Positions 1 through 64,000 of a stretch of 64,000 bases of DNA are shown piece after piece. The stretch comes from Pseudomonadota bacterium (GTDB lineage: Bacteria; Pseudomonadota; Alphaproteobacteria; UBA828): positions 1 through 64,000 of the forward strand of contig JAQBTG010000013.1 of NCBI GenBank assembly GCA_027624955.1, read 5' to 3'. Numbering within the stretch: the stretch's first letter is position 1; each line of letters begins with the position of its first letter. A program made the translations under genes and the position numbers. The notes under the pieces were generated by a model. It was given only the letters and a program-made list of their open reading frames with translations. It did no database searches and was not told where the DNA came from.

Positions 1-169
1 GCGAGTCAGCAGAGGAGTTCAGCAATTGGAACGATGCGCAGCGTTTCTTTAGCACTTCGCCGTCGGTGATGATTTGCGCAGACGCCGTGGCCGGCGAGAG
101 CAGTTCGAGACCTGCCATGAGCAATGCCGCGGCGGCCAAGCGAGATAATTGCGTTGCACGTAGCGGCAT
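1..169 (-). CDS. Secreted protein, N-terminal part only (runs off the window)
   Basis: An open frame starts with ATG at 169 and reads leftwards out of the window, so only 56 residues are visible. The N-terminus is a clear Sec signal peptide: a basic stretch, a hydrophobic core of alanines and leucines at about residues 11-24, and an ATASA-Q cleavage site at about 31/32. The first mature residues contain one cysteine. The frame differs from the longer overlapping open frame on the same strand, which lacks a signal peptide and which I take to be spurious. The function cannot be assigned from this fragment. The product is probably periplasmic or outer-membrane associated, like the next two genes. 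Confidence 0.6.
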   Translation of the reverse strand, partial: MPLRATQLSRLAAAALLMAGLELLSPATASAQIITDGEVLKKRCASFQLLNSSADS

Positions 170-480
170 ACTTAGAACAAACGCTGTCGGCGCGATTGGT
201 TTCTGGAGCCATACTGCATGATGTGAAATTGCACGACCTCTGCTTCCTCCTGAACTTCCCCAAACCAAAGCTTTGCGATTGTCCGCCATCAAAGAACTTA
301 AAATCGCTGAGCGGCTTAACTAACGAAGAGCTTGGCTCATCCTTGGCTGCAGTTTAAGCAGCGGCTTTTGTGAGTTGCAAGCCCGCCGTTCGAATGTTTT
401 TCCTTAGATGCCCCGGATGCTATTAACGCCATATTAGATATTTGTTTCTAGGGTGGCGCCAATTGTGGTAATTATGTGGC
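170..480. other. Intergenic region between two divergently oriented secreted-protein genes
   Basis: About 310 bases without a convincing gene. It should hold the promoters of both flanking genes, which diverge. The right half is AT-rich, around 395-470. A 77-residue plus-strand open frame that begins inside the left-hand gene lacks codon character and a ribosome binding site. No repeat or strong hairpin was seen. Confidence 0.4.
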
Positions 481-1011
481 ATGCGAATTGTGGACAATAT
501 TCTCCCTAAATCCGCCAAGGCTGGCGCCGTTGCCTTGACCATCGCGGTGGTTTTAAGCGGGTCGGTACAAGCGGAAAATTGCTCCACCCGTTCGGAATTG
601 ACTGTGCTCACGACGCGTGTGTTGCAAGCCGAACTCATGGTGGCCGCGCTTTCTTGTGGCCAACAAGACGTCTACGCAAATTTCGTTAACAAGTTTTCAG
701 ATACGCTAATCAGCAATGGGGCATCGCTTCGCGCATACTTCAAGACCCATTACCCGGCGAATGCGGGCCCCGCGCTCAATTCATTCGTCACGCGCCTGGC
801 AAATCAAGCGTCGGGCCGCAGTGTCACGACGCAGGATTATTGTAGCGGGGCAGCAGGCAAATTTGCTGCCGTCATGGAACTGGACGGCCAGGCGATTATG
901 GCGTTTGCCCAGCGCCAGCCCCACGCGAATAGCCACGGTATCATTGCCTGCGATCAAGTGGCGAACACCGAAATCGCGGTGGATGCCCTACAGTTTCCCG
1001 AAACCGACTAA
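481..1011 (+). CDS. Small secreted protein of unknown function with four cysteines
   Basis: The product has 176 residues with a signal peptide (about residues 1-31, cleavage after VQA). The mature part is predicted to be mainly helical and carries four cysteines at about 34, 59, 121 and 157, which could form two disulfides in the periplasm. I do not recognise a family. The ATG at 481 has no obvious Shine-Dalgarno sequence, but it is the start that exposes the signal peptide. The gene is convergent with the OmpA-family gene and shares a hairpin terminator with it. It may be a periplasmic binding or inhibitor-like protein; this is a guess. Confidence 0.6.
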   Translation: MRIVDNILPKSAKAGAVALTIAVVLSGSVQAENCSTRSELTVLTTRVLQAELMVAALSCGQQDVYANFVNKFSDTLISNGASLRAYFKTHYPANAGPALNSFVTRLANQASGRSVTTQDYCSGAAGKFAAVMELDGQAIMAFAQRQPHANSHGIIACDQVANTEIAVDALQFPETD

Positions 1012-1020
1012 AGTCGAGTA

Positions 1021-1037
1021 GGCCGCGCAAAGCGGCC
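1021..1037. terminator. Bidirectional hairpin between convergent genes
   Basis: A 6-bp perfect stem (GGCCGC / GCGGCC) encloses a 5-base GCAAA loop between the stop codons of the plus-strand secreted-protein gene and the minus-strand OmpA gene. The flanks are only moderately T-rich (a TTTTA on the plus side), so termination is plausible rather than certain. Confidence 0.5.
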
Positions 1038-1042
1038 ATCTC

Positions 1043-2116
1043 TCATTTTAGAATAATCTCTACCCGCCGATTTTGCGGCTCTCTGACGCCGTCATTCGTC
1101 TGTACCAGCGGATTATTCTCGCCCTCGGCCGAAATCGCGATGTCGCCCGCCGAAATACCACGGCGCATCAATTCGGCCTTAACCGATTCGGCACGCATAG
1201 AAGAAAGCCGCATATTGTAGGCATCCGGACCGGCACGATCAGCATGGCCGGTCGCCTCGATGCGTGTGATACCGGGAGTTTGCGCGTTTTGGGCCGCGGC
1301 GATCACAATGGCGAGAGCCTCCGGTGTCAGATTCGAGCGATCGAAATCGAAGAACACAATATAGGTGCGCGGTACTTCCGGCGCCATCACCTCCGGTTCG
1401 GGCGCCTTCACGGGCTCGGGTTCGACGACTTTCATCGGCTCAGGTTCCGCGACCTTGATTGGTTTGGGCTTGGGTGGCGGCGCGCTCTTTTCTCCGCCGA
1501 AATTCCAGCGGAAACCAATCATGATGGCATGGCTGGCATAATCGGCGTCGACACCGACGCCTGAGGAGGTCGTGAGGTCAAGCGCCTGCGTTGCGAAATA
1601 CCGATAGTCGCCGAATAAATCGAGGCTCGGCATCAGTTTGTAGGACAAACCGGCAATGCCCTGATAAGCAAATCCGGTATCGTCGTCATCGATTGTGGCG
1701 CCGGCAAATGGCGCCGCGCCATCCACGGATACTCTACCCACACCGGCGCCAATACCGACATAGGGGCTAAATTGTGAATTCATGTCCACATCGTACAGCA
1801 GGTTGACCATGCCGCTCCAGGCATCCACATCGCCCGAGCCGGCGAGGCCGGAAACGCTGTCGATATCATTGCTGCGATAGCCGAATTCAAGTTCGGTGCG
1901 TAAACCGTTTTCGTACTTGTGGCCCACACTCAAGATACCGGCGTGTCCGGTATCGAAATCCGCGTCGACATCTATACCTGAGCCCGAAACATCCGAATCA
2001 TGCAGAAAATTGGCACCTCCGCCTAAGCCAAGATAGAACTCCGGCGGGTCGGCAAATGCCACGGAGGGTACAAGACCGACCGCCGCGAGAATCCCAAGAC
2101 GCCTCAGAATTCGCAT
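1043..2116 (-). CDS. OmpA-family outer membrane protein (beta-barrel plus peptidoglycan-binding domain)
   Basis: The product has 357 residues. Residues 1-22 form a signal peptide (cleavage after AFA). Residues about 23-207 alternate glycine and aromatic residues in the pattern of an eight-stranded outer membrane barrel (for example YLGLGGGANFLHDSD and HAIMIGFRWNFGG at its end). Residues about 208-248 form a linker of repeated P/E/K/V units. Residues about 250-357 are an OmpA-C domain with the VFFDFDRSNLTPEA start, the GHADRAG motif and the NRRVEI end that contact peptidoglycan. The likely role is anchoring the outer membrane to the cell wall. The gene is apparently monocistronic. The length and domain order are usual for alphaproteobacterial OmpA/Omp25-like fusions. 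Confidence 0.9.
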   Translation of the reverse strand: MRILRRLGILAAVGLVPSVAFADPPEFYLGLGGGANFLHDSDVSGSGIDVDADFDTGHAGILSVGHKYENGLRTELEFGYRSNDIDSVSGLAGSGDVDAWSGMVNLLYDVDMNSQFSPYVGIGAGVGRVSVDGAAPFAGATIDDDDTGFAYQGIAGLSYKLMPSLDLFGDYRYFATQALDLTTSSGVGVDADYASHAIMIGFRWNFGGEKSAPPPKPKPIKVAEPEPMKVVEPEPVKAPEPEVMAPEVPRTYIVFFDFDRSNLTPEALAIVIAAAQNAQTPGITRIEATGHADRAGPDAYNMRLSSMRAESVKAELMRRGISAGDIAISAEGENNPLVQTNDGVREPQNRRVEIILK

Positions 2117-2444
2117 GTTCTTTCTCCAGACTATGGATGCGGATAGGGTTTATCTGACAATGCTCCCTGTCGCAGTTGATGTCTATCTTCTGCGCGCCAA
2201 TTTTTCACCCTTTCATGGAATATCCTCGGCCTGGCTCGGGGATTCAGATTAAAATATTCCAGACGCCTTAGAACTTGCCGCGCCGTGTGACCGGAATAAA
2301 CGCCCAGCCTGGGCGCTTTCGGGCGGATGCCCGATGATAAAACACGGCGTTAGCAGGCGCGGAAAGAGATGCGATAGGATAGTTCGCGAGCTATCTTGAG
2401 CCGAAGTAGATTTATGTCTGCAAACTCTTTGGCAGGAGCGCTCG
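2117..2444. other. Intergenic region between divergent ompA-like and VOC genes
   Basis: About 330 bases that must hold the two divergent promoters. A short minus-strand open frame here overlaps the start of the VOC gene and looks spurious. Stretches around 2170-2270 are AT-rich. I see no strong hairpin, repeat or known riboswitch. Confidence 0.4.
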
Positions 2445-3392
2445 ATGAAGGCCTTGAACGGGTTGCACCACATCACCTTGTGCGTCGGCGACAAACAAGA
2501 GGATTACGAGTTTCACACCCAAATCCTTGGACTTCGGAGCGTCAAAAAAACCTTGCTCTACGACGGCAATGTTCCGATTTACCATCTCTATTACGGCAAT
2601 GCCGATGGTGATCCGGGCTCCATTGTCACCACCTTTCCGATGCGCCACACCGGCGTGAAGGGCAGGCTGGGCAACAATCAAATTCAGGGCGTCATGCTGG
2701 CAGTTGCGCCCGGCGCTTCGGATTTCTGGGCGGCGCGGCTCAGTGCCCATGGCATCGAAAACACAGCGTCCGAGCGTTTCGGTGAGAAACGTATTTCGTT
2801 CAAGCACCCTACCGGCATCAACTACACCCTGGTCGAGACCGACGCCGCCGGCCGGCGCGCCTGGGACCAGACCAATATTCCCGCCGACAAGGGCATCGTC
2901 GGGATGCATGGAATTACGGTGAATGTGCGTGAAATTGAACTGATGGACGAGTTCATGCAGGCCGCGTGGAGCAGCGACTTAGTTGCCGAGGACGGCGCCA
3001 CCAAGCGCTATCAGATGGGCAAGGGCGGCAGCGGGACGATTGTCGAAATCACGCATGATGCCGACACCCCGCAAGGCAGTTGGACGTTCGGCGAAGGCAT
3101 CGTCCATCACTGCGCTTTCGACATCGATTCGCTTGATAAACAGAGCAAATACAAGGCGCATGTCGAAGGCATGGGCTATACCGATTTCTCAGATCGCAAG
3201 GATCGCGGCTATTTTGATTCCATCTATGTGCGCACGCCGGGCGGCGCCCTGTTCGAAGCGGCGGTCACCAAACCAAAGTCATGGGCGGAAGACGAAGAAC
3301 TGGAACATATCGGCGAGGAAATCATGATCTCACCACAGTTCGAGGAAGAAAGAGAGCAGATCATCGCGCAGATCGGCAAGCTCGACTATTGA
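2445..3392 (+). CDS. VOC-family (glyoxalase/extradiol dioxygenase fold) enzyme, ring-cleaving dioxygenase-like
   Basis: The product has 315 residues with two vicinal-oxygen-chelate modules. The first opens with LHHITLCVGD and the second begins near residue 148 with GMHGITVNV. Candidate metal ligands are the histidines of LHHITL, the HHCAF motif at about residue 225 and the glutamate of GALFEAA near 266. This layout matches the hydroquinone/ring-cleaving dioxygenase group (MhqO/LinE-like), which opens dihydroxylated aromatic rings with Fe(II). The substrate is not evident. GGAG stands before the ATG. No other aromatic-ring gene is adjacent, so a glyoxalase-like detoxifying role remains possible. 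Confidence 0.8.
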   Translation: MKALNGLHHITLCVGDKQEDYEFHTQILGLRSVKKTLLYDGNVPIYHLYYGNADGDPGSIVTTFPMRHTGVKGRLGNNQIQGVMLAVAPGASDFWAARLSAHGIENTASERFGEKRISFKHPTGINYTLVETDAAGRRAWDQTNIPADKGIVGMHGITVNVREIELMDEFMQAAWSSDLVAEDGATKRYQMGKGGSGTIVEITHDADTPQGSWTFGEGIVHHCAFDIDSLDKQSKYKAHVEGMGYTDFSDRKDRGYFDSIYVRTPGGALFEAAVTKPKSWAEDEELEHIGEEIMISPQFEEEREQIIAQIGKLDY

Positions 3393-3417
3393 TCCTACCA
3401 AACTAAAACGCAGCCTA

Positions 3418-4605
3418 TCAGGCGATAGAACCGATCCCATAGGTCCCGGTGAGTAACTCGCCCGTATCAAAACGGCCGAGGCGATAGGGCGTTATATCGA
3501 CATCGGTTTCCTGGCCAAGCGCGCTCTGTGCCAGCATCTTTCCCACCGCCGGCGCCAATTTAAATCCGTGGCCTGAAAATCCGTAAGCGAGGATCAATCC
3601 TTGCCATCCCTCCGGCGTTCCAAGCGCCGGGTTCCAGTCCGGTGTGATGTCGTACACGCCAACCCAACTGTCGGTGATTTCGGCGCTGTCGAAATTTGCC
3701 ATACGTCGGGCGATCTGACCGCCTTGGGTGAGAACAAAATCGTCTTCCACCGTTTCGTTCACATCGTCCGCGTCCGTAATCGGATCGCCGTGATCGCCAG
3801 TGCCTACCAACACAACGCCGCCCGATGCGGGGCGGAAATACATCTTATTCTGGGTCGATAAATCCTTGATCACCGGGAGGTCACGACCGTAGTCGATGTC
3901 GCCACGCAGCGTCAGAACGGTATGCCGCGAGATATCGAGATGGGTCTCGATCCCAAGCGGATCGGTCAATTCGCGCGTCCACGGGCCGATCGCACTGATG
4001 ATGCAATCCGCGTGAATGGCGCCCTGATCGGTTTCGACCCCGACCGCACGCTGGCCTTCGCAAAGTATTTTGCTGACGCGACAGCCGATCTTAAACGTCA
4101 CCCCCCGGCGCCGCGCCGCTTGGGCAAAGCCGCCCGTGGTCAAGTGAGGATCGGCATAGCCGGAGCGCGGCTCATAGCCCACCGCGCCGATATCGTCGAA
4201 CTTCAGATGCGGATGGTGCTCGAGCGCCTCCTTATGGGTCACGGGAAATGTTTCAGCGCCGACCGATTCCTGCATGCGCATATTTTCGACAAGCATGTCA
4301 CTCGTTTTGCCCTCACCGGCGAGAATCAGATAGCCCGAGCGGACAAAGCCGGCGGTGAGTTCGGGATCATCCAGATAGCCGGCGAAATCGCTAAACATCT
4401 CCAGGCTCTTCACCGTGAGCGCGGTATTGCTGGGGACGGAGTAGTGCGTGCGGACAATAGCGCAGGAGCGCCCCGTGCCGCCGCTGCCAATCTGCTCGCG
4501 CTCGATCAGGCAGATCTTTTTGCCGCCCAGCGCCGCCAGGTGATAGGCGGTCGAGGCGCCGACAACGCCGCCGCCGATGATCAAAACGTCAAAATGTTCA
4601 GCCAT
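3418..4605 (-). CDS. FAD-dependent amine/amino acid oxidase of the DAO family (sarcosine oxidase beta-like)
   Basis: The product has 395 residues with an N-terminal Rossmann dinucleotide motif (GGGVVGASTAYHLA at about residues 10-23) and the GSGGTGRSCA turn typical of the DAO/sarcosine oxidase beta group. The C-terminal half has the GYGFSGHGFKLAP-type motif (here AYGFSGHGFKLAP) that closes the FAD site. It should oxidise a secondary amine or amino acid. It is the last gene of a minus-strand run with a DUF5943 protein, an M19 dipeptidase and an MmgE/PrpD protein, with short gaps, which suggests catabolism of an N-methylated or amino-acid-derived compound. The substrate is not identifiable from sequence alone. 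Confidence 0.85.
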   Translation of the reverse strand: MAEHFDVLIIGGGVVGASTAYHLAALGGKKICLIEREQIGSGGTGRSCAIVRTHYSVPSNTALTVKSLEMFSDFAGYLDDPELTAGFVRSGYLILAGEGKTSDMLVENMRMQESVGAETFPVTHKEALEHHPHLKFDDIGAVGYEPRSGYADPHLTTGGFAQAARRRGVTFKIGCRVSKILCEGQRAVGVETDQGAIHADCIISAIGPWTRELTDPLGIETHLDISRHTVLTLRGDIDYGRDLPVIKDLSTQNKMYFRPASGGVVLVGTGDHGDPITDADDVNETVEDDFVLTQGGQIARRMANFDSAEITDSWVGVYDITPDWNPALGTPEGWQGLILAYGFSGHGFKLAPAVGKMLAQSALGQETDVDITPYRLGRFDTGELLTGTYGIGSIA

Positions 4606-4632
4606 GGAACGACCTAGCTCCGTCAGTCAAAA

Positions 4633-5163
4633 TCATGCCGGGCGCACTTCAAACAGGCATTCTTCGGCGCCGTTTGCGGCGCATTGGATCTCTTCGCATT
4701 TCATTTTGCGGCGGCTGCCGTCGAGATCGTGGGTGACATATTCCATGGCGCCGCTGAGCGATCCGTTGAACATGTAGCAGACGTTGCGCCCGGCATCCGG
4801 GCCGGCGGCGTAGACGAATACTGAATTCGTCATGCGCACGCGGGCATGGCCGGCATCGGCGTCCAGCAGGTCTACCGTGCACCGCCCCCAGCCACGGCGT
4901 GATCTGCGATCCATGTAGTGATGAAAGACATCGGTGCCTGACAGGCCATGCGTGCGCGCTTCCATTTCGCACCAAGTGTATGCGGCGCCGCAGCTTGCGT
5001 CATTTAGCATTGCCGCATTTTCCTCGATACCGAAGCGCTTCTCGGTCGCGTCATGCACGGCCATCCAAAAGTGGCGCGGCACCAAAATCATCGGCATGCC
5101 GTCAACCGACCACACGCCGGTGTCGGGATCGACAGAAACGGGAACGGGTAGAGACTCACTCAT
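4633..5163 (-). CDS. DUF5943-type protein, V4R-like C-terminus
   Basis: The product has 176 residues. The N-terminus (VDPDTGVWSVDGMPMILVPRHFW) resembles DUF5943 proteins found beside a membrane-dipeptidase gene in the Pseudomonas dimethylglycine/choline catabolic region (PA5397 beside PA5396, as I recall). The C-terminal CEEIQCAANGAEECLFEV resembles the end of V4R domains, which bind small ligands. The biochemical function is unknown. The gene lies 15 bases downstream of the dipeptidase gene on the same strand, repeating that neighbourhood. The three C-terminal cysteines (CEEIQC and EEC) might bind metal, but this is not established. Confidence 0.7.
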   Translation of the reverse strand: MSESLPVPVSVDPDTGVWSVDGMPMILVPRHFWMAVHDATEKRFGIEENAAMLNDASCGAAYTWCEMEARTHGLSGTDVFHHYMDRRSRRGWGRCTVDLLDADAGHARVRMTNSVFVYAAGPDAGRNVCYMFNGSLSGAMEYVTHDLDGSRRKMKCEEIQCAANGAEECLFEVRPA

Positions 5164-5178
5164 TGCTTTATCCTCAAA

Positions 5179-6198
5179 CTATCCAACGAAATTCTCAAAT
5201 GTGCGCAGCCAGTTGAGGCCGAGAATTCCAGCCACCTCATCATCTGAATACCCACGCTGCATAAGCCGGTGCGTCAAATTCGGCAACTCGGCAATGGCGC
5301 CGAGCCCGTCCGGATAGCGCTGCGTCACGAACTCATCCACCGTGCCGAACATGTCAGGCCGCAGCGTCCGCCAGCGGATCGATTCCGGCAGCACAACACC
5401 GGCGTCCTTGTAGCCCTCCGTGAAGTCGAGACCGATACCGATATGGTCGCTTCCGACAAGGCCGCGAAAATGATCGATGTGATCGATCAGGTGATCGAGC
5501 GTGGCGCTCTCCGGGTTGACGGATTTGGGCAGGCAGCAGGCGCCCATCATGCCGCCCTTGGCGACAATTTCGCGCGCCGTTTCATCTTTGGTGTTGCGGT
5601 CATTCGGCACATGGTCCCAGGCGTTCGAATGGGTGCAGACCGGTGCGCGCGCGCGCGCCGTCGCCTCGGCCCGCGAGCGATGCCCGGTGTGCGACAGGTC
5701 AAGCATCATCGCCGTTTGGTTGACCGCGTCGATCAACTCCTGGCCGAGGAAGCTCACTCCGGCATCGCGCCGTTCGCCGCAGCCATCGGCAAAAAGCGTG
5801 GCGCCGGTATAGGCGAGACCAAAGAACTTAAAGCCGAGCCGCGCCAGTACGCCGACGCGGCTCAGCTCGCGGTCGATCATCCCAGCCCCCTGGGTGCCGG
5901 GAATAATAGCGAGCTGTCCAGCCGCCTGGGCGCGGCGTATATCGGCCGCCGTCTCGGCCCGCACCAACATCGGGTTTTTGTCGATCAAGTCAAAGCCTTC
6001 ATCGACCTTTCGCATCATGTCATCCCAGCTGCTTTCCAATGCAAATGTGACGTTGCAGGCATTGACGCCGGCTTCGAGGCAACGCGTCGAATAAGGCTCG
6101 CTCAACACATAAAAAAGACCGAGGCAGTCGAAAACAAAATTTTCCTGGGTGAACTCGACGGCGCGTGCGTCCGCTTGATATTCAGCTTTAGGCGTCAT
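5179..6198 (-). CDS. Membrane dipeptidase family (peptidase M19, renal dipeptidase-like)
   Basis: The product has 339 residues with the amidohydrolase-like M19 fold. Visible signatures include MMLDLSHTGHRS (metal-ligand histidine), VCTHSNAW, and IGIGLDFTEG with the late aspartate. The C-terminus (ELPNLTHRLMQRGYSDDEVAGILGLNWLR) is characteristic of the family. No signal peptide is present, so a cytoplasmic enzyme is expected, as for the Pseudomonas PA5396-like group. M19 enzymes are zinc dipeptidases with broad amide substrates. The start overlaps the end of the MmgE/PrpD gene by 11 bases, indicating coupled translation. Confidence 0.85.
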   Translation of the reverse strand: MTPKAEYQADARAVEFTQENFVFDCLGLFYVLSEPYSTRCLEAGVNACNVTFALESSWDDMMRKVDEGFDLIDKNPMLVRAETAADIRRAQAAGQLAIIPGTQGAGMIDRELSRVGVLARLGFKFFGLAYTGATLFADGCGERRDAGVSFLGQELIDAVNQTAMMLDLSHTGHRSRAEATARARAPVCTHSNAWDHVPNDRNTKDETAREIVAKGGMMGACCLPKSVNPESATLDHLIDHIDHFRGLVGSDHIGIGLDFTEGYKDAGVVLPESIRWRTLRPDMFGTVDEFVTQRYPDGLGAIAELPNLTHRLMQRGYSDDEVAGILGLNWLRTFENFVG

Positions 6199-7591
6199 GA
6201 TGTGTGCTCAACCGATCTGTAAGCTTGGTTATCCGATCAAGGCCGCGCATATCGCCGAGCACTGTCAATACGAATTTCGCTTCATTTTGCGTCAGGCAGC
6301 GCTCGGCACAGGACATGAATTTTTGCGCAAGCTCGACCGCATCCATTGCCTGCTGAGGATGGCCGCGCGGATCGAAAACGGCGCGCGACAGCGTGCTGCC
6401 GTCCGATAGATGCAGCGTCACCTCGGCGCTGTGGCGGGTTGAATCCGTGCCCACGTCACCCGGCTGCCCAGGATCGGCAATCATCGTAATCTTCGGCAAG
6501 AGCTCGCGAATTTGCGGGCGCTTAAGCGCCGACGGTTCAAACGCATCGAGTGATAAATCGCCGTCGACCAAGGCACTCGCCAATAGATAATGCATGCTAA
6601 AGCGCGCCTGCATCGCATCCTCGGGTGCGGGGTAGGTAAGGTTTTGTACCGCCACTTGCGACACCACTGCGTCGATAGAATCGATCGCGCCGGGTGCGAT
6701 GCCGGTTTCCGCGCGCAAGGCAAGAATCGCGTCAAGCGGTCGGTGCGCACTCGCGCAACAGGGATAAACTTTCTGCCACAGCCCATGTTGTTCAATCGCC
6801 GGCGGTGCGCCTAGCCTCTCCATCGCCGCTTCGAGGCGCGCGATCGGCGTGCCGGCATAAAGCGCGACAAAGCCGCGCTCGCCTTCATAGATATCTTCGG
6901 CTGCCGTGATGCCGGATTCTGCCATTGATGCGGCGAGGATGCCGTTCTTCGCGGCGAGGCCGGCATGGATTGGCTTGGCCATGGTGCCGAATTGCCATTT
7001 CATGCCGGACGCCATACTCGCGGCGACGCTGATCGCCGCCGACGCCCGCGCCGCATCCAATTTCAGGAGGCGGGCCGCAGCTGCGGCGGCACTGATCGTT
7101 CCGAGCGTCAGCGTGGTGTGCCAGCCAAGAAAATAATGCGTCATGTTCATCGCCTCACCGAGGCGCGCCATGATCTCGACCCCGACGATCAAGGCATCCA
7201 GGCATTCTTCCCCCGACGCTTGTCGCTCCTCGCCGAGTGCTAATATTGCCGGCACCAGCACAGCGCTGACATGCGCGTTGGCAATCTCAAGCACGTCATC
7301 ATAATCCAGGGCATGGGCCGCCGTGCCGTTGGCCAACGCCGCCCAGGGTGCCGCTTGGCGCGCCGACGTTCCGCATATCGTTGCCTCGCCGGCGCCCCAG
7401 CGTGCGGTTGTCGCTCGCGCCCGGCGCGCCGCCGGATCGTCCGCGCCAGCCAGCATGCAGGCCACGGTGTCGATAAAAGCCGCCTCCGCCCGCGCCAGCG
7501 CAACATCTGACCAGCCACGCGGCGCGGCTTCGATCCACGCCGCCATGGAACGGGTAGGGCCAGATTTCGGTGATAAATTTGAGAGTGTCAT
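6188..7591 (-). CDS. MmgE/PrpD family protein (2-methylcitrate dehydratase-like)
   Basis: About 467 residues. The HALDYDD motif at about residues 94-100, the PAILALGEE segment and the KVYPCCASAHRPLDA region are typical of the MmgE/PrpD family, whose known members dehydrate 2-methylcitrate or isomerise dicarboxylates. Many catabolic clusters carry paralogs of unknown substrate, and this is likely one of them because no other methylcitrate-cycle gene is nearby. I prefer the ATG at 7591 over a TTG nine bases upstream. It is the first gene of the four-gene minus-strand run ending with the FAD oxidase. Confidence 0.85.
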   Translation of the reverse strand: MTLSNLSPKSGPTRSMAAWIEAAPRGWSDVALARAEAAFIDTVACMLAGADDPAARRARATTARWGAGEATICGTSARQAAPWAALANGTAAHALDYDDVLEIANAHVSAVLVPAILALGEERQASGEECLDALIVGVEIMARLGEAMNMTHYFLGWHTTLTLGTISAAAAAARLLKLDAARASAAISVAASMASGMKWQFGTMAKPIHAGLAAKNGILAASMAESGITAAEDIYEGERGFVALYAGTPIARLEAAMERLGAPPAIEQHGLWQKVYPCCASAHRPLDAILALRAETGIAPGAIDSIDAVVSQVAVQNLTYPAPEDAMQARFSMHYLLASALVDGDLSLDAFEPSALKRPQIRELLPKITMIADPGQPGDVGTDSTRHSAEVTLHLSDGSTLSRAVFDPRGHPQQAMDAVELAQKFMSCAERCLTQNEAKFVLTVLGDMRGLDRITKLTDRLSTHHDA

Positions 7592-7744
7592 CGCGGCCAA
7601 TCCTACGATTTATTGCTGGCGCGATCAAAGACAAGCAGAGCTGGCGAAATCACCGTTTCAATTTGCTGTGCATTTAACAAATTCATGAAGCTTCGACGAA
7701 TGGTTTGAATGGCCGCCGGCAGGAACAATGCGGCGGCACGCATG

Positions 7745-7759
7745 AGTTTATCATAAACT
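7745..7759. promoter_or_regulatory. Perfect 15-bp palindrome, candidate operator
   Basis: AGTTTAT-C-ATAAACT is a perfect inverted repeat in the 238-base divergent region between the MmgE/PrpD and first HyuA genes, about 70 bases upstream of HyuA. Its ATAAACT arm recurs in the AT-rich repeats in front of the nearby HxlR gene. It could therefore be a binding site for that regulator. This is inference from pattern and position only. Confidence 0.4.
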
Positions 7760-7829
7760 GTGATTACAAACCTTCCCAGCTGTCGCCAACGGCACTAGAT
7801 TGGCAGTCTTCAGTCAGGGGGGAGAAAAT

Positions 7830-9872
7830 ATGGCCGACAACAAGGTCATGTGGCGCGTCGGTGTCGATGTCGGTGGGACGTTCACCGATCTGTTCGCCTG
7901 GAATCAAAAAACCAACCAGTCGATCTCGACCAAGGTTCTTACCACGAAGGAAGATCGCGCCTTGGGAGTCATCCAGGCGATCAAGCAGGCGGATATCGAT
8001 TTCAGCCAAATATCTCATTTGCTACATGGCACGACGACGGCGACCAACGCCCTGATCGAGCGCGATTACCCCGAGGCCGCCTTCGTCACGACCGAAGGCT
8101 TTCGTGACACCATCGAAATCGGCCGGCAACACCGGCAATATCTCTACGACCCCTACCAATCCAAGCCCAGCCCCATCATCCGCCGCCGCGACCGGTTTGC
8201 CGTTCCAGAACGTATGTCGGCCACTGGGAATATTCGCCGCCCGCTTGATGAGGCGGCGGCGCACAAGATTTCAGAACGCATCGCCGAGCGTGGATATGCC
8301 GCTATCGGCGTCGGTTTCATCAATTCCTACGCCAATCCCGAGCATGAAATCCGTATGCGCGAGATCGTGTTGGCCAACAACCCGAACGCGCATGTGGTGA
8401 TTTCGGCTGAAACGCGGCCGGTCTTTCGCGAGCATGCAAGGTTCACGACGACAGCCATTCGGGCGGCGCTGATGCCGGTGATGACCGGCTATTTCGAGCG
8501 CCTCGAACAAGCGCTTAAGGCGGAGGGGTTCAGCCATGCGCTGCTGATACTGAAGAGCAATGGCGGCGTGATGGGCGCAGAGCTCGCCAAACAGCGGCCT
8601 GAAGAACTGATTGAATCCGGCCCGGCAGGGGGCGTCGCCTATGCCGCCTATTTGAGCCAGGCGACGCATATCGAAAACATCATCCATACCGACGTCGGCG
8701 GCACCAGCTTCGACGCATCGATCGTCGAAGCGGGGCACGGGCTGATCACGCGCGACTATGAATTGGAGTGGGAAGTGCCGGTCAGCGTTCCGATGCTCGA
8801 TATCAGGAGCGTCGGCGCCGGCGGTGGCTCAATCGCCTGGGTCGACACAGGCAACTCGCTCCGGGTCGGGCCGAAGAGCGCTGGTGCCGACCCCGGCCCG
8901 GCCTGCTACCGGCGCGGCGGGACCGAGCCCACCGTGACTGATGCCAATCTCATTCTTGGCAGGTTGCATCCGTCTCTCGGCGGCAAGTTCGAACTTGATC
9001 CCCGGGCCGCCGAGCAGGCGATCGACGGCGTCGCGCACGCCATCGGTTTATCCCGCCTGGAAACGGCGGAGGGCATCATCCGCATCTCCTGCGAGGCCAT
9101 GGCACAGGCGGTTAAAGGCGTCGTCGTGGATCGCGCGCGGGACCCGAGAGACTATGTGCTGACCAGTTTCGGCGGCGCCGGTCCGATGCATGCGTGCTTC
9201 GTGGCGCAGGCGATGAATGTCCCAAAAGTTCTGGTGCCGGCTCATGCCGGCGTGGCTTCGGCGTTCGGTGCGACAGCGATGAATTTGCGCCACGACCTGG
9301 AAAGTTTTCTCTATGCCGAGCTGGTCGATATCGACATTGAGCAATTGAACACCAGTTACGAGGAGCTGGAGGCACGAGGGCGCGTGCTGTTGGCGAGCGA
9401 CGGCGTGGCCGAAGACGGCATGGTAATTTCGCGTACGGCGCAGATGCGTTACCTCGGCCAGACATTCGAAGTGGAATGCGAGATTCCATCTGGGCGTATC
9501 GACAAGCACCATGTGCCGGAGATCGCCAAAATTTTCCACGCCGCGCACACCAGAGACTATGGCGTGCATTCCGAAGATTTTCCGATCGTCTTCGTCGCCC
9601 TCGGCGTTACCGCGATTGGAAAATTTTCCGATCCGCCAATCATTCACCCGGTGGCCAAAGGGAGGGGAGCTTCGCCGTCGACGCGGCCGGTATATTTCGG
9701 CGGTCAATGGATCGAGACTCCGGTGTTTGCGGCGAATGGCTTGACCGCCGGGCTGAATATTCCCGGCCCCAGCATTGTGGAATATGCCGACGCCTGCGCA
9801 GTCCTGCCGCCGGGCTGTAAGGCAACCACCGATGAGATGGGCAATCTGCTCATTGAGATCGGCAACGCGTAA
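7830..9872 (+). CDS. hyuA: Hydantoinase/oxoprolinase subunit A (HyuA), pair 1
   Basis: 680 residues from the ATG at 7830, which follows a strong GGGGGGAG; a TTG ten codons upstream is less likely. The ASKHA-type ATPase motifs are present: VGVDVGGTFTD near the N-terminus, GTTTATNALIER, LKSNGG, SGPAGG, DVGGTSFDAS and SVGAGGGS. HyuA subunits bind ATP and phosphorylate a lactam, amide or carboxylate, while the partner HyuB completes hydrolysis or carboxylation. HyuB follows after 16 bases. The substrate is unknown. An HxlR regulator is convergent just downstream. Confidence 0.9.
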   Translation: MADNKVMWRVGVDVGGTFTDLFAWNQKTNQSISTKVLTTKEDRALGVIQAIKQADIDFSQISHLLHGTTTATNALIERDYPEAAFVTTEGFRDTIEIGRQHRQYLYDPYQSKPSPIIRRRDRFAVPERMSATGNIRRPLDEAAAHKISERIAERGYAAIGVGFINSYANPEHEIRMREIVLANNPNAHVVISAETRPVFREHARFTTTAIRAALMPVMTGYFERLEQALKAEGFSHALLILKSNGGVMGAELAKQRPEELIESGPAGGVAYAAYLSQATHIENIIHTDVGGTSFDASIVEAGHGLITRDYELEWEVPVSVPMLDIRSVGAGGGSIAWVDTGNSLRVGPKSAGADPGPACYRRGGTEPTVTDANLILGRLHPSLGGKFELDPRAAEQAIDGVAHAIGLSRLETAEGIIRISCEAMAQAVKGVVVDRARDPRDYVLTSFGGAGPMHACFVAQAMNVPKVLVPAHAGVASAFGATAMNLRHDLESFLYAELVDIDIEQLNTSYEELEARGRVLLASDGVAEDGMVISRTAQMRYLGQTFEVECEIPSGRIDKHHVPEIAKIFHAAHTRDYGVHSEDFPIVFVALGVTAIGKFSDPPIIHPVAKGRGASPSTRPVYFGGQWIETPVFAANGLTAGLNIPGPSIVEYADACAVLPPGCKATTDEMGNLLIEIGNA

Positions 9873-9888
9873 AGAAGAGGAAATAGCC

Positions 9889-11682
9889 ATGGCGTTAAAT
9901 CAGGCAATTTCGGCGAGTCGCGCTTCGGAAGATGCAGTCGACCCGATCACCTTCGAGGTTCTTCGAAACGCCTTCGAATTCACCTGCGCCCGCATGACCA
10001 CGATCCTGCAGAGAACATCGTTCTCGCCGATCTTGTCCGACATGCTGGATTTCTCGAATGCAATATATGACGCGAATTTGCATCTGATTGGCCAGTCCGG
10101 CAATCCGGTGCATTTGGCTGCAATGCAGTACAGCGCCGACGCGTCGATTCAAAAGTTTCCGATCGAGCAGATGCAGCCCGGAGATGTCATCGCCCTCAAT
10201 GATCCGTACCAGGGCGGATCTCACATCAACGACATTACCTTTACCATGCCGATCTTCCTCGACGGCGAGCTGCTTGGCTTTGCCGTCAGCCGTGGCCACT
10301 GGATGGACCTCGGCGGCGGGGCGGCAGGAGGGCAGGCGTTCGGCACCCATGTCGCCAGTGAAGGTCTCAGGCTGCCACCCACAAAACTGTACGAGAACTA
10401 CATCGTTCGAGACGAAATTCTCGATATCATCGTCAGCAATACGCGCACGCCGCATTTTATCCGTGGCGATCTTCAGGGCCACCTGGGTGCGCTGTGCGCG
10501 GCGGAGGCTGAGCTGCAGCGTTTGGCTGTCAGATATGGCGCCGCCACGGTTGCGGCGGGGATGAACCAGGTTATTGCCTACACCGAAAAGATCGTCCGCG
10601 CCGCCATTGAGGATATCCCGGACGGTGTCTATAGCGGAGAAGATTACGCCGATACCGATGGCTTCTCCGATGAACCTGTTGTCATCAAGGTGTCACTCAC
10701 CATATCGGGATCCGATATCACCATCGATTTCGCCGGCTCGGCGCCGATCACCAAAGGTGCGATCAACTCGCCGATGGCGAATACGGCGTCCGCCGCATTT
10801 TATTCGCTGCAATTTTTCCTGGCGCCGCATGCGCCCTCGAACTATGGCATGATGCTGCCGCTTGAGCTAAAGCTCCCAGATGATTGCTGGCTGAATGCCA
10901 AATGGCCGGCGCCGGTCGTCGGCTGCACGACGCTCACATCGTCCAAGATAACCAGTGCCATGTGGCAAGCTCTCGCCAAGGCGATCCCGGAGCGGGTAAC
11001 CGGCTCGACATTTGCCGAGTGCAACTGGTTCGTCGCCGCGACGCGGGATGCGGCCGGCAACACGGATGTTTTTTCGGACCTTCCTGCGGGCGGCTGGGGC
11101 GGCACGCCTTACGGCGATGGCATGAACGTGACCATGGACCCGCTCGGTAATTGCATGAACATGCCGGCGGAGACTGCGGAGCTGCTATTTCCTATCGAGT
11201 ATGAAAGCTTCGAACTGCGCCAGGATTCGGCCGGCGCTGGCAAGTTCCGCGGCGGTCTCGGCGCCATTTTTAAGGTGCGCTTCCTGTGCGATGCCGAACT
11301 CAGTATGGAGACCTCACGCACCAAGGAAGGGACCCCCGGCGCCAACGGCGGTGGGCGTAGCGCCGTCCAGCGATCGCAAAAAATTGCCGAGGACGGCTCG
11401 CACAAGGTCATTGGCGGTATGGGTTGTGAGGGCGAATGGACCAATCCGCTGCTGGCGGCATACCCGTTCACCTACGGCGAGCAGTTCATGTTCGAAAGCA
11501 CCGGGGGCGGTGGCTGGGGTGCGCCGTTTGAGCGGCCGGCTGAAATGGTGCTGGAAGACGTGCTCGAGGAGTATATCTCGATCGAGGCGGCGCGGAACCA
11601 ATATGGCGTGGTCATAGAGCCAAACGGGATGGCTGTTGATCGCCAAGCAACGGAGCGACTCCGGAACGCCGCACCGGCATAG
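9889..11682 (+). CDS. hyuB: Hydantoinase/oxoprolinase subunit B (HyuB), pair 1
   Basis: 597 residues from the ATG at 9889 (preceded by AAGAGGAAA). The N-terminal DPITFEVLRNAFEF and the NDPYQGGSHINDITF motif, with Asp and His as likely metal ligands, identify HyuB. The C-terminal FESTGGGGWGAPFERPAEMVLEDVLEEYIS segment is the usual family ending. It forms a heteromeric ATP-dependent enzyme with the preceding HyuA. The longer open frame extending upstream into HyuA is an artefact. Hydantoin, oxoproline, lactam or ketone substrates all occur in the family, and nothing nearby settles which applies here. Confidence 0.9.
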   Translation: MALNQAISASRASEDAVDPITFEVLRNAFEFTCARMTTILQRTSFSPILSDMLDFSNAIYDANLHLIGQSGNPVHLAAMQYSADASIQKFPIEQMQPGDVIALNDPYQGGSHINDITFTMPIFLDGELLGFAVSRGHWMDLGGGAAGGQAFGTHVASEGLRLPPTKLYENYIVRDEILDIIVSNTRTPHFIRGDLQGHLGALCAAEAELQRLAVRYGAATVAAGMNQVIAYTEKIVRAAIEDIPDGVYSGEDYADTDGFSDEPVVIKVSLTISGSDITIDFAGSAPITKGAINSPMANTASAAFYSLQFFLAPHAPSNYGMMLPLELKLPDDCWLNAKWPAPVVGCTTLTSSKITSAMWQALAKAIPERVTGSTFAECNWFVAATRDAAGNTDVFSDLPAGGWGGTPYGDGMNVTMDPLGNCMNMPAETAELLFPIEYESFELRQDSAGAGKFRGGLGAIFKVRFLCDAELSMETSRTKEGTPGANGGGRSAVQRSQKIAEDGSHKVIGGMGCEGEWTNPLLAAYPFTYGEQFMFESTGGGGWGAPFERPAEMVLEDVLEEYISIEAARNQYGVVIEPNGMAVDRQATERLRNAAPA

Positions 11683-11758
11683 AAATTTCGGTGCGCCATA
11701 GCTCGGTTGTCGCCCGTGCCCGTCGCGCCGCCGGAGAATAGATTGTCGCGAACTTGCT

Positions 11759-12436
11759 TCAGCCTTCGCGCGCGAAACGGCTCATTGCCGCGCCCATCAG
11801 GTTCATGAATTCCACATCTTTGTTCGCAGTATGAGTGATAATTTGCACGTGGTTTTGCAAAAATTGCTCCATCGGCATTTCGCCGTCCGCTGTCGCGATC
11901 ATGGGCTCGTATGAAGTTATCATGACGACGTCGGGTGAATTGGACGGCGCGTAGCGCATCTCGACCGTTCCATCGCCGACGTTAATGGTCATGCGCTCAC
12001 CGTCCATGTTGAGTTCTGCCTCAAACCGGATGTCCGGTGTGACGACGCGCCGAAGAGCCGTCCGCATGCTCAGCACGATCAGTCTGAGATTTCCCGGCCG
12101 GCGCAGTTCATCATCGGGCTTAAATTGTCCGCCAAACATGGCCAATTCAAACAGCAACTTATCGGTGGAGGCGCCAAGCTCCGTGAGCGCGTAGAGGGTT
12201 AGTCCGTGCTCGCCCGCGCGCTTCGCCACCAGCCCGTCCGCCATCAATTGCTGCAGACGATCCGTCAAAAGATTTGTCGCGATGCCGGTCAAACCGCTCT
12301 CGAGTTCAGAAAAGCGCGCAGGTCCGGCATGCAGATCACGCAATATCAATAAGGTCCAGCGATCGCCGATATGGTCGAGCGCGCGCGCAAGCGGGCACAG
12401 CAATCTGTAGCGACGGGATCCGGTCATAGGCGCCAC
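11759..12436 (-). CDS. HxlR-family transcriptional regulator with C-terminal SCP2-like domain
   Basis: The product has 225 residues. Residues about 10-105 form an HxlR winged helix: CPLARALDHIGDRWTLLILRDL, then FSELESGLTGIATNLLTDRLQQL as the recognition region. HxlR proteins normally have a conserved N-terminal cysteine, present here in LLCPLARA. The extra roughly 110 residues after the helix resemble the SCP2 sterol-carrier fold found on some HxlR regulators and may bind a hydrophobic ligand. The gene is divergent from the DUF1330 gene, and the shared region carries AT-rich repeats that could be its operator. It is convergent with the first HyuB. Confidence 0.8.
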   Translation of the reverse strand: MAPMTGSRRYRLLCPLARALDHIGDRWTLLILRDLHAGPARFSELESGLTGIATNLLTDRLQQLMADGLVAKRAGEHGLTLYALTELGASTDKLLFELAMFGGQFKPDDELRRPGNLRLIVLSMRTALRRVVTPDIRFEAELNMDGERMTINVGDGTVEMRYAPSNSPDVVMITSYEPMIATADGEMPMEQFLQNHVQIITHTANKDVEFMNLMGAAMSRFAREG

Positions 12437-12459
12437 TCCTTCACGAGCACATACCTTTA

Positions 12460-12492
12460 TTATATAAACTTAACACTTGTTTATATAAAGTT
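12460..12492. promoter_or_regulatory. AT-rich direct repeats in the HxlR/DUF1330 divergent promoter
   Basis: TTATATAAAC starting at 12460 recurs as TTATATAAAG starting at 12481. The 21-base phasing puts both copies on the same face of the helix. The repeats sit 24-56 bases upstream of the HxlR start and well upstream of the DUF1330 gene. This is the expected place for an autoregulatory site, but binding by the HxlR protein is inferred. Confidence 0.5.
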
Positions 12493-12620
12493 TGTGCATC
12501 ATATTGTCCACCGTCAGGTCTCGCCGATGATTGAGCACAAGATATCAACCCAATCAAGGATCGTGAAAACCAGTTTCTGGCCAGATACGGCCATCACCCC
12601 CGTTTGAAAGGAACCGACAG

Positions 12621-12914
12621 ATGAGCGCACTCATGATCGCCAATATCACCGTCAAGAATCCGGAAAAGTTCCAGGAATACATCGCCAAAACAAGCAAGGT
12701 CGCGGCATCTTTCGGCGCCGAGTTAGTGTATCGCGCGAAGGTGGACAAGGCGTTGAATGGTGACAGCTACGGTCACGGCCTCACCATCATCGTCAAATTC
12801 CCGAGTCTCGAAAAAATCAATGAATGGTACGGATCGGACGCCTACCAGCCGCTCAAGGCGTTGCGTGCAGAAGGGGCGGATATGCAAATGACGAGCTACG
12901 AAGTAATGGAGTAG
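12621..12914 (+). CDS. DUF1330 family protein (dimeric alpha-beta barrel)
   Basis: The product has 97 residues matching the DUF1330 pattern: an N-terminal strand (LMIANITVKNPEKFQEYI), a central SYGHGLTIIVKFPSLEKINEWYGSDAYQPLKALR and a final SYEVME. The fold is a ferredoxin-like dimer related to small monooxygenases and muconolactone isomerase-like proteins. No catalytic role is known. GAAAGG precedes the ATG. Divergent placement from the HxlR gene suggests that regulator controls it. Confidence 0.85.
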   Translation: MSALMIANITVKNPEKFQEYIAKTSKVAASFGAELVYRAKVDKALNGDSYGHGLTIIVKFPSLEKINEWYGSDAYQPLKALRAEGADMQMTSYEVME

Positions 12915-13247
12915 CTGGAGGTTTCACCCGATGATCCCGGTTCGATCAGCCGGGCGACATAATCGGGCTAAATCACTCGCGGATTTACCGGCGTGCACGC
13001 CAACTGTTCCATACCGAAGCTTCTTCTCGAAATGGCAAATTTGTATGGCGCAGGGGTCGCTCACCCTATCCGGGTGGCCCGCGGCTCACACTCTTTGCAT
13101 CACTGTTCGGCATAGAGCGGTGACGTAAAATCGTATTTTCCACCTCGGGCAAAAGATCGCCGAGCAAGTTTTGTCAGGGGCTAGCGCTCCATAGGGCGAG
13201 GCACCGCGATAATCCGGGCCTGCCAGTGGGGCCAAAATATCGAAAAA

Positions 13248-13275
13248 ATAACCCGCTGTAAAAACAACGGGTTAT
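13248..13275. other. 8-bp-stem hairpin beside an att-like sequence
   Basis: ATAACCCG and CGGGTTAT form an 8-bp stem around a 12-base A-rich loop. The position, immediately before the tRNA-like 3' end at 13286, resembles the terminator that normally follows a tRNA gene read on the minus strand. Confidence 0.4.
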
Positions 13276-13285
13276 CTAATGTACT

Positions 13286-13304
13286 GGCGGAGGGGGCGTC
13301 CGCC
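13286..13304. repeat. att-like remnant: tRNA(Ser)-type 3' end in a small palindrome
   Basis: On the minus strand the stretch ends in CCCCCTCCGCCA, which looks like the 3' end of a serine tRNA; no tRNA body follows. The same bases form a GGCGGA/TCCGCC 6-bp inverted repeat. Short tRNA 3' ends left without a gene are typical attachment sites of integrative elements. The match is short, so chance is possible. Confidence 0.35.
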
Positions 13305-13540
13305 TAATAGTAAAATAAATCACTGTTAATAAATGACAATTTTCTATCCCTCCTGCGCCATACCACATTCCATACCACATTTATTTGGAGCTACTCGGCG
13401 ATCTCGGGTCCCTTTGGGCTTAATCCTGACCACGCCTTGATACGGTAATGATTGGGGCCGCCCCGAAGCGCCCCGTGGTCCATGAGCCGCGGCCCTTGGG
13501 CAGTGTTCCGCGCAAACGATACCAGGGATACTGCATCCCG

Positions 13541-13603
13541 GATCATGGATCACGCACCATGGACCACCGATCACGGTTCACGGACCACGGAACACCGACC
13601 AGG
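13541..13603. repeat. Degenerate 7-bp tandem array (consensus GAYCACG), nine units
   Basis: Reading in sevens gives GATCATG, GATCACG, CACCATG, GACCACC, GATCACG, GTTCACG, GACCACG, GAACACC, GACCAGG. All nine units share the -CA- core in the same phase. No gene spans it. It is a short variable-number-type array; function is unknown. Confidence 0.7.
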
Positions 13604-14117
13604 GGCCCGGGTGGTTTTTTGGTTTTCGATTAAATCGTAGACCGGATCAGCAGCCATGGATCAGAGGGCACGGTTCCTCAGGCAGGGGCTTGGGCCGGGT
13701 TTCCCTCAAATGGTTTGCTCGCCAAGCGTCTCGGTTCGGCTATCACGGCACACGGAGCGTGGGAATAGGGTTCCGGCGACTGGGTGAGAGGCCGTCACGG
13801 GTGCTTATTAGTACCGCTCGCGCGCATACCGAAGCGGCTACGCTTCTACGAAGACGCGGCCAAGGTCGTGCAGCGGCGGATGGTGCCAAACTTTAAGAAG
13901 TCGTTTGAGAGGGCGTTGCGGACGGCGCGGCGTTAATTGTTGTGCATAGGTTAAGCGGCAGCAGTTCACCGCCTAACAGTTTCACTGCCAGGGATTTTGG
14001 AGACTGGTTCTAGTTAATCTGACAGCGCCGATCCACATTCAAGCGGTTGCGGACCGACGCATTCGGCGTCTGGGAAAATGCGAGCGTGGCGGCTTGAAAA
14101 ACAACTGACACGGATCC

Positions 14118-14306
14118 TTGCGTGTCCTGCCTGTTAACGTGACAAAGCCGCGCAGGGAGGTTCTCAATGCAGAGTGGTTCACATCAATCAGACAGGCTCA
14201 AATCGTCATCGAAACCTGGCTGAAACAGTACAATCACATCCGCCCGCATCAGGCTTTGAACATGCGTCCACCGGTGCCCGAAACTCTATCAGAAAATGGT
14301 ACATAG
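14118..14306 (+). pseudogene. IS3/IS481-type transposase remnant (C-terminal end)
   Basis: From about 14157 the frame reads VLNAEWFTSIRQAQIVIETW and then LKQYNHIRPHQALNMRPPVP. This is the characteristic end of DDE transposases of the IS3 family: the W..YN..RPH.AL signature after the catalytic glutamate region. The catalytic core upstream is missing and no matching terminal inverted repeats were seen, so this is a decayed copy. It lies just upstream of the tungsten-enzyme island, a possible trace of how that island or a flanking element moved in. Confidence 0.75.
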
Positions 14307-14602
14307 AGAGGGGGCTTTACACGCTGTACTGTGGGCGACTCCCAGCGTCCGGCATCGGCATTGGAAGGCAAGATCACATTTTTCAGCGCTTAATACTCAA
14401 ATTTGGTCTGGTTTTATGGTGTCATTCGGATGCATGCCCATGCACGCCAGTGCGCACAGGGCGCCATGGTCGACCGATGGCCAACAGCATGCTCCGCCGT
14501 ATAATTCTTTTGTCGCACCTCTGCCTTCGCGTTATCCTGCTAGTCAAAGCGAGCGTGCCCAATGAGATCCCGCCGACATTTCGGAGAACGATATTCACGG
14601 GG

Positions 14603-14647
14603 TTGCAGAGACCAGGATAGAATTTAGATATTGCTTAGAATTTAGAT
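14603..14647 (+). promoter_or_regulatory. Putative promoter with overlapping 12-bp direct repeats
   Basis: A TTGCAG box (14603-14608) and a TAGATA box (14625-14630), 16 bases apart, fit a sigma-70 promoter for the downstream operon. An exact 12-bp repeat, TAGAATTTAGAT, occurs at 14618-14629 and 14636-14647, covering the -10 box and the presumed transcription start. That arrangement suggests a repressor site. No regulator gene is adjacent, so the factor is unknown. Confidence 0.5.
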
Positions 14648-14667
14648 TAAGATTGTGCGGAGGAAAA

Positions 14668-15165
14668 ATGTCAGCCGACGAAACCACCAACGCCGTCACG
14701 ATATCAGCAACTGTTAATGGCCGGAGCGTGCGCGAAAGCGTGCCGGCGAACATGTTGCTGTCAGCCTTTCTACGTGAGCGGCTCCGCCTCACAGGCACCC
14801 ATATCGGCTGTGACACTAGTCAGTGCGGCGCCTGCAATGTGCATGTCAACGGCCGTTGCGTGAAATCCTGCACCATGTTGGCGGCGCGCGCCGACGGCGC
14901 CGACGTGACGACAGTGGAGGGCTTGGGGACGGAGGCGGAACTGCATCCCATGCAGGCCGCGTTCAAAGAGCATCATGCTCTGCAGTGCGGATTTTGCACG
15001 CCGGGGATGCTGATGACGGCGGTCGAGCTGGCGCGTACCAAACCGAAGGCCAGCGAGAGCGAAATTCGCGCCCATCTCGAAGGCAATCTCTGCCGTTGCA
15101 CCGGCTACCACAATATCGTCAAGGCGATCGTCGCCGGAACACGAGATATGGCGGAACGCGCTTAG
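14668..15165 (+). CDS. Orphan [2Fe-2S] subunit of the xanthine dehydrogenase family
   Basis: 165 residues from the ATG at 14668, preceded by GCGGAGGA. All eight cluster cysteines are present: C48, C53, C56 and C68 for the plant-ferredoxin-type cluster, and C107, C110, C142 and C144 (CGFCTPG and CRCTGY) for the second cluster. Such small subunits pass electrons between a molybdopterin subunit and a FAD subunit. Here no molybdenum subunit follows. Instead the next genes encode a tungsten aldehyde oxidoreductase, and the matching FAD subunit lies at the other end of the island, about 7 kb away. It may serve the AOR, or a large subunit encoded elsewhere. Confidence 0.9.
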
Positions 15166-15263
15166 AACGCGCCGCGATTGGCGGAGGAAAGTGTTGCGTG
15201 ACCCGCGTGAAACGGGGAAAGTGTCAGTAATCAAATTCAAGAAAGAGCCGGGAGGTATAGAAC

Positions 15264-15743
15264 GTGTTGAAATCGCTTCACATTGATCCTGATAAATGTA
15301 CCGGATGCCTACAATGCGAGCTCGCTTGCTCGTATGAGAATGAGGGCATTTTTAACCCGGCTAAATCGCGCATCAAAGTTTTCAATTTCCACGAACAGGG
15401 GCGTCAAGTGCCCTATACTTGCACCCAATGCGATGACGCTTGGTGCATGTCGGCTTGTCCGGTCGATGCGATCTCGGTGGATGCGAAGACCGGCGCCAAA
15501 GTGGTATCGGACGCGGCCTGTGTCGGTTGCAAAGTGTGCACTATCGCCTGCCCGTTCGGCACCGTGAATTACAATGCCGACACCGGCAAAGTGATCAAAT
15601 GCGATCTTTGCGGCGGCGATCCAAAATGCGCTAGCGCGTGCCCGACCGCGGCGATCACCTATGTCGACGCCAACTGGACCGGCCTCGACAAGATGCGCAC
15701 TTGGGCGGCGAAGACCGATTCCGGCGCGCAGGCTGAGGCTTAG
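15264..15743 (+). CDS. aorA: Polyferredoxin subunit of aldehyde oxidoreductase (AorA-like)
   Basis: 159 residues from a GTG at 15264 with GGGAGG seven bases upstream. Sixteen cysteines in four groups (CTGCLQCELAC, CTQCDDAWCMSACP, CVGCKVCTIACP, CDLCGGDPKCASACP) give four [4Fe-4S] clusters in the HycB/DMSO-reductase iron-sulfur subunit pattern. In Aromatoleum AOR the equivalent AorA carries electrons from the tungsten subunit to the flavin subunit and builds filaments. The gene lies 14 bases before the large subunit gene, the same order as aorABC there. It has no signal peptide, so it acts in the cytoplasm. Confidence 0.88.
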   Translation: MLKSLHIDPDKCTGCLQCELACSYENEGIFNPAKSRIKVFNFHEQGRQVPYTCTQCDDAWCMSACPVDAISVDAKTGAKVVSDAACVGCKVCTIACPFGTVNYNADTGKVIKCDLCGGDPKCASACPTAAITYVDANWTGLDKMRTWAAKTDSGAQAEA

Positions 15744-15757
15744 GGAGGATATAGATC

Positions 15758-17605
15758 ATGGCATGGGCAAGAAATGTATTGCGCGTAAACCTGACAAAGG
15801 GCACGTGCGCCAACGAACCGCTGAATATGGAATGGGCGCAGAAATATCTGGGCCAGCGCGGCTTGGCGACCAAATATTTGGTTGAGGAAACCGACCCGAA
15901 GGTCGATCCGATGTCGCCGGACAACAAAATGATCATGGCGACCGGCCCACTGACCGGCACCTGTGCGTCAACTGCAGGGCGTTATTCGATCATCACCAAG
16001 GGCGCCCTCACCAACGCCATCGCGTGCTCGAATTCCGGCGGTTTTTTTGGCAACGAAATGAAGAATGCTGGTTACGACATGATCATTTTCGAAGGCAAGG
16101 CGAAGTCGCCGGTCTATCTGCTGGTCGAAAATGACGTTGCGCAACTGGTCGATGCCGGCGATTTTTGGGGCAAATCCTGCTGGGATACCGAGGAAGGCAT
16201 CAAAGCGAAGCATCAGGATCCGCTCCTGCGCATCGCGTCAATCGGCGTGGCGGGCGAAAAAGGCGTCAAAATCGCCTGCGTGGTCAATGATATGCACCGC
16301 GCTGCGGGGCGCTCGGGCGTCGGCGCGGTGATGGGTTCCAAAAATTTGAAGGCCGTCGCCATTCGTGGCTCGCTCGGCGTACAGGTCGAGGATGCGGATA
16401 AATTCCTCTCCGCGGTTGCGTCGGGCAAGGCAATCCTTGCTGAAAATCCGGTCACCGGCCAAGGCCTGCCGACGTACGGCACCCAGGTGCTGATGAACGT
16501 GATTAACGAGTCCGGCGCATTGCCGACGCGCAACCATCTCGACAGCCAATTCACAGGCGCCAATAAGATTTCGGCCGAGGCTATGTCAGAGCCGCGCGCC
16601 GGGGATGGCAAGACCAATCTCCTGACAACGGCTGCCTGTTTCGGCTGCACCATCGGTTGTGGTCGCATTTCCACCGTCGAGCGCAGTCACTACACGGTCG
16701 CCGAACGACCGCAATATCAGATCGCTTCCGGCGGCTTGGAATATGAAGCCGCCTGGGCGCTTGGAGCGGCAACCGGTGTGGATGATTTGGACGCGCTGAC
16801 TTTCGCCAACTTCATTTGCAACGAACAGGGGTTTGACCCGATCTCGTTCGGCGCCACTGTCGGTGCAGCAATGGAACTGTATGAGACCGGCGTGATCGGC
16901 GACAAAGAAACCGGGGGGATGGCGCTCAAATTCGGATCGGCAAAAGCGCTGACCGAACTCGCCGAACTAACCGGCCGGGGCGAGGGCTTCGGTGCCGAAA
17001 TTGGCCTGGGTTCCAAGCGGCTGTGCGAGAAGTATGGCAAGCCGGAACTGTCGATGTCAGTCAAGGGCCAGGAATTCCCGGCCTATGACGCACGCGGCAT
17101 CCAGGGCATGGGGCTGACCTACGCCACCTCAAACCGCGGCGCCTGCCATCTCAGGGGATATACGGTTTCGTCCGAGATTTTTGGTATTCCCGAAAAAACC
17201 GACCCCACCGTGTCGGATGGCAAGGCTGGTTTGGTCAAGGCCTTCCAGGACGCGACCGGTGCCGTCGATTCGTCAGGTCTGTGCCTGTTCACCACCTTTG
17301 CCTGGTCGCTCGACGATATCGCGCCGCAAATAGACGCGGCGTGTGAAGGTGATTGGACGCCGGAGCGTCTGCTCGAGGTCGGCGAGCGGGTGTGGAACCT
17401 GGAGCGCATGTATAATCTGCAGGCCGGCTTCACCAGCGCTGACGATACTCTGCCCAAACGGCTGTTAAAAGACGCGGCCAAAACTGGGCCGGCGGAAGGC
17501 AGAACCAGTGACCTCGCCAAGATGCTGCCGGAATATTACGATGCGCGCGGCTGGACCAGTGAGGGCATACCGTCAAACGAAACGCTGGAGCGCATCGCGC
17601 TCTAA
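15758..17605 (+). CDS. aorB: Tungsten-containing aldehyde:ferredoxin oxidoreductase large subunit (AorB-like)
   Basis: The product has 615 residues, the usual AOR length. The N-terminal domain holds the bis-pyranopterin binding pattern (GRYSIITKGALTNAIACSNSGG and GVAGEKGVKIACVVNDMHRAAGRSGVGAVMGSKNLKAVA). The cluster ligands are C294, C297 and C301 in CFGCTIGC, with the distant C509 in DSSGLC. The LEYEA glutamate and the RGACHLRGY histidine are candidates for the catalytic acid and base. It should oxidise aldehydes to acids. Neighbouring ferredoxin, flavin, MoaD-like and tungstate-uptake genes support tungsten rather than molybdenum. A benzoyl-CoA reductase BamB role is less likely because no other bam gene is present. 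Confidence 0.92.
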   Translation: MAWARNVLRVNLTKGTCANEPLNMEWAQKYLGQRGLATKYLVEETDPKVDPMSPDNKMIMATGPLTGTCASTAGRYSIITKGALTNAIACSNSGGFFGNEMKNAGYDMIIFEGKAKSPVYLLVENDVAQLVDAGDFWGKSCWDTEEGIKAKHQDPLLRIASIGVAGEKGVKIACVVNDMHRAAGRSGVGAVMGSKNLKAVAIRGSLGVQVEDADKFLSAVASGKAILAENPVTGQGLPTYGTQVLMNVINESGALPTRNHLDSQFTGANKISAEAMSEPRAGDGKTNLLTTAACFGCTIGCGRISTVERSHYTVAERPQYQIASGGLEYEAAWALGAATGVDDLDALTFANFICNEQGFDPISFGATVGAAMELYETGVIGDKETGGMALKFGSAKALTELAELTGRGEGFGAEIGLGSKRLCEKYGKPELSMSVKGQEFPAYDARGIQGMGLTYATSNRGACHLRGYTVSSEIFGIPEKTDPTVSDGKAGLVKAFQDATGAVDSSGLCLFTTFAWSLDDIAPQIDAACEGDWTPERLLEVGERVWNLERMYNLQAGFTSADDTLPKRLLKDAAKTGPAEGRTSDLAKMLPEYYDARGWTSEGIPSNETLERIAL

Positions 17606-17654
17606 GCACGGTCGCGCTCTGAGAGCGGATCGCTGTTTGGTCTTTGTGTTGTAA

Positions 17655-17678
17655 CCTCTCCGGCTGGAGCCGGAGAGG
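17655..17678. other. Strong intercistronic hairpin inside the AOR operon
   Basis: A perfect 10-bp GC-rich stem (CCTCTCCGGC / GCCGGAGAGG) with a TGGA loop lies 50 bases after the AorB stop in the 139-base gap before AorC. No T-run follows, so it is more likely an mRNA-stabilising or processing element than a terminator. Confidence 0.6.
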
Positions 17679-17744
17679 CCAGCAACCAGTTCTTCGGCCG
17701 CGGCTTCAGAGCGGCCTAACCGGGATTCAGCCGAGGGTATTGTT

Positions 17745-18992
17745 ATGAAGCACGTCATCGTTGGCGCCGGACCAGCCGGCGTCGTCGCCGCGGAAACCCT
17801 GCGCAAGAATGATCGCAACGCCGAAATCCATCTGATCGGCGGCGAGCCAGAACCACCTTATTCGCGCATGGCCATCCCCTATCTGCTCGAAGGTAACATC
17901 GCCGAGGGCGGCACCCATTTGCGTAAAACGGCGGGGCATTACGAAGCGCTGTCGATCCAATACAGCCACGGCCGCGTTGAAACCGTCGCGGCGGGCGACA
18001 ATTCCCTGACTATGGAAGGCGGCGGAAAAATCGGCTATGACCGCCTGCTGATTGCCACTGGCGCGCGGCCGATGCAATTGCCGGTGCCGGGTATGGATTT
18101 GGCCGGCGTGCATAACTGCTGGACCCTGGCGGACGCGCGCAAGATCACTAAATTAGCCGTGAAGGATTCCAACGTTGTATTGATTGGCGCCGGTTTCATC
18201 GGCTGCATCATCCTTGAATCACTGCTCAAGCTGGCCGGCAATCTGAGCGTTGTGGAAATGGAAGAGCGCATGGTCTCGCGCATGATGGACGGCACCGCTG
18301 GCGGCATGCTGAAGCGCTGGTGCGAGAGCAAGAATGTCGAAGTACTGACATCGAGCCGGGTGAGCGCCATCGAGGCGGCGTCAGGCGGCGCCGGCGACAA
18401 AAACGTGGTGCTCGCGGACGGGCGCAAATTGAACGCGCATCTGGTTGTGCTCGCGGTCGGTGTGGCGCCCAACATGGACTTTCTCGACGGCAGCGGCGTC
18501 GCCACCGATGACGGCATTTTGGTCGACGAACATCTGGCCACCAATGTTGAGAATATCTTCGCTGCTGGTGACGTGGCACAGGGCCTTGATTTCTCGACCG
18601 GCGGCCACATGGTGCACGCGATTCAGCCGACTGCCGTTGAGCATGGCCGCATCGCAGCCCTGAATATGGCCGGCCTCAGCCCGGTCTATAAGGGCAGCCT
18701 GAACATGAATGTACTGGCGACTGCCGGCTTGATATCGAGCTCGTTCGGCAAATGGGACGGCATCGCCGGGGGCGACACGGGAGCCGCGACCGACGAAAAG
18801 AACTACAAATATCTCTGTTTGCAATTTGACGAGGATCGTTTGATCGGCGCGCTCGGCATCGGCATGACCGAACATGTCGGCGTGATGCGCGGCCTGATCA
18901 CCAGCCGAACGCCGCTCGGCGACTGGAAAGACAAGCTCATGGCCAGCCCGAATCGGGTCATGGAGGCCTACGTCGCTCACAGTCAGCTCTAA
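17745..18992 (+). CDS. aorC: FAD/NAD(P)-dependent oxidoreductase subunit of AOR (AorC-like)
   Basis: The product has 415 residues of the class-I pyridine-nucleotide disulfide-type oxidoreductase fold. GAGPAG at residues 7-12 binds FAD. A second Rossmann motif, VVLIGAGFIGC, at about 145 binds NAD. The AAGDVAQ motif near residue 267 closes the FAD site. In Aromatoleum AOR the homologous subunit lets the enzyme use NAD+ as electron acceptor. The order after AorA and AorB supports that role. A free-standing ferredoxin or nitrite reductase-type flavoprotein would be the alternative. Confidence 0.85.
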   Translation: MKHVIVGAGPAGVVAAETLRKNDRNAEIHLIGGEPEPPYSRMAIPYLLEGNIAEGGTHLRKTAGHYEALSIQYSHGRVETVAAGDNSLTMEGGGKIGYDRLLIATGARPMQLPVPGMDLAGVHNCWTLADARKITKLAVKDSNVVLIGAGFIGCIILESLLKLAGNLSVVEMEERMVSRMMDGTAGGMLKRWCESKNVEVLTSSRVSAIEAASGGAGDKNVVLADGRKLNAHLVVLAVGVAPNMDFLDGSGVATDDGILVDEHLATNVENIFAAGDVAQGLDFSTGGHMVHAIQPTAVEHGRIAALNMAGLSPVYKGSLNMNVLATAGLISSSFGKWDGIAGGDTGAATDEKNYKYLCLQFDEDRLIGALGIGMTEHVGVMRGLITSRTPLGDWKDKLMASPNRVMEAYVAHSQL

Positions 18993-19013
18993 CGCGCCGC
19001 GCGGGTTTGGGCC

Positions 19014-19271
19014 ATGAAGGTCACGCTCAAGCTTTATGCGATGCTGAGCAGGTATCTGCCGCCCGGCACGAAGGACAATCAAATCGATATCGAGGTCGAA
19101 GCCAGCGCCACGCCGGCATCGGTATTGGCGAAGTTCATGGTGCCGCCAGAAAACTGCCATCTGGTCCTCATCAACGGTGTGTTCGTCGCGCCTGGCCAGC
19201 GTGAACTACATCAGCTGAACGAAAACGACGCCGTCGCCGTCTGGCCGCCCATCGCCGGCGGCCGAACATGA
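19014..19271 (+). CDS. MoaD/ThiS-like protein (AorD-like, pyranopterin synthesis)
   Basis: The product has 85 residues with the beta-grasp pattern of MoaD: KVTLKLYAMLSRYLP at the start, then VLINGVFVAPGQ and ENDAVAVWPPIAGG near the end. MoaD donates sulfur to molybdopterin through a C-terminal Gly-Gly thiocarboxylate. Here two residues, Arg-Thr, follow the Gly-Gly (82-83), so activation would need trimming or a different chemistry. The place directly after AorC matches aorD, an accessory maturation gene for the tungsten cofactor in Aromatoleum. It lies 21 bases downstream of aorC and overlaps the next gene. Confidence 0.8.
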   Translation: MKVTLKLYAMLSRYLPPGTKDNQIDIEVEASATPASVLAKFMVPPENCHLVLINGVFVAPGQRELHQLNENDAVAVWPPIAGGRT

Positions 19272-19558
19272 CCAGTGAGCCGGTCCTTTTCAAAAAAGAA
19301 ATGGCGATCACGCATCGCGACTTTACCCGCCTGCTCTGCCGCGCAGTTGGCCACACTGATTTCAAGTTGGTCGACGGCAGAATTTCGCTCGCTGACGGCG
19401 CGCGGAAAATTGACATCACGTTGTCTGAGGAATCTGTTCGCCGCATCGCCTTAGTGGAACTGCCGATAACCTTCGTATGCTTCGCCCTCATCGGCTATGA
19501 CGATGCCGCTGCCGAAATGGCCCGGATCGACCTTCATTTTCAGCGCGGCGGCGGCTAG
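19268..19558 (+). CDS. Small conserved protein in AorE position, function unknown
   Basis: The product has 96 residues, with its start overlapping the MoaD-like stop by four bases (ATGA), so translation is coupled. I recognise no catalytic motif. The middle segment (FKLVDGRISLADGARKIDITLSEES) looks like short strands, and the end is a glycine-rich tail (FQRGGG). The location as fifth gene after AorA-D analogues fits aorE, a proposed tungsten-cofactor maturation gene of unproven function. The assignment is by position, not by recognised sequence. Confidence 0.65.
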   Translation: MTSEPVLFKKEMAITHRDFTRLLCRAVGHTDFKLVDGRISLADGARKIDITLSEESVRRIALVELPITFVCFALIGYDDAAAEMARIDLHFQRGGG

Positions 19559-19643
19559 CGGGTTCCCTCCCCTAGCCCGCGCGCGCGTGTGCCAAAGCAA
19601 ACTAGGCCTGCCCCTTGATAATTCTCCATGCTAGTAATGCGGC

Positions 19644-20351
19644 ATGACCGATTTCGGCGCCGCGATATCGACCGCCTTCGCCCTCGTCGCAAATTTAAAC
19701 AGCGACCTTTCGGAGGTCGTGCTGCTGTCGCTCAAGGTGAGCCTCAGCGCGGTTGTAATCGCCAGCATCATTGGCCTGCCAATCGGCGCGGCGCTAGCGT
19801 TGTTCCGTTTTCCCGGGCGCACAGTTTTGGTCATCGTTTTAAACGCCTTCATGGGCTTGCCGCCAGTGGTGATCGGCTTGATCGTCTATCTGCTGTTGTC
19901 GCGCGCAGGTCCCTTCGGCGTGCTCGGCTTGCTGTTCACGCCGACGGCCATGATTATTGCCCAAGTGCTGCTGATCACCCCGCTGATCGCGGCACTGGCG
20001 CGCCAAGTGATGGAGACCTTGTGGCTTGAATATGAGGAGCAGTTGCGCTCGCTCGGAACGACGCCAATGCGCTCGCTCGGCGTCCTCCTCCGGGACGGCC
20101 GCTATAGTTTGATGACGGCCGTGCTCGCCGGTTTTGGCCGGGCCATCGCCGAAGTCGGTGCGGTGATGATCGTCGGCGGCAATATCGACCATGTCACCCG
20201 CGTCATGACGACATCTATCGCGCTGGAGGTGAGCAAGGGGAACCTCGCCCTGGCGCTTGGCCTCGGCATCATTCTGATCGTTATCTCGGTGCTGGTGAAC
20301 GGGCTGCTTTTCGTCCTCAGGGGCAACACCCGCCAAGGGGTGACGCCATGA
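19644..20351 (+). CDS. tupB: Tungstate ABC transporter permease (TupB-like)
   Basis: The product has 235 residues with five or six hydrophobic segments. The cytoplasmic loop EEQLRSLGTTPMRSLGVLLRDGR is the EAA-type loop that contacts the ATPase. The AEVGAVMIVGGNIDHVTRVMTT segment is characteristic of the tungstate TupB/WtpB group. The gene starts 85 bases after the AorE-like gene and overlaps the ATPase gene by four bases. It forms the inner-membrane channel that brings tungstate into the cell for the AOR. Confidence 0.88.
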   Translation: MTDFGAAISTAFALVANLNSDLSEVVLLSLKVSLSAVVIASIIGLPIGAALALFRFPGRTVLVIVLNAFMGLPPVVIGLIVYLLLSRAGPFGVLGLLFTPTAMIIAQVLLITPLIAALARQVMETLWLEYEEQLRSLGTTPMRSLGVLLRDGRYSLMTAVLAGFGRAIAEVGAVMIVGGNIDHVTRVMTTSIALEVSKGNLALALGLGIILIVISVLVNGLLFVLRGNTRQGVTP

Positions 20352-21106
20352 TATCAGCGGATGCACCGTCGATTTTGCCCCTGGAGTTGAGTGGGGTGAG
20401 CTTCAGTGTCGGCCATCAGCGCCTGCTCAAAGATGTCTCCTGCACCCTGGACGCCAAGGATATCACCATCATCGTCGGGCCCAACGGCGCAGGCAAAAGC
20501 CTGCTGCTCCGCCTCTGCCATGGCCTCTTAGCACCGAGCGCAGGCACGATCCACTGGTCCGGTGCGGCGGGGCGCAATCCGTCGCCCTATCAAGCCATGG
20601 TATTCCAGCGACCGGTATTATTGCGCCGTTCGGTGCAGGCCAATATCGAATTCGCCCTGGCGCTGCGCAAGGTGCCGCGTCGGCGCCGGCCCGCCCTGGT
20701 CGAGGAAGCGCTCAGCCGCGCCGGCCTCAATCGCTTTGCCAAAACATCGGCACGTGTGTTGTCGTTCGGCGAACAGCAACGCTTGGCGCTGGCGCGCTCG
20801 TGGGCGCTACGGCCGCAAGTCCTATTCCTTGACGAACCGACCGCCAGCATCGATCCGGCGGCAACCCATGTCATCGAGGAAGTTATTTTGGCGATGAAAA
20901 ATGAGGGCACGAAGATCATTATGTCGACCCATGATCTCGGCCAGGCGCGCCGGCTTGCCGACGAGGTTATGTTTATTCATCGCGGCCGCTTGATGGAAAA
21001 ATCCGCCGCGCCAGCGTTTTTCGCGGCGCCGGAGAATGATTTGGCACAAGCTTTTCTGCGCGGCGAGTTGTTGTGGTGGCAGCGCCGCGAACTCACCCCA
21101 CCCTGA
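20348..21106 (+). CDS. tupC: Tungstate ABC transporter ATP-binding protein (TupC-like)
   Basis: The product has 252 residues. Walker A is GPNGAGKS at residues 44-51. The signature is LSFGEQQR, a variant of LSGGQ seen in several oxyanion importers. Walker B is VLFLDEP, followed by the switch histidine in MSTHDLG. It powers the TupB permease. The ATGA overlap with tupB and the 21-base gap to tupA show one operon, although the usual order tupABC is rotated to BCA. Confidence 0.88.
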   Translation: MISADAPSILPLELSGVSFSVGHQRLLKDVSCTLDAKDITIIVGPNGAGKSLLLRLCHGLLAPSAGTIHWSGAAGRNPSPYQAMVFQRPVLLRRSVQANIEFALALRKVPRRRRPALVEEALSRAGLNRFAKTSARVLSFGEQQRLALARSWALRPQVLFLDEPTASIDPAATHVIEEVILAMKNEGTKIIMSTHDLGQARRLADEVMFIHRGRLMEKSAAPAFFAAPENDLAQAFLRGELLWWQRRELTPP

Positions 21107-21127
21107 ACCGGCGACCGGAGGGTAACG

Positions 21128-22000
21128 ATGGCCTCGATGCTGATATTGCTTCGAAGAACTTTCCTGACTTTTGGCCTGTTGGCCGCCCTCGCCGCGATGT
21201 TTGCCGGACCGCCGGCTCGCGCCGAAGAGCCGTTCATCATCGTCGCGTCGACGAGCTCGACGCAAAATTCCGGGCTGTTCGATCATATTTTACCCATATT
21301 TCAGGAGCGCAGCGGGATAGAGGTGCGCGTGCTCGCGGTCGGCACCGGGCAAGCCGTCCGCTTGGCGCAGAATGGCGATGCCGATGTCCTATTCGTGCAT
21401 CACAAGCGGTCAGAGGAAAAATTTGTCGCTGAGGGATTCGGCGTGCGGCGCTACGACGTGATGTACAACGAATTCGTCATCATCGGACCGGCTGCGGACC
21501 CGGCCGGCATCGCCGGCATGGCGGACGCCGGAGCGGCGCTCGCCAAGATCGCCGAAAGCCAAGCTCCCTTCGTCTCGCGCGGTGACGATAGCGGCACCCA
21601 TAAGCGCGAGACCGCGCTGTGGCGCGCCGCCGGCATCAACGATGTTGGCCAATTGTCGCCGAGCTGGTATCGCGAGGCCGGTAGCGGCATGGGGGCGACA
21701 CTGAATATCGCGGCGGCGATGGCGGCCTATACCCTGGCCGATTTCGGTACCTGGCTGAATTTCAACAATCGCCTGAGCCTCAAAATAGTGCTGCACGGCG
21801 ACCCGGCCCTGTTCAACCCTTACGGTGTTATTCTGGTCAACAAAGACCGCCATCCGCACGTTAAATCCGAGCTTGGCCAGCGCTTTATCGAGTGGCTGAT
21901 CTCGCCCGCCGGGCAAGCGGCGATCAATGCTTTCACAATCAACGGCGAACGTGCCTTTACCGCCGACGCGCGAGCCGATATTGTTTCGCCCAGCGAATAA
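21128..22000 (+). CDS. tupA: Tungstate-binding periplasmic protein (TupA-like)
   Basis: The product has 290 residues with a signal peptide (about 1-32, cleavage after ARA). The mature N-terminus carries VASTSSTQNSGL, matching the TTTST..SGL oxyanion-binding motif of TupA. Later SRGDDSGTHKRE provides the second half of the site. The protein captures tungstate in the periplasm and delivers it to TupBC. GGAGGG precedes the ATG. Its presence next to an AOR is the strongest sign that the enzyme contains tungsten. Confidence 0.9.
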   Translation: MASMLILLRRTFLTFGLLAALAAMFAGPPARAEEPFIIVASTSSTQNSGLFDHILPIFQERSGIEVRVLAVGTGQAVRLAQNGDADVLFVHHKRSEEKFVAEGFGVRRYDVMYNEFVIIGPAADPAGIAGMADAGAALAKIAESQAPFVSRGDDSGTHKRETALWRAAGINDVGQLSPSWYREAGSGMGATLNIAAAMAAYTLADFGTWLNFNNRLSLKIVLHGDPALFNPYGVILVNKDRHPHVKSELGQRFIEWLISPAGQAAINAFTINGERAFTADARADIVSPSE

Positions 22001-22017
22001 CAATCGGATCCCCCGCC

Positions 22018-22812
22018 GTGTATGAATTCAAATATCACCGTCCGACAACACTTGCGGAGGCCGCTGAAATCCACAGCGTTGCGGCAGACGCGCAGTATAT
22101 GGCGGGCGGGCAAACGCTGCTGCCGAGCCTGAAGTTCCGCCTTTCCAAACCGTCAGATGTGATCGATCTCGCTTCCATTATGGATCTAAGTTTTATCCGC
22201 GTGGAAGGCGATGCGCTGCTGATCGGCGCTGCGACGCTGCATGCCGACGTCGCCGCATCTGAAACCGTCCGCACTGCGATCCCAGCGCTGGCGACGCTGG
22301 CCGAATTGATTGGTGACCCTCAGGTGCGCAATAGCGGCACTCTCGGCGGCGCCATCGCCAACAATGATCCGGCGGCGGATTATCCGGCGGCGGTGCTTGG
22401 CCTCGGTGCCACCGTGATCACTACGGGGCGGGAAATTGCCGGCGATGATTTCTTTACCGATATGTTCGAAACGGCGCTGGAAGAGGGCGAAATCATCACT
22501 GCGGTGCGCTTTCCCACGGCGACCAAGGCAGGCTACGCGAAATTTCCCAATCCGGCATCGCGCTACGCCATCGTCGGCGTTTTTGCGGCGGAAACCGCAT
22601 CCGGCGTGCGCGTCGCAGTGACCGGCGCCGGACCATGCGTATTTCGCGCGACCGCCATGGAGGCTGCGCTCGGGCAGGCGCTCTCAAGCAAGGTCGAATT
22701 GCCAGCGCCGGCGGCGGACGACCTCAATTCGGACATGCATGCCAGCGCCGAATATCGTGCCCATCTGGTGACGGTCATGGCCAAACGGGCAATTGCAGAC
22801 GCCCTAGCCTGA
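22018..22812 (+). CDS. Orphan FAD-binding subunit of the xanthine dehydrogenase family (CoxM-like)
   Basis: 264 residues from a GTG at 22018, chosen because YEFKYHRPTTLAEA is the standard family start; the ribosome site is weak. The two FAD motifs are intact: MAGGQTLLPSLKFRL (about residues 28-42) and RNSGTLGGAIANNDPAADYPA (about 104-124). It follows tupA after 17 bases, so it belongs to the same transcript. It is the natural partner of the orphan [2Fe-2S] subunit at the front of the island, but no molybdopterin subunit lies between them. Confidence 0.88.
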   Translation: MYEFKYHRPTTLAEAAEIHSVAADAQYMAGGQTLLPSLKFRLSKPSDVIDLASIMDLSFIRVEGDALLIGAATLHADVAASETVRTAIPALATLAELIGDPQVRNSGTLGGAIANNDPAADYPAAVLGLGATVITTGREIAGDDFFTDMFETALEEGEIITAVRFPTATKAGYAKFPNPASRYAIVGVFAAETASGVRVAVTGAGPCVFRATAMEAALGQALSSKVELPAPAADDLNSDMHASAEYRAHLVTVMAKRAIADALA

Positions 22813-22913
22813 CTCTGGCGCGGGGCGCTGTCACGGCATTGTGAAACACTTTTCCTAGCACGGCATCGATCGGATGGGGACACTCGCGCCTTGGCCAATC
22901 GAAGGGAAAGCTG

Positions 22914-23912
22914 ATGAAATTCCTGCCGTTCGTTTTGGCGGCGATCTTTATTTGCGTATTGCCGCTTACTAGCGCTGCTGCCGCGGAGCCACCCAGCTCC
23001 TGGACACATGAATGGAAGCAAACCGATTTTTCGCGGACGTCGATCGAATTCGACGAGATCATGTCGGGCGGCCCACCAAAAGACGGCATCCCGGCGATCG
23101 ACCAGCCGATACACAGTGCGCCTGGCGAAATCAATAATATTGGCGACCAGGAACCGGTCATTACGGTCGCCCTCAATGGCGAGATACGCGCCTATCCGGT
23201 GCGAATTCTCATCTGGCACGAGATTGCCAACGATACCCTCGGCGGCGTGCCGATCACGGTCACCTTTTGCCCGCTGTGCAATTCGGCTCTGGTGTTCGAC
23301 CGCCGCGTCGACGGCCAAGTGCTCGATTTTGGCACCACTGGCAAGCTGCGCAATTCCGACCTGGTGATGTATGACCGCCAGACGGAGAGCTGGTGGCAGC
23401 AGTTCACCGGCGAAGCCTTCGTCGGGAAAATGACTGGCATAATGCTCACTGCGCTGCCGTCGCGGGTCGAATCCTTCGAACGCTTCCGAGCGCGCACCGC
23501 AGGCCAAGAGGGCGCGACAGTGCTGGTGCCGACCAACGCCAGCATGCGCAATTACGGCGCCAATCCCTATTCGCGTTACGACCAGTCGACCAAGCCGTTT
23601 CTTTACCGCGGTGAATTACCGGAAAATATCGCGCCGCTTGCTCGTGTTGTGGTGATCGGCAAGGAGGCCTGGAGCTTGGAGCTGGTGCAGCGCCTAAAGC
23701 GGATCGAGCGTGGCGACTTGATTATTACCTGGGAGGCCGGACAAAACTCGGCGCTAGATACGACCCAGATTAGCGCCGGGCGCGATATCGGCAATGTCGT
23801 GGTGCAACGCGATGGGCCCGACGGGCCGGCCGATGCGGTGCATGACATCAGCTTCGCGTTCGCCTTCCACGCTTTTCATCCCGACGCCCCGATACATACA
23901 GAGATCGAGTAA
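22914..23912 (+). CDS. DUF3179 secreted protein
   Basis: The product has 332 residues with a signal peptide (about 1-24, cleavage after AAA). The DUF3179 hallmarks are present: a DGIPAIDQP region, RAYPVRILIWHEIAND, then VTFCPLCNSALVFDRRVDG with a CxxC, and SWWQQFTGEAFVG. The family is widespread in secreted form. Its function is unknown, and the conserved CPLC suggests redox or metal binding. The gene lies about 100 bases after the tungsten island and may be independent of it. Confidence 0.85.
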   Translation: MKFLPFVLAAIFICVLPLTSAAAAEPPSSWTHEWKQTDFSRTSIEFDEIMSGGPPKDGIPAIDQPIHSAPGEINNIGDQEPVITVALNGEIRAYPVRILIWHEIANDTLGGVPITVTFCPLCNSALVFDRRVDGQVLDFGTTGKLRNSDLVMYDRQTESWWQQFTGEAFVGKMTGIMLTALPSRVESFERFRARTAGQEGATVLVPTNASMRNYGANPYSRYDQSTKPFLYRGELPENIAPLARVVVIGKEAWSLELVQRLKRIERGDLIITWEAGQNSALDTTQISAGRDIGNVVVQRDGPDGPADAVHDISFAFAFHAFHPDAPIHTEIE

Positions 23913-23931
23913 CGGCCGTGCTCAGCGGTGA

Positions 23932-24273
23932 TCAGCTGGTGGCGCGCTGTGGATCGGGAAAATCCCGGTAAAGGCCGAATTTGACATTCGCCACCGCGCT
24001 GTAAACGGTTTTGTGAAGCCGTTCTACCTCGCCTGTACGGGTTGATACGAGATTGAAGGCGGCATCGAGTTGCGCCAAGTCGCGCGTTCCGATCATGATG
24101 TGAAACTCGCCGGCGCCGTCAAAGGCCAGGCCGAGCTTGCGGCGCATCAGGCGGTGCTCCTCGATCAAACCTTGGCCCTGTAGATGGCCGAGATAAGCGT
24201 CGAGATTGCGGCAAAAGGCGAGGTCATTCTCGCCCGTCTTGAGATCGCACCAGATATGATACCAGTCCATCAT
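23932..24273 (-). CDS. DUF6614-like small protein
   Basis: The product has 113 residues. The pattern YHIWCDLKTGENDLAFCRNL, then YLGHLQGQGLIEEHRLMRRKLG and GEFHIMIGTRDLAQLDAAF, with the final GLYRDFPDPQR, agrees with the DUF6614 family as I remember it. The fold is probably a dimeric ferredoxin-like barrel. No function is known. The gene is convergent with the DUF3179 gene and lies downstream of the thiolase on the same strand, 120 bases away. Confidence 0.7.
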   Translation of the reverse strand: MMDWYHIWCDLKTGENDLAFCRNLDAYLGHLQGQGLIEEHRLMRRKLGLAFDGAGEFHIMIGTRDLAQLDAAFNLVSTRTGEVERLHKTVYSAVANVKFGLYRDFPDPQRATS

Positions 24274-24394
24274 CGGCTCCCCTGTCTAGCGCCGACCAAT
24301 AGCCTGGGAGGTACGCCCCGAGCAAGTGTTCGCGGGATACGGCCGGCAATTTCTTAGGCGCCTGCGCCCGATCAAGATCGAGGCAAAACAGCGT

Positions 24395-25600
24395 TTAGAC
24401 CTTCTCGAGCGCCAAGGCGATGCCTTGACCGACGCCGATGCACATGGTGCAAAGGGCGTAGCGTCCACCGGTGCGTTCAAGCTGATGGATGGCGGTCAAC
24501 ACCAGGCGCGCGCCGCTCATGCCCAGAGGGTGGCCAAGCGCGATGGCACCGCCATTGGCATTTACATGCGCGGCATCGTCCGCCAGCCCCAAGTCGCGCG
24601 TCACGCCGAGGGCCTGGGCGGCGAAGGCTTCGTTGAGCTCGATCACGTCCATATCGCTAATCGTGAGGCCAAGGCGCTCAAGCAGTTTGCGCGATGCCGG
24701 CGCCGGCCCCATGCCCATGATGCGAGGCGCGATGCCAGCCGTCGCGACGCCAAGGACGCGCGCACGCGGTGTTAAGCCTTGGGCGCGCGCCGCTGCCTCG
24801 GAGGCCACCAGCAAGGCGCAGGCGCCGTCATTGAGGCCCGACGCGTTGCCCGCCGTCACCGTGCCGCCGGCGCGAAACAAGGCTGGCAATTTGGCCAAGC
24901 CCTCTGCGGTCGTGCCAGCACGCGGATGCTCGTCGCGCGCGACAATGACAGCCTCGGCCTTGCGCTGCGGAATGCTGACGGGAACGATCTCGGCGTCGAA
25001 ATATCCGGCCGCCATGGCCGCCGCGGCGCGCTGCTGACTGCGCAACGCGAAGGCGTCCTGATCGGCGCGGGCGATCTGGTATTCCTCGGCGACATTTTCC
25101 GCCGTTTCCGGCATTGAATCGATGCCGTGCAGCTCTTTCATCAGTTTGTTGACGAAGCGCCAGCCGAGCGTGGTGTCTTCGATTTTGGCGGCACGCGAAA
25201 AGGCGGTCTCTGCTTTGGCCATGACAAAAGGTGCCCGCGACATGCTCTCGACACCGCCGGCAATTATAAAATCGGCCTCGCCGGCCTTGATTGCCCGCGC
25301 CGCGCCGCCGAGCGCATCCATGCCGGAGCCGCACAGGCGATTGACTGTGGCGCCGGGCACGCTATCCGGCATGCCCGCCAACAGCAGTGCCATGCGGGCG
25401 ACATTGCGGTTGTCCTCGCCTGCCTGATTGGCACAGCCGAGGACGACATCGTCGACCGCCTGCCAATCGGCCGCGGTGTTGCGCTCGATCAAGGCGCGGA
25501 TCGGCATTGCCGCGAGGTCATCTGGGCGCACCGCGGACAAGGCGCCGCCATAGCGCCCGATGGGTGTTCTCACGCCGTCGCACACAAAGGCTTCAGTCAA
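24395..25600 (-). CDS. pcaF: Thiolase, 3-oxoadipyl-CoA thiolase type
   Basis: The product has 401 residues, the standard PcaF length. The nucleophile is the cysteine in [12 protein letters not shown] (about residue 90), and the catalytic histidine and second cysteine lie in [12 protein letters not shown] and [11 protein letters not shown]. The opening [18 protein letters not shown] and the [19 protein letters not shown] segment match beta-ketoadipyl-CoA thiolases closely, rather than generic acetoacetyl-CoA thiolases. It would cleave 3-oxoadipyl-CoA to succinyl-CoA and acetyl-CoA. It lies 48 bases after a HyuB gene on the same strand. No other beta-ketoadipate gene is in view. Confidence 0.82.
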
Positions 25601-25648
25601 GGCGTAGCCTCACTTTCATCGCAAAAATTGCTGCCGCATCGAAGCTGT

Positions 25649-27406
25649 TTAGGCGCGCATTTCACCGCGCCGCGCTTGTGTGGCGGCGGCATCGATCTCC
25701 AGTTCGGAATTCAGCACCACGCCATAGGCAGCGCGGGCATGCTCGATGGTGCAGAAATCATCCAACACATCCTCACGCACTTGTTCGGGGCTGCGCGCCA
25801 GCGGATCGCCATAGCCACCGCCGCAGGCGCTGAGGACGCCGATGCAATCGCCTACCTTATTGCGCAGGCCGTGCACCTTGCCGGGCAATTCCTCAATATC
25901 GTTGGGCGCCGCGATGTTATATTTTTGCACCCGCGCGCCAACGCCGTCGGTGCCACCCAGGAACCCCCACGGCGCATCCGCATGGCGATCTGATTCGTGG
26001 GTGAGAGAACCGTCGGTCAAATAGCGCTGCACCTTGATCATGCCGATACCACCGCGAAATTCGCCGGCGCCGGGCATGACATCATCGCGCAATTCATAAC
26101 GGTCGCAAATCAGCGGCAGATGCATGCCTAAATCCTCAATCGGATTGTTGCGCGTGTTGCGCATCAGCTCCTCGATGCCGTCCGGGCCGTCGGATGCGGG
26201 CCGCCCGCCATAGGCACCTTCATTAACTTCGATAAAGACCCAATAATTGCCCTCCGGGCGCATGCCAGAATAGGCGATGGCCGACACATCGGCCGAGCAG
26301 CCGGCTGTGACTTTGTCGGGTATGACCGGCGCCAGGGCCTTAATGATGCAATCCACCACGCGCTGAATTTGATTGAAGCGCGCTTCCGCTGCGGCCGGAT
26401 ATATCGGGTTGAAGATCGAGCCCAGCGGCGCGGTCACCTTGATCGGGCGGAACGAACCCTCGTTCTGCGGCACATGCTCCGAGATCGTCGCGCTGTCGAG
26501 CAGCACGGCGCGAAAGGCAAAATAGCACGCCACTTTGGTCGAGCCCTCGAACGGCACATTGAACGCAGTCTCAACTTGCGGCGACGAGCCGGTGAGATCG
26601 ACCTCGGCCGAATCGCCGTCGATACGGACGCACACCTTGACCGGCAAGGTCTTGCCGCGATTGCGGCCGTCATCGTCGAGAAAACCCTCAGCGCGGTATT
26701 CACCGTCCGGAATGGCGGCAATACGTTTGCGTAACATGGACTCAGAATAATCCATGAGCTGCTGGGTGGCGGCGAACACCGTCTCCTTGCCGTACTGGTC
26801 GAGCAATTCGACAAAGCGTTTGACGCCAAGCTCTACCGAAGCGACCTGGGCCTCGATATCGCCCAACACCTGATCCGGCACCCGCGTATTGGTGGAGATG
26901 AAATGCCATAGGGCGCGGTTGCGCACACCGCCCTCATAGAGTTTCACACCCTTAAACAGCATGCCCTCAGCGAACACATCTGGCACATCAATAATGAGGC
27001 CCGGCGTCGCCGCGCCGATATCGACATGATGCGCGGTGTTGGCCGAGAAGCCGACCAGCTCGCCTTCGTAAAAGACCGGCGCGACGGCGGCGATATCGGG
27101 CGAGTGGCTGGCGCCGTAATAGGGATGATTGTGAATAACTACATCGCCGGGCTGCCACGGGTCGTGCAGGGTTTCATTGATGCCGCGCAGGTAGGCCGGA
27201 ATCGAGCCGATATGCATGGGCGTGGAATCTGATTCGCAGAGCGTATTGCAATCGGCGTCGAACAGGCCTGCGCCGAGATCCTCGGACTCGCGAATGATCG
27301 AGGAATAAGACATGCGGTACAGCACATGACCCATTTCCTTAGCGATGGTATGGAGCGCACCGCCGATAACCTGCAATGTGATAGGGTCGACTTCTTTTTT
27401 GCTCAT
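25649..27406 (-). CDS. hyuB: Hydantoinase/oxoprolinase subunit B (HyuB), pair 2
   Basis: 585 residues from an ATG preceded by GGGAGGAAACG. It begins VDPITLQVIGGALHTIAKEMG. The metal-site region is altered: HNHPYYGASHSPDIA in place of NDPY.GG.H..D, which keeps the histidine and final aspartate but changes the first aspartate to histidine. The C-terminal SACGGGYGDPLARSPEQVREDVLDDF is typical. It pairs with the HyuA immediately upstream (23-base gap). Its substrate may differ from those of the other pairs. Confidence 0.88.
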   Translation of the reverse strand: MSKKEVDPITLQVIGGALHTIAKEMGHVLYRMSYSSIIRESEDLGAGLFDADCNTLCESDSTPMHIGSIPAYLRGINETLHDPWQPGDVVIHNHPYYGASHSPDIAAVAPVFYEGELVGFSANTAHHVDIGAATPGLIIDVPDVFAEGMLFKGVKLYEGGVRNRALWHFISTNTRVPDQVLGDIEAQVASVELGVKRFVELLDQYGKETVFAATQQLMDYSESMLRKRIAAIPDGEYRAEGFLDDDGRNRGKTLPVKVCVRIDGDSAEVDLTGSSPQVETAFNVPFEGSTKVACYFAFRAVLLDSATISEHVPQNEGSFRPIKVTAPLGSIFNPIYPAAAEARFNQIQRVVDCIIKALAPVIPDKVTAGCSADVSAIAYSGMRPEGNYWVFIEVNEGAYGGRPASDGPDGIEELMRNTRNNPIEDLGMHLPLICDRYELRDDVMPGAGEFRGGIGMIKVQRYLTDGSLTHESDRHADAPWGFLGGTDGVGARVQKYNIAAPNDIEELPGKVHGLRNKVGDCIGVLSACGGGYGDPLARSPEQVREDVLDDFCTIEHARAAYGVVLNSELEIDAAATQARRGEMRA

Positions 27407-27429
27407 AATCGTTTCCTCCCGCCAGCTCT

Positions 27430-29526
27430 CTATTTGGCCGTGCCGCGAACATGTAAATTACCGTATTCCGAAACTTCGGCCACATGGCCGGGCGGAATCA
27501 AGGTGGTGGAATCGTGCTGGATAATGATGGCCGGCCCCGAAACCGTCTGCCCGGCGGTCAGCTTGCCGCGATCATAGCGCGGCGTATCCAGGGTCTCGCC
27601 GCCGTCGAAGGTGGTGGGGCGGCTGTACATCACCGCGTCTTTCGGGTTTTGCCCTGTTCCCGCCGCCAATTTCGGCCAATTTAGCCTGGCCGTGGCCGCC
27701 GAAGCGACCACCCGCAACGTGATGATTTCGACATTCTGATCATCAAATGCGTGGCCGTAATCGCGGCGATGCGCTTCGTGGAAATTGTCAATCAGCACCT
27801 GCCTATTGCCAGCATCAACCGCTTCGGCCGGAAGTTCGGCCCGCAGCTCGAAGCCCTGGCCCTGATAGCGGCATTCAGCGATGCGGGTAAATCTGCGCGC
27901 CTCCGGCGCCACGTCATCCGCATCTAGCGACGCGCTCGCCATGACGAGCAGTTCGTCGAGCTGGTTGTTGAGCACGTCGTAATCGCTTTGCTCGGCGGTG
28001 CTGATGGTGATCAACGCCGAGCGGGTAAATTCATATTGCATATCGGTGGCCAGCAGGCCGGTCGCAGCGTTGATGCCCGGCGCCGGCGGCACGATCGTTT
28101 CGCGCGCCGCCACGGTTATGGCCAGTGCGACGCCATGCAACGGCCCGGCGCCGCCAAACGCGACCAGCGAATAGTCACGCGGGTCGATGCCCTTGGCCAC
28201 CGAGTTGGCGCGAATCTCAAGCGCCATGTTGGAATTGATCACCCGGATGACGCCGAGCGCCGCCTCTTCGAGACTCATGTTCAACTTGTCGCAGAGATTG
28301 TCCTTGATCGCCTTGGCCGAAAGCTTGGGGTCGATCGCCACGCCGCCGCCCAGAAATTGCTCGGCATCGAGACGACCGAGCACCACTTGCGCATCGGTCA
28401 CGGTGGGTTCAACGCCGCCCTTGCCATAGCATGCCGGCCCTGGATTGGCGCCAGCCGAGCGCGGCCCAACGCGGAACGCGCCGCCTTCGTCAACATAGGC
28501 GATGGAGCCACCGCCGGCGCCAATGGTCGCCAAATCGATCATCGGCGTCAGGATGGGATAGCCGCCGATATTGGTATCTCGCGGATTCATAATACGCACT
28601 TCGCCGCGCGGTACGACACTGATATCGGCCGAGGTGCCGCCGATATCGACAGTGATCAAATTCTCGACGCCGGAAAGATCGCCGGCCCATTTGCCGCCGA
28701 TGACGCCGCCCGCTGGCCCTGACATGAGGATCGTTACCGGCCGTTCGCTGCCGCCTTCGATGGTGGTGACGCCGCCGTTTGATTGCATTACACGAATTTC
28801 CGCGCTCACCCCTACGCCGCGCAGCGCGCTTTCCAGGTTGCGCAGATAAAACGACGTCCTCGGCCCGATAAAGGCATTCATCGCGGCGGTGGAAAAACGC
28901 TCATATTCGCGAATCACATCGGCCACTTCGCTCGAACAACTAACATAAGTATCGGGCAAGATTTCCTTGACGATTGCCTTGGCGCGCTGCTCATGCGTGT
29001 TGTTGAGGAACGAATAAATAAAACAAATGATGACGGCGTCGACGCCGCGCTTTTTTAATAGCTCCGCCGCCGCGCGCACTTCGTCTTCATCAAGCGCGAC
29101 CTCAATGCGGCCGTCCGGCGGCAGGATGCGCTCAGAGACGACAATGCGGTTTCGTCGCTTGACCAGCGGCTTGGATTGCCACGGCACGTCGAACTGCATG
29201 GAGAAATTATGTGGCCGCTTGCCGCGCGCCAGCAGGAGAATATCGCGGAAGCCACGCGTCGTCAGCATGCCGACCTCAGCGCCGTCATATTCAATCACTG
29301 CATTCGTGGCGACGGTGGTGCCATGCACGATCTTTTCGATATCGCCGAGGGCAACGCCGGCCATCTCGCAGATCTCAGTGATGCCACGGATAACACCGAT
29401 AGATTGATCCTCTGGCGTGCTCGGTACCTTATGCACCATCACACCGCCTGAACTGCCGCCAATCGATTCTGATTCTAGAATGAGGTCGGTAAACGTGCCG
29501 CCGACATCGACACCGATTCTAGCCAT
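27430..29526 (-). CDS. hyuA: Hydantoinase/oxoprolinase subunit A (HyuA), pair 2
   Basis: The product has 698 residues. The ATPase motifs are complete: IGVDVGGTFTD, GTTVATNAVIEYDG, MQSNGG, SGPAGG, DIGGTSADIS and TIGAGGGS. It is the first gene of a minus-strand HyuA-HyuB-thiolase run. A 10-bp palindrome lies 56-65 bases upstream. It would activate the substrate with ATP for the HyuB partner. The association with a beta-ketoadipyl-type thiolase hints at a linear product that enters CoA metabolism, but this is inference. Confidence 0.9.
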   Translation of the reverse strand: MARIGVDVGGTFTDLILESESIGGSSGGVMVHKVPSTPEDQSIGVIRGITEICEMAGVALGDIEKIVHGTTVATNAVIEYDGAEVGMLTTRGFRDILLLARGKRPHNFSMQFDVPWQSKPLVKRRNRIVVSERILPPDGRIEVALDEDEVRAAAELLKKRGVDAVIICFIYSFLNNTHEQRAKAIVKEILPDTYVSCSSEVADVIREYERFSTAAMNAFIGPRTSFYLRNLESALRGVGVSAEIRVMQSNGGVTTIEGGSERPVTILMSGPAGGVIGGKWAGDLSGVENLITVDIGGTSADISVVPRGEVRIMNPRDTNIGGYPILTPMIDLATIGAGGGSIAYVDEGGAFRVGPRSAGANPGPACYGKGGVEPTVTDAQVVLGRLDAEQFLGGGVAIDPKLSAKAIKDNLCDKLNMSLEEAALGVIRVINSNMALEIRANSVAKGIDPRDYSLVAFGGAGPLHGVALAITVAARETIVPPAPGINAATGLLATDMQYEFTRSALITISTAEQSDYDVLNNQLDELLVMASASLDADDVAPEARRFTRIAECRYQGQGFELRAELPAEAVDAGNRQVLIDNFHEAHRRDYGHAFDDQNVEIITLRVVASAATARLNWPKLAAGTGQNPKDAVMYSRPTTFDGGETLDTPRYDRGKLTAGQTVSGPAIIIQHDSTTLIPPGHVAEVSEYGNLHVRGTAK

Positions 29527-29581
29527 GTATCCGCCTGTTCTGGTTAATTGTCTCTCGCGAGCGCGGGGGCATCATATAATC

Positions 29582-29591
29582 TGTCCGGACA
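29582..29591. promoter_or_regulatory. TGTCCGGACA palindrome, GntR-type operator candidate
   Basis: This perfect 10-bp palindrome sits in an AT-rich context (AATC on one side, AATT on the other), 56 bases upstream of HyuA pair 2. It overlaps a possible -10 region (TATGAT on the minus strand). It resembles the TNGTNNNACNA-like sites of FCD-type GntR regulators. No GntR gene is in this window. Confidence 0.35.
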
Positions 29592-29626
29592 AATTGGGAG
29601 TGCGATTTGCACTTTATTTTTTGCCC

Positions 29627-30613
29627 TCAGACCATCTCAGGCACAAGCGCTAGCGCTTGCTCGATGACCTCCGGTCCGGCACCTGGCTTGGGCACATTTT
29701 CACTCAGATAACGCCGCCATAGGCGGGCCCCAGGGCGGGCGTGAAATAGCCCCAGCATATGCCGGGTGATGTGGTTGAGCCGCGCACCACCGCCGAGCGC
29801 GCGCTCGGTATAAGGCAGCATGGCGCGAGCGATATCATGGCGGCTCGGAGCGACGCGGGCATCGGCAAATATGCGCGCATCTGCTTCGGCCAAGATATAA
29901 GGGTCTTCAAAGGCGGCGCGGCCGATCATCACGCCATCGACACGCTGCAAATGCTGCGCCGCATCAGCGAGGCTGCGCACGCCACCATTGAGGATAATTT
30001 CGAGCCCCGGCAATTCGTCTTTCAGGCGGTAGACGCGTTCGTAATCGAGCGGCGGGATCTCACGGTTCTGCTTGGGACTTAGGCCCTCCAGGATGGCGAT
30101 GCGGGCATGCACGGCGAGACTCGCCATGCCGGCTTCGACCAGTAGGCCGGCGAAGCTTCGCAATTGCTCAAAACTGTCGCGCCCATCGATGCCGATGCGG
30201 CATTTGACCGTGATCGGGAGATCGACGGCGTCCGCCATCGCCGCGACACAGCGCGCCACCAATTCGGGCTCCGCCATCAGACAGGCGCCGAAGCGTCCGC
30301 TCTTCACACGGTCGCTTGGGCAGCCGACATTGAGATTGATTTCACCGTAACCGGCGGCTTGGCCGAATTTGGCCGCCACCACCAGTTCCGCCGGATCGCC
30401 GCCGCCGAGTTGCAGCGCAACCGGATGCTCCGCCGCGTCAAAGGCCAGCAAAAAATCGCGTTTGCCATGGCGCACGGCGGCGGCGGTGATCATCTCACTA
30501 TAAAGCAGGACATGGCGGCTGCACTGGCGCATAAAATAGCGCCCATGCCGGTCGGTGCAGTCCATCATCGGCGCCACGCTCAATCGCCTGTCGTTAATCG
30601 ATAATTCAGCCAT
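29627..30613 (-). CDS. dusA: tRNA-dihydrouridine(20/20a) synthase DusA
   Basis: 328 residues from the ATG at 30613. DusA reduces uridines 20/20a of tRNAs with FMN and NADPH. The sequence shows the Dus signature at the start (LSVAPMMDCTDRHGRYFMRQ), the LNVGCPSDRVKSGRFGACLM motif with the catalytic cysteine, and the DusA-specific YTERALGGGARLNHITRHMLGLF helix. A longer frame starts at a TTG at 30640, but ATG 30613 gives the standard DusA N-terminus. A TATACT just upstream of that ATG could be a -10 box. The gene is divergent from metF. Confidence 0.92.
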   Translation of the reverse strand: MAELSINDRRLSVAPMMDCTDRHGRYFMRQCSRHVLLYSEMITAAAVRHGKRDFLLAFDAAEHPVALQLGGGDPAELVVAAKFGQAAGYGEINLNVGCPSDRVKSGRFGACLMAEPELVARCVAAMADAVDLPITVKCRIGIDGRDSFEQLRSFAGLLVEAGMASLAVHARIAILEGLSPKQNREIPPLDYERVYRLKDELPGLEIILNGGVRSLADAAQHLQRVDGVMIGRAAFEDPYILAEADARIFADARVAPSRHDIARAMLPYTERALGGGARLNHITRHMLGLFHARPGARLWRRYLSENVPKPGAGPEVIEQALALVPEMV

Positions 30614-30683
30614 GTGCCAGTATACCCGGAACCTTCCCAACCATTGACAGAGTTCGAAAAATCCCTATATGTCAACGACATCA

Positions 30684-30740
30684 AAGCGCCGATTTGACCG
30701 ACAGTTTGCGGACGCTATAAAAATCCGGCTAAAGCGATGG
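30684..30740 (+). ncRNA. SAM-II-type riboswitch upstream of metF
   Basis: The stretch matches the SAM-II consensus in order: an AGCG/CGCT P1 stem, then GATTTGACCG inside the loop, an A-rich segment after P1 (CTATAAAAAT), and the GGCTAAAG pseudoknot strand. Known SAM-II elements (Agrobacterium metA, marine metX) have UGAUUUAACCG and GUAGCUAAAAA at the same places. It lies about 48 bases upstream of metF, a classic SAM-II-regulated gene class in alphaproteobacteria. Binding SAM would hide the ribosome site and lower methionine synthesis. SAM-V shares the same core and is the alternative. Confidence 0.75.
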
Positions 30741-30787
30741 GCGCCGCCCAGTGATAGCTGGAGCGGTCTTTTTTTGGCTGGCCGGGC

Positions 30788-31741
30788 ATGACCGAAACAA
30801 AATCATCATTGGAGAATCCGCCCGCAATTGCGAGCGACCGGCTGGGCGAAGCGGTATGCGCACCGGCGTTAAGCGATATAATGATCAGTTTTGAATTTTT
30901 TCCGCCGACCAGCGATAAGATCGCGGAACAATTGTGGAGTGCGATTCTCCGCCTGGCGCCGATCAATCCGGAATTCGTCTCCGTGACTTACGGCGCCGGC
31001 GGCAGCACGCGTGAACGCACCTTCGATACCGTGGAGCGAATCATGCGCGATACAGCACTCACCCCGGCGGCGCATTTGACGTGCGTTGGCGATTCGCGCG
31101 GCGCGGTGGATGACGCCGCCCGGCGCTATTGGGATGCCGGCGTGCGTCACGTGGTGGCGCTCCGCGGCGACCCGCCCGAGGGCGCAACGAAATTCGAAGC
31201 GCCGAAGGACGGCTATGCTTATGCTTCCGACCTTGTGACCGGACTACGGCGCGTCGCCAATTTTGAAATCAGCGTTGCTGCCTACCCGGAAGGCCATCCC
31301 GAGGCCGTGAGCTCGGCAAGTGACCTAGACAATCTCAAACGCAAGATCGACGCCGGGGCCAGCCGCGCGATGACGCAGTTCTTTTTCGATGTTGATCTGT
31401 TCCTGCGCTTTCGCGACCGTGCCGCCGCCGCCGGCATCGAGGTGCCGATCGTGCCGGGCATCCTGCCGGTGACAAATTACGCGCACCTGATCAATTTCAG
31501 CGCGCGTTGCGGCGCCTCGCTGCCGGACTGGCTGGCGCGCTTGTTTGACGGGCTCGACGATGACCCCGATACACGCCGCCTGATCTCGGGCTGGATCGCC
31601 ATCGAGCAGTGCCGTCGATTGATCGCCCAAGGGGTGCAAAATTTTCATTTTTACACGCTCAACCGGGCCGAGCTGACGCGGGCTATCTGTCACGCGCTCG
31701 GCGTTCGCGCGCCGTTGTCGTTGCAGGGAGCAGCCGCATGA
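30788..31741 (+). CDS. metF: Methylenetetrahydrofolate reductase MetF
   Basis: The product has 317 residues. It reduces 5,10-methylene-THF to 5-methyl-THF with FAD. It shows the family features [12 protein letters not shown] at the N-terminal strand (catalytic glutamate), [23 protein letters not shown] and the [13 protein letters not shown] motif. About 28 residues precede the conserved core, slightly longer than typical. A downstream start is possible because no good ribosome site stands before the first ATG. It overlaps the next gene by four bases (ATGA), so metF and the two methionine synthase genes form one operon under the SAM-II element. Confidence 0.9.
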
Positions 31742-32795
31742 GCGAACGCCAAGCACGCGTCCAGATGCTGGATGAGATTGCGGGGCGGCGCATCGTCATT
31801 CTCGATGGCGGCATGGGCACGATGATCCAACAGCTCAGCCTGACGGAACAGGATTTTCGCGGCGATCTGCTGCGCGAGCATAATCGCGACCTCAGGGGCA
31901 ACAACGACTTACTCTCGCTCACTCGGCCCGACGCCATTCGCGCCATACACGAAGCCTATCTAGAAGCCGGCTCCGATATCGTGACCACCAACACGTTCAA
32001 TTCGACCGCATTGTCGCAAGCCGATTACGGCACCGAGAATCTAGTGCGTGACATGAACATGGCGGCGGCGCGCTTGGCCGTGGATGCGGCGCGTGCTGCC
32101 GCGACACCGGGGCGGCCACGCTTCGTCGCCGGCGCTCTCGGCCCGACCAGCAAGACGGCTTCGATCTCGCCGGATGTCAGCGACCCGGCATACCGCGCCG
32201 TCACATTTGATGATTTACGCCAAGGTTATTTTCAGGCGGCGGCGGCGCTGATCGAAGGGGGCGTCGATCTTCTGCTGCTCGAAACCGTGTTCGACACGCT
32301 GAACGCCAAAGCCGCCATCTTTGCCCTCGAAGAGCTGTTCGCAAAGCTGGGCTACCGCGTTCCGCTCATGGTTTCGGGGACGATCACCGACTTGTCGGGG
32401 CGGACCCTCACCGGCCAGACTACCGAAGCGTTTTGGAATTCGGTCCGCCATGCGCGCCCGTTCTCGATCGGCCTCAATTGCGCGCTCGGCGCAGACCACA
32501 TGCGCCCCTATGTTGCCGAGTTGTCGCGCGTTGCCGACACGCGGGTCTCAGCATACCCCAATGCCGGTCTCCCCAACGAATTCGGCGAATATGACGAAGC
32601 GCCCGAACAAACCGCGACGTTCTTGCGCGAATGGGCCGAGACCGGGTTGGTCAATATTCTCGGCGGCTGTTGCGGCACAACGCCCGGACATATCCGTGCC
32701 ATCGCCGGAGCGGTGGCCGGTGCCGCGCCGCGCGAGATTCCGGTGATGCCACAACATCTACGCCTGTCCGGCCTCGAACCACTGGAGATCCGGGC

Positions 32796-32799
<4 letters not shown>
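31738..32799 (+). CDS. metH: Methionine synthase N-terminal half: homocysteine S-methyltransferase
   Basis: 353 residues from the ATG that overlaps the metF stop; longer upstream frames are artefacts. It holds only the homocysteine-binding barrel: [12 protein letters not shown] at the start and the zinc-binding cysteines C248 (GLNCALG), C311 and C312 (GGCCGT). It would transfer a methyl group to homocysteine together with the cobalamin half encoded next. It resembles stand-alone betaine-homocysteine methyltransferases as well. The immediate junction with the remaining MetH domains shows a split MetH. Confidence 0.9.
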
Positions 32800-35462
<2,663 letters not shown>

Positions 35463-35499
35463 CCACTGACATCAAGAGAATAGAGGAGAGCGATACGCT

Positions 35500-36252
35500 A
35501 TGGATTGGAGCACGGATTTTTCTGGCAAGAGCGCATTTGTCACCGGCGCCGGCGGTGGCATGGGCTTAGCCGCGGCAACCAGCCTGCTGCAAGCAGGCGC
35601 GGACGTCACGCTCTTTGATCTCAAAGAAGCGCCGGATGGGTTGCCAAAAGGGGCGCGCTATATCCAGGGCGACGCCAGCGATAATGCCGCTGTGGCCGCT
35701 GCCATCGGCGCCCAGGCCAAGGCCGCCGGGCGGCTCGATTTTCTCATCAATGCGGCCGGAGTGCTGTGGTTCGAGCGCGATAAATCAGCGGTCGATATCG
35801 ATCTAGATCTGTGGGATCAGGTGTTCGCCATCAATCTCAAATCGGTCGTGCATACGGTGCGCCACGCGGTGCCGCTGATGAAGCAGACAGGCGGCGGCGC
35901 GATGGTGCATATTTCCACCATCCAATGCCTGCGCGGCGACACCCAGCCGCAGGACGCTTATCAAGCCTCCAAGGCCGGCATGGTGGCGCTGTCGAAGTCC
36001 GTCGCCATTCAGTTCGCTGCTGACAACATCCGCTCCAACGTGATCTTTCCCGGCCCCACCCTGTCGCCGATGCAGCAGCGCTGGTACGACGATCCCGCCA
36101 AGGGCGAGATGATTGCAGATTATGTGCCGCTGAAACGTCTCGGAACGCCGCAAGATATGGCCAATGCCTGTCTTTTTCTGCTGTCGAACGCAGCCGCCTT
36201 CGTGACCGGCACCGAATTGACGGTGGATGGCGGCATGACGGCAATGCCTTGA
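35500..36252 (+). CDS. Short-chain dehydrogenase/reductase
   Basis: The product has 250 residues. The cofactor motif is TGAGGGMG at about residues 15-22, and FDLKE with an acidic residue at the end of strand 2 favours NAD(H). The catalytic set is the serine of HISTIQC with tyrosine and lysine of YQASKAG. The C-terminal VTGTELTVDGGMT is standard. GAGGAGAG stands before the ATG. It follows metH by 37 bases and ends convergent with HyuB pair 3. Either it is a separate gene or a tail of the metF transcript. The substrate is unknown. Confidence 0.85.
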   Translation: MDWSTDFSGKSAFVTGAGGGMGLAAATSLLQAGADVTLFDLKEAPDGLPKGARYIQGDASDNAAVAAAIGAQAKAAGRLDFLINAAGVLWFERDKSAVDIDLDLWDQVFAINLKSVVHTVRHAVPLMKQTGGGAMVHISTIQCLRGDTQPQDAYQASKAGMVALSKSVAIQFAADNIRSNVIFPGPTLSPMQQRWYDDPAKGEMIADYVPLKRLGTPQDMANACLFLLSNAAAFVTGTELTVDGGMTAMP

Positions 36253-36289
36253 TTTAGTTTTTCCCTCAAGCGCCGGGCGGCCGCGCTTG

Positions 36290-36312
36290 CCGGAATGCAA
36301 AGTGCATTCCGG
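36290..36312. terminator. Strong hairpin between convergent SDR and HyuB genes
   Basis: CCGGAATGCA and TGCATTCCGG form a perfect 10-bp stem with an AAG loop, 37 bases after the SDR stop and 34 bases after the HyuB stop from the other side. There is no clear T-tract in either direction. The position suits a bidirectional terminator. Confidence 0.55.
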
Positions 36313-36345
36313 AGGTGGTGCCGCTTTGGGAGAGTCTTTGTGGGT

Positions 36346-38085
36346 TTATTCGGACGCCTTCGCGCTGCGCAATATCGCTGTAGCGTCGGCGTCAACGTCA
36401 AGCGAGGCTGCCGTCAGCACGACGGCGAATAGGGTTTTGGCTTCCTCCGGCGAATAATAGCCGCGCTGTACGTCCCGTCGGACTCGCTCCGGGTCGCGTG
36501 CACGCGCGTTGCCGTAGCCGCCGCCGCCCGGTGTCGAGATGTGGACACATTCCCCGGCGGCGAGCGTGATGTCCTGATCCTTGGAGAGATGCGGCGGGTG
36601 ATAGACGCCATCTGCGCGTTCGACACTGACCCGATTGACGCCGCCGGGAGCGCCGCCGGCCATGCCGTTCGGACCGACGCGGCCATGATCCATCACCATC
36701 GAGGCGCGCGCCGTACCACGCCGCAGGCGCACGGTGTAATTAATGCCAAAGCCGCCGCGATATTCGCCGGCGCCGCCCGAGCCTTCATGTAGAGAATATT
36801 CGTCGAACAGTACTGGATAGCGTTGTTCAAGCACTTCGACGGGCTGCGATTTCGAGATACCGATAGTCGAACAGCCGTTGGTGAGGCCATCGCCCTGCGG
36901 CGAGCCGCCATAGCCGCCGCCGGTAAAAAAATAAAGCACATAGGGGCGCTCGCGCGCAGGGTCGTAACCGCCAAGGGCAAAATTTCCTGACGTGCCGGCC
37001 GGCGCGGCGAACAAGCGCTCGGGGATCGCCTTGGCGAGCGCATCGAACACCGCCTCGGCGATGCGCTGGCTTACTTCCGCCGCGCAGCCTGATACCGGAC
37101 GGGGGTATTTCGCATAGAGAAACGTGCCGTCAGGATCGGTGATATGGAGCGGCTCAAAAGTGCCCGCATTGATCGGCACTTCCGGGAAGATATGCTTCAT
37201 AGCCAGGTAAATGGAGGATTTGGTGGTGGCGAGCACGCTGTTCATCGGCCCTTGGCAGGGCGGGCTTGAGCTCGACAAATCGAAATAAAGCTCGCCATCT
37301 TGTTTGGTTATTTTCAGGTCGACCTTGAGCGGCTCGTTCACCACGCCGTCTGAATCGACGTAGGACAGACCTTGATAGACGCCGTCCGGGATGGTGCCGA
37401 TGCGGGCGCGCATTTGCCGCGCGGCGCGGGTGCGCATCTCCTTGATCACCGCGTTCACCAGATCGACGCCGTATTTATCGAGCAATGCAGTAAGGCGGCG
37501 CTCGCCGACAAAAAGCGCTGCCGATTGCGCCTTGATATCGCCTATGCGCTGGTCGGCGATGCGCATATTGGAAAGGAAGATCGAGAGAATTTCTTGATCT
37601 AGGACACCTTTTTTATAGAGCTTCACCGGTGGAAAACGCAGGCCTTCTTGCTCGACCTCGGTGGCGTGAGCGGAAAAGCCACCCGGCACCATGCCGCCGG
37701 TATCCGGCCAATGGCCGGTGTTGGAGAGCCAGGCAAACAGCTCGCCCTGGTAATAAAACGGCATGTGGAAGCGCACATCCATCAGATGGGTGCCGCCGAG
37801 ATAAGGATCGTTGACGGCAAAAATATCGCCGGGCCAAATTTCGGGTGCGCGTTCGATGACGGTACGGGTGGAGAATTGCATGGTGCCGACAAACACCGGC
37901 AGGCCGAGTTCGCCCTGGGCGATGAGCGAACCGTCTTCCTTGGAATAGATGCCGTCTGAGCGGTCAAGCGCTTCCGATATCACTGGGCTGAAGGCCGAGC
38001 GCACGAAGGCCAAATCCATCTCGTTGCAGACCTGTTGCAGGCCGCTTTGCACCACCGAAAGGGTGACGGGATCGATCGCGCTCAT
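36346..38085 (-). CDS. hyuB: Hydantoinase/oxoprolinase subunit B (HyuB), pair 3
   Basis: 579 residues from the ATG at 38085, which overlaps the HyuA stop by four bases; the longer upstream frame is out of place inside HyuA. The metal-site motif is NDPYLGGTHLMDVRFH, the complete NDPY.GG.H..D form. HISTPGGGGYGNARARDPERVRRDVQRG is the usual end. It is the last gene of the six-gene operon that begins with the FAD subunit at 46014. In that setting it may open a lactam ring at the expense of ATP. Confidence 0.9.
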   Translation of the reverse strand: MSAIDPVTLSVVQSGLQQVCNEMDLAFVRSAFSPVISEALDRSDGIYSKEDGSLIAQGELGLPVFVGTMQFSTRTVIERAPEIWPGDIFAVNDPYLGGTHLMDVRFHMPFYYQGELFAWLSNTGHWPDTGGMVPGGFSAHATEVEQEGLRFPPVKLYKKGVLDQEILSIFLSNMRIADQRIGDIKAQSAALFVGERRLTALLDKYGVDLVNAVIKEMRTRAARQMRARIGTIPDGVYQGLSYVDSDGVVNEPLKVDLKITKQDGELYFDLSSSSPPCQGPMNSVLATTKSSIYLAMKHIFPEVPINAGTFEPLHITDPDGTFLYAKYPRPVSGCAAEVSQRIAEAVFDALAKAIPERLFAAPAGTSGNFALGGYDPARERPYVLYFFTGGGYGGSPQGDGLTNGCSTIGISKSQPVEVLEQRYPVLFDEYSLHEGSGGAGEYRGGFGINYTVRLRRGTARASMVMDHGRVGPNGMAGGAPGGVNRVSVERADGVYHPPHLSKDQDITLAAGECVHISTPGGGGYGNARARDPERVRRDVQRGYYSPEEAKTLFAVVLTAASLDVDADATAILRSAKASE

Positions 38086-40118
38086 GGTGCCACCTCGATC
38101 ACCAAATTGCCGAGACCATCCAGCGTCACGCGATTGCCCGGCTCGACGACGATGGTGCAATCCATTTGCTCGATGATGGCGGGGCCATCGAGCACCATGT
38201 CGGCGGGCAAAAGGTGGCGCTGATAAATCGGCGTTTCGTGCGCCTCTCCGGCAAACCAGACAGCGCGTTGGCCGCGCCGCGCATCTGCCAAGGAGCCATT
38301 GTCGCTGGCCGCAGCCAGGGCTTCCAGGGGAGCGCCCGGCCGGCGCCCGATTACGGCGGTGTGGAGGCTTACCAGGACGGCGCGGATTTCTTCCAGTTCG
38401 ACATGAAAGCGATCGAAATAGACGGTCTCGAAGGCAGCCTGTAGCTCCGCCACTTGCACCACCGTTCCGCTCAGTGGAACGGTGAGCAGATGGGTTTGGC
38501 CCTCGAACTGCATATCGGCAAAATGGAGGCAATCGATGCTGGTTACGGCGACGCCCTCACGGCGGATGGTCGCCCGACCTTCCGCGATTTGCGCCTCGAG
38601 AATGGCGTGCGCCTCGGCGACATCGAGAACCGAAAGCGGCGCGTTCAGGGTATTCACATAGTCATGGCGCAAATCGGCGGTAATGCAGCCGATGGCGTTC
38701 GTGATACCAGGGCGCGCCGGTATCAGCACGCGCGGGATGCTCAATTCACGCGCCAGGGCGGCGGCGTGCATTGGCCCGGCGCCACCGAACGCGAACAGGG
38801 TGAAATCACGCGGGTCATGACCGCGCGCCAGGGTCACCATGCGGATGGCGCCGGCCATGCGATCGTTGCCGATGGCGATGATCGCCGCCGCCGCCTGTTC
38901 GAGCCCGAGGCCGAGCGGTTGGCAAATCTCCTGGTTAATCGCATCGCGCACAGCGTCGAGCGGCGCGTCGCCGGCAACGCCGAGAAGACCGGCCGGATCG
39001 AGCCGCCCGAGCAACAGGTTGGCATCGGTAATGGTCGGGCGTGTGCCGCCGCGGCCGTAACAGATTGGCCCCGGCTGGGCGCCGGCGCTCTCGGGTCCGA
39101 CCTGCAACATGCCGGCCTCATTGACGAAGGCGATCGAACCGCCGCCGGCGCCGATGGTATGCACGTCTACCATCGGCACATGAATCGGCATGGCGTATTC
39201 GAGCTCCATCTCGGAGGTCACATCGGGCACGCCGCCCTGCACCAAACCGACATCGCAACTGGTACCGCCGGTATCGAAGGTAATGAGATTGTCGATACCA
39301 GTAGCGCGCGCCGTGGCCGCCGCCGCCATGACGCCTGACGCGGGACCGGACATCACCGTCTTCACCGCCGCTTCGGCGGCGATGCCAGAAGAGACGCTGC
39401 CGCCATTGCCTTGCATGACCAAAAGGTCGTGGCGAAAGCCGCCATCGGCCAGTTGGCGCCGTAGATTCACAAGATAGCGTTGCAACACCGGCTGCACGCA
39501 AGCGTTCACCGTGGCCGTCACGCCACGCTCATATTCGCGGTATTCGGACAAGATGGCATGGCCCGCCGTGATGTATTCATTGGGCCACAGCTCTTGCGCG
39601 ATTTCCACCGCGCGGCGCTCATGCGTCGGATTGCGGTAGCTGTGGAGAAAATGCACGACCAGCGATTCGCAGCCCGCCGCGATGAGGGCGCGCACCGCTG
39701 TGCGCATCAATTCCTCGTCCAAGGGCGTTAGAATATTCCCGTCGGCATCCATGCGCTCGGCCACCTCTAGCCGCAATTCGCGCGGTACGAGAGGGATGAA
39801 TTGACCGATCAAACCATAGGGCTGTGGGCGGGTGCGGCGGCCGAGTTCGAGCACGTCACGGAAGCCCTTGGTGGTGATCATCCCGCATTTGCTGAGCTTG
39901 CGTTCCAGCAGGGCATTGGTGGTGGTAGTGGTGCCGTGACTGATATTGGCAACCGAAGCCAGCTCGACGCTGGCCTCGGCCAGAGCCGCCATAAATCCCT
40001 CCGCCTGATTGCCGGGCGTGGTCGGCACCTTGGCGATGCGCACATCGCCGCCCGGCTCCATATAAACGAGATCGGTGAAGGTACCACCGACATCGACGCC
40101 AACAATCGCGCCGCTCAC
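38082..40118 (-). CDS. hyuA: Hydantoinase/oxoprolinase subunit A (HyuA), pair 3
   Basis: 678 residues from a GTG that overlaps the UPF0280 stop (GTGA). The motifs are GVDVGGTFTD, GTTTTTNALLERK and DTGGTSCDVG. The usual SNGG and SGPAGG appear as QGNGG and SGPASG, so this copy differs from pairs 1 and 2 in the nucleotide site. Its place after a 6-hydroxynicotinate reductase-like gene suggests that the substrate is the reduced ring lactam, replacing the enamidase step known in Eubacterium. That is inference from gene order. Confidence 0.88.
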   Translation of the reverse strand: MSGAIVGVDVGGTFTDLVYMEPGGDVRIAKVPTTPGNQAEGFMAALAEASVELASVANISHGTTTTTNALLERKLSKCGMITTKGFRDVLELGRRTRPQPYGLIGQFIPLVPRELRLEVAERMDADGNILTPLDEELMRTAVRALIAAGCESLVVHFLHSYRNPTHERRAVEIAQELWPNEYITAGHAILSEYREYERGVTATVNACVQPVLQRYLVNLRRQLADGGFRHDLLVMQGNGGSVSSGIAAEAAVKTVMSGPASGVMAAAATARATGIDNLITFDTGGTSCDVGLVQGGVPDVTSEMELEYAMPIHVPMVDVHTIGAGGGSIAFVNEAGMLQVGPESAGAQPGPICYGRGGTRPTITDANLLLGRLDPAGLLGVAGDAPLDAVRDAINQEICQPLGLGLEQAAAAIIAIGNDRMAGAIRMVTLARGHDPRDFTLFAFGGAGPMHAAALARELSIPRVLIPARPGITNAIGCITADLRHDYVNTLNAPLSVLDVAEAHAILEAQIAEGRATIRREGVAVTSIDCLHFADMQFEGQTHLLTVPLSGTVVQVAELQAAFETVYFDRFHVELEEIRAVLVSLHTAVIGRRPGAPLEALAAASDNGSLADARRGQRAVWFAGEAHETPIYQRHLLPADMVLDGPAIIEQMDCTIVVEPGNRVTLDGLGNLVIEVAP

Positions 40119-40984
40119 GCGACACCTCGCGCGGCCGATAGACGGGCCTCGGCAGTTAGCGTAATCACCCGGCCCTGAAGCGAGAGGTAGGCACTGAAAA
40201 TGTGCCCCTTGGCCTGTATGACACTGGCGTGAGCGAGGCCGGCGGCAAGTGCTCGTTCAACCGCATCATCGGGCAATTCACCGACCGCGACGGTCACCGG
40301 AAGATCGCCAAGGTCGCTGTCATCGGAGAGCGTGTTGGCCGGCGCGCGCCTGATTGCCGGATGATCCACATCGACCCTATTGGCAATCAGCGTGGCGGCA
40401 ACATCGGCCTCGGCAGCGGAGCGCGCCAGCACGGTGACAGCATCGGCGATGCCAAGAGAATGCGAGCGCCCACGCCAGCCAGAGGTCGCGAGGCCGCGCA
40501 CCGGCATGTTCTGCGCGAGCCGCACCCGCGCATCGATGGCCGGCGCATCGGCATCATCGACGATACCGGCATCAAAAGACTGGCCAGTGGCGAGATGAAT
40601 GGCGATATCACCGCCGTTGTTGATATAGACCCGGCTCAGATCGCGCCCCGCGACCAGTGCACCAAGCACGTCATCTGCGACCGCGCCCGCCACCGCCGCC
40701 ATCGGCGTCACGAAGGCATCCCGATGCGGCCACACCGCAGCCACCATGCGCCGCGCCACGGCGCCGTTGAGGAGCGGCCGCGCCGCGCCGACGGGCGCGC
40801 GCAGGCGCGGCAATTCTGTGACCAGTTCATCGAGAATTGTGGCGAAGCGCACCCCTGCCTGTGAATAGGCCACCATGACTTCGGCTTCGTCACCTTCCGC
40901 CAGGGCAACAATATCGATGGGGCCATGATTGAGATGCAGCCGCCGGCCATCGGCCAACAGCGCGATTTGTGCCGCGCCGGTCAC
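40115..40984 (-). CDS. UPF0280 family protein (ApbE-like fold)
   Basis: 289 residues from the GTG at 40984, which overlaps the reductase stop (GTGA); a frame starting at 41023 would overlap more and is less likely. Family marks are RVYINNGGDIAIHLATG, GLATSGWRGRSHSLGIADAVTVLA and the aspartate-rich middle. UPF0280 proteins share the fold of ApbE, the enzyme that attaches FMN covalently to proteins. None has a proven activity, as far as I know. Lying between the reductase and HyuA in a tightly coupled operon, it may flavinylate the reductase. Confidence 0.82.
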   Translation of the reverse strand: MTGAAQIALLADGRRLHLNHGPIDIVALAEGDEAEVMVAYSQAGVRFATILDELVTELPRLRAPVGAARPLLNGAVARRMVAAVWPHRDAFVTPMAAVAGAVADDVLGALVAGRDLSRVYINNGGDIAIHLATGQSFDAGIVDDADAPAIDARVRLAQNMPVRGLATSGWRGRSHSLGIADAVTVLARSAAEADVAATLIANRVDVDHPAIRRAPANTLSDDSDLGDLPVTVAVGELPDDAVERALAAGLAHASVIQAKGHIFSAYLSLQGRVITLTAEARLSAARGVA

Positions 40985-42432
40985 GCGCCGCTGCCTACTG
41001 GCCAGGGGTTGGCGTCGTTCCACGCGTCGACGCGCATGTTGCCGCCCTGCCCCGGCACCTGGTCGAGCCCGACAATGGCCGAGACATGGCCACCGAGCGC
41101 TGCGTAATCCTCGCGAGTCAAAGTAAACTCGATGGGCGCTACCAGTGCCGGCGTGGGCACATAGCCAAAAGAATTTTGCGGCATGCGGGTGACATCAACC
41201 ATCAGAGTGATACCGCCACCCGGCCAAATGTAGACCGGCGCGCCGCCGCAGGTGACGCGCGTCAGCGCCGCTTTTACCGATTTGGTGAGGCGCACCGGAT
41301 TCTCGGTCACCCCGGCGCGGAGACTGCCGCCCGCGCCGGCCATGAACAGCACCGTTGAGAGCGCCGGTTCGCAGTTCTCGGCGATGCGCGCCACCACCGT
41401 TTCGATTGCTTCCGGCACATCTCGGGGCACGGGCTTTAAATCATCGTCGAGCACATACCAGGCGGCATCCTCGCCGGTGGTGGAAACCATGTGGAGACGC
41501 AGACCCGGCCAGGCTTTCTTGGGGTCGATACGCTCGATGATATCCAACGGGTCGTCGACATCCGTGCCGCCCCAGCCCGAGCCGTGCCCGGCAACCTGGA
41601 AATAGCGACCCGGCGTCGAACGCCGCCCGCGCACGCGGATACCGGCCGGCGGCACACCGAGAAATTGTCCGGCCATATGCTCGCTCATCACGCCGGTAAT
41701 ATGATCGTCCACCACGATCACCTCATCGGCATGGCCAAACCATTGTTGGGCGAACATGCCCATTGCGGCGGAACCGCAGCCGACGCGCATGCGCTTTTCC
41801 TGCTCGCCGTCGACGATCGGTGCAGCGCCCGCCTGCACCACAACAGAAGAGCCGTCATCGACGCTAAGTTCCACCGCCTCACCATTGCACATGGCCAGGA
41901 GCGCCGCACAAGTAACCGTGCCCTCCCGCTTGGAGCCGCCGGTAAAATGGCGCACGCCGCCGAGGGAGAGCATCTGCGAGCCATATTCCGCTGTGGTGAC
42001 ATGGCCGATCGGCTCGCCCTGGCAGCGCACGATGGCTTGCTCGGGACCGAGATAACGGTCGGTATCGACTTTCACCTTGACGCCGCAATAGCTGAAAATG
42101 CCTTCCGAGACGACGGTGACCATATCGACGCCATCGATTTCAGCGGAAATAATAAAGGGCGCCGGTTTGTAATCCGGATAGGTGGTGCCAGAGCCGAGAC
42201 CGGTGACGAAACTATCGCCCGGCGTCAACATCTCGCCTGACCATGCTTGGCTACTCTCCATGAACGGCAACAGCTTGTCCGAGCGGCTGGCGACGAGAAG
42301 CGGGTCTACACGGGTAAGCTTGCCGTCGACATTGGCATAGCGATCGCAGGCGCCGGCCTTGCCTTCGCGGATACGGCACAGCACCGGGCAAGCATCGCAG
42401 CGGATGACATCGCTGACGGTTTCAGCCACCAT
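40981..42432 (-). CDS. 6-hydroxynicotinate reductase-like iron-sulfur protein
   Basis: About 483 residues from the ATG at 42432, overlapping the upstream gene by 11 bases. The N-terminus binds an iron-sulfur cluster: C12, C15, C19 and C29 in CDACPVLCRIREGKAGAC. The rest agrees with proteins annotated 6-hydroxynicotinate reductase. In Eubacterium barkeri that ferredoxin-dependent enzyme reduces 6-hydroxynicotinate to 1,4,5,6-tetrahydro-6-oxonicotinate. In aerobic alphaproteobacteria the true substrate is not established. Here it follows a molybdenum hydroxylase, which could make the hydroxylated ring, and precedes a HyuA/HyuB pair. Confidence 0.8.
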   Translation of the reverse strand: MVAETVSDVIRCDACPVLCRIREGKAGACDRYANVDGKLTRVDPLLVASRSDKLLPFMESSQAWSGEMLTPGDSFVTGLGSGTTYPDYKPAPFIISAEIDGVDMVTVVSEGIFSYCGVKVKVDTDRYLGPEQAIVRCQGEPIGHVTTAEYGSQMLSLGGVRHFTGGSKREGTVTCAALLAMCNGEAVELSVDDGSSVVVQAGAAPIVDGEQEKRMRVGCGSAAMGMFAQQWFGHADEVIVVDDHITGVMSEHMAGQFLGVPPAGIRVRGRRSTPGRYFQVAGHGSGWGGTDVDDPLDIIERIDPKKAWPGLRLHMVSTTGEDAAWYVLDDDLKPVPRDVPEAIETVVARIAENCEPALSTVLFMAGAGGSLRAGVTENPVRLTKSVKAALTRVTCGGAPVYIWPGGGITLMVDVTRMPQNSFGYVPTPALVAPIEFTLTREDYAALGGHVSAIVGLDQVPGQGGNMRVDAWNDANPWPVGSGA

Positions 42433-45172
42433 TTTGCGACTTATTGTTGCTCTGGGCCAAAATTGCCGCGCGCACGCGGTGCGGCAGCGCCGGAGCGCGG
42501 GTGAGACGGATGCCGGTGGCATGGCGGATAGCGCCGAAGATCGCCGGCGCAGTGGGGATCAATCCCGGCTCGCCAACGCCTTTGGCGCCGTAGGGGCCGA
42601 GCGGCTCTTCCTCCTCGACAACCAGCACTTCGATTTCGGGCATGTCGCCGATTGTTGGAATCAGATAATCGTGCAGATTGTCGCTCCGCCCCGGCACATA
42701 TTCTTCCATCAACGCGAAGCCGAGCCCCTGGGCGATGCCGCCTTGCACTTGGCCTTCCACTTGAATCGGATTGATGGCGCGCCCGACATCATGCGCGGCG
42801 GTGATTTTCAGCACCTTGGTGGTGCCCAATTCCATATCCACTTCGACCGTGGCGATCTGGGCGGCGAAGCCATACGTGGCGTAGGGCGAGCCCTGACCGT
42901 TCTCATCCAATGGGACCGTCGGCGGGTCGAACGTGCCATTCCCTTCGAGGACGGCCCCATCGCCGCCAGCGGAAAGAGTGGAAAGGTCAATTTGATGACG
43001 CTCAGCGCCATCGCGCACGGTGACGATATGGCCGGTCAGCTCGATTGCGGAATCGGGGCCGGCATTCGCGTGGCGCAATATGTTCTGGCGCAGATCCTCG
43101 CCGGCCAGCTGCGCCGCCTTGCCGGACACGAAAGTTTGGCGCGACGCAGAAGTTTTACCGGCATCTGCTGTCAGGTCGGTATCGCCGACAACCTGCTTCA
43201 TCTGTGCCACTGGTAGGCCGAGCCCGTCGGCACAGATTTGCGCAATGATCGTTGTCGAGCCCTGGCCGATATCGACGGCGCCGTTATAGAGCATCAATTC
43301 GCCACTCCCATCGAGCGTGACGCGCATGCTGGAGGGGTTGCTGAGCCCGGTATTGCCGATGCCGTACCACATACAGCCGATGCCGGTGCCGCGACGACGC
43401 TGGCCGGCGCCGGCATTGAATGCGGCCACTTCTTGCAGCGCGGCGTGCCAATGCGGCTCGAGCAATTCCAGGCACGGCGCGAGGCCGGCGCTAGCTTCCA
43501 GCACTTGTCCGGTGCCGGTAGCCTGTCCGGTGCGGAGCGCATTGAGGAGACGAATTTGCAGACGGTCGAGGCCAAGTTTCTCGGCAAGATCATCAAGCAT
43601 GGTTTCATGGGCGATGGCCGCTTGCGGCACACCGAATCCGCGGAAGGCACCGCAGGAGGGGCCGTTGGTCAACACTGCGCGGCCGGTAGTTTCGACATGC
43701 GGCACATGATAGGGGCCCATGGCATGCACCGGGACACGCCCGGCAACGGTCGGCCCCCACGAGGCATAGCCGCCGGTGTTCACGTCGGCATGAAATTTGA
43801 CCGCCAGCAAACGGCCCTCGGCGTCGCAACCGAAGCGCGCCGTCATGAAAGCCGGGTGCCGCTTGGTCGTGCTCATCATGCTTTCAGGGCGGCTGTAGAC
43901 GGCGGCGACCGGACGCTTCGTCAGCCAGGCTGCAACGGCGACCAAAGGCTGCACCGAAAGATCGAGCTTGCCGCCAAAGCCGCCGCCGCAGGCTGTCGGG
44001 ATGATGCGGACATCTTCCTTGGCCAATTTGAGGACGTCTGCCACTTCGTCACGGTCCATGACTGGCGTTTGGGTAGAGACGTGGATTTCTATTCGATCCC
44101 CGATGCGACGCGCCCAGCCCGCCTCGGGCTCGATATAGGCATGCTCGACATAAGCGGTTTCAAACTGGCCTTCGGCGATGGCGGCACATGTCTTAAACGC
44201 CGCGGCGACATCGCCCTTTTTTACCCGACCCTCGGCGAGGATATTGCCCGGCCGATCGTCATGCAGTTGAAAGGCGCCAGGCGCCATTGCTGAGGCGATA
44301 TCGAGCATGGCTTTGAGTGGCTCATAAATGATCGGCACGTCGGCATCGCGGATGGCCTCGACGGTAGCGCGCTCTCCAACCAGGGCGACCACGCCTTCAC
44401 CGCGAAGCCGCACCAAGCCCTCCGCCAGAACCGGCTGGTCCTTGCGGCCGGGCATGATGGCGTAGCGGTTTTCCGGCGAATCCGCCGCGGTCAGCACGCG
44501 AGTAAGCCCGGGGTGGGCGGCAACGAAAGCGTCCATATCGCCAAGAGTGAAGCGCGCAAACGCATGCGGTGAACGCACGACGCGGAGCCACAGGGCATCC
44601 TCAGGAATCGCGTCAGCGCCATAAGATTCAGCGCCGCTTAGTTTGGCCAAACCATCGAGCTTGGCGAGACGGGCGCCGACCGCGTCGCCTGCCGGCGGCG
44701 CAACACCAAGACCTTCGCCGGAAACGTCGAGCACCGCTTCGATGATCTTGAGATAGCCGGTGCAGCGGCAGAGCACGCCGCCGAGCGCATCCTTCACTTG
44801 GCTTTCGCTCGGCTCAGGCACACGCGCCAGCAAATCGCTTGCCGCCATCAGCATGCCGGGGGTGCAGATACCGCACTGCGCCGCGCCATGGCGATGAAAG
44901 GCCTCTTGTAGTTTGTGCAGCGCCGCGCCATTGGCGAGACCCTCGATCGTCGCCACCTTGCGCCCTTCGGCCTGGGCCAGTGACACCATGCAGGCGCAGA
45001 CCTGTTCGCCATCGATAAGCACGGTGCAGGCGCCGCAATCGCCAGCATTGCAGCCGATCTTAGTGCCTTTCAGGCCGAGATCGTCGCGCAGCACGTCGGC
45101 GAGCCGCTTGACACCGGGCGCGTCCACACTGACGTCGCGTCCGTTGACCGAGAATTGTACGGCCGTGGTCAT
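42422..45172 (-). CDS. Fused [2Fe-2S] and molybdopterin subunits of a xanthine dehydrogenase-family hydroxylase
   Basis: The product has 916 residues. Residues 1-155 form the two-cluster small subunit, with C41, C46, C49 and C61, then CGICTPG and CRCTGY. Residues about 165-916 are the molybdopterin subunit, with CGGGFGGK, AFRGFGVPQ and the late GAKGVGEPGLIP motif that holds the catalytic glutamate. Family members hydroxylate N-heterocycles (nicotinate, purines, quinolines) next to ring nitrogen. The fusion makes this a two-gene enzyme with the FAD subunit upstream, with which it overlaps by four bases. Confidence 0.92.
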   Translation of the reverse strand: MTTAVQFSVNGRDVSVDAPGVKRLADVLRDDLGLKGTKIGCNAGDCGACTVLIDGEQVCACMVSLAQAEGRKVATIEGLANGAALHKLQEAFHRHGAAQCGICTPGMLMAASDLLARVPEPSESQVKDALGGVLCRCTGYLKIIEAVLDVSGEGLGVAPPAGDAVGARLAKLDGLAKLSGAESYGADAIPEDALWLRVVRSPHAFARFTLGDMDAFVAAHPGLTRVLTAADSPENRYAIMPGRKDQPVLAEGLVRLRGEGVVALVGERATVEAIRDADVPIIYEPLKAMLDIASAMAPGAFQLHDDRPGNILAEGRVKKGDVAAAFKTCAAIAEGQFETAYVEHAYIEPEAGWARRIGDRIEIHVSTQTPVMDRDEVADVLKLAKEDVRIIPTACGGGFGGKLDLSVQPLVAVAAWLTKRPVAAVYSRPESMMSTTKRHPAFMTARFGCDAEGRLLAVKFHADVNTGGYASWGPTVAGRVPVHAMGPYHVPHVETTGRAVLTNGPSCGAFRGFGVPQAAIAHETMLDDLAEKLGLDRLQIRLLNALRTGQATGTGQVLEASAGLAPCLELLEPHWHAALQEVAAFNAGAGQRRRGTGIGCMWYGIGNTGLSNPSSMRVTLDGSGELMLYNGAVDIGQGSTTIIAQICADGLGLPVAQMKQVVGDTDLTADAGKTSASRQTFVSGKAAQLAGEDLRQNILRHANAGPDSAIELTGHIVTVRDGAERHQIDLSTLSAGGDGAVLEGNGTFDPPTVPLDENGQGSPYATYGFAAQIATVEVDMELGTTKVLKITAAHDVGRAINPIQVEGQVQGGIAQGLGFALMEEYVPGRSDNLHDYLIPTIGDMPEIEVLVVEEEEPLGPYGAKGVGEPGLIPTAPAIFGAIRHATGIRLTRAPALPHRVRAAILAQSNNKSQNGG

Positions 45173-46014
45173 GCCCGTGCTCCCAATTCGTTCAAGGTCC
45201 GGCGCACCAGGGTCAGCGCCGCATCGCGGCGATACGCGGCTGAGCCGCGCAGGTCGTCGAGCGGCGCAAGCGGCGTGAGATGCTGCGGCGCAACTTCTTC
45301 TCCAAGTTCAGCGCTGCATAACGTTCCCACCAGCGCCTCTTCCAAAGCCGGCAAACGGCAAGCAACTTCCGAGCAGGCGCCTGCGGCGACACGGGCGGCG
45401 CTGACCTGGCCGTCCTCGTTGATTTCCAAATTCGCCGCCACCATGACGATGGAGATCACCATATATTTGCGCGCGCCAAGCTTGCGGAAATGCGCGGCGG
45501 CGCGGGTTTGGCGCGGTTTGGGAATTATCAACGCCGTCAAAAGCTGGCCCGGCCTGAGCGCCGTTCTGCGCGAGCCCTGAATGAATTGTTCGAGCGCCAT
45601 ATTTTGCACGCCCTGTGCCGACGACAGTTCGAGTGAGGCGCCAAGGCTCAGCAGTGGCGGTACGCCGTCGGCTGCTGGAGAGGCATTGCACAGATTGCCG
45701 CCGAGCGTGCCCATATTTTGTATTTGCACGCCGCCGACCTCACGCGACGCCAATTTGAGGCCGTCGAACATCGGCGGCAGATCGGCACGGATGATATCGC
45801 TCCAGGTCGTAAGCGCGCCGAAGCGCCAGTGATCGGCAAGGGCTTCGATGCTGCGCAGTTCGCGCAAGGCGCTGATATCGAGCACGTCTTCGTCGAGTGC
45901 GCGATCGACCCGCGCGGGATAAAAATCGGTGCCGCCGGCAAGCACGCTCCAAGGCGCGCCGTCCAGCGCGTCTAATGCCGAATTCAGTGTTGCGGGGCGT
46001 AAATATTCAGCCAT
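45169..46014 (-). CDS. FAD-binding subunit of the molybdenum hydroxylase
   Basis: The product has 281 residues. FAD is held by VLAGGTDFYPARVDR (about residues 24-38) and by NMGTLGGNLCNASPAADGVPPLL (about 100-122), the family's two loops. It passes electrons from the fused subunit to an acceptor. It is the first gene of the operon, 64 bases after the MarR stop, and ends in an ATGA overlap with the fused subunit gene. A palindrome lies 26-45 bases upstream of its ATG. Confidence 0.92.
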   Translation of the reverse strand: MAEYLRPATLNSALDALDGAPWSVLAGGTDFYPARVDRALDEDVLDISALRELRSIEALADHWRFGALTTWSDIIRADLPPMFDGLKLASREVGGVQIQNMGTLGGNLCNASPAADGVPPLLSLGASLELSSAQGVQNMALEQFIQGSRRTALRPGQLLTALIIPKPRQTRAAAHFRKLGARKYMVISIVMVAANLEINEDGQVSAARVAAGACSEVACRLPALEEALVGTLCSAELGEEVAPQHLTPLAPLDDLRGSAAYRRDAALTLVRRTLNELGARA

Positions 46015-46039
46015 CTGCCCTCCCAGCTAACGCGGCAAA

Positions 46040-46059
46040 ATCATATGTACACGTATGAT
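46040..46059. promoter_or_regulatory. 20-bp imperfect palindrome, MarR operator candidate
   Basis: ATCATATGTACACGTATGAT has arms of ten bases that match in eight positions. It lies between the MarR gene and the first structural gene, about 26 bases before the structural ATG, where a bound repressor would block transcription. MarR proteins use 16-20-bp palindromes of this kind. The link to the adjacent MarR is inferred. Confidence 0.6.
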
Positions 46060-46078
46060 AATCGTCAAGCGGCGGCCC

Positions 46079-46525
46079 TCAGATCAAGCGCTTCAGGAGG
46101 CGCAGAAACTGTCTCTGCTCGGTCGAGGACAAAGGCTTTAATATCTCCCCGCTTACGTCAAAACCTTGCGGAATCACACTTTGTGCCAGACGCGCGCCCT
46201 TAGTGCTCAGACGCAGCAGTATGCGCCGGCCGTCCTCGGGGTCGGCGCGCCCGGTGATTAAACCACGCGCCTTGAGCCGACGGGTGACGCCCTGGATGGT
46301 TGCCGGGTCCATCGCCGTCAAACGCCCGAGATAGTTTTGGCTCAGCTCACCCGCATCGGCCAGCTTGGCCACGGCGGCGAATTGCGTCGGCGTGATCTGT
46401 GCATCCTGAATACGCGCCAGGAAAATCGCCGTCGCGCGCTGATGGGCACGGCGCAGCAAATGCCCCACTTGGTCTTCCAAGCGGTAGGCGTTTTGCGCCT
46501 GCTCTCCAGCTCTGTCGGCGGTCAT
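46079..46525 (-). CDS. MarR-family transcriptional regulator
   Basis: The product has 148 residues with a central winged helix. Helix pairs are ITPTQFAAVAKLADAGELSQNYLGRLTAMDPATIQGVTRRLKARG, followed by the wing GRADPEDGRRILLRLS, the typical DPxDGR motif. MarR proteins are dimers that leave DNA on binding phenolic or heterocyclic ligands. It is encoded directly upstream of and in the same direction as the heterocycle operon, so it is the likely regulator. It is also divergent from the tartrate-type dehydrogenase gene. Confidence 0.88.
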   Translation of the reverse strand: MTADRAGEQAQNAYRLEDQVGHLLRRAHQRATAIFLARIQDAQITPTQFAAVAKLADAGELSQNYLGRLTAMDPATIQGVTRRLKARGLITGRADPEDGRRILLRLSTKGARLAQSVIPQGFDVSGEILKPLSSTEQRQFLRLLKRLI

Positions 46526-46627
46526 GCTCTACTGTTTATCATCCTCCGGGAGGGGCGGAAATCGTGAATATCTTGTGTCGCCGGATGAAGCGGGCATAAT
46601 TCGGGCCGCTCAGTAAAGGAGGCCGCC

Positions 46628-47683
46628 ATGGCTAGCTACAAAATCGCGCTCATTCCGGGAGACGGCATCGGCAAAGAAGTGCTGCCAGAAGCCGTGACCG
46701 TATTGGAAAAAATCGGCGGCAAGTTCGGTATTTCTTTCGAGTGGCACGAATTCGATTGGTCGTGCGAGACCTACGCCAAGACCGGTCGCATGATGCCGGA
46801 GGACGGCATCGAACAGCTCACGCCGCACGACGCGCTGTTCCTCGGTGCCGTGGGCTATCCGGGTGTCGCCGATCATGTCTCTTTGTGGGGCCTGTTGATC
46901 CCGATCCGCCGCGCCTTCCGGCAATATGTCAATTTGCGCCCGATCAAGCTGATGAAGGGCGTCGCTTCGCCGCTTGCAGGGCGCGGTCCCGGCGATATCG
47001 ATTTCACTATCGTGCGCGAAAACAATGAAGGTGAATATTCTGAGATGGGCGGGCGCATCTATGCCGGCACCGAGCGCGAAATGGTTATCCAGGAAAGCGT
47101 GTTCACGCGCGAGGGCGTCGACAAGGTGATGCGTTTTGCTTTTGAGCAGGCCGAAAAACGCCGTGGGCATGTGACGTCAGCGACAAAATCCAACGGCATC
47201 ATCCATACCATGCCGTACTGGGACGAGCGCTTTGCAGCGATGAAAATGGGCTACCCGGCAATCAAGACCGATCAATTCCATATCGATATTCTGTCGGCCC
47301 ATTTTGTTCAGCATCCTGATTGGTTCGATGTCGTCGTCGGCAGCAATTTGTTCGGCGATATTCTCTCCGACCTGGGCGCAGCCGTAGTTGGCGGCATGGG
47401 CCTCGCGCCGGCGGCCAACATCAATCCGGAAAAGGAATATCCGTCGATGTTCGAGCCGGTGCATGGCTCGGCGCCGGATATCGCCGGGCAGAACATCGCC
47501 AATCCGATCGCGCAAATTTGGACCGGCGCGATGATGCTCGATCATCTCGGCCACGAGGATGCCGGCAAGGCGATTACCGACGCGATCGAAGCCGTACTCG
47601 CCGAAGGTGCCAATTTGACCCGCGATTTGGGTGGCACGGCGACGACGCAACAACTGGCCAAAACCATCATCGACGCGCTCTGA
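46628..47683 (+). CDS. Tartrate/D-malate-type decarboxylating dehydrogenase
   Basis: The product has 351 residues of the isocitrate/isopropylmalate dehydrogenase family. It shows LIPGDGIGKEVLPE at the start, FTIVRENNEGEYSEMGGR (substrate loop), TKSNGI and the GSNLFGDILSDLGAAVVGGMG metal-binding aspartates. The LWGLLIPIRRAFRQYVNLRP segment is that of tartrate dehydrogenase/D-malate dehydrogenase (TtuC/DmlA) rather than LeuB. It would oxidise and decarboxylate a 2-hydroxydicarboxylate with NAD+. AAAGGAGG precedes the ATG. It starts a plus-strand run leading to HyuA/HyuB pair 4. Confidence 0.85.
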   Translation: MASYKIALIPGDGIGKEVLPEAVTVLEKIGGKFGISFEWHEFDWSCETYAKTGRMMPEDGIEQLTPHDALFLGAVGYPGVADHVSLWGLLIPIRRAFRQYVNLRPIKLMKGVASPLAGRGPGDIDFTIVRENNEGEYSEMGGRIYAGTEREMVIQESVFTREGVDKVMRFAFEQAEKRRGHVTSATKSNGIIHTMPYWDERFAAMKMGYPAIKTDQFHIDILSAHFVQHPDWFDVVVGSNLFGDILSDLGAAVVGGMGLAPAANINPEKEYPSMFEPVHGSAPDIAGQNIANPIAQIWTGAMMLDHLGHEDAGKAITDAIEAVLAEGANLTRDLGGTATTQQLAKTIIDAL

Positions 47684-47690
47684 GTCGACG

Positions 47691-49103
47691 ATGGCGGCGC
47701 GGCAAAATAGCCACTGGCTCGGCGAGGCAATCGCCCAAGGAGAGGAAGAATGTCCGTCACTCATAGGTGACATGAGCGCCGATGTTTGTATCGTCGGCGG
47801 CGGCTTCACCGGGTTGTGGACGGCGCTCAACCTCAAACAACAAGACCCTGCTCTCGATGTTGTCGTGATCGAGAAGGATGTGTGCGGCGCCGGCGCCAGC
47901 GGGCGCAATGGCGGTTTTGTGCTGAGCTGGTGGGCCAAATTTCTCTCGCTTGAGAAAATTTGCGGCGGGGAAGAGGCCGTGCGCCTGGCCACCGCTTCCG
48001 CCGATTCGGTGAAAGCCATCGGTGAATTTTGCGCGGCCGAAGGCATCGACGCCCACTATCGTCCCGACGGCTGGCTGTGGTCCGCGACCAACAAGGGGCA
48101 GATCGACGGCTGGGAAGGCACGCTGGATGCCGCAGCGCAGTACCAACAATATCCGTTCGAACGCTGGCAGCCGGACGAGGTCGCGGCGCGCTCGGGCTCT
48201 AAGCGACATCTGGCTGGAATTTTCGAGCCGGGGACCGCCAGCGTACAGCCGGCGGCCCTGGCGCGCGGCCTCCGGCAAGTAGCCTTGGCCAAGGGCGTAC
48301 GAATTTACGAAAACACGCCGCTCACACGCCTTGGCGATGGCGCTAAACCTGAAATCACCACACCGAAAGGGCGCGTCAGGGCCGACAAAGTGGTGCTGGC
48401 ACTCAACGCCTGGGGCATCCGATTCCAGCCCATCCGCCGTGCCATCGTCGTGGTGTCGAGCGACATTGCGGCGACCGAACCGATGCCGGAGCGCCTGGAC
48501 AAAATCGGCTGGCGCGACGGCATGACGATTTCCGACGGCCGGATGCTGGTGCATTACTATCGCACTACGCGCGACGGGCGCATTGTCTTCGGCAAAGGCG
48601 GCATGAACGGCAGCCTGCCCTATGGCGGCAAGGTCGGCACCAAATTGGACGGCCCATCGCCGCTCGGCGAGGATGTCGGGAAGTGGCTTAGCTGGACCTA
48701 TCCCGAACTCGGCGATGTGCGCATTGCCGGCACCTGGATGGGGCCAATCGATCGCTCCAAATCCGGCCTGCCCTATTTTGGCGCGCTCGACGGCCGGCCC
48801 AATGTCTTCTATGCGGTCGGCTATTCAGGCAACGGCGTCGGACCGTCTCATCTCGGCGGCAAAATTCTCGCGTCGCTGGTCCTGGAAAAGAAGGACGAAT
48901 GGTCTGGGTGCGGATTGGTGCGCCCGCTCGGGCGTGACTTTCCGCCGGAACCGATCCGCTATTTCGGCGGCCAGTTGGTGCGCCGCGCGATTGCGCGAAC
49001 AGATGCTGCGGCCGATGCCGGGCGCCGCCCGAGCCGCCTCACGCGCTATCTCGCCGGCTTCGCCCCGGCCGGCCTGTCACCGTTCAAGGGCGAGAAACCC
49101 TGA
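47691..49103 (+). CDS. FAD-dependent oxidoreductase, gamma-glutamylputrescine oxidase-like
   Basis: 470 residues from the ATG at 47691, eight bases after the dehydrogenase stop. FAD motif: ADVCIVGGGFTGLWTALNL at about residues 29-48. GASGRNGGFVLSWWAKF and the C-terminal GYSGNGVGPSHLGGK segment are typical of the PuuB/DAO group, which oxidises amines. The N-terminal NSHWLGEA resembles PuuB-family starts. Together with the neighbours it may feed an amine or imino compound to the HyuA/HyuB pair. Substrate unknown. Confidence 0.85.
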   Translation: MAARQNSHWLGEAIAQGEEECPSLIGDMSADVCIVGGGFTGLWTALNLKQQDPALDVVVIEKDVCGAGASGRNGGFVLSWWAKFLSLEKICGGEEAVRLATASADSVKAIGEFCAAEGIDAHYRPDGWLWSATNKGQIDGWEGTLDAAAQYQQYPFERWQPDEVAARSGSKRHLAGIFEPGTASVQPAALARGLRQVALAKGVRIYENTPLTRLGDGAKPEITTPKGRVRADKVVLALNAWGIRFQPIRRAIVVVSSDIAATEPMPERLDKIGWRDGMTISDGRMLVHYYRTTRDGRIVFGKGGMNGSLPYGGKVGTKLDGPSPLGEDVGKWLSWTYPELGDVRIAGTWMGPIDRSKSGLPYFGALDGRPNVFYAVGYSGNGVGPSHLGGKILASLVLEKKDEWSGCGLVRPLGRDFPPEPIRYFGGQLVRRAIARTDAAADAGRRPSRLTRYLAGFAPAGLSPFKGEKP

Positions 49104-49199
49104 TTCTGCCCAATTAGGCAATTGAAATGACGGGCCGGCTTGGACATTATTGGCGCCGACTGCGGCGACGCATCAAATGCAAGATAAATGAGGGAAAAC

Positions 49200-49412
49200 A
49201 TGCGTTTTTCAGACAATGGCTACTACATCGAACGCTACATCAAATGCGATAATTGCGGCGTTCTTCTCTATGAAGACGGGCTCAAGGGCGAAGTGGAGGG
49301 CGTAGCCAAATTGTTTTGCACGGACTGGTGCCAACAATGGGCCTCGGCGCGCGCCGCCGGGGTGGACGAGCCACGCATTCCGCTGCCGCGCGAAGGCATT
49401 CATAAAACGTAA
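49200..49412 (+). CDS. Small putative zinc-binding protein upstream of HyuA pair 4
   Basis: 70 residues from an ATG preceded by GAGGGA; an upstream ATG four codons earlier has no better site. It carries CDNCG and CTDWCQ, giving two cysteine pairs (CxxC and CxxxC) about 22 residues apart, likely one treble-clef-type zinc site. I recognise no named family. Fifteen bases separate it from HyuA, so it is probably co-transcribed and may be a small accessory of the HyuA/HyuB enzyme. Confidence 0.65.
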   Translation: MRFSDNGYYIERYIKCDNCGVLLYEDGLKGEVEGVAKLFCTDWCQQWASARAAGVDEPRIPLPREGIHKT

Positions 49413-49427
49413 CGCTAGATAATTTCC

Positions 49428-51473
49428 ATGGGCAAAGATGTAAGTATAGACGTCGGCGGCACGTTTACGGATTTCGTCGCCTACGACCGGGACACACGCA
49501 AACTCACCGTTTGGAAGACGCTGTCGACACCGGACGATCCCGGAGAAGGCATCGTCGGCGGGCTCGAGCAGGCCGGACCGGCTGGCGAAATCGAGCATCT
49601 CCGCTTCGGCACCACCATAGCCACCAATGCGGTGCTTGAGCGCAAAGGCGCGACAGTGGCCTATGTCGCGACGCATGGCTTCCGCGATGTGCCGTTCATC
49701 CAGCGCGGCAAGCGCCAGAGCCATTACGACATCACCTGGATCAAATCCAAGCCGTTGATGAAGCGCCGCCATGCCTACGAAGTGGCCGGGCGCATCACCT
49801 CGCGCGGCGACGAATATATTCCGCTCGACGAAGCCGGCGTGCGCGACGTGGCGCGGCGAATTGCCAGGGATGGGCGCATCCAGGCGATCGCCGTCTGCCT
49901 GCTGTTCTCCTATGTCACGCCGGTGCATGAGCGCCGGGTGAAGGAGATATTCGGCGAGATTTGCCCCGACATTCCGGTGTCTATTTCGTATGACGTGCTG
50001 CCCAAATGGAAGGAGCATGAGCGCTCCTCCACGACCCTAGCGGACGCCTATATCAAGCCGCTGGTCAGCGGCCATCTGGCCAGCCTGAGCACGCGTTTTG
50101 CCGAACAGGGCGTCAACAAGCGGATCGCCGTGATCAAATCGAACGGCGGCGAAATGACGCTCGAGGCCGCCGCCCAAGCACCAATCCAACTGACCCTCTC
50201 CGGCCCCACCGGGGGCGTGGTCGGGGCCAAGCAAATCGCCCGCCTGGCCGGCGTCGATCACCTCGTCACCCTTGATATGGGCGGCACCTCGACCGATGTT
50301 TCCACCGTGGTCAATGGGCGCGAGAGCTTCACCACAAGTTTCGAGATTGAGTTCGGTGTGCCGATTCAGATTCCGATGATCGACATCCGCACCATGGGTG
50401 CGGGCGGCGGCTCACTGGCCTGGATCGACAAAGGCGGCATGCTGCGCGTGGGCCCCGAAAGCGCCGGTGCGGCGCCCGGCCCGGCGTGCTATGGCCAAGG
50501 CGGCTCAGCTGCGACAGTCACTGACGCCAATCTGGTGCTCGGACGCATCAATCCGACAAACTTCCTCGGCGGCCAAATGGCGCTCGATGTGGCGGCGGCG
50601 GAAAGCGCAATTGCCAAGGTCGCTGCCGAAATCGATAAATCGCCACAGGAAACGGCGCTCGGCATCGTGCAAATCGCCAACAACAACATGATCGGCGCGC
50701 TACGCTCTGTGCTGACCGAGCGCGGCCTCGATCCGCGCGATTTCACCCTGCTAGCTTTCGGCGGCGCGGGGCCGGTGCATATCTCCGATCTGATGCCGCT
50801 CGCCAATATTCCGTCCGGCATCGTGCCTAATTATCCCGGCCAATTTTCCGCCTTCGGCTTCACCATGACCGATGCCCGCATTGATGTGGAACGCACGACG
50901 CCGATGACCTCAAAGGCGTTCCGGCGCGATCATGCCAATGGAGTGATCGACGATCTGGTGCGCGAATCCACAGCGGCGCTCGGCGACCAGGGCTATAGCG
51001 CCACCATCGAAATCTACCGCTCGCTGGAGATGCGCTATTTCGGCCAAAATCATGAGCTCGAAGTGCCGATCGATTTCGAGCATTTCGACGATGCCAGCAT
51101 TGCCTCAATATGGCAGAGTTTTCACGCCGCCCATAAGGCGCGCTACAATTTCGATATCCCGGGCGAAACTATCGAGCTGATCAGCATCAAAGTGACGGCT
51201 ATTTCCGTCAGCGAGCGCTTGCAGCTGCCGAAATTGCCGGCGGCGACTTCGCCGCCCGAGCCGATCGACACGCGCTCGGTGATCTTCGACGACGGCGCCC
51301 ATGACGCCAAGGTTTATGACCGTGCGGCGCTGCTGGACGGCCACCGGCTGCGAGGCCCGGCTTTAATCGAAGAGCCGGCTTCGATCACCGTTATCCGGCC
51401 GGGGCAAGATGTCCGCGTCGATACATACGGCAATCTGCTGCTCGGCGATATCGCCAACGCTACAACTTCGTAG
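49428..51473 (+). CDS. hyuA: Hydantoinase/oxoprolinase subunit A (HyuA), pair 4
   Basis: The product has 681 residues. Motifs: SIDVGGTFTD (lacking the usual leading V/G), GTTIATNAVLERKGA, IKSNGG, SGPTGG, DMGGTSTDVS and TMGAGGGS. These resemble acetophenone carboxylase and N-methylhydantoinase A members as much as hydantoinases. It follows the small zinc protein and precedes HyuB by 34 bases. The gap includes a 15-bp tandem duplication. It is likely to act with an ATP-dependent HyuB on an amide or ketone. Confidence 0.88.
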   Translation: MGKDVSIDVGGTFTDFVAYDRDTRKLTVWKTLSTPDDPGEGIVGGLEQAGPAGEIEHLRFGTTIATNAVLERKGATVAYVATHGFRDVPFIQRGKRQSHYDITWIKSKPLMKRRHAYEVAGRITSRGDEYIPLDEAGVRDVARRIARDGRIQAIAVCLLFSYVTPVHERRVKEIFGEICPDIPVSISYDVLPKWKEHERSSTTLADAYIKPLVSGHLASLSTRFAEQGVNKRIAVIKSNGGEMTLEAAAQAPIQLTLSGPTGGVVGAKQIARLAGVDHLVTLDMGGTSTDVSTVVNGRESFTTSFEIEFGVPIQIPMIDIRTMGAGGGSLAWIDKGGMLRVGPESAGAAPGPACYGQGGSAATVTDANLVLGRINPTNFLGGQMALDVAAAESAIAKVAAEIDKSPQETALGIVQIANNNMIGALRSVLTERGLDPRDFTLLAFGGAGPVHISDLMPLANIPSGIVPNYPGQFSAFGFTMTDARIDVERTTPMTSKAFRRDHANGVIDDLVRESTAALGDQGYSATIEIYRSLEMRYFGQNHELEVPIDFEHFDDASIASIWQSFHAAHKARYNFDIPGETIELISIKVTAISVSERLQLPKLPAATSPPEPIDTRSVIFDDGAHDAKVYDRAALLDGHRLRGPALIEEPASITVIRPGQDVRVDTYGNLLLGDIANATTS

Positions 51474-51507
51474 CACAAAGCTTCGTAACACAAAGGAGAG
51501 CCGCATC

Positions 51508-53232
51508 ATGGATATGGTCACGATGAACATCGTCGATTCCGCCATGGTCGCCATTTGCCGCGAGATGGGCGTGAACGTCCAGAAAACGGCTTATTCCACG
51601 ATCTTCAGCGAAGCCGAGGATTTCACCTGCGCGCTCGCCAGCCCCGAGGGCGATATGATCTCGGTGGCCGAATTTTGCCCGGCGCAGATCGGCGGCGTGC
51701 CGCTGCTGGTGCGCTCGATGGTGAAGGAAATAACCAATATCGAACCGGGCGATGTGATCGTCCATAACGACCCGTATCGGGGCGGCCTGCATACGCCCGA
51801 ACACACCATGTTCAAACCGATCTTCGTCGCTGATGAATTGATGGGCTTTGCTGTCTCGATCGGCCATTTCGTCGAAGTCGGCGGCATGGTGCCGGGTGGC
51901 TTTCCCGGCGAGGCAACAGAGATTTTCCACGAAGGTCTACGTGTGCCGCCGGTGAAGCTGATAAAGCGCGGCAAGGACGTGCCGGAAGTGTGGAAGCTGC
52001 TGCTCGCCAACGTGCGCACGCCGCGCGGCAATTATGGCGATCTCCGCGCTCTAATCAGCGCCGTCGATATGGGCGAGAAACGCCTGGTCGAGCTGATTGA
52101 GAAATACGGCAAGGAGACCTTCCGCCAGACCGTCAGCGATTTGATGGATTATTCCGAATCGCGCATGCGCGCCGAGATCGCCGCCTTCCCGGACGGCCGC
52201 TACACCTTCGAAGACTGCCTGGAAGACGACGGCATCGAGGCCAAGGAATATTGGATTCGCGTCGCCGTGAATGTGCAGGGCGATGAAGTGGTGATCGACT
52301 ACACCGGCTCATCGCCGCAGGCCAAGGGGCCGATCAACGCCACCCTCGGCGTCGCCTGGTCGGCTTCCTACAACGCCATGCTGCACCTGACCGATCAGAC
52401 GATTCCGAAGAATTCCGGTTGTTTCCGCCCGATCCGCGTGATTGCGCCGGCCGGCACGGTGATGAACGTCAATTATCCCGGCTCTGAAGTCGGCGGCAAC
52501 ACCGAGACCCATCCGCTGATCGTCGCCTGCATTTTCGGCGCCATGTCGGAATGCGCGCCGCACCGGGTGATGGCCTCGGAAGGCACGACGCATGGCTGCT
52601 TCGTCTTCGGCGGCCACGACAAAGAGAATGACGAGCCGTTCGGCGCCTTTGATTTCACCTATGTCGGCTATGGCGGGCGGCAATTTGCCGATGGCAACGA
52701 CGCCACCGATTCGATCAACGGCAATTGCGCCAACACGCCGACGGAAGTGTTCGAAACGCGCTATCCGTGGATCGTTGAGGAATATGCGCTGCGCCCCGAT
52801 TCAGGCGGCGCCGGCGAATATCGCGGCGGCCTCAGCATTTCCAAAACCATGCTGTGCACCGACGACGTGACGATCAGCCAGATGACCAACAAGCATATTC
52901 GTACTTCTTGGGGCCTCAAAAAGGGCAAACACTCCGTCTCCGGCGCCACACTTTATCAGGCCAAAGGCGCGAATGATTGGCAGACCATCAAGCAAGCGTT
53001 CGGCAAGGTCTCGTCGAGCAAATATTCCAACGTGCCGATCGGCCCGGATGAGCGCATCTCGGTAAAAGCGCCGGGCGGCGGCGGCTTCGGCGACCCGGCA
53101 AAGCGCGACCGCGCGGCAATCGTCGAAGACGTGCTGGAAGGCTATATCAGCCGCCAAAAAGCCACCGAGGATTACGGCTTCAAAGAAAGCTGGATCGCCC
53201 AATACGCCCCGGAAGACGCCGCCGCAAAGTAA
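51508..53232 (+). CDS. hyuB: Hydantoinase/oxoprolinase subunit B (HyuB), pair 4
   Basis: 574 residues from the ATG at 51508 (AAGGAGAG upstream). The start is MNIVDSAMVAICREMGVNVQKT. The metal-site region reads NDPYRGGLHTPEHTMF: the second aspartate of NDPY.GG.H..D is replaced by a TPEH sequence, as in acetone/acetophenone carboxylase-like members as I recall. The end (VKAPGGGGFGDPAKRDRAAIVEDVLEGYIS) is standard. It is the last gene of the plus-strand run from 46628. The substitution sets this pair apart from pairs 1 and 3. Confidence 0.88.
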   Translation: MDMVTMNIVDSAMVAICREMGVNVQKTAYSTIFSEAEDFTCALASPEGDMISVAEFCPAQIGGVPLLVRSMVKEITNIEPGDVIVHNDPYRGGLHTPEHTMFKPIFVADELMGFAVSIGHFVEVGGMVPGGFPGEATEIFHEGLRVPPVKLIKRGKDVPEVWKLLLANVRTPRGNYGDLRALISAVDMGEKRLVELIEKYGKETFRQTVSDLMDYSESRMRAEIAAFPDGRYTFEDCLEDDGIEAKEYWIRVAVNVQGDEVVIDYTGSSPQAKGPINATLGVAWSASYNAMLHLTDQTIPKNSGCFRPIRVIAPAGTVMNVNYPGSEVGGNTETHPLIVACIFGAMSECAPHRVMASEGTTHGCFVFGGHDKENDEPFGAFDFTYVGYGGRQFADGNDATDSINGNCANTPTEVFETRYPWIVEEYALRPDSGGAGEYRGGLSISKTMLCTDDVTISQMTNKHIRTSWGLKKGKHSVSGATLYQAKGANDWQTIKQAFGKVSSSKYSNVPIGPDERISVKAPGGGGFGDPAKRDRAAIVEDVLEGYISRQKATEDYGFKESWIAQYAPEDAAAK

Positions 53233-53276
53233 GCGCGGCGGAGAAACACTATCCCGGCGGCGAAACCTTGCCCGCG

Positions 53277-53306
53277 CGATATTTTAAGCCTAAAATAAAA
53301 ATATCG
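53277..53306. promoter_or_regulatory. 9-bp-arm palindrome upstream of the 2-aminobenzoyl-CoA genes
   Basis: CGATATTTT and AAAATATCG are perfect 9-bp arms with 12 bases between, located 31-60 bases upstream of the first gene of the aminobenzoyl-CoA operon. The AT-rich core could also serve as a -10 region. It is a natural candidate for the MarR regulator encoded inside the operon. Confidence 0.5.
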
Positions 53307-53337
53307 GCACAGGGGTTTTTCGGGAAAGGCTGCGGCC

Positions 53338-55617
53338 ATGAAGATTGCCTGTATCGGCGGCGGGGCTGCCGGACTTTATTTTGCTATCTCGATGAAACTG
53401 CGCGATCCCGGCCACGACATCACCGTGATCGAGCGCAATCCGCCCGGCAATACCTTCGGTTGGGGCGTGGTGTTCTCCGACGCCACCATTCAAAATTTGC
53501 GCGATAACGATCCCGAGACGGCACAGGAGATTCTTGCCAGCTTTGCCCATTGGGACGATATCGATGTGCATTTTAAGGGTACGACCGTCACTTCGGGCGG
53601 GCACGGGTTTTGTGGCATCGCGCGCAGTCGGTTGCTGAATATCCTGCAACGGCGCGCCGCCGCGCTCGGCGTCGAAATCATCTTCGAGACCGAAGTCGAG
53701 AGCCTAGAGTCCTATCTAAGTTATGACCTGGTGGTCGCCGCGGACGGCTTAAACAGCCGAGTGCGGGAGACTTACGCCGAAAAATTTCAGCCGAGCGTGG
53801 ACGTACGCAAGAACCGCTTCATCTGGCTCGGCACCAAGCACAAGTTCAACGCCTTCACCTTCATCTTCGTCGAGACCGAGCATGGCTGGGTGTGGGCGCA
53901 TGCTTATCGTTTCGATAGCGATACCTGCACCTTCATCGTCGAGATGTCCGAGGAAACCTGGCAGGCGTTGGGGCTCGGCAATATGCCGCTCGGCCAGGGT
54001 ATCGAATGGTGTGAGAATTTGTTCGCCGAACAGCTCGAGGGCGACAAATTGATCAACGATGCGCCACATCCGAGCGACGAAGCGTGGCGCAAATTCCCCG
54101 CCATCTCCTGCGCCCATTGGTCGTTCGACAATGTGGTGCTGATGGGCGACGCCGCGCATACCGCGCATTTTTCGATTGGCTCGGGCACCAAGCTCGCGTT
54201 CGAGGACGCCATTAGCCTGGCCGACCTGATCACCGAGAAAGGCGAACTTCAGGCGGCGTTCAAAGTGTACGAAGACGAGCGCCGGTTGGAAGTGATCAAA
54301 TTGCAAAGTGCGGCGCGCAACTCGACCGAATGGTTCGAAGACCTGCCGCGCTATACGGCGTTGGAGCCGATCCAGTTCGCCTATTCCCTGCTGACGCGGA
54401 GCCAGCGGGTGAGCCATGAGAATCTGCGTCTCCGCGACAAAGTCTGGCTCGAAGGCGTGGAATCCTGGTTCGCCGAACGGGCCACCGGAAAGTCGGGGCA
54501 AGCGGCGGTGCCGCCGATGTTCACGCCTTATCGTTTGCGCGGCATGGAATTGGCCAACCGCATCGTCGTCTCACCGATGGCAACCTATAGCGCGAGCGAC
54601 GGCGCGCCCAATGATTTTCATCTGGTGCATTTGGGCGCGCGCGCCCAGGGCGGTGCCGGGCTAATTTTCACCGAGATGACCTGCGTCAGCCCCGAAGGGC
54701 GCATCACCCCAGGCTGCACCGGCATGTATCGTGACAGCCACGCTAGTGCTTGGAAGCGCATCGTCGATTTCACCCATGCGGCGGGCGCAGCCAAGATTTG
54801 CCTGCAGCTCGGACATTCCGGCGCCAAGGGGTCGACCAAGATCGGCTGGGAAGGCATGGATGAGCCGCTAGAGGAAGGCGGCTGGGAGCTGATCGCGCCC
54901 TCGCCCATCGCTTGGTCGCCGGCCAACGCGGTCCCACGCGAAATGACGCGCGACGATATGGAGTTGGTGAAATCGCAGTTCCTCCATTCGCTGGAACTTG
55001 GCGACCAAGCCGGCTTCGATATGGTGGAACTGCATTTTGCCCATGGCTATCTCCTCTCCGCCTTCATCACGCCGCTCAGCAACCGGCGCGAAGACGCCTA
55101 TGGCGGCTCGCTGGAAAACCGCCTGCGCTATCCGCTGGAAATTCTTAGCGCGGTGCGCGAGCGCTGGGACAAGCCGCTGTCGGTGCGTATTTCCGCCACC
55201 GACTGGGTCAAGGGCGGCATCGAAATAGCGGACGCAGTGGCCATCGCCCGGCTGCTGAAGGCGGCTGGTGTCGATATCGTTAATGTCTCCGCGGGACAGA
55301 CCAGTATTGAAGCCCGGCCGATATATGGCCGCATGTTTCAGACGCCGTTTGCCGAGCGCATCCGGATGGAAACCGGCATGCCGACTATCGCGGTCGGCAA
55401 TATTTTCGAGGCGGATCATGTCAACAGCATCCTCGCCGCCGGGCGTGCCGATCTCTGCGCCCTGGCGCGGCCGCATCTCGCCAATCCAAACTGGACACTG
55501 CATGCGGCGGCTGAGCTGGGCTATGACGGCGTCGCCTGGCCGAATCCCTATTTAACCGGCAAAGAACAATTAGAACGCTTAACCGAACGGGCACAACAAA
55601 TGGCACAAATGATATGA
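53338..55617 (+). CDS. 2-aminobenzoyl-CoA monooxygenase/reductase-type fusion (or salicylyl-CoA hydroxylase-like)
   Basis: The product has 759 residues and is a natural fusion. Residues about 1-380 form a FAD aromatic monooxygenase ([16 protein letters not shown] at the start, [22 protein letters not shown] near 263-282). Residues about 395-759 form an old-yellow-enzyme flavin reductase ([26 protein letters not shown], then [19 protein letters not shown]). Azoarcus evansii uses exactly this fusion to hydroxylate and dearomatise 2-aminobenzoyl-CoA. Nearby ligase and kynureninase genes make that substrate more likely than salicylyl-CoA, which a related fusion attacks. Confidence 0.88.
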
Positions 55618-56387
55618 GCAGCGGCACAGCACTCAAAGGCAAGCACGCCTTCATTACCGGCGGCGGTCACGGCATCGGCGGCGCCAGCGCCGAAGTACTC
55701 GCCGCAAGCGGCGCAATATTGACGCTTACCGGGCGCAATATGGAGAAACTCGAAGCGAAGGCGGCGAGGTTGCCCGGCGCAGAGGTGCGTCAGCTCGATG
55801 TGACCGACGAAGATGCGGTCAAGCGGGTGTTCGCTGAAGCCGCGGCGTCGCTTGGCGCCATCGATATCCTGATTAACAATTCCGGCATCGCGGAGACCGC
55901 GCCGTTTATGCGCACCTCGTCCGACATGTTGCGCCGCCTCATGGAAGTGAATTTGATCGGCGCGCATATCTGCACCCAGCAGGTGCTGCCGGCGATGATC
56001 GAGGCGGGATGGGGGCGCATCGTCAATATCTCCAGCCTCGCCGGGATTTCGGGCCAGCCCTATATCGCCGCCTACTGTGCCTCGAAGCACGCCATGGTCG
56101 GCCTGACACGGGCCCTGGCCCTCGAAGTCGCAAAGAAAGGCATCACGGTGAACGCCGTCTGCCCGGCTTATGTTGAGACCGGCATGGTCGAGAAGGGCGT
56201 CGAAAACATCCAGAAACTCACCGGCATGAGCGCGGACGACGCACGCGGCGAGTTGGCCAAGAAAAACCCGCAAGCGCGCATCATCGAGGCCAGTGAAGTT
56301 GGCGCCACGGTGGGCTGGCTGTGCCTGCCCGGCTCGGAATCGATCACCGGACAATCCATCGCCATGGCGGGGGGAGCGTGGATGTAA
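55614..56387 (+). CDS. Short-chain dehydrogenase/reductase in the aminobenzoyl-CoA operon
   Basis: The product has 257 residues with an ATGA overlap with the previous gene. TGGGHGIG-type cofactor motif at about residues 15-22, NNSG in strand 4, and the catalytic [23 protein letters not shown] (Ser, Tyr, Lys). It probably oxidises or reduces a hydroxy/keto acyl-CoA intermediate of the ring-degradation route, which in Azoarcus needs a beta-hydroxyacyl-CoA dehydrogenase-like step. A general reductase cannot be excluded. Confidence 0.85.
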
Positions 56388-56431
56388 TGGCCCGCGCAGC
56401 CAGAAATACCAGCTCGCGCAGCGAGGAAAAA

Positions 56432-56893
56432 ATGGCGGAGGGTAAAGAATCGCTCCGCTTGTGGCTGAGGCTCTTGACCTGTTCGACCATGATAGAGCGC
56501 GAGGTACGGACGCGACTGAGAAACGAATTTGACGCCACCTTGCCGCGCTTCGACATGATGGCGGCGCTTGAGCGCGCGCCCGATGGTCTCAGCATGGGCG
56601 AGCTGTCGCGCCGCCTGATGGTGTCCAACGGCAATGTCACCGGCGTCGCCGACCGCTTGGCGCGCGAGGGCCTGGCAAAGCGCTGGTCGCCGCCAGCCGA
56701 CCGGCGCTCCTCGCGGCTCGCCTTGACGGCGCGCGGTCGCAAGGAATTCTCAGGCATGGCGAAAGCGCATCAAAGCTGGATCGAAGAGATGATGGCGGGT
56801 CTGAATGCCGCGGAGCGCGATGCGCTGATGGCGCTGCTCACCAGGGTTAAACTTTCGATCGGCTCGGAAGATGAAGGAAGAGACGCGGCATGA
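56432..56893 (+). CDS. MarR-family regulator inside the aminobenzoyl-CoA operon
   Basis: 153 residues from the ATG at 56432, which has GCGAGG six bases upstream. An ATG at 56387 overlapping the previous stop (TAATG) would add 15 residues and is the alternative. Winged-helix motifs: [40 protein letters not shown] and the wing [16 protein letters not shown]. It overlaps the enoyl-CoA hydratase start by four bases. Its ligand is likely an aryl-CoA, because MarR-type repressors of this arrangement respond to CoA thioesters. The palindrome before the operon is a candidate site. Confidence 0.85.
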
Positions 56894-57699
56894 AATTGAC
56901 ACAGTATAAAGCGGCGCATTTCCTATGGTCGACGGAGGGCGGCGTGGCGACGATTACCCTGAACCGCCCGGAGCGCAAAAATCCGCTCACCTTCGATTCA
57001 TACGCGGAGCTGCGCGATTTGTTCCGCCGCCTCAGCGATGCCGAGGATATCGATGCGGTGATCATCACCGGCGCCGGCGGCAATTTCTGCTCCGGCGGCG
57101 ACGTGCATGAGATCATCGGTCCGCTGACCAAAATGAACATCGGCGACCTGCTCGAATTCACCCGTATGACCGGCGATCTGGTGAAGGCCATGCGCGCTTG
57201 CCGCCAACCGGTGATTGCCGCCATCGACGGTGTCTGCGCCGGCGCGGGCGCGGCGGTCGCCATGGCGGCCGATATGCGCCTTGGCACGGCGCAAAGCAAA
57301 ACCGCGTTTCTCTTCGTCCGTGTCGGCCTTGCCGGCTGTGACATGGGCGCCTGCGCCATCCTGCCGCGCCTGATCGGCCAGGGCCGGGCCGCCGACCTGC
57401 TGTTCACCGGCCGCGCCATGTCGGGCGAAGAGGGCGAGCGCTGGGGCTTCTTCAATCGCCTATGCGCGCCGGAAGAGCTGCAAGCTGAAGCTGTGAAATT
57501 GGCGCAACGCCTCGCCGACGGCCCCAATTTCGCCCATGGCATGACCAAGACCATGCTCAACCGGGAATGGGATATGGGCCTCGACGCCGCCATCGACGCT
57601 GAAGCGGAGGCCCAGGCGATCTGCATGCAAACGCAGGATTTCCAGCGTGCGTTTGAAGCCTTCGCGGCTAAGCAGAAACCCGTCTTCGAGGGCAATTGA
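56890..57699 (+). CDS. Enoyl-CoA hydratase/isomerase family protein
   Basis: The product has 269 residues of the crotonase fold. Oxyanion-hole segments: [17 protein letters not shown] (about residues 58-74) and [23 protein letters not shown]. The glutamates of the usual hydratase pair are not clearly conserved, so another crotonase reaction (isomerisation or ring hydrolysis) is possible. It is translationally coupled to the MarR gene and followed immediately by an acyl-CoA dehydrogenase gene. A role in beta-oxidation-like ring opening of the reduced aminobenzoyl-CoA is likely. Confidence 0.85.
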
Positions 57700-58868
57700 T
57701 GGCCGATCACAGCTTTCTAGATTGGCCGTTTTTTACGCCCGCGCACCGCGACCTGGCGCTGGCCCTCGATGCCTGGGCCGGCAAGAATCTCGGCGATATC
57801 GATGAGACGGATGTTGACGCGGCGTGCCGTGAATTGGTGCGCCGCTTGGCGGCGGACGGCTGGCTCGACCATTGCGTGCCGACGGCCTATGGCGGCGCGT
57901 CGGAAAAGCTCGATGTGCGGGCACTATGCCTCATTCGCGAAACCCTGGCGCGCCATTCGGGCCTCGCCGATTTCGCCTTCGCCATGCAAGGGCTCGGCAG
58001 CGGCGCCATCTCGCTCTATGGCAGTGACGAGATCCGCTCCGCCTATCTGCCGATGGTGCGCACGGGACAAAAAATTGCCGCGTTCGCCCTTTCCGAGCCC
58101 GTCGCCGGCTCTGACGTCGCGGCCTTGGCGACAACGGCAACGCGCGACGGTAATGGCTGGCGCATCGACGGTGAGAAAACCTGGATATCGAACGGCGGCA
58201 TTGCCGACTATTACACCGTCTTTGCTCGCACTGGTGAAGCGCCGGGAGCGCGCGGCCTGAGCGCCTTTGTCGTCGACGCCGATACGCCGGGCCTCGAGAT
58301 CGCTGAGCGCATCGACGTGATCGCACCGCATCCGTTGGCGCGGCTCACTTTCGACAACTGTCAGGTGCCGGCGGACCGCATGTTGGGCGCGCCGGGCGAG
58401 GGCTTCAAAGTGGCGATGGCGACGCTCGATATTTTCCGCTCGACCGTCGGCGCGGCGGCGCTCGGCTTTGCCCGCCATGCGCTGGATTTGGCGTTGGAGC
58501 GCGCCGCCACGCGCCAGTTATTCGGCGGCCCGCTAGCTGAATTACAAATCATCCAGGCCAAGCTCGCCGATATGGCGCTCGCCGTGGATGCCAGCGCGTT
58601 GCTGGTCTACCGCGCCGCCTGGACCAAAGATGTGAAGGCCGATCGCGTCACACGCGAAGCCTCGATGGCCAAGCTGTATGCCACGGAATCGGCGCAGATG
58701 GTGATCGACGAGGCGGTGCAGATATTCGGCGGACAAGGTGTTGTGTCCGGCGCGGCGGTGGAGAAACTCTACCGTGAAATCCGGGCGCTCCGCATATATG
58801 AGGGCGCCTCCGAAGTGCAAAAGGTCGTGATCGCCAAGGCCGCGCTCGCGGCACGGGAAAGCGCGTAA
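57699..58868 (+). CDS. Acyl-CoA dehydrogenase family protein
   Basis: 389 residues from the ATG that overlaps the previous stop (TGATG). Family marks: [48 protein letters not shown], a [20 protein letters not shown] helix and the C-terminal [40 protein letters not shown]. It should introduce a double bond into a CoA thioester with FAD and pass electrons to ETF. In this operon its substrate is presumably an alicyclic intermediate from 2-aminobenzoyl-CoA. Confidence 0.88.
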
Positions 58869-60502
58869 TGGTGGCGGAGAAGAGCGCGCATATCGATCGT
58901 TTCGCGGCGGAAAGTTTGCCGCGACCGGAGCAATTACCGACGCTTATCTTCACGCTCCCTGAACTGCACTATCCGGCCCGCCTGAATTGCGTCGCAGAAT
59001 TGCTCGACCGCGCCGTCGCGGAAGGCGATGGCAGCCGCACCGCTATCCTCGCGTCAGGCCTGAAATGGACGTACGCCGAGCTACAGCACAAAGCCAATTG
59101 CGTGGCCCAAGTACTCACCGAGGATCTGGGCGTGGTCGCGGGCAACCGGGTGCTGTTGCGCGCCGCCAACATACCGATGCTCGCCGCTTGCTGGCTCGGC
59201 GTGGTCAAGGCCGGCGCCATTGCCGTCGGCACCATGCCGCTCTTGCGGGCGCGCGAACTTACTGTGGTCATTGAAAAAGCCGAGATCGCTCTGGCGCTTT
59301 GCGACGAAAAACTGGGCGAGGAATTGACCGCGGCGCAAGAGCTTTCGCCCCGCCTCACGGACGTCATCCACTTTGACGGCGCCGGCGGACTAGAAGAGAA
59401 AATAGCGCTGAAATCCGGCCAATTTGAGGCCGTCGATAGCGCCGCTGAGGATATCTGCTTCTTCGCTTTCACCTCTGGCACCACCGGCGGGCCCAAAGGA
59501 GTCATGCATTGCCACCGCGACGTCCTGGCTGCGTGCGATTGCTTCCCACCGGCCTGCCTGAAGGCAACGAAGGAAGATATTTTCTGCGGCAGCCCGCCGC
59601 TTGCCTTTACCTATGGCCTCGGCGGATTGCTGCTGTTTCCGCTGCGCGCCCGTGCGGCAACGCTGCTTGTCGAGCAAGCCAGCCCGGACGGCCTCCTCGC
59701 GGCAATCGAAGAACACAAGGCGAGCATATTATTCACGGCGCCAACCGGCTTCCGCGCGATGCAAGAAAAGCTCGGCGGGTATGACGTATCCAGTCTTCGG
59801 CGCTGCGTCTCGGCCGGCGAAACACTGCCCAAGGCGACGTTTGATGCGTGGCGAGATGCCACCGGATTGGCGATCATCGACGGCATTGGCTCGACCGAAA
59901 TGCTGCATATTTTTATTTCTTCAGCGGATGAAGACATTCGCCCCGGCGCGACCGGCAAAGTGGTGCCTGGATACGAAGCGCGGGTTATCGGCGAGGACGG
60001 CAACGAGCTGCCGCCGGATGAAATTGGCCGCCTGGCCGTGCGCGGGCCGACAGGCTGCCGCTATCTCAAGGGCGAACGGCAAACGCATTATGTTGAGAAC
60101 GGCTGGAACTTGACCGGCGACGCCTACCGCATGGATGCGGACGGCTATTACTGGTTCGAAGCGCGCAATGACGACATGATCATTTCCGCCGGCTACAACA
60201 TTTCCGGCCCCGAGGTCGAGGCCGCTCTGCTCGAACATGAGGCGGTAATGGAAAGCGCCTGTGTGGCATCTCCCGATGAGGCGCGCGGCAATATCGTCAA
60301 GGCGTTCGTGGTTCTGCGCAGCGGCTTCTCCGGCACCGATGCGCTCATCAAGGCGCTGCAGGATTTCGTCAAAAGCCGGATCGCGCCCTACAAATATCCG
60401 CGCGCCATCGAATTTGTCGAAGCACTGCCCAAAACAGGCACCGGCAAGGTACAGCGCTTTCGACTGCGCGAAATCGAGAGCAAAAAGGCGGGGCGAGGCT
60501 GA
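58868..60502 (+). CDS. Aryl-CoA ligase, probable 2-aminobenzoate-CoA ligase
   Basis: The product has 544 residues of the AMP-forming ANL family. The P-loop is FTSGTTGGPKGVMH (about residue 202). Other motifs are IDGIGSTEMLHIF (A5) and NLTGDAYRMDADGYYWFEARNDDMIISAGYNISGPEVEAALLEH (A7-A8). The benzoate-CoA ligase-type layout has the C-terminal catalytic lysine in PKTGTGKVQRF. It starts the pathway by making anthraniloyl-CoA from anthranilate. The start overlaps the previous stop by one base (TAATG). A benzoate-CoA ligase is the alternative, but the gene context favours aminobenzoate. Confidence 0.88.
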   Translation: MVAEKSAHIDRFAAESLPRPEQLPTLIFTLPELHYPARLNCVAELLDRAVAEGDGSRTAILASGLKWTYAELQHKANCVAQVLTEDLGVVAGNRVLLRAANIPMLAACWLGVVKAGAIAVGTMPLLRARELTVVIEKAEIALALCDEKLGEELTAAQELSPRLTDVIHFDGAGGLEEKIALKSGQFEAVDSAAEDICFFAFTSGTTGGPKGVMHCHRDVLAACDCFPPACLKATKEDIFCGSPPLAFTYGLGGLLLFPLRARAATLLVEQASPDGLLAAIEEHKASILFTAPTGFRAMQEKLGGYDVSSLRRCVSAGETLPKATFDAWRDATGLAIIDGIGSTEMLHIFISSADEDIRPGATGKVVPGYEARVIGEDGNELPPDEIGRLAVRGPTGCRYLKGERQTHYVENGWNLTGDAYRMDADGYYWFEARNDDMIISAGYNISGPEVEAALLEHEAVMESACVASPDEARGNIVKAFVVLRSGFSGTDALIKALQDFVKSRIAPYKYPRAIEFVEALPKTGTGKVQRFRLREIESKKAGRG

Positions 60503-60930
60503 TGGCGGTATTTTCGCGCGATATTGCAGTGCATTTCAGCGATACCGACCCGGCAGGAATCCTGTTCTACCCGCGCTATTTCGAGATGACCAGCGCCCTG
60601 ATCGAGGATTGGTTCGCCGAAGAACTGGACCATCCCTTTAGCGCGATGCATCAAGGCACCGCATATGGCGTACCAACCCACAGCCTCGATATTTCATTCT
60701 CCGCCGCCAGCCGCATCGCCGATGTGCTGCGCTTAACGCTTGGTATCGCGCGCCTCGGCAAAACTTCCTTCACCCTCGACATCAGCGCAGCCTGCGGCGA
60801 CGAGCCACGCTTCAAAATGCGCCAAGTAATGGTCTATGCCGCGCTCGGCGAAGACGTGAAATCAGCACCGCTTCCCAGCGAATTGCGGGCGCGCATGGAG
60901 CGCTTCCTGATACCCGAATCAGCCGACTAA
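60502..60930 (+). CDS. 4-hydroxybenzoyl-CoA thioesterase-like protein
   Basis: The product has 142 residues with a hot-dog fold. The active motif HFSDTDPAGILFYPRYFEM places D16 where the catalytic aspartate of Pseudomonas 4HBT lies. It overlaps the ligase stop by one base. It probably rescues CoA by hydrolysing dead-end or excess aryl-CoA, a common companion of aryl-CoA pathways. A biosynthetic role is unlikely. Confidence 0.85.
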   Translation: MAVFSRDIAVHFSDTDPAGILFYPRYFEMTSALIEDWFAEELDHPFSAMHQGTAYGVPTHSLDISFSAASRIADVLRLTLGIARLGKTSFTLDISAACGDEPRFKMRQVMVYAALGEDVKSAPLPSELRARMERFLIPESAD

Positions 60931-60956
60931 ATATTTCGCCCCGAAAGGATTCCCAC

Positions 60957-61355
60957 ATGCAGATTTTGCAACCCCCCGGCTGGCGCCGCCCCGGCGGCTA
61001 CTCCAACGGCGTCGCCAGCGAAGGCCGGCTGGTGTTCGTCGCCGGCCTTGTCGGCTGGGACGAGAACAGCGAATTCCAGAGCGACGATTTTATCTCCCAG
61101 ACCGCGCAGACGTTGCGCAATACCGTCGCCGTGTTGGCCGAGGCCGGTGCTGGCCCTGAGCATGTGACGCGCATGACCTGGTACATCGTCGACAAGCAGG
61201 AATATGTGACACGCCAACGTGAAATGGGAGATGTTTACCGCGAGATTATGGGGCGGAATTTTCCCGCCATGGCGATGGTGGCGGTATCCGCGCTCATGGA
61301 CGACCGCGCCAAAGTGGAGATCGAAACGACGGCTGTCGTGCCGCACGTATCTTGA
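60957..61355 (+). CDS. RidA/YjgF-family protein
   Basis: The product has 132 residues. The start is GWRRPGGYSNGVASEGRLVFVAGLVGWD and the end is RAKVEIETTAVVPH, the RidA pattern, with the glutamate of VEIE as active-site partner. RidA proteins hydrolyse reactive enamines and imines to ketones and ammonia. The ring-reduction product of the aminobenzoyl-CoA fusion enzyme is an enamine, so this protein may catalyse its deamination. GAAAGGAT stands before the ATG. It ends four bases from the convergent kynureninase gene. Confidence 0.85.
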   Translation: MQILQPPGWRRPGGYSNGVASEGRLVFVAGLVGWDENSEFQSDDFISQTAQTLRNTVAVLAEAGAGPEHVTRMTWYIVDKQEYVTRQREMGDVYREIMGRNFPAMAMVAVSALMDDRAKVEIETTAVVPHVS

Positions 61356-61359
61356 GCGT

Positions 61360-62595
61360 CTAGGTTACCGCGCCGCTATCGCCAATCTTGTAATCTTGCC
61401 ATTCCTCGCTGCCGAGCACCGCGCTAAGCGCCTCGGCGGCGTCCCATATATCGACATAGCGCAGATAGAGCGACGCAAAGCCGAAGCGCATGACATCCGG
61501 TTGGCGGAAATCGCCGATGACGCCGCGCGCGATCAGTGCCTGGACCGCGCCAAATCCATTGACATAGGCATAGGAAACTTGGCCGCCGCGCGCGGCGGAA
61601 TCCTGCGGCGACAGCAGTTGCAGGCCATGGCCGGCGCAACTTGCCTCGATGCGCGCGATGAAAAGCTCGCTCAGCGCGACGGATTTTGCGCGCAGTGCCG
61701 CCATGCCGGCCTCGGCGAAAATATCCAGGCTGCTGTCCAATATGGCCAACGCGATAACCGGCGGTGTGCCCGAGAGCATGCGTGCGATGCCCGGCGCCGG
61801 GCGGAACCCAGCGGCGAACTCGAACGGCGCGGCATGGCCCATCCAGCCGCTGAGCGGCTGGCGGATAGCCGCCTGATGGCGCGCGGCGACAAAGATGTAT
61901 GCCGGCGCGCCGGGCCCGCCATTGAGGTATTTATAGCCGCAGCCGACAGCGAGGTCGGCTCCGGCGCCATTGAGGTCAAGCGGCACAGCGCCGGCGCTGT
62001 GGCTCAAATCCCATAAAGTGAGCGCGCCATGTGCCGCCGCGACGACGTTGATTGCCGCCATGTCATGGATGCGCCCGGTGCGGTAATTAACGTGGGTGAG
62101 CGACACTACCGCTGTATCGCCATCGATGGCGTCGATAATATCATCCGCCGGCACCAGGCGGCGCTCGACTCTGTCGCCGAGGAAATCGCCGACGCCTTCC
62201 GCGACGTAATTATCGGTTGGAAAATTGTCACAGTCAGTTAGCAATACACGTCTTTCGGGGCGGAGTGCGAATGCCGCCGCCAGCAATTTGAACAGATTGA
62301 CGGACGTAGAATCGCAGGCCACCACTTCGTCTTCCTTGGCGCCGATCAACTGCGCGATCTTGCCTCCCACCTTGAACGGCAACGCCATCCAGTCGGCTTC
62401 GTTCCAACTGCGAATGAGGCCGGTGCCCCATTGCTCACCGATAACGCGGGCCGCTCGTTCGACTGCCACCTCGGGCAGCGCGCCGAGTGAATTGCCGTCC
62501 AAATAAATCACCCCTTCAGGCAGAACGAAACGGCGGCGGAACGGCGCCATGGGATCGCGCGCGTCTAAGGCGATGCAGTCTTCTCTCGTCGTCAT
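61360..62595 (-). CDS. kynU: Kynureninase
   Basis: 411 residues from the ATG at 62595; the longer upstream frame runs into the tryptophan dioxygenase leader. The PLP lysine is in GCGYKYLNGGPG, preceded by the SHSAGA loop. IYLDGNSLG, HVNYRTGRIHDM and IGDFRQPDVMRFGFASLYL are kynureninase hallmarks. It splits kynurenine into anthranilate and alanine. It is divergent from tryptophan 2,3-dioxygenase and next to the anthraniloyl-CoA genes, so its product has an obvious local sink. Confidence 0.93.
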   Translation of the reverse strand: MTTREDCIALDARDPMAPFRRRFVLPEGVIYLDGNSLGALPEVAVERAARVIGEQWGTGLIRSWNEADWMALPFKVGGKIAQLIGAKEDEVVACDSTSVNLFKLLAAAFALRPERRVLLTDCDNFPTDNYVAEGVGDFLGDRVERRLVPADDIIDAIDGDTAVVSLTHVNYRTGRIHDMAAINVVAAAHGALTLWDLSHSAGAVPLDLNGAGADLAVGCGYKYLNGGPGAPAYIFVAARHQAAIRQPLSGWMGHAAPFEFAAGFRPAPGIARMLSGTPPVIALAILDSSLDIFAEAGMAALRAKSVALSELFIARIEASCAGHGLQLLSPQDSAARGGQVSYAYVNGFGAVQALIARGVIGDFRQPDVMRFGFASLYLRYVDIWDAAEALSAVLGSEEWQDYKIGDSGAVT

Positions 62596-62679
62596 TAGGC
62601 GATATTGCCTGTTGCTGAGGTCGAATGCACGGATTGCAGCGACGCCGCCGAAAGACCACAATCGTTGCCGGAGGTACGC

Positions 62680-63522
62680 GTGACCACAGACGACAAATCA
62701 GGCGGATTGCCCGACGGCGCGGCAACGGAATTCACCGACGCGATGAGCTATGGCGATTATCTTGGCCTGGAGCGCCTGTTGGCCTGCCAGGAGCCGCGCT
62801 CAGAGCGTCACGATGAAATGCTGTTCATCGTCATTCACCAGGCGACGGAACTGTGGATGAAATTGGTGCTGCATGAATTGACCGCCGCTATGGCGCATAT
62901 TCGCGCCGGCGATTTGCCGCCGGCCTTCAAGATGCTGGCTCGAGTGTCGCGCATTCAAGCGCAGCTGATACAGTCGTGGGACGTGCTGTCTACCCTGACG
63001 CCGGCCGATTACATGACCTTCCGCAGCGTGCTTGGCAACGCTTCGGGGTTTCAATCGCACCAATACCGCCTGATCGAATTTACCCTCGGCAACAAGAATC
63101 CAGCGATGTTGATGCCGCATCGCCATGACGCGCATGTCCATAGCCTTCTCAGCGCCGCGCTGGACGCGCCGAGCCTTTATGAAGAAGCGATACTGCTGCT
63201 GGCGCGCCGTGGCCTCGGCATCGATGCCGGCCAGATGAAGCAGAATTGGCGCGACGTGCATGACCCCGACGATTCGGTGCGCGGTGCCTGGCTCACCGTT
63301 TACCGCGACACGGAATCCCATTGGGACCTCTACGAATTGGCCGAAAAACTGGTCGATCTCGAAGATCATTTTCAGCAATGGCGCTTCCATCATGTGAGCA
63401 CGGTGGAGCGCATCATCGGCCACAAACGTGGCACTGGCGGCACCAGCGGCGTGCCATATTTGCGCCGCGCTCTCGAAACGCGGTTCTTCCCCGAGCTATG
63501 GGACATACGCACCGAGCTATAA
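62680..63522 (+). CDS. kynA: Tryptophan 2,3-dioxygenase
   Basis: 280 residues from a GTG at 62680 that follows CCGGAGG; an upstream ATG at 62605 would overlap the kynureninase promoter. Key parts: MLFIVIHQATELWMKLVLHEL (helix with the substrate histidine), FRSVLGNASGFQSHQYR and FHHVSTVERIIGHKRGTGGTSGVPYLR with the haem-ligand histidine. The enzyme opens the indole ring of tryptophan to N-formylkynurenine. The formamidase needed next is not in this window. Confidence 0.93.
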   Translation: MTTDDKSGGLPDGAATEFTDAMSYGDYLGLERLLACQEPRSERHDEMLFIVIHQATELWMKLVLHELTAAMAHIRAGDLPPAFKMLARVSRIQAQLIQSWDVLSTLTPADYMTFRSVLGNASGFQSHQYRLIEFTLGNKNPAMLMPHRHDAHVHSLLSAALDAPSLYEEAILLLARRGLGIDAGQMKQNWRDVHDPDDSVRGAWLTVYRDTESHWDLYELAEKLVDLEDHFQQWRFHHVSTVERIIGHKRGTGGTSGVPYLRRALETRFFPELWDIRTEL

Positions 63523-63554
63523 CTGAAATTCTACCGCATCACGGAGACAAAAAA

Positions 63555-64000
63555 ATGAACGGAAAAATGATCGAAATCCCAACCGGCGACGGTGCGTCGA
63601 TGGGCGCCTATCTGGCGCTGCCCGAATCCGGCAGTGGCGCCGGGCTGGTGCTGCTGCAGGAGATATTCGGCATCAATCAATCCTTACGCGAGGTCGCCGA
63701 TCTGTTCGCCGAAGAAGGCTATGTCACCATCGTGCCCGATCTGTTCTGGCGTATCGAACCGGGCATCGACCTCGGTTATAGCGAAAGTGAATTCAGCAAA
63801 GCCATCGGCTTGATGGGCAAATTTGACCTCGACCAGGGCATCGAGGATATCGGCGCCACGCTCAAGGCCTTGCGCGCTAGAGACGAATGCACCGGCAAGA
63901 CCGGCTGTGTCGGGTTTTGCCTCGGCGGCAAGCTCGCCTATCTCACCGCCGCACGCCAGGATGTCGATGTGGCCGTGTCTTTCTATGGCGTCGGCATCGA
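63555..64000 (+). CDS. Dienelactone hydrolase family protein, N-terminal part (runs off the window)
   Basis: 148 visible residues from the ATG at 63555, with no stop before the window ends. VLLQEIFGINQSLREVADLFAEEGY and the nucleophile elbow GFCLGGKLAY (cysteine nucleophile) identify the dienelactone hydrolase group of alpha/beta hydrolases. The aspartate and histidine of the triad would lie outside the window. It follows the dioxygenase gene by 32 bases and may belong to its operon, but a role in tryptophan breakdown is unproven. A shifted open frame from 63592 is an artefact. Confidence 0.82.
   Translation, partial: MNGKMIEIPTGDGASMGAYLALPESGSGAGLVLLQEIFGINQSLREVADLFAEEGYVTIVPDLFWRIEPGIDLGYSESEFSKAIGLMGKFDLDQGIEDIGATLKALRARDECTGKTGCVGFCLGGKLAYLTAARQDVDVAVSFYGVGI

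Follow-up and report, generated by a model that had tools for sequence, protein, structure and literature searches.

The Rid proteins that have been characterised catalytically, as discussed in the available text of PMC8113886, hydrolyse enamines and imines. In RidA the carboxylate of the substrate is bound by Arg105/107, the loss of which almost abolishes the activity, and the substrates named for RidA (2-aminoacrylate, 3-aminoacrylate and imino acids) each carry a free carboxylate (available text of PMC4433059). Arg105 has been described as both needed for and predictive of the deaminase activity of Rid proteins (PMC5619798; PMC4433059), and the Arg-less Rid proteins tested in the available parts of published work gave no deaminase activity (PMC5619798, PMC4433059, PMC8113886, PMC7221256); Arg-less subfamilies have been called "mysterious" and their function "completely unknown" (PMC4433059). 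With RutC, deamination of 3-aminoacrylate runs at about 3.5 times its spontaneous rate; the protein can be dispensed with in the laboratory and in vivo, and its R104A mutant is dead on 3-aminoacrylate (available text of PMC8113886). In AmnE, the 2-aminomuconate deaminase, a loop covers the active cleft (PMC6742747).

For the breakdown of 2-aminobenzoyl-CoA, which starts with the 2-aminobenzoyl-CoA monooxygenase/reductase (ACMR), GapMind omitted in 2022 the degradation of tryptophan via anthraniloyl-CoA monooxygenase/reductase "due to a lack of knowledge" (PMC9007349), and the available text of a pathway review names no gene for the deamination (PMC4539516). C7H8O4-CoA, tentatively cyclohexanedione-carboxyl-CoA, was found only in anthranilate-grown cells of Arthrobacter Rue61a, and the enamine-CoA formed by ACMR was reported to be unstable below pH 5 (available text of PMC3534580). 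The published ligase and ACMR genes of this strain are borne on a plasmid. Enamine deaminases of COG251 were proposed for the benzoate regulons in a study of betaproteobacterial regulons, and not for the ACMR route in its available text (PMC6449761). As far as these sources go, the view of the initial annotation that the deamination step has lacked a gene agrees with the literature searched, including the GapMind omission (PMC9007349). No assignment of a Rid protein to the ACMR pathway was found in this literature, outside which most subscription papers lie.

The 2-aminobenzoate operon of Azoarcus evansii, studied by Schuhle et al. in 2001, reportedly encodes a ligase, the ACMR fusion, beta-oxidation enzymes and a MarR regulator, and the abstract is said to list "a putative translation inhibitor protein" among its products, with no function proposed. 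As this is the old name of the Rid family, the presence of a Rid gene in this operon was probably noted as early as 2001, without a function.

In the window analysed here (the whole 64,000-nucleotide stretch of DNA), the Rid gene is the final + strand gene of the run 53338-61355, at the end of the operon as had been annotated initially. The eight genes of this operon encode, in order and all on the + strand, the ACMR fusion, which would be the source of the proposed enamine substrate (53338..55617); a short-chain dehydrogenase/reductase (SDR; 55614..56387; PF00106/PF13561); a MarR-family regulator of uncertain start (56363..56893; PF12802; the longest ORF starts at 56321); a crotonase of the enoyl-CoA hydratase family (56890..57699; PF00378; NF006107 488.9 bits, cut-off 330), a possible ring-opening hydrolase; an acyl-CoA dehydrogenase with a TTG start (57696..58868; PF00441 and others); an aryl-CoA ligase, presumed to be the 2-aminobenzoate-CoA ligase (58868..60502; AMP-binding; TIGR02262 371.8 bits, just below the cut-off of 375.25); a 4HBT (YbgC-like) thioesterase (60502..60930; PF13279); and the Rid protein (60957..61355). 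The Rid gene begins with ATG at 60957, 26 nt downstream of the thioesterase stop codon and behind an AAAGGA-type ribosome-binding site, and encodes 132 amino acids. The match of its product to PF01042 is secure (E 1.1e-22; 80.8 bits, cut-off 27.3), so that a chance ORF is ruled out and the call of a Rid-family gene stands. Its 3' end lies 4 nt from the convergent kynureninase gene (61360..62661, - strand; TIGR01814 297 bits, cut-off 246), a source of anthranilate, beyond which lies the gene for tryptophan 2,3-dioxygenase (62605..63522, + strand; TIGR03036 409 bits, cut-off 391). Together with the operon these two enzymes presumably allow the conversion of tryptophan to anthranilate and on to CoA thioesters.

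The fusion enzyme of the initial annotation was confirmed by its FAD_binding_3 and Oxidored_FMN domains and by NF006101 (1250 bits, cut-off 1078). The NCBIfam name of the latter is "salicylyl-CoA 5-hydroxylase/oxidoreductase"; this name, and the RefSeq name "bifunctional salicylyl-CoA 5-hydroxylase/oxidoreductase", are probably misleading in ACMR operons. Its build from two flavoproteins, together with the ligase and the kynurenine genes, leads us to infer that the fusion is ACMR, and the adjacent kynureninase and tryptophan 2,3-dioxygenase genes, with homology, suggest that the enzymes of the operon act on 2-aminobenzoate rather than salicylate. Both marks of an aerobic 2-aminobenzoyl-CoA operon, the fusion of a monooxygenase with an old-yellow-enzyme (OYE) type reductase and the aryl-CoA ligase, are present. 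Searches of solved structures with the crotonase and ACMR gave general relatives only. Two ORFs of 681 and 607 aa (49428-53232) adjoin the operon, the latter matching the caprolactamase/acetophenone carboxylase family (NF050157, E 1e-100, below the cut-off).

Membership of the Rid superfamily is clear, but the label "RidA" of the initial annotation had to be given up, as the protein scores 55.9 bits against TIGR00004, the model of archetypal RidA (cut-off 106.25), and lacks Arg105; against the RutC model TIGR03610 it scores 27.6 bits (cut-off 169.1). After alignment with solved RidA-type proteins, Met105 occupies the site of the catalytic arginine and Gly91 that of Asn88; the positions of Tyr17 and Glu120 are held by Tyr15 and Glu121. 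Among 53 homologues linked to ACMR (see below), position 105 is Met in 51, Ile in one and truncated in one, Gly91 is found in 52 (one truncated), Tyr15 in 52 (one Phe) and Glu121 in 52 (one truncated). Trp34 and Trp75 are almost invariant, and positions 10-13 hold at least one basic residue in 52 of the 53 and at least two in 41. Widening the set to 108 rows with scores of 150 bits or more, some genes appearing twice, gives Met at position 105 in 103, Ile in three and Thr in two, and never Arg; Thr stands there in the sister genome G196, and Met is thus not essential. Judged by residues alone, the protein agrees with the Rid5/Rid6 types (Arg105 absent, the Glu retained and either Tyr or Phe at position 17).

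The fold is that of the Rid family: the AF2 model (pLDDT 96.5) gave a best VIA Z-score of 18.5 and Z above 14 for many Rid entries, with the alignments of Z 14-18.5 extending mostly over residues 21-132. Foldseek gave an rmsd of about 11 Å for many Rid chains, though all of them are Rid folds. The model is a monomer, and the active site between subunits lies outside its view.

The genome of the window carries 13 matches to PF01042, of which the nearest paralogue reaches 68.6 bits against the clade profile (213.1 bits for the gene under study), and one of the 13 (L001) keeps all of Tyr, Asn, Arg and Glu. The presence of L001, the missing Arg105 and the score below the TIGR00004 cut-off led us to reject the identification of the protein as housekeeping RidA. 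They also make it quite improbable that the protein serves general detoxification of 2-aminoacrylate or imines for PLP enzymes such as the kynureninase; that gene does adjoin Rid in the window, as it does in G196, the sister genome, but it was not found in the fetched flank of most of 80 ACMR loci examined. Still less credible is a 2-aminomuconate deaminase of the 3-hydroxyanthranilate branch. Such an activity is known for the Rid family in aromatic catabolism and kynurenine genes are adjacent, but AmnE keeps Arg117 in its active cleft for a free-carboxylate substrate (PMC6742747), this arginine is absent from the clade of the Rid protein, and the partners in the operon are enzymes of CoA thioesters; this candidate was therefore rejected as well. 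In a separate observation, an open frame of 433 aa (G000:C10:16231-17379; L008, L009, L013) carries a tandem array of three Rid domains. Proteins that join two or four such domains exist but have been described as rare (available text of Niehaus 2015).

As a test of the link between the Rid protein and ACMR, we took the 80 closest ACMR loci, each with flanks of up to 10 kb, and searched them with a clade profile made of the window protein and its matches. The Rid clade was found within the fetched flank of 53 loci, on the same strand as ACMR in 52 and upstream of it in one. The other 27 loci represent 27 genomes, all of which were searched, and Rid was detected elsewhere in 23 of these (13/13 plus 10/14), bringing the total to 76 of 80; in the remaining four (L043, L062, L072, L087) the ACMR contig stops short of the usual position of Rid. 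The record titles of the carriers include Alphaproteobacteria, Acidobacteria, Gemmatimonadetes, Opitutaceae, Bdellovibrionales, Anaerolineae, Deltaproteobacteria and Eremiobacterota. In several Sphingomonas genomes ACMR is isolated, and Rid belongs to a separate cluster that also holds SDR, crotonase, acyl-CoA dehydrogenase and ligase. Of nine stretches with Rid away from ACMR, six (L184-L189) keep ligase, acyl-CoA dehydrogenase and crotonase alongside, and in L182 these three lie a few kb from Rid; the L183 stretch has the ligase and, within it, no match to acyl-CoA dehydrogenase or crotonase, and the 6.6-kb contig L181 has none of the three. Four plasmids were examined among the records listed (40 of 2490; 60 of 83): three carry ACMR with Rid, and the fourth, of Sphingomonas daechungensis, carries SDR, crotonase, Rid and ligase, with ACMR on the chromosome (L057). 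The closest relative of the operon, L014 (87% ACMR identity), has lost Rid from between the thioesterase and the kynureninase (L014:16200-16560), and the only copy in its genome is a more divergent one (176.9 bits), on a different contig.

In four loci of Acidobacteria (L046, L049, L053, L064) ligase and Rid share a single open frame, and read-through translation of three of the four shows the C-terminus of the ligase running into an intact Rid domain. This fusion is independent evidence for a functional link. The fused arrangement, and the unreactive side chain (Met) at position 105, would also agree with a non-catalytic Rid protein, a subunit with a structural or regulatory task, stabilising the ligase or channelling the ACMR product. 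We consider such a role improbable, since the putative active-site residues Tyr15, Gly91 and Glu121 are conserved, and the two proteins are not fused in the other 49 of the 53 linked loci.

The association was also apparent in genome samples not centred on ACMR. With thresholds of E <= 1e-25 for the Rid profile and E <= 1e-150 for ACMR, Rid was detected in 76 and ACMR in 72 of the 385 genomes of the class sample: 66 have both, 10 Rid only, six ACMR only and 303 neither (Fisher p 6e-56, with related genomes treated as independent). In 38 of the 66 genomes with both, the two genes lie within 20 kb on one contig. The phylum sample of 150 genomes, which has genomes in common with the class sample, gave Rid in 17, ACMR in 16 and both in 16; in its sole Rid-only genome (G426) ACMR adjoins Rid after all and had been missed by the search, so the number of genomes with ACMR is a minimum. 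The other Rid-only genomes were re-examined for ACMR within fetched stretches of about 16-17 kb. The 80-locus and class sets overlap, since the contig of G351 equals that of L072 in length and is probably identical with it. Among the six ACMR-only genomes of the 72, the contigs of G351, G224 and G064 break off within ACMR or the operon or shortly after, ACMR is near a contig end in G025, and G226 has a completeness of 70%; G231, which looks complete, has no operon genes near ACMR.

Strict exclusivity was rejected, because 10 of the 385 genomes carry the Rid clade without detected ACMR; four of these score below 130 bits. Rid genes that are not beside ACMR, some of them in genomes without detected ACMR, lie near genes for acyl-CoA dehydrogenase/FAD monooxygenase, xanthine-dehydrogenase-type proteins, amidase or HGD-D (2-hydroxyglutaryl-CoA dehydratase-type) proteins. 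The calling of neighbours was crude (long spurious frames in G+C-rich DNA), and these contexts therefore serve as leads only. Two Rid genes without ACMR, one near a 2-hydroxyglutaryl-CoA dehydratase D-type gene (L134, in G125) and one near a molybdenum hydroxylase set of the xanthine-dehydrogenase type (L129, in G187), suggest other substrates for such Rid proteins.

Taken with the operon linkage and the ligase-Rid fusions, the co-inheritance with ACMR makes it close to certain that the Rid protein belongs to the 2-aminobenzoyl-CoA pathway. The initial annotation had placed it in this route as an enamine deaminase, on the ground that RidA proteins hydrolyse enamines. The first part of this reading is upheld, but its ground is not transferable, because Arg105, the published predictor of activity (PMC5619798, PMC4433059), is missing; the proposed deaminase role thus rests on context and chemistry. 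We propose, with a probability of roughly 0.6, that the Rid protein is a specialised hydrolase converting the CoA-bound enamine formed by ACMR into a beta-keto thioester. The product of ACMR, and substrate of Rid, would be the beta-enamine 2-amino-5-oxocyclohex-1-ene-1-carbonyl-CoA; its hydrolysis would give ammonia and 2,5-dioxocyclohexane-1-carbonyl-CoA, the ring of which could then be opened by the crotonase of the operon. Since the carboxyl of the ACMR product is bound to CoA, an arginine that grips a carboxylate would have nothing to hold. The loss of Arg105 fits such a substrate and disfavours 2-aminoacrylate and 2-aminomuconate, as the ACMR product has no free carboxylate. The replacements of Arg by Met and of Asn88 by Gly may represent adaptation to the CoA-thioester carboxyl and the ring, Met or Ile together with Gly for Asn giving a larger and less polar pocket, and the basic residues at 10-13, which lie around the position of AmnE's cleft-covering loop, could contact the CoA phosphates. 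To judge by the restriction of C7H8O4-CoA to anthranilate-grown cells, deamination appears to take place in vivo; the enamine-CoA was described as unstable under acidic conditions (available text of PMC3534580), so an enzyme may still have a part to play at neutral pH.

Against the hydrolase there is counter-evidence: the published Arg-less Rid proteins that were tested are inactive as deaminases and Arg105 is predictive of activity, Rid is lost from its usual place in L014, the sister genome G196 has Thr at position 105, and some clade members occur without detected ACMR. The deamination of the ACMR product might be spontaneous instead of enzymatic, and RutC, too, is dispensable in vivo. The Rid protein could also bind a CoA-thioester intermediate at another step (tautomerisation, hydration or opening of the ring, or release of a stalled intermediate), the enamine being hydrolysed by another enzyme of the operon or by water. 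The lack of deaminase activity in the Arg-less Rid proteins tested so far agrees with this, the pathway beyond ACMR is undefined in the available text of PMC9007349, and genomic linkage identifies the pathway but not the step within it. We regard another step as unlikely, though less so than the non-catalytic role, because the characterised Rid proteins hydrolyse enamines or imines (PMC8113886, available text) and the ACMR product bears exactly such a group.

The protein departs from the RidA pattern on which the first deaminase inference rested, and the proposed substrate would explain the departure. The odds are slightly in favour of a wider reading, that the Rid clade is a distinct subfamily that gave up Arg105 in adapting to enamines bound as CoA thioesters; if true, it would provide the first Arg105-less Rid protein with a physiological deaminase substrate, supply the missing step of 2-aminobenzoyl-CoA breakdown and overturn Arg105 as a predictor of deaminase activity. 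With the clade tied to ACMR across several phyla, and at times fused to the ligase, the function of an Arg-less Rid protein and the gap in the ACMR route can both be tested by one assay. Caution is also advised against annotating Arg-less Rid proteins as non-deaminases, as the substrate may have no free carboxylate.

Among the known systems, RutC of the E. coli pyrimidine utilisation operon is a precedent, by analogy, for a Rid protein of a catabolic operon acting on a beta-enamine. Its substrate is a beta-enamine carbonyl compound, and it speeds a step once thought to be spontaneous, in likeness to the role proposed here (available text of PMC8113886). Among compounds related to the ring beta-enamine formed by ACMR, 3-aminoacrylate is the simplest. 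RutC differs in its need for Arg104, which is absent here, and in acting on a free acid, not on the proposed CoA thioester. AmnE (PDB 6IZH) shares the Rid fold (VIA Z 14.9, rmsd 2.6, 106 aligned) and likewise deaminates an enamine in the breakdown of an aromatic amine, but it keeps Arg117 (PMC6742747), belongs to another pathway and is about 26% identical to the Rid protein. The nearest solved chain is PDB 5V4F, titled YyfB of Y. pestis and kept apart here from Y3550 (VIA Z 18.5, rmsd 1.7, 126 aligned). The Rid5/Rid6 types, such as Y. pestis Y3550, resemble the protein in having no Arg105, the Glu kept and an aromatic residue at 17 (available text of PMC7221256 and PMC4433059). These types have no assigned substrate, whereas the Rid clade described here has a fixed pathway partner.
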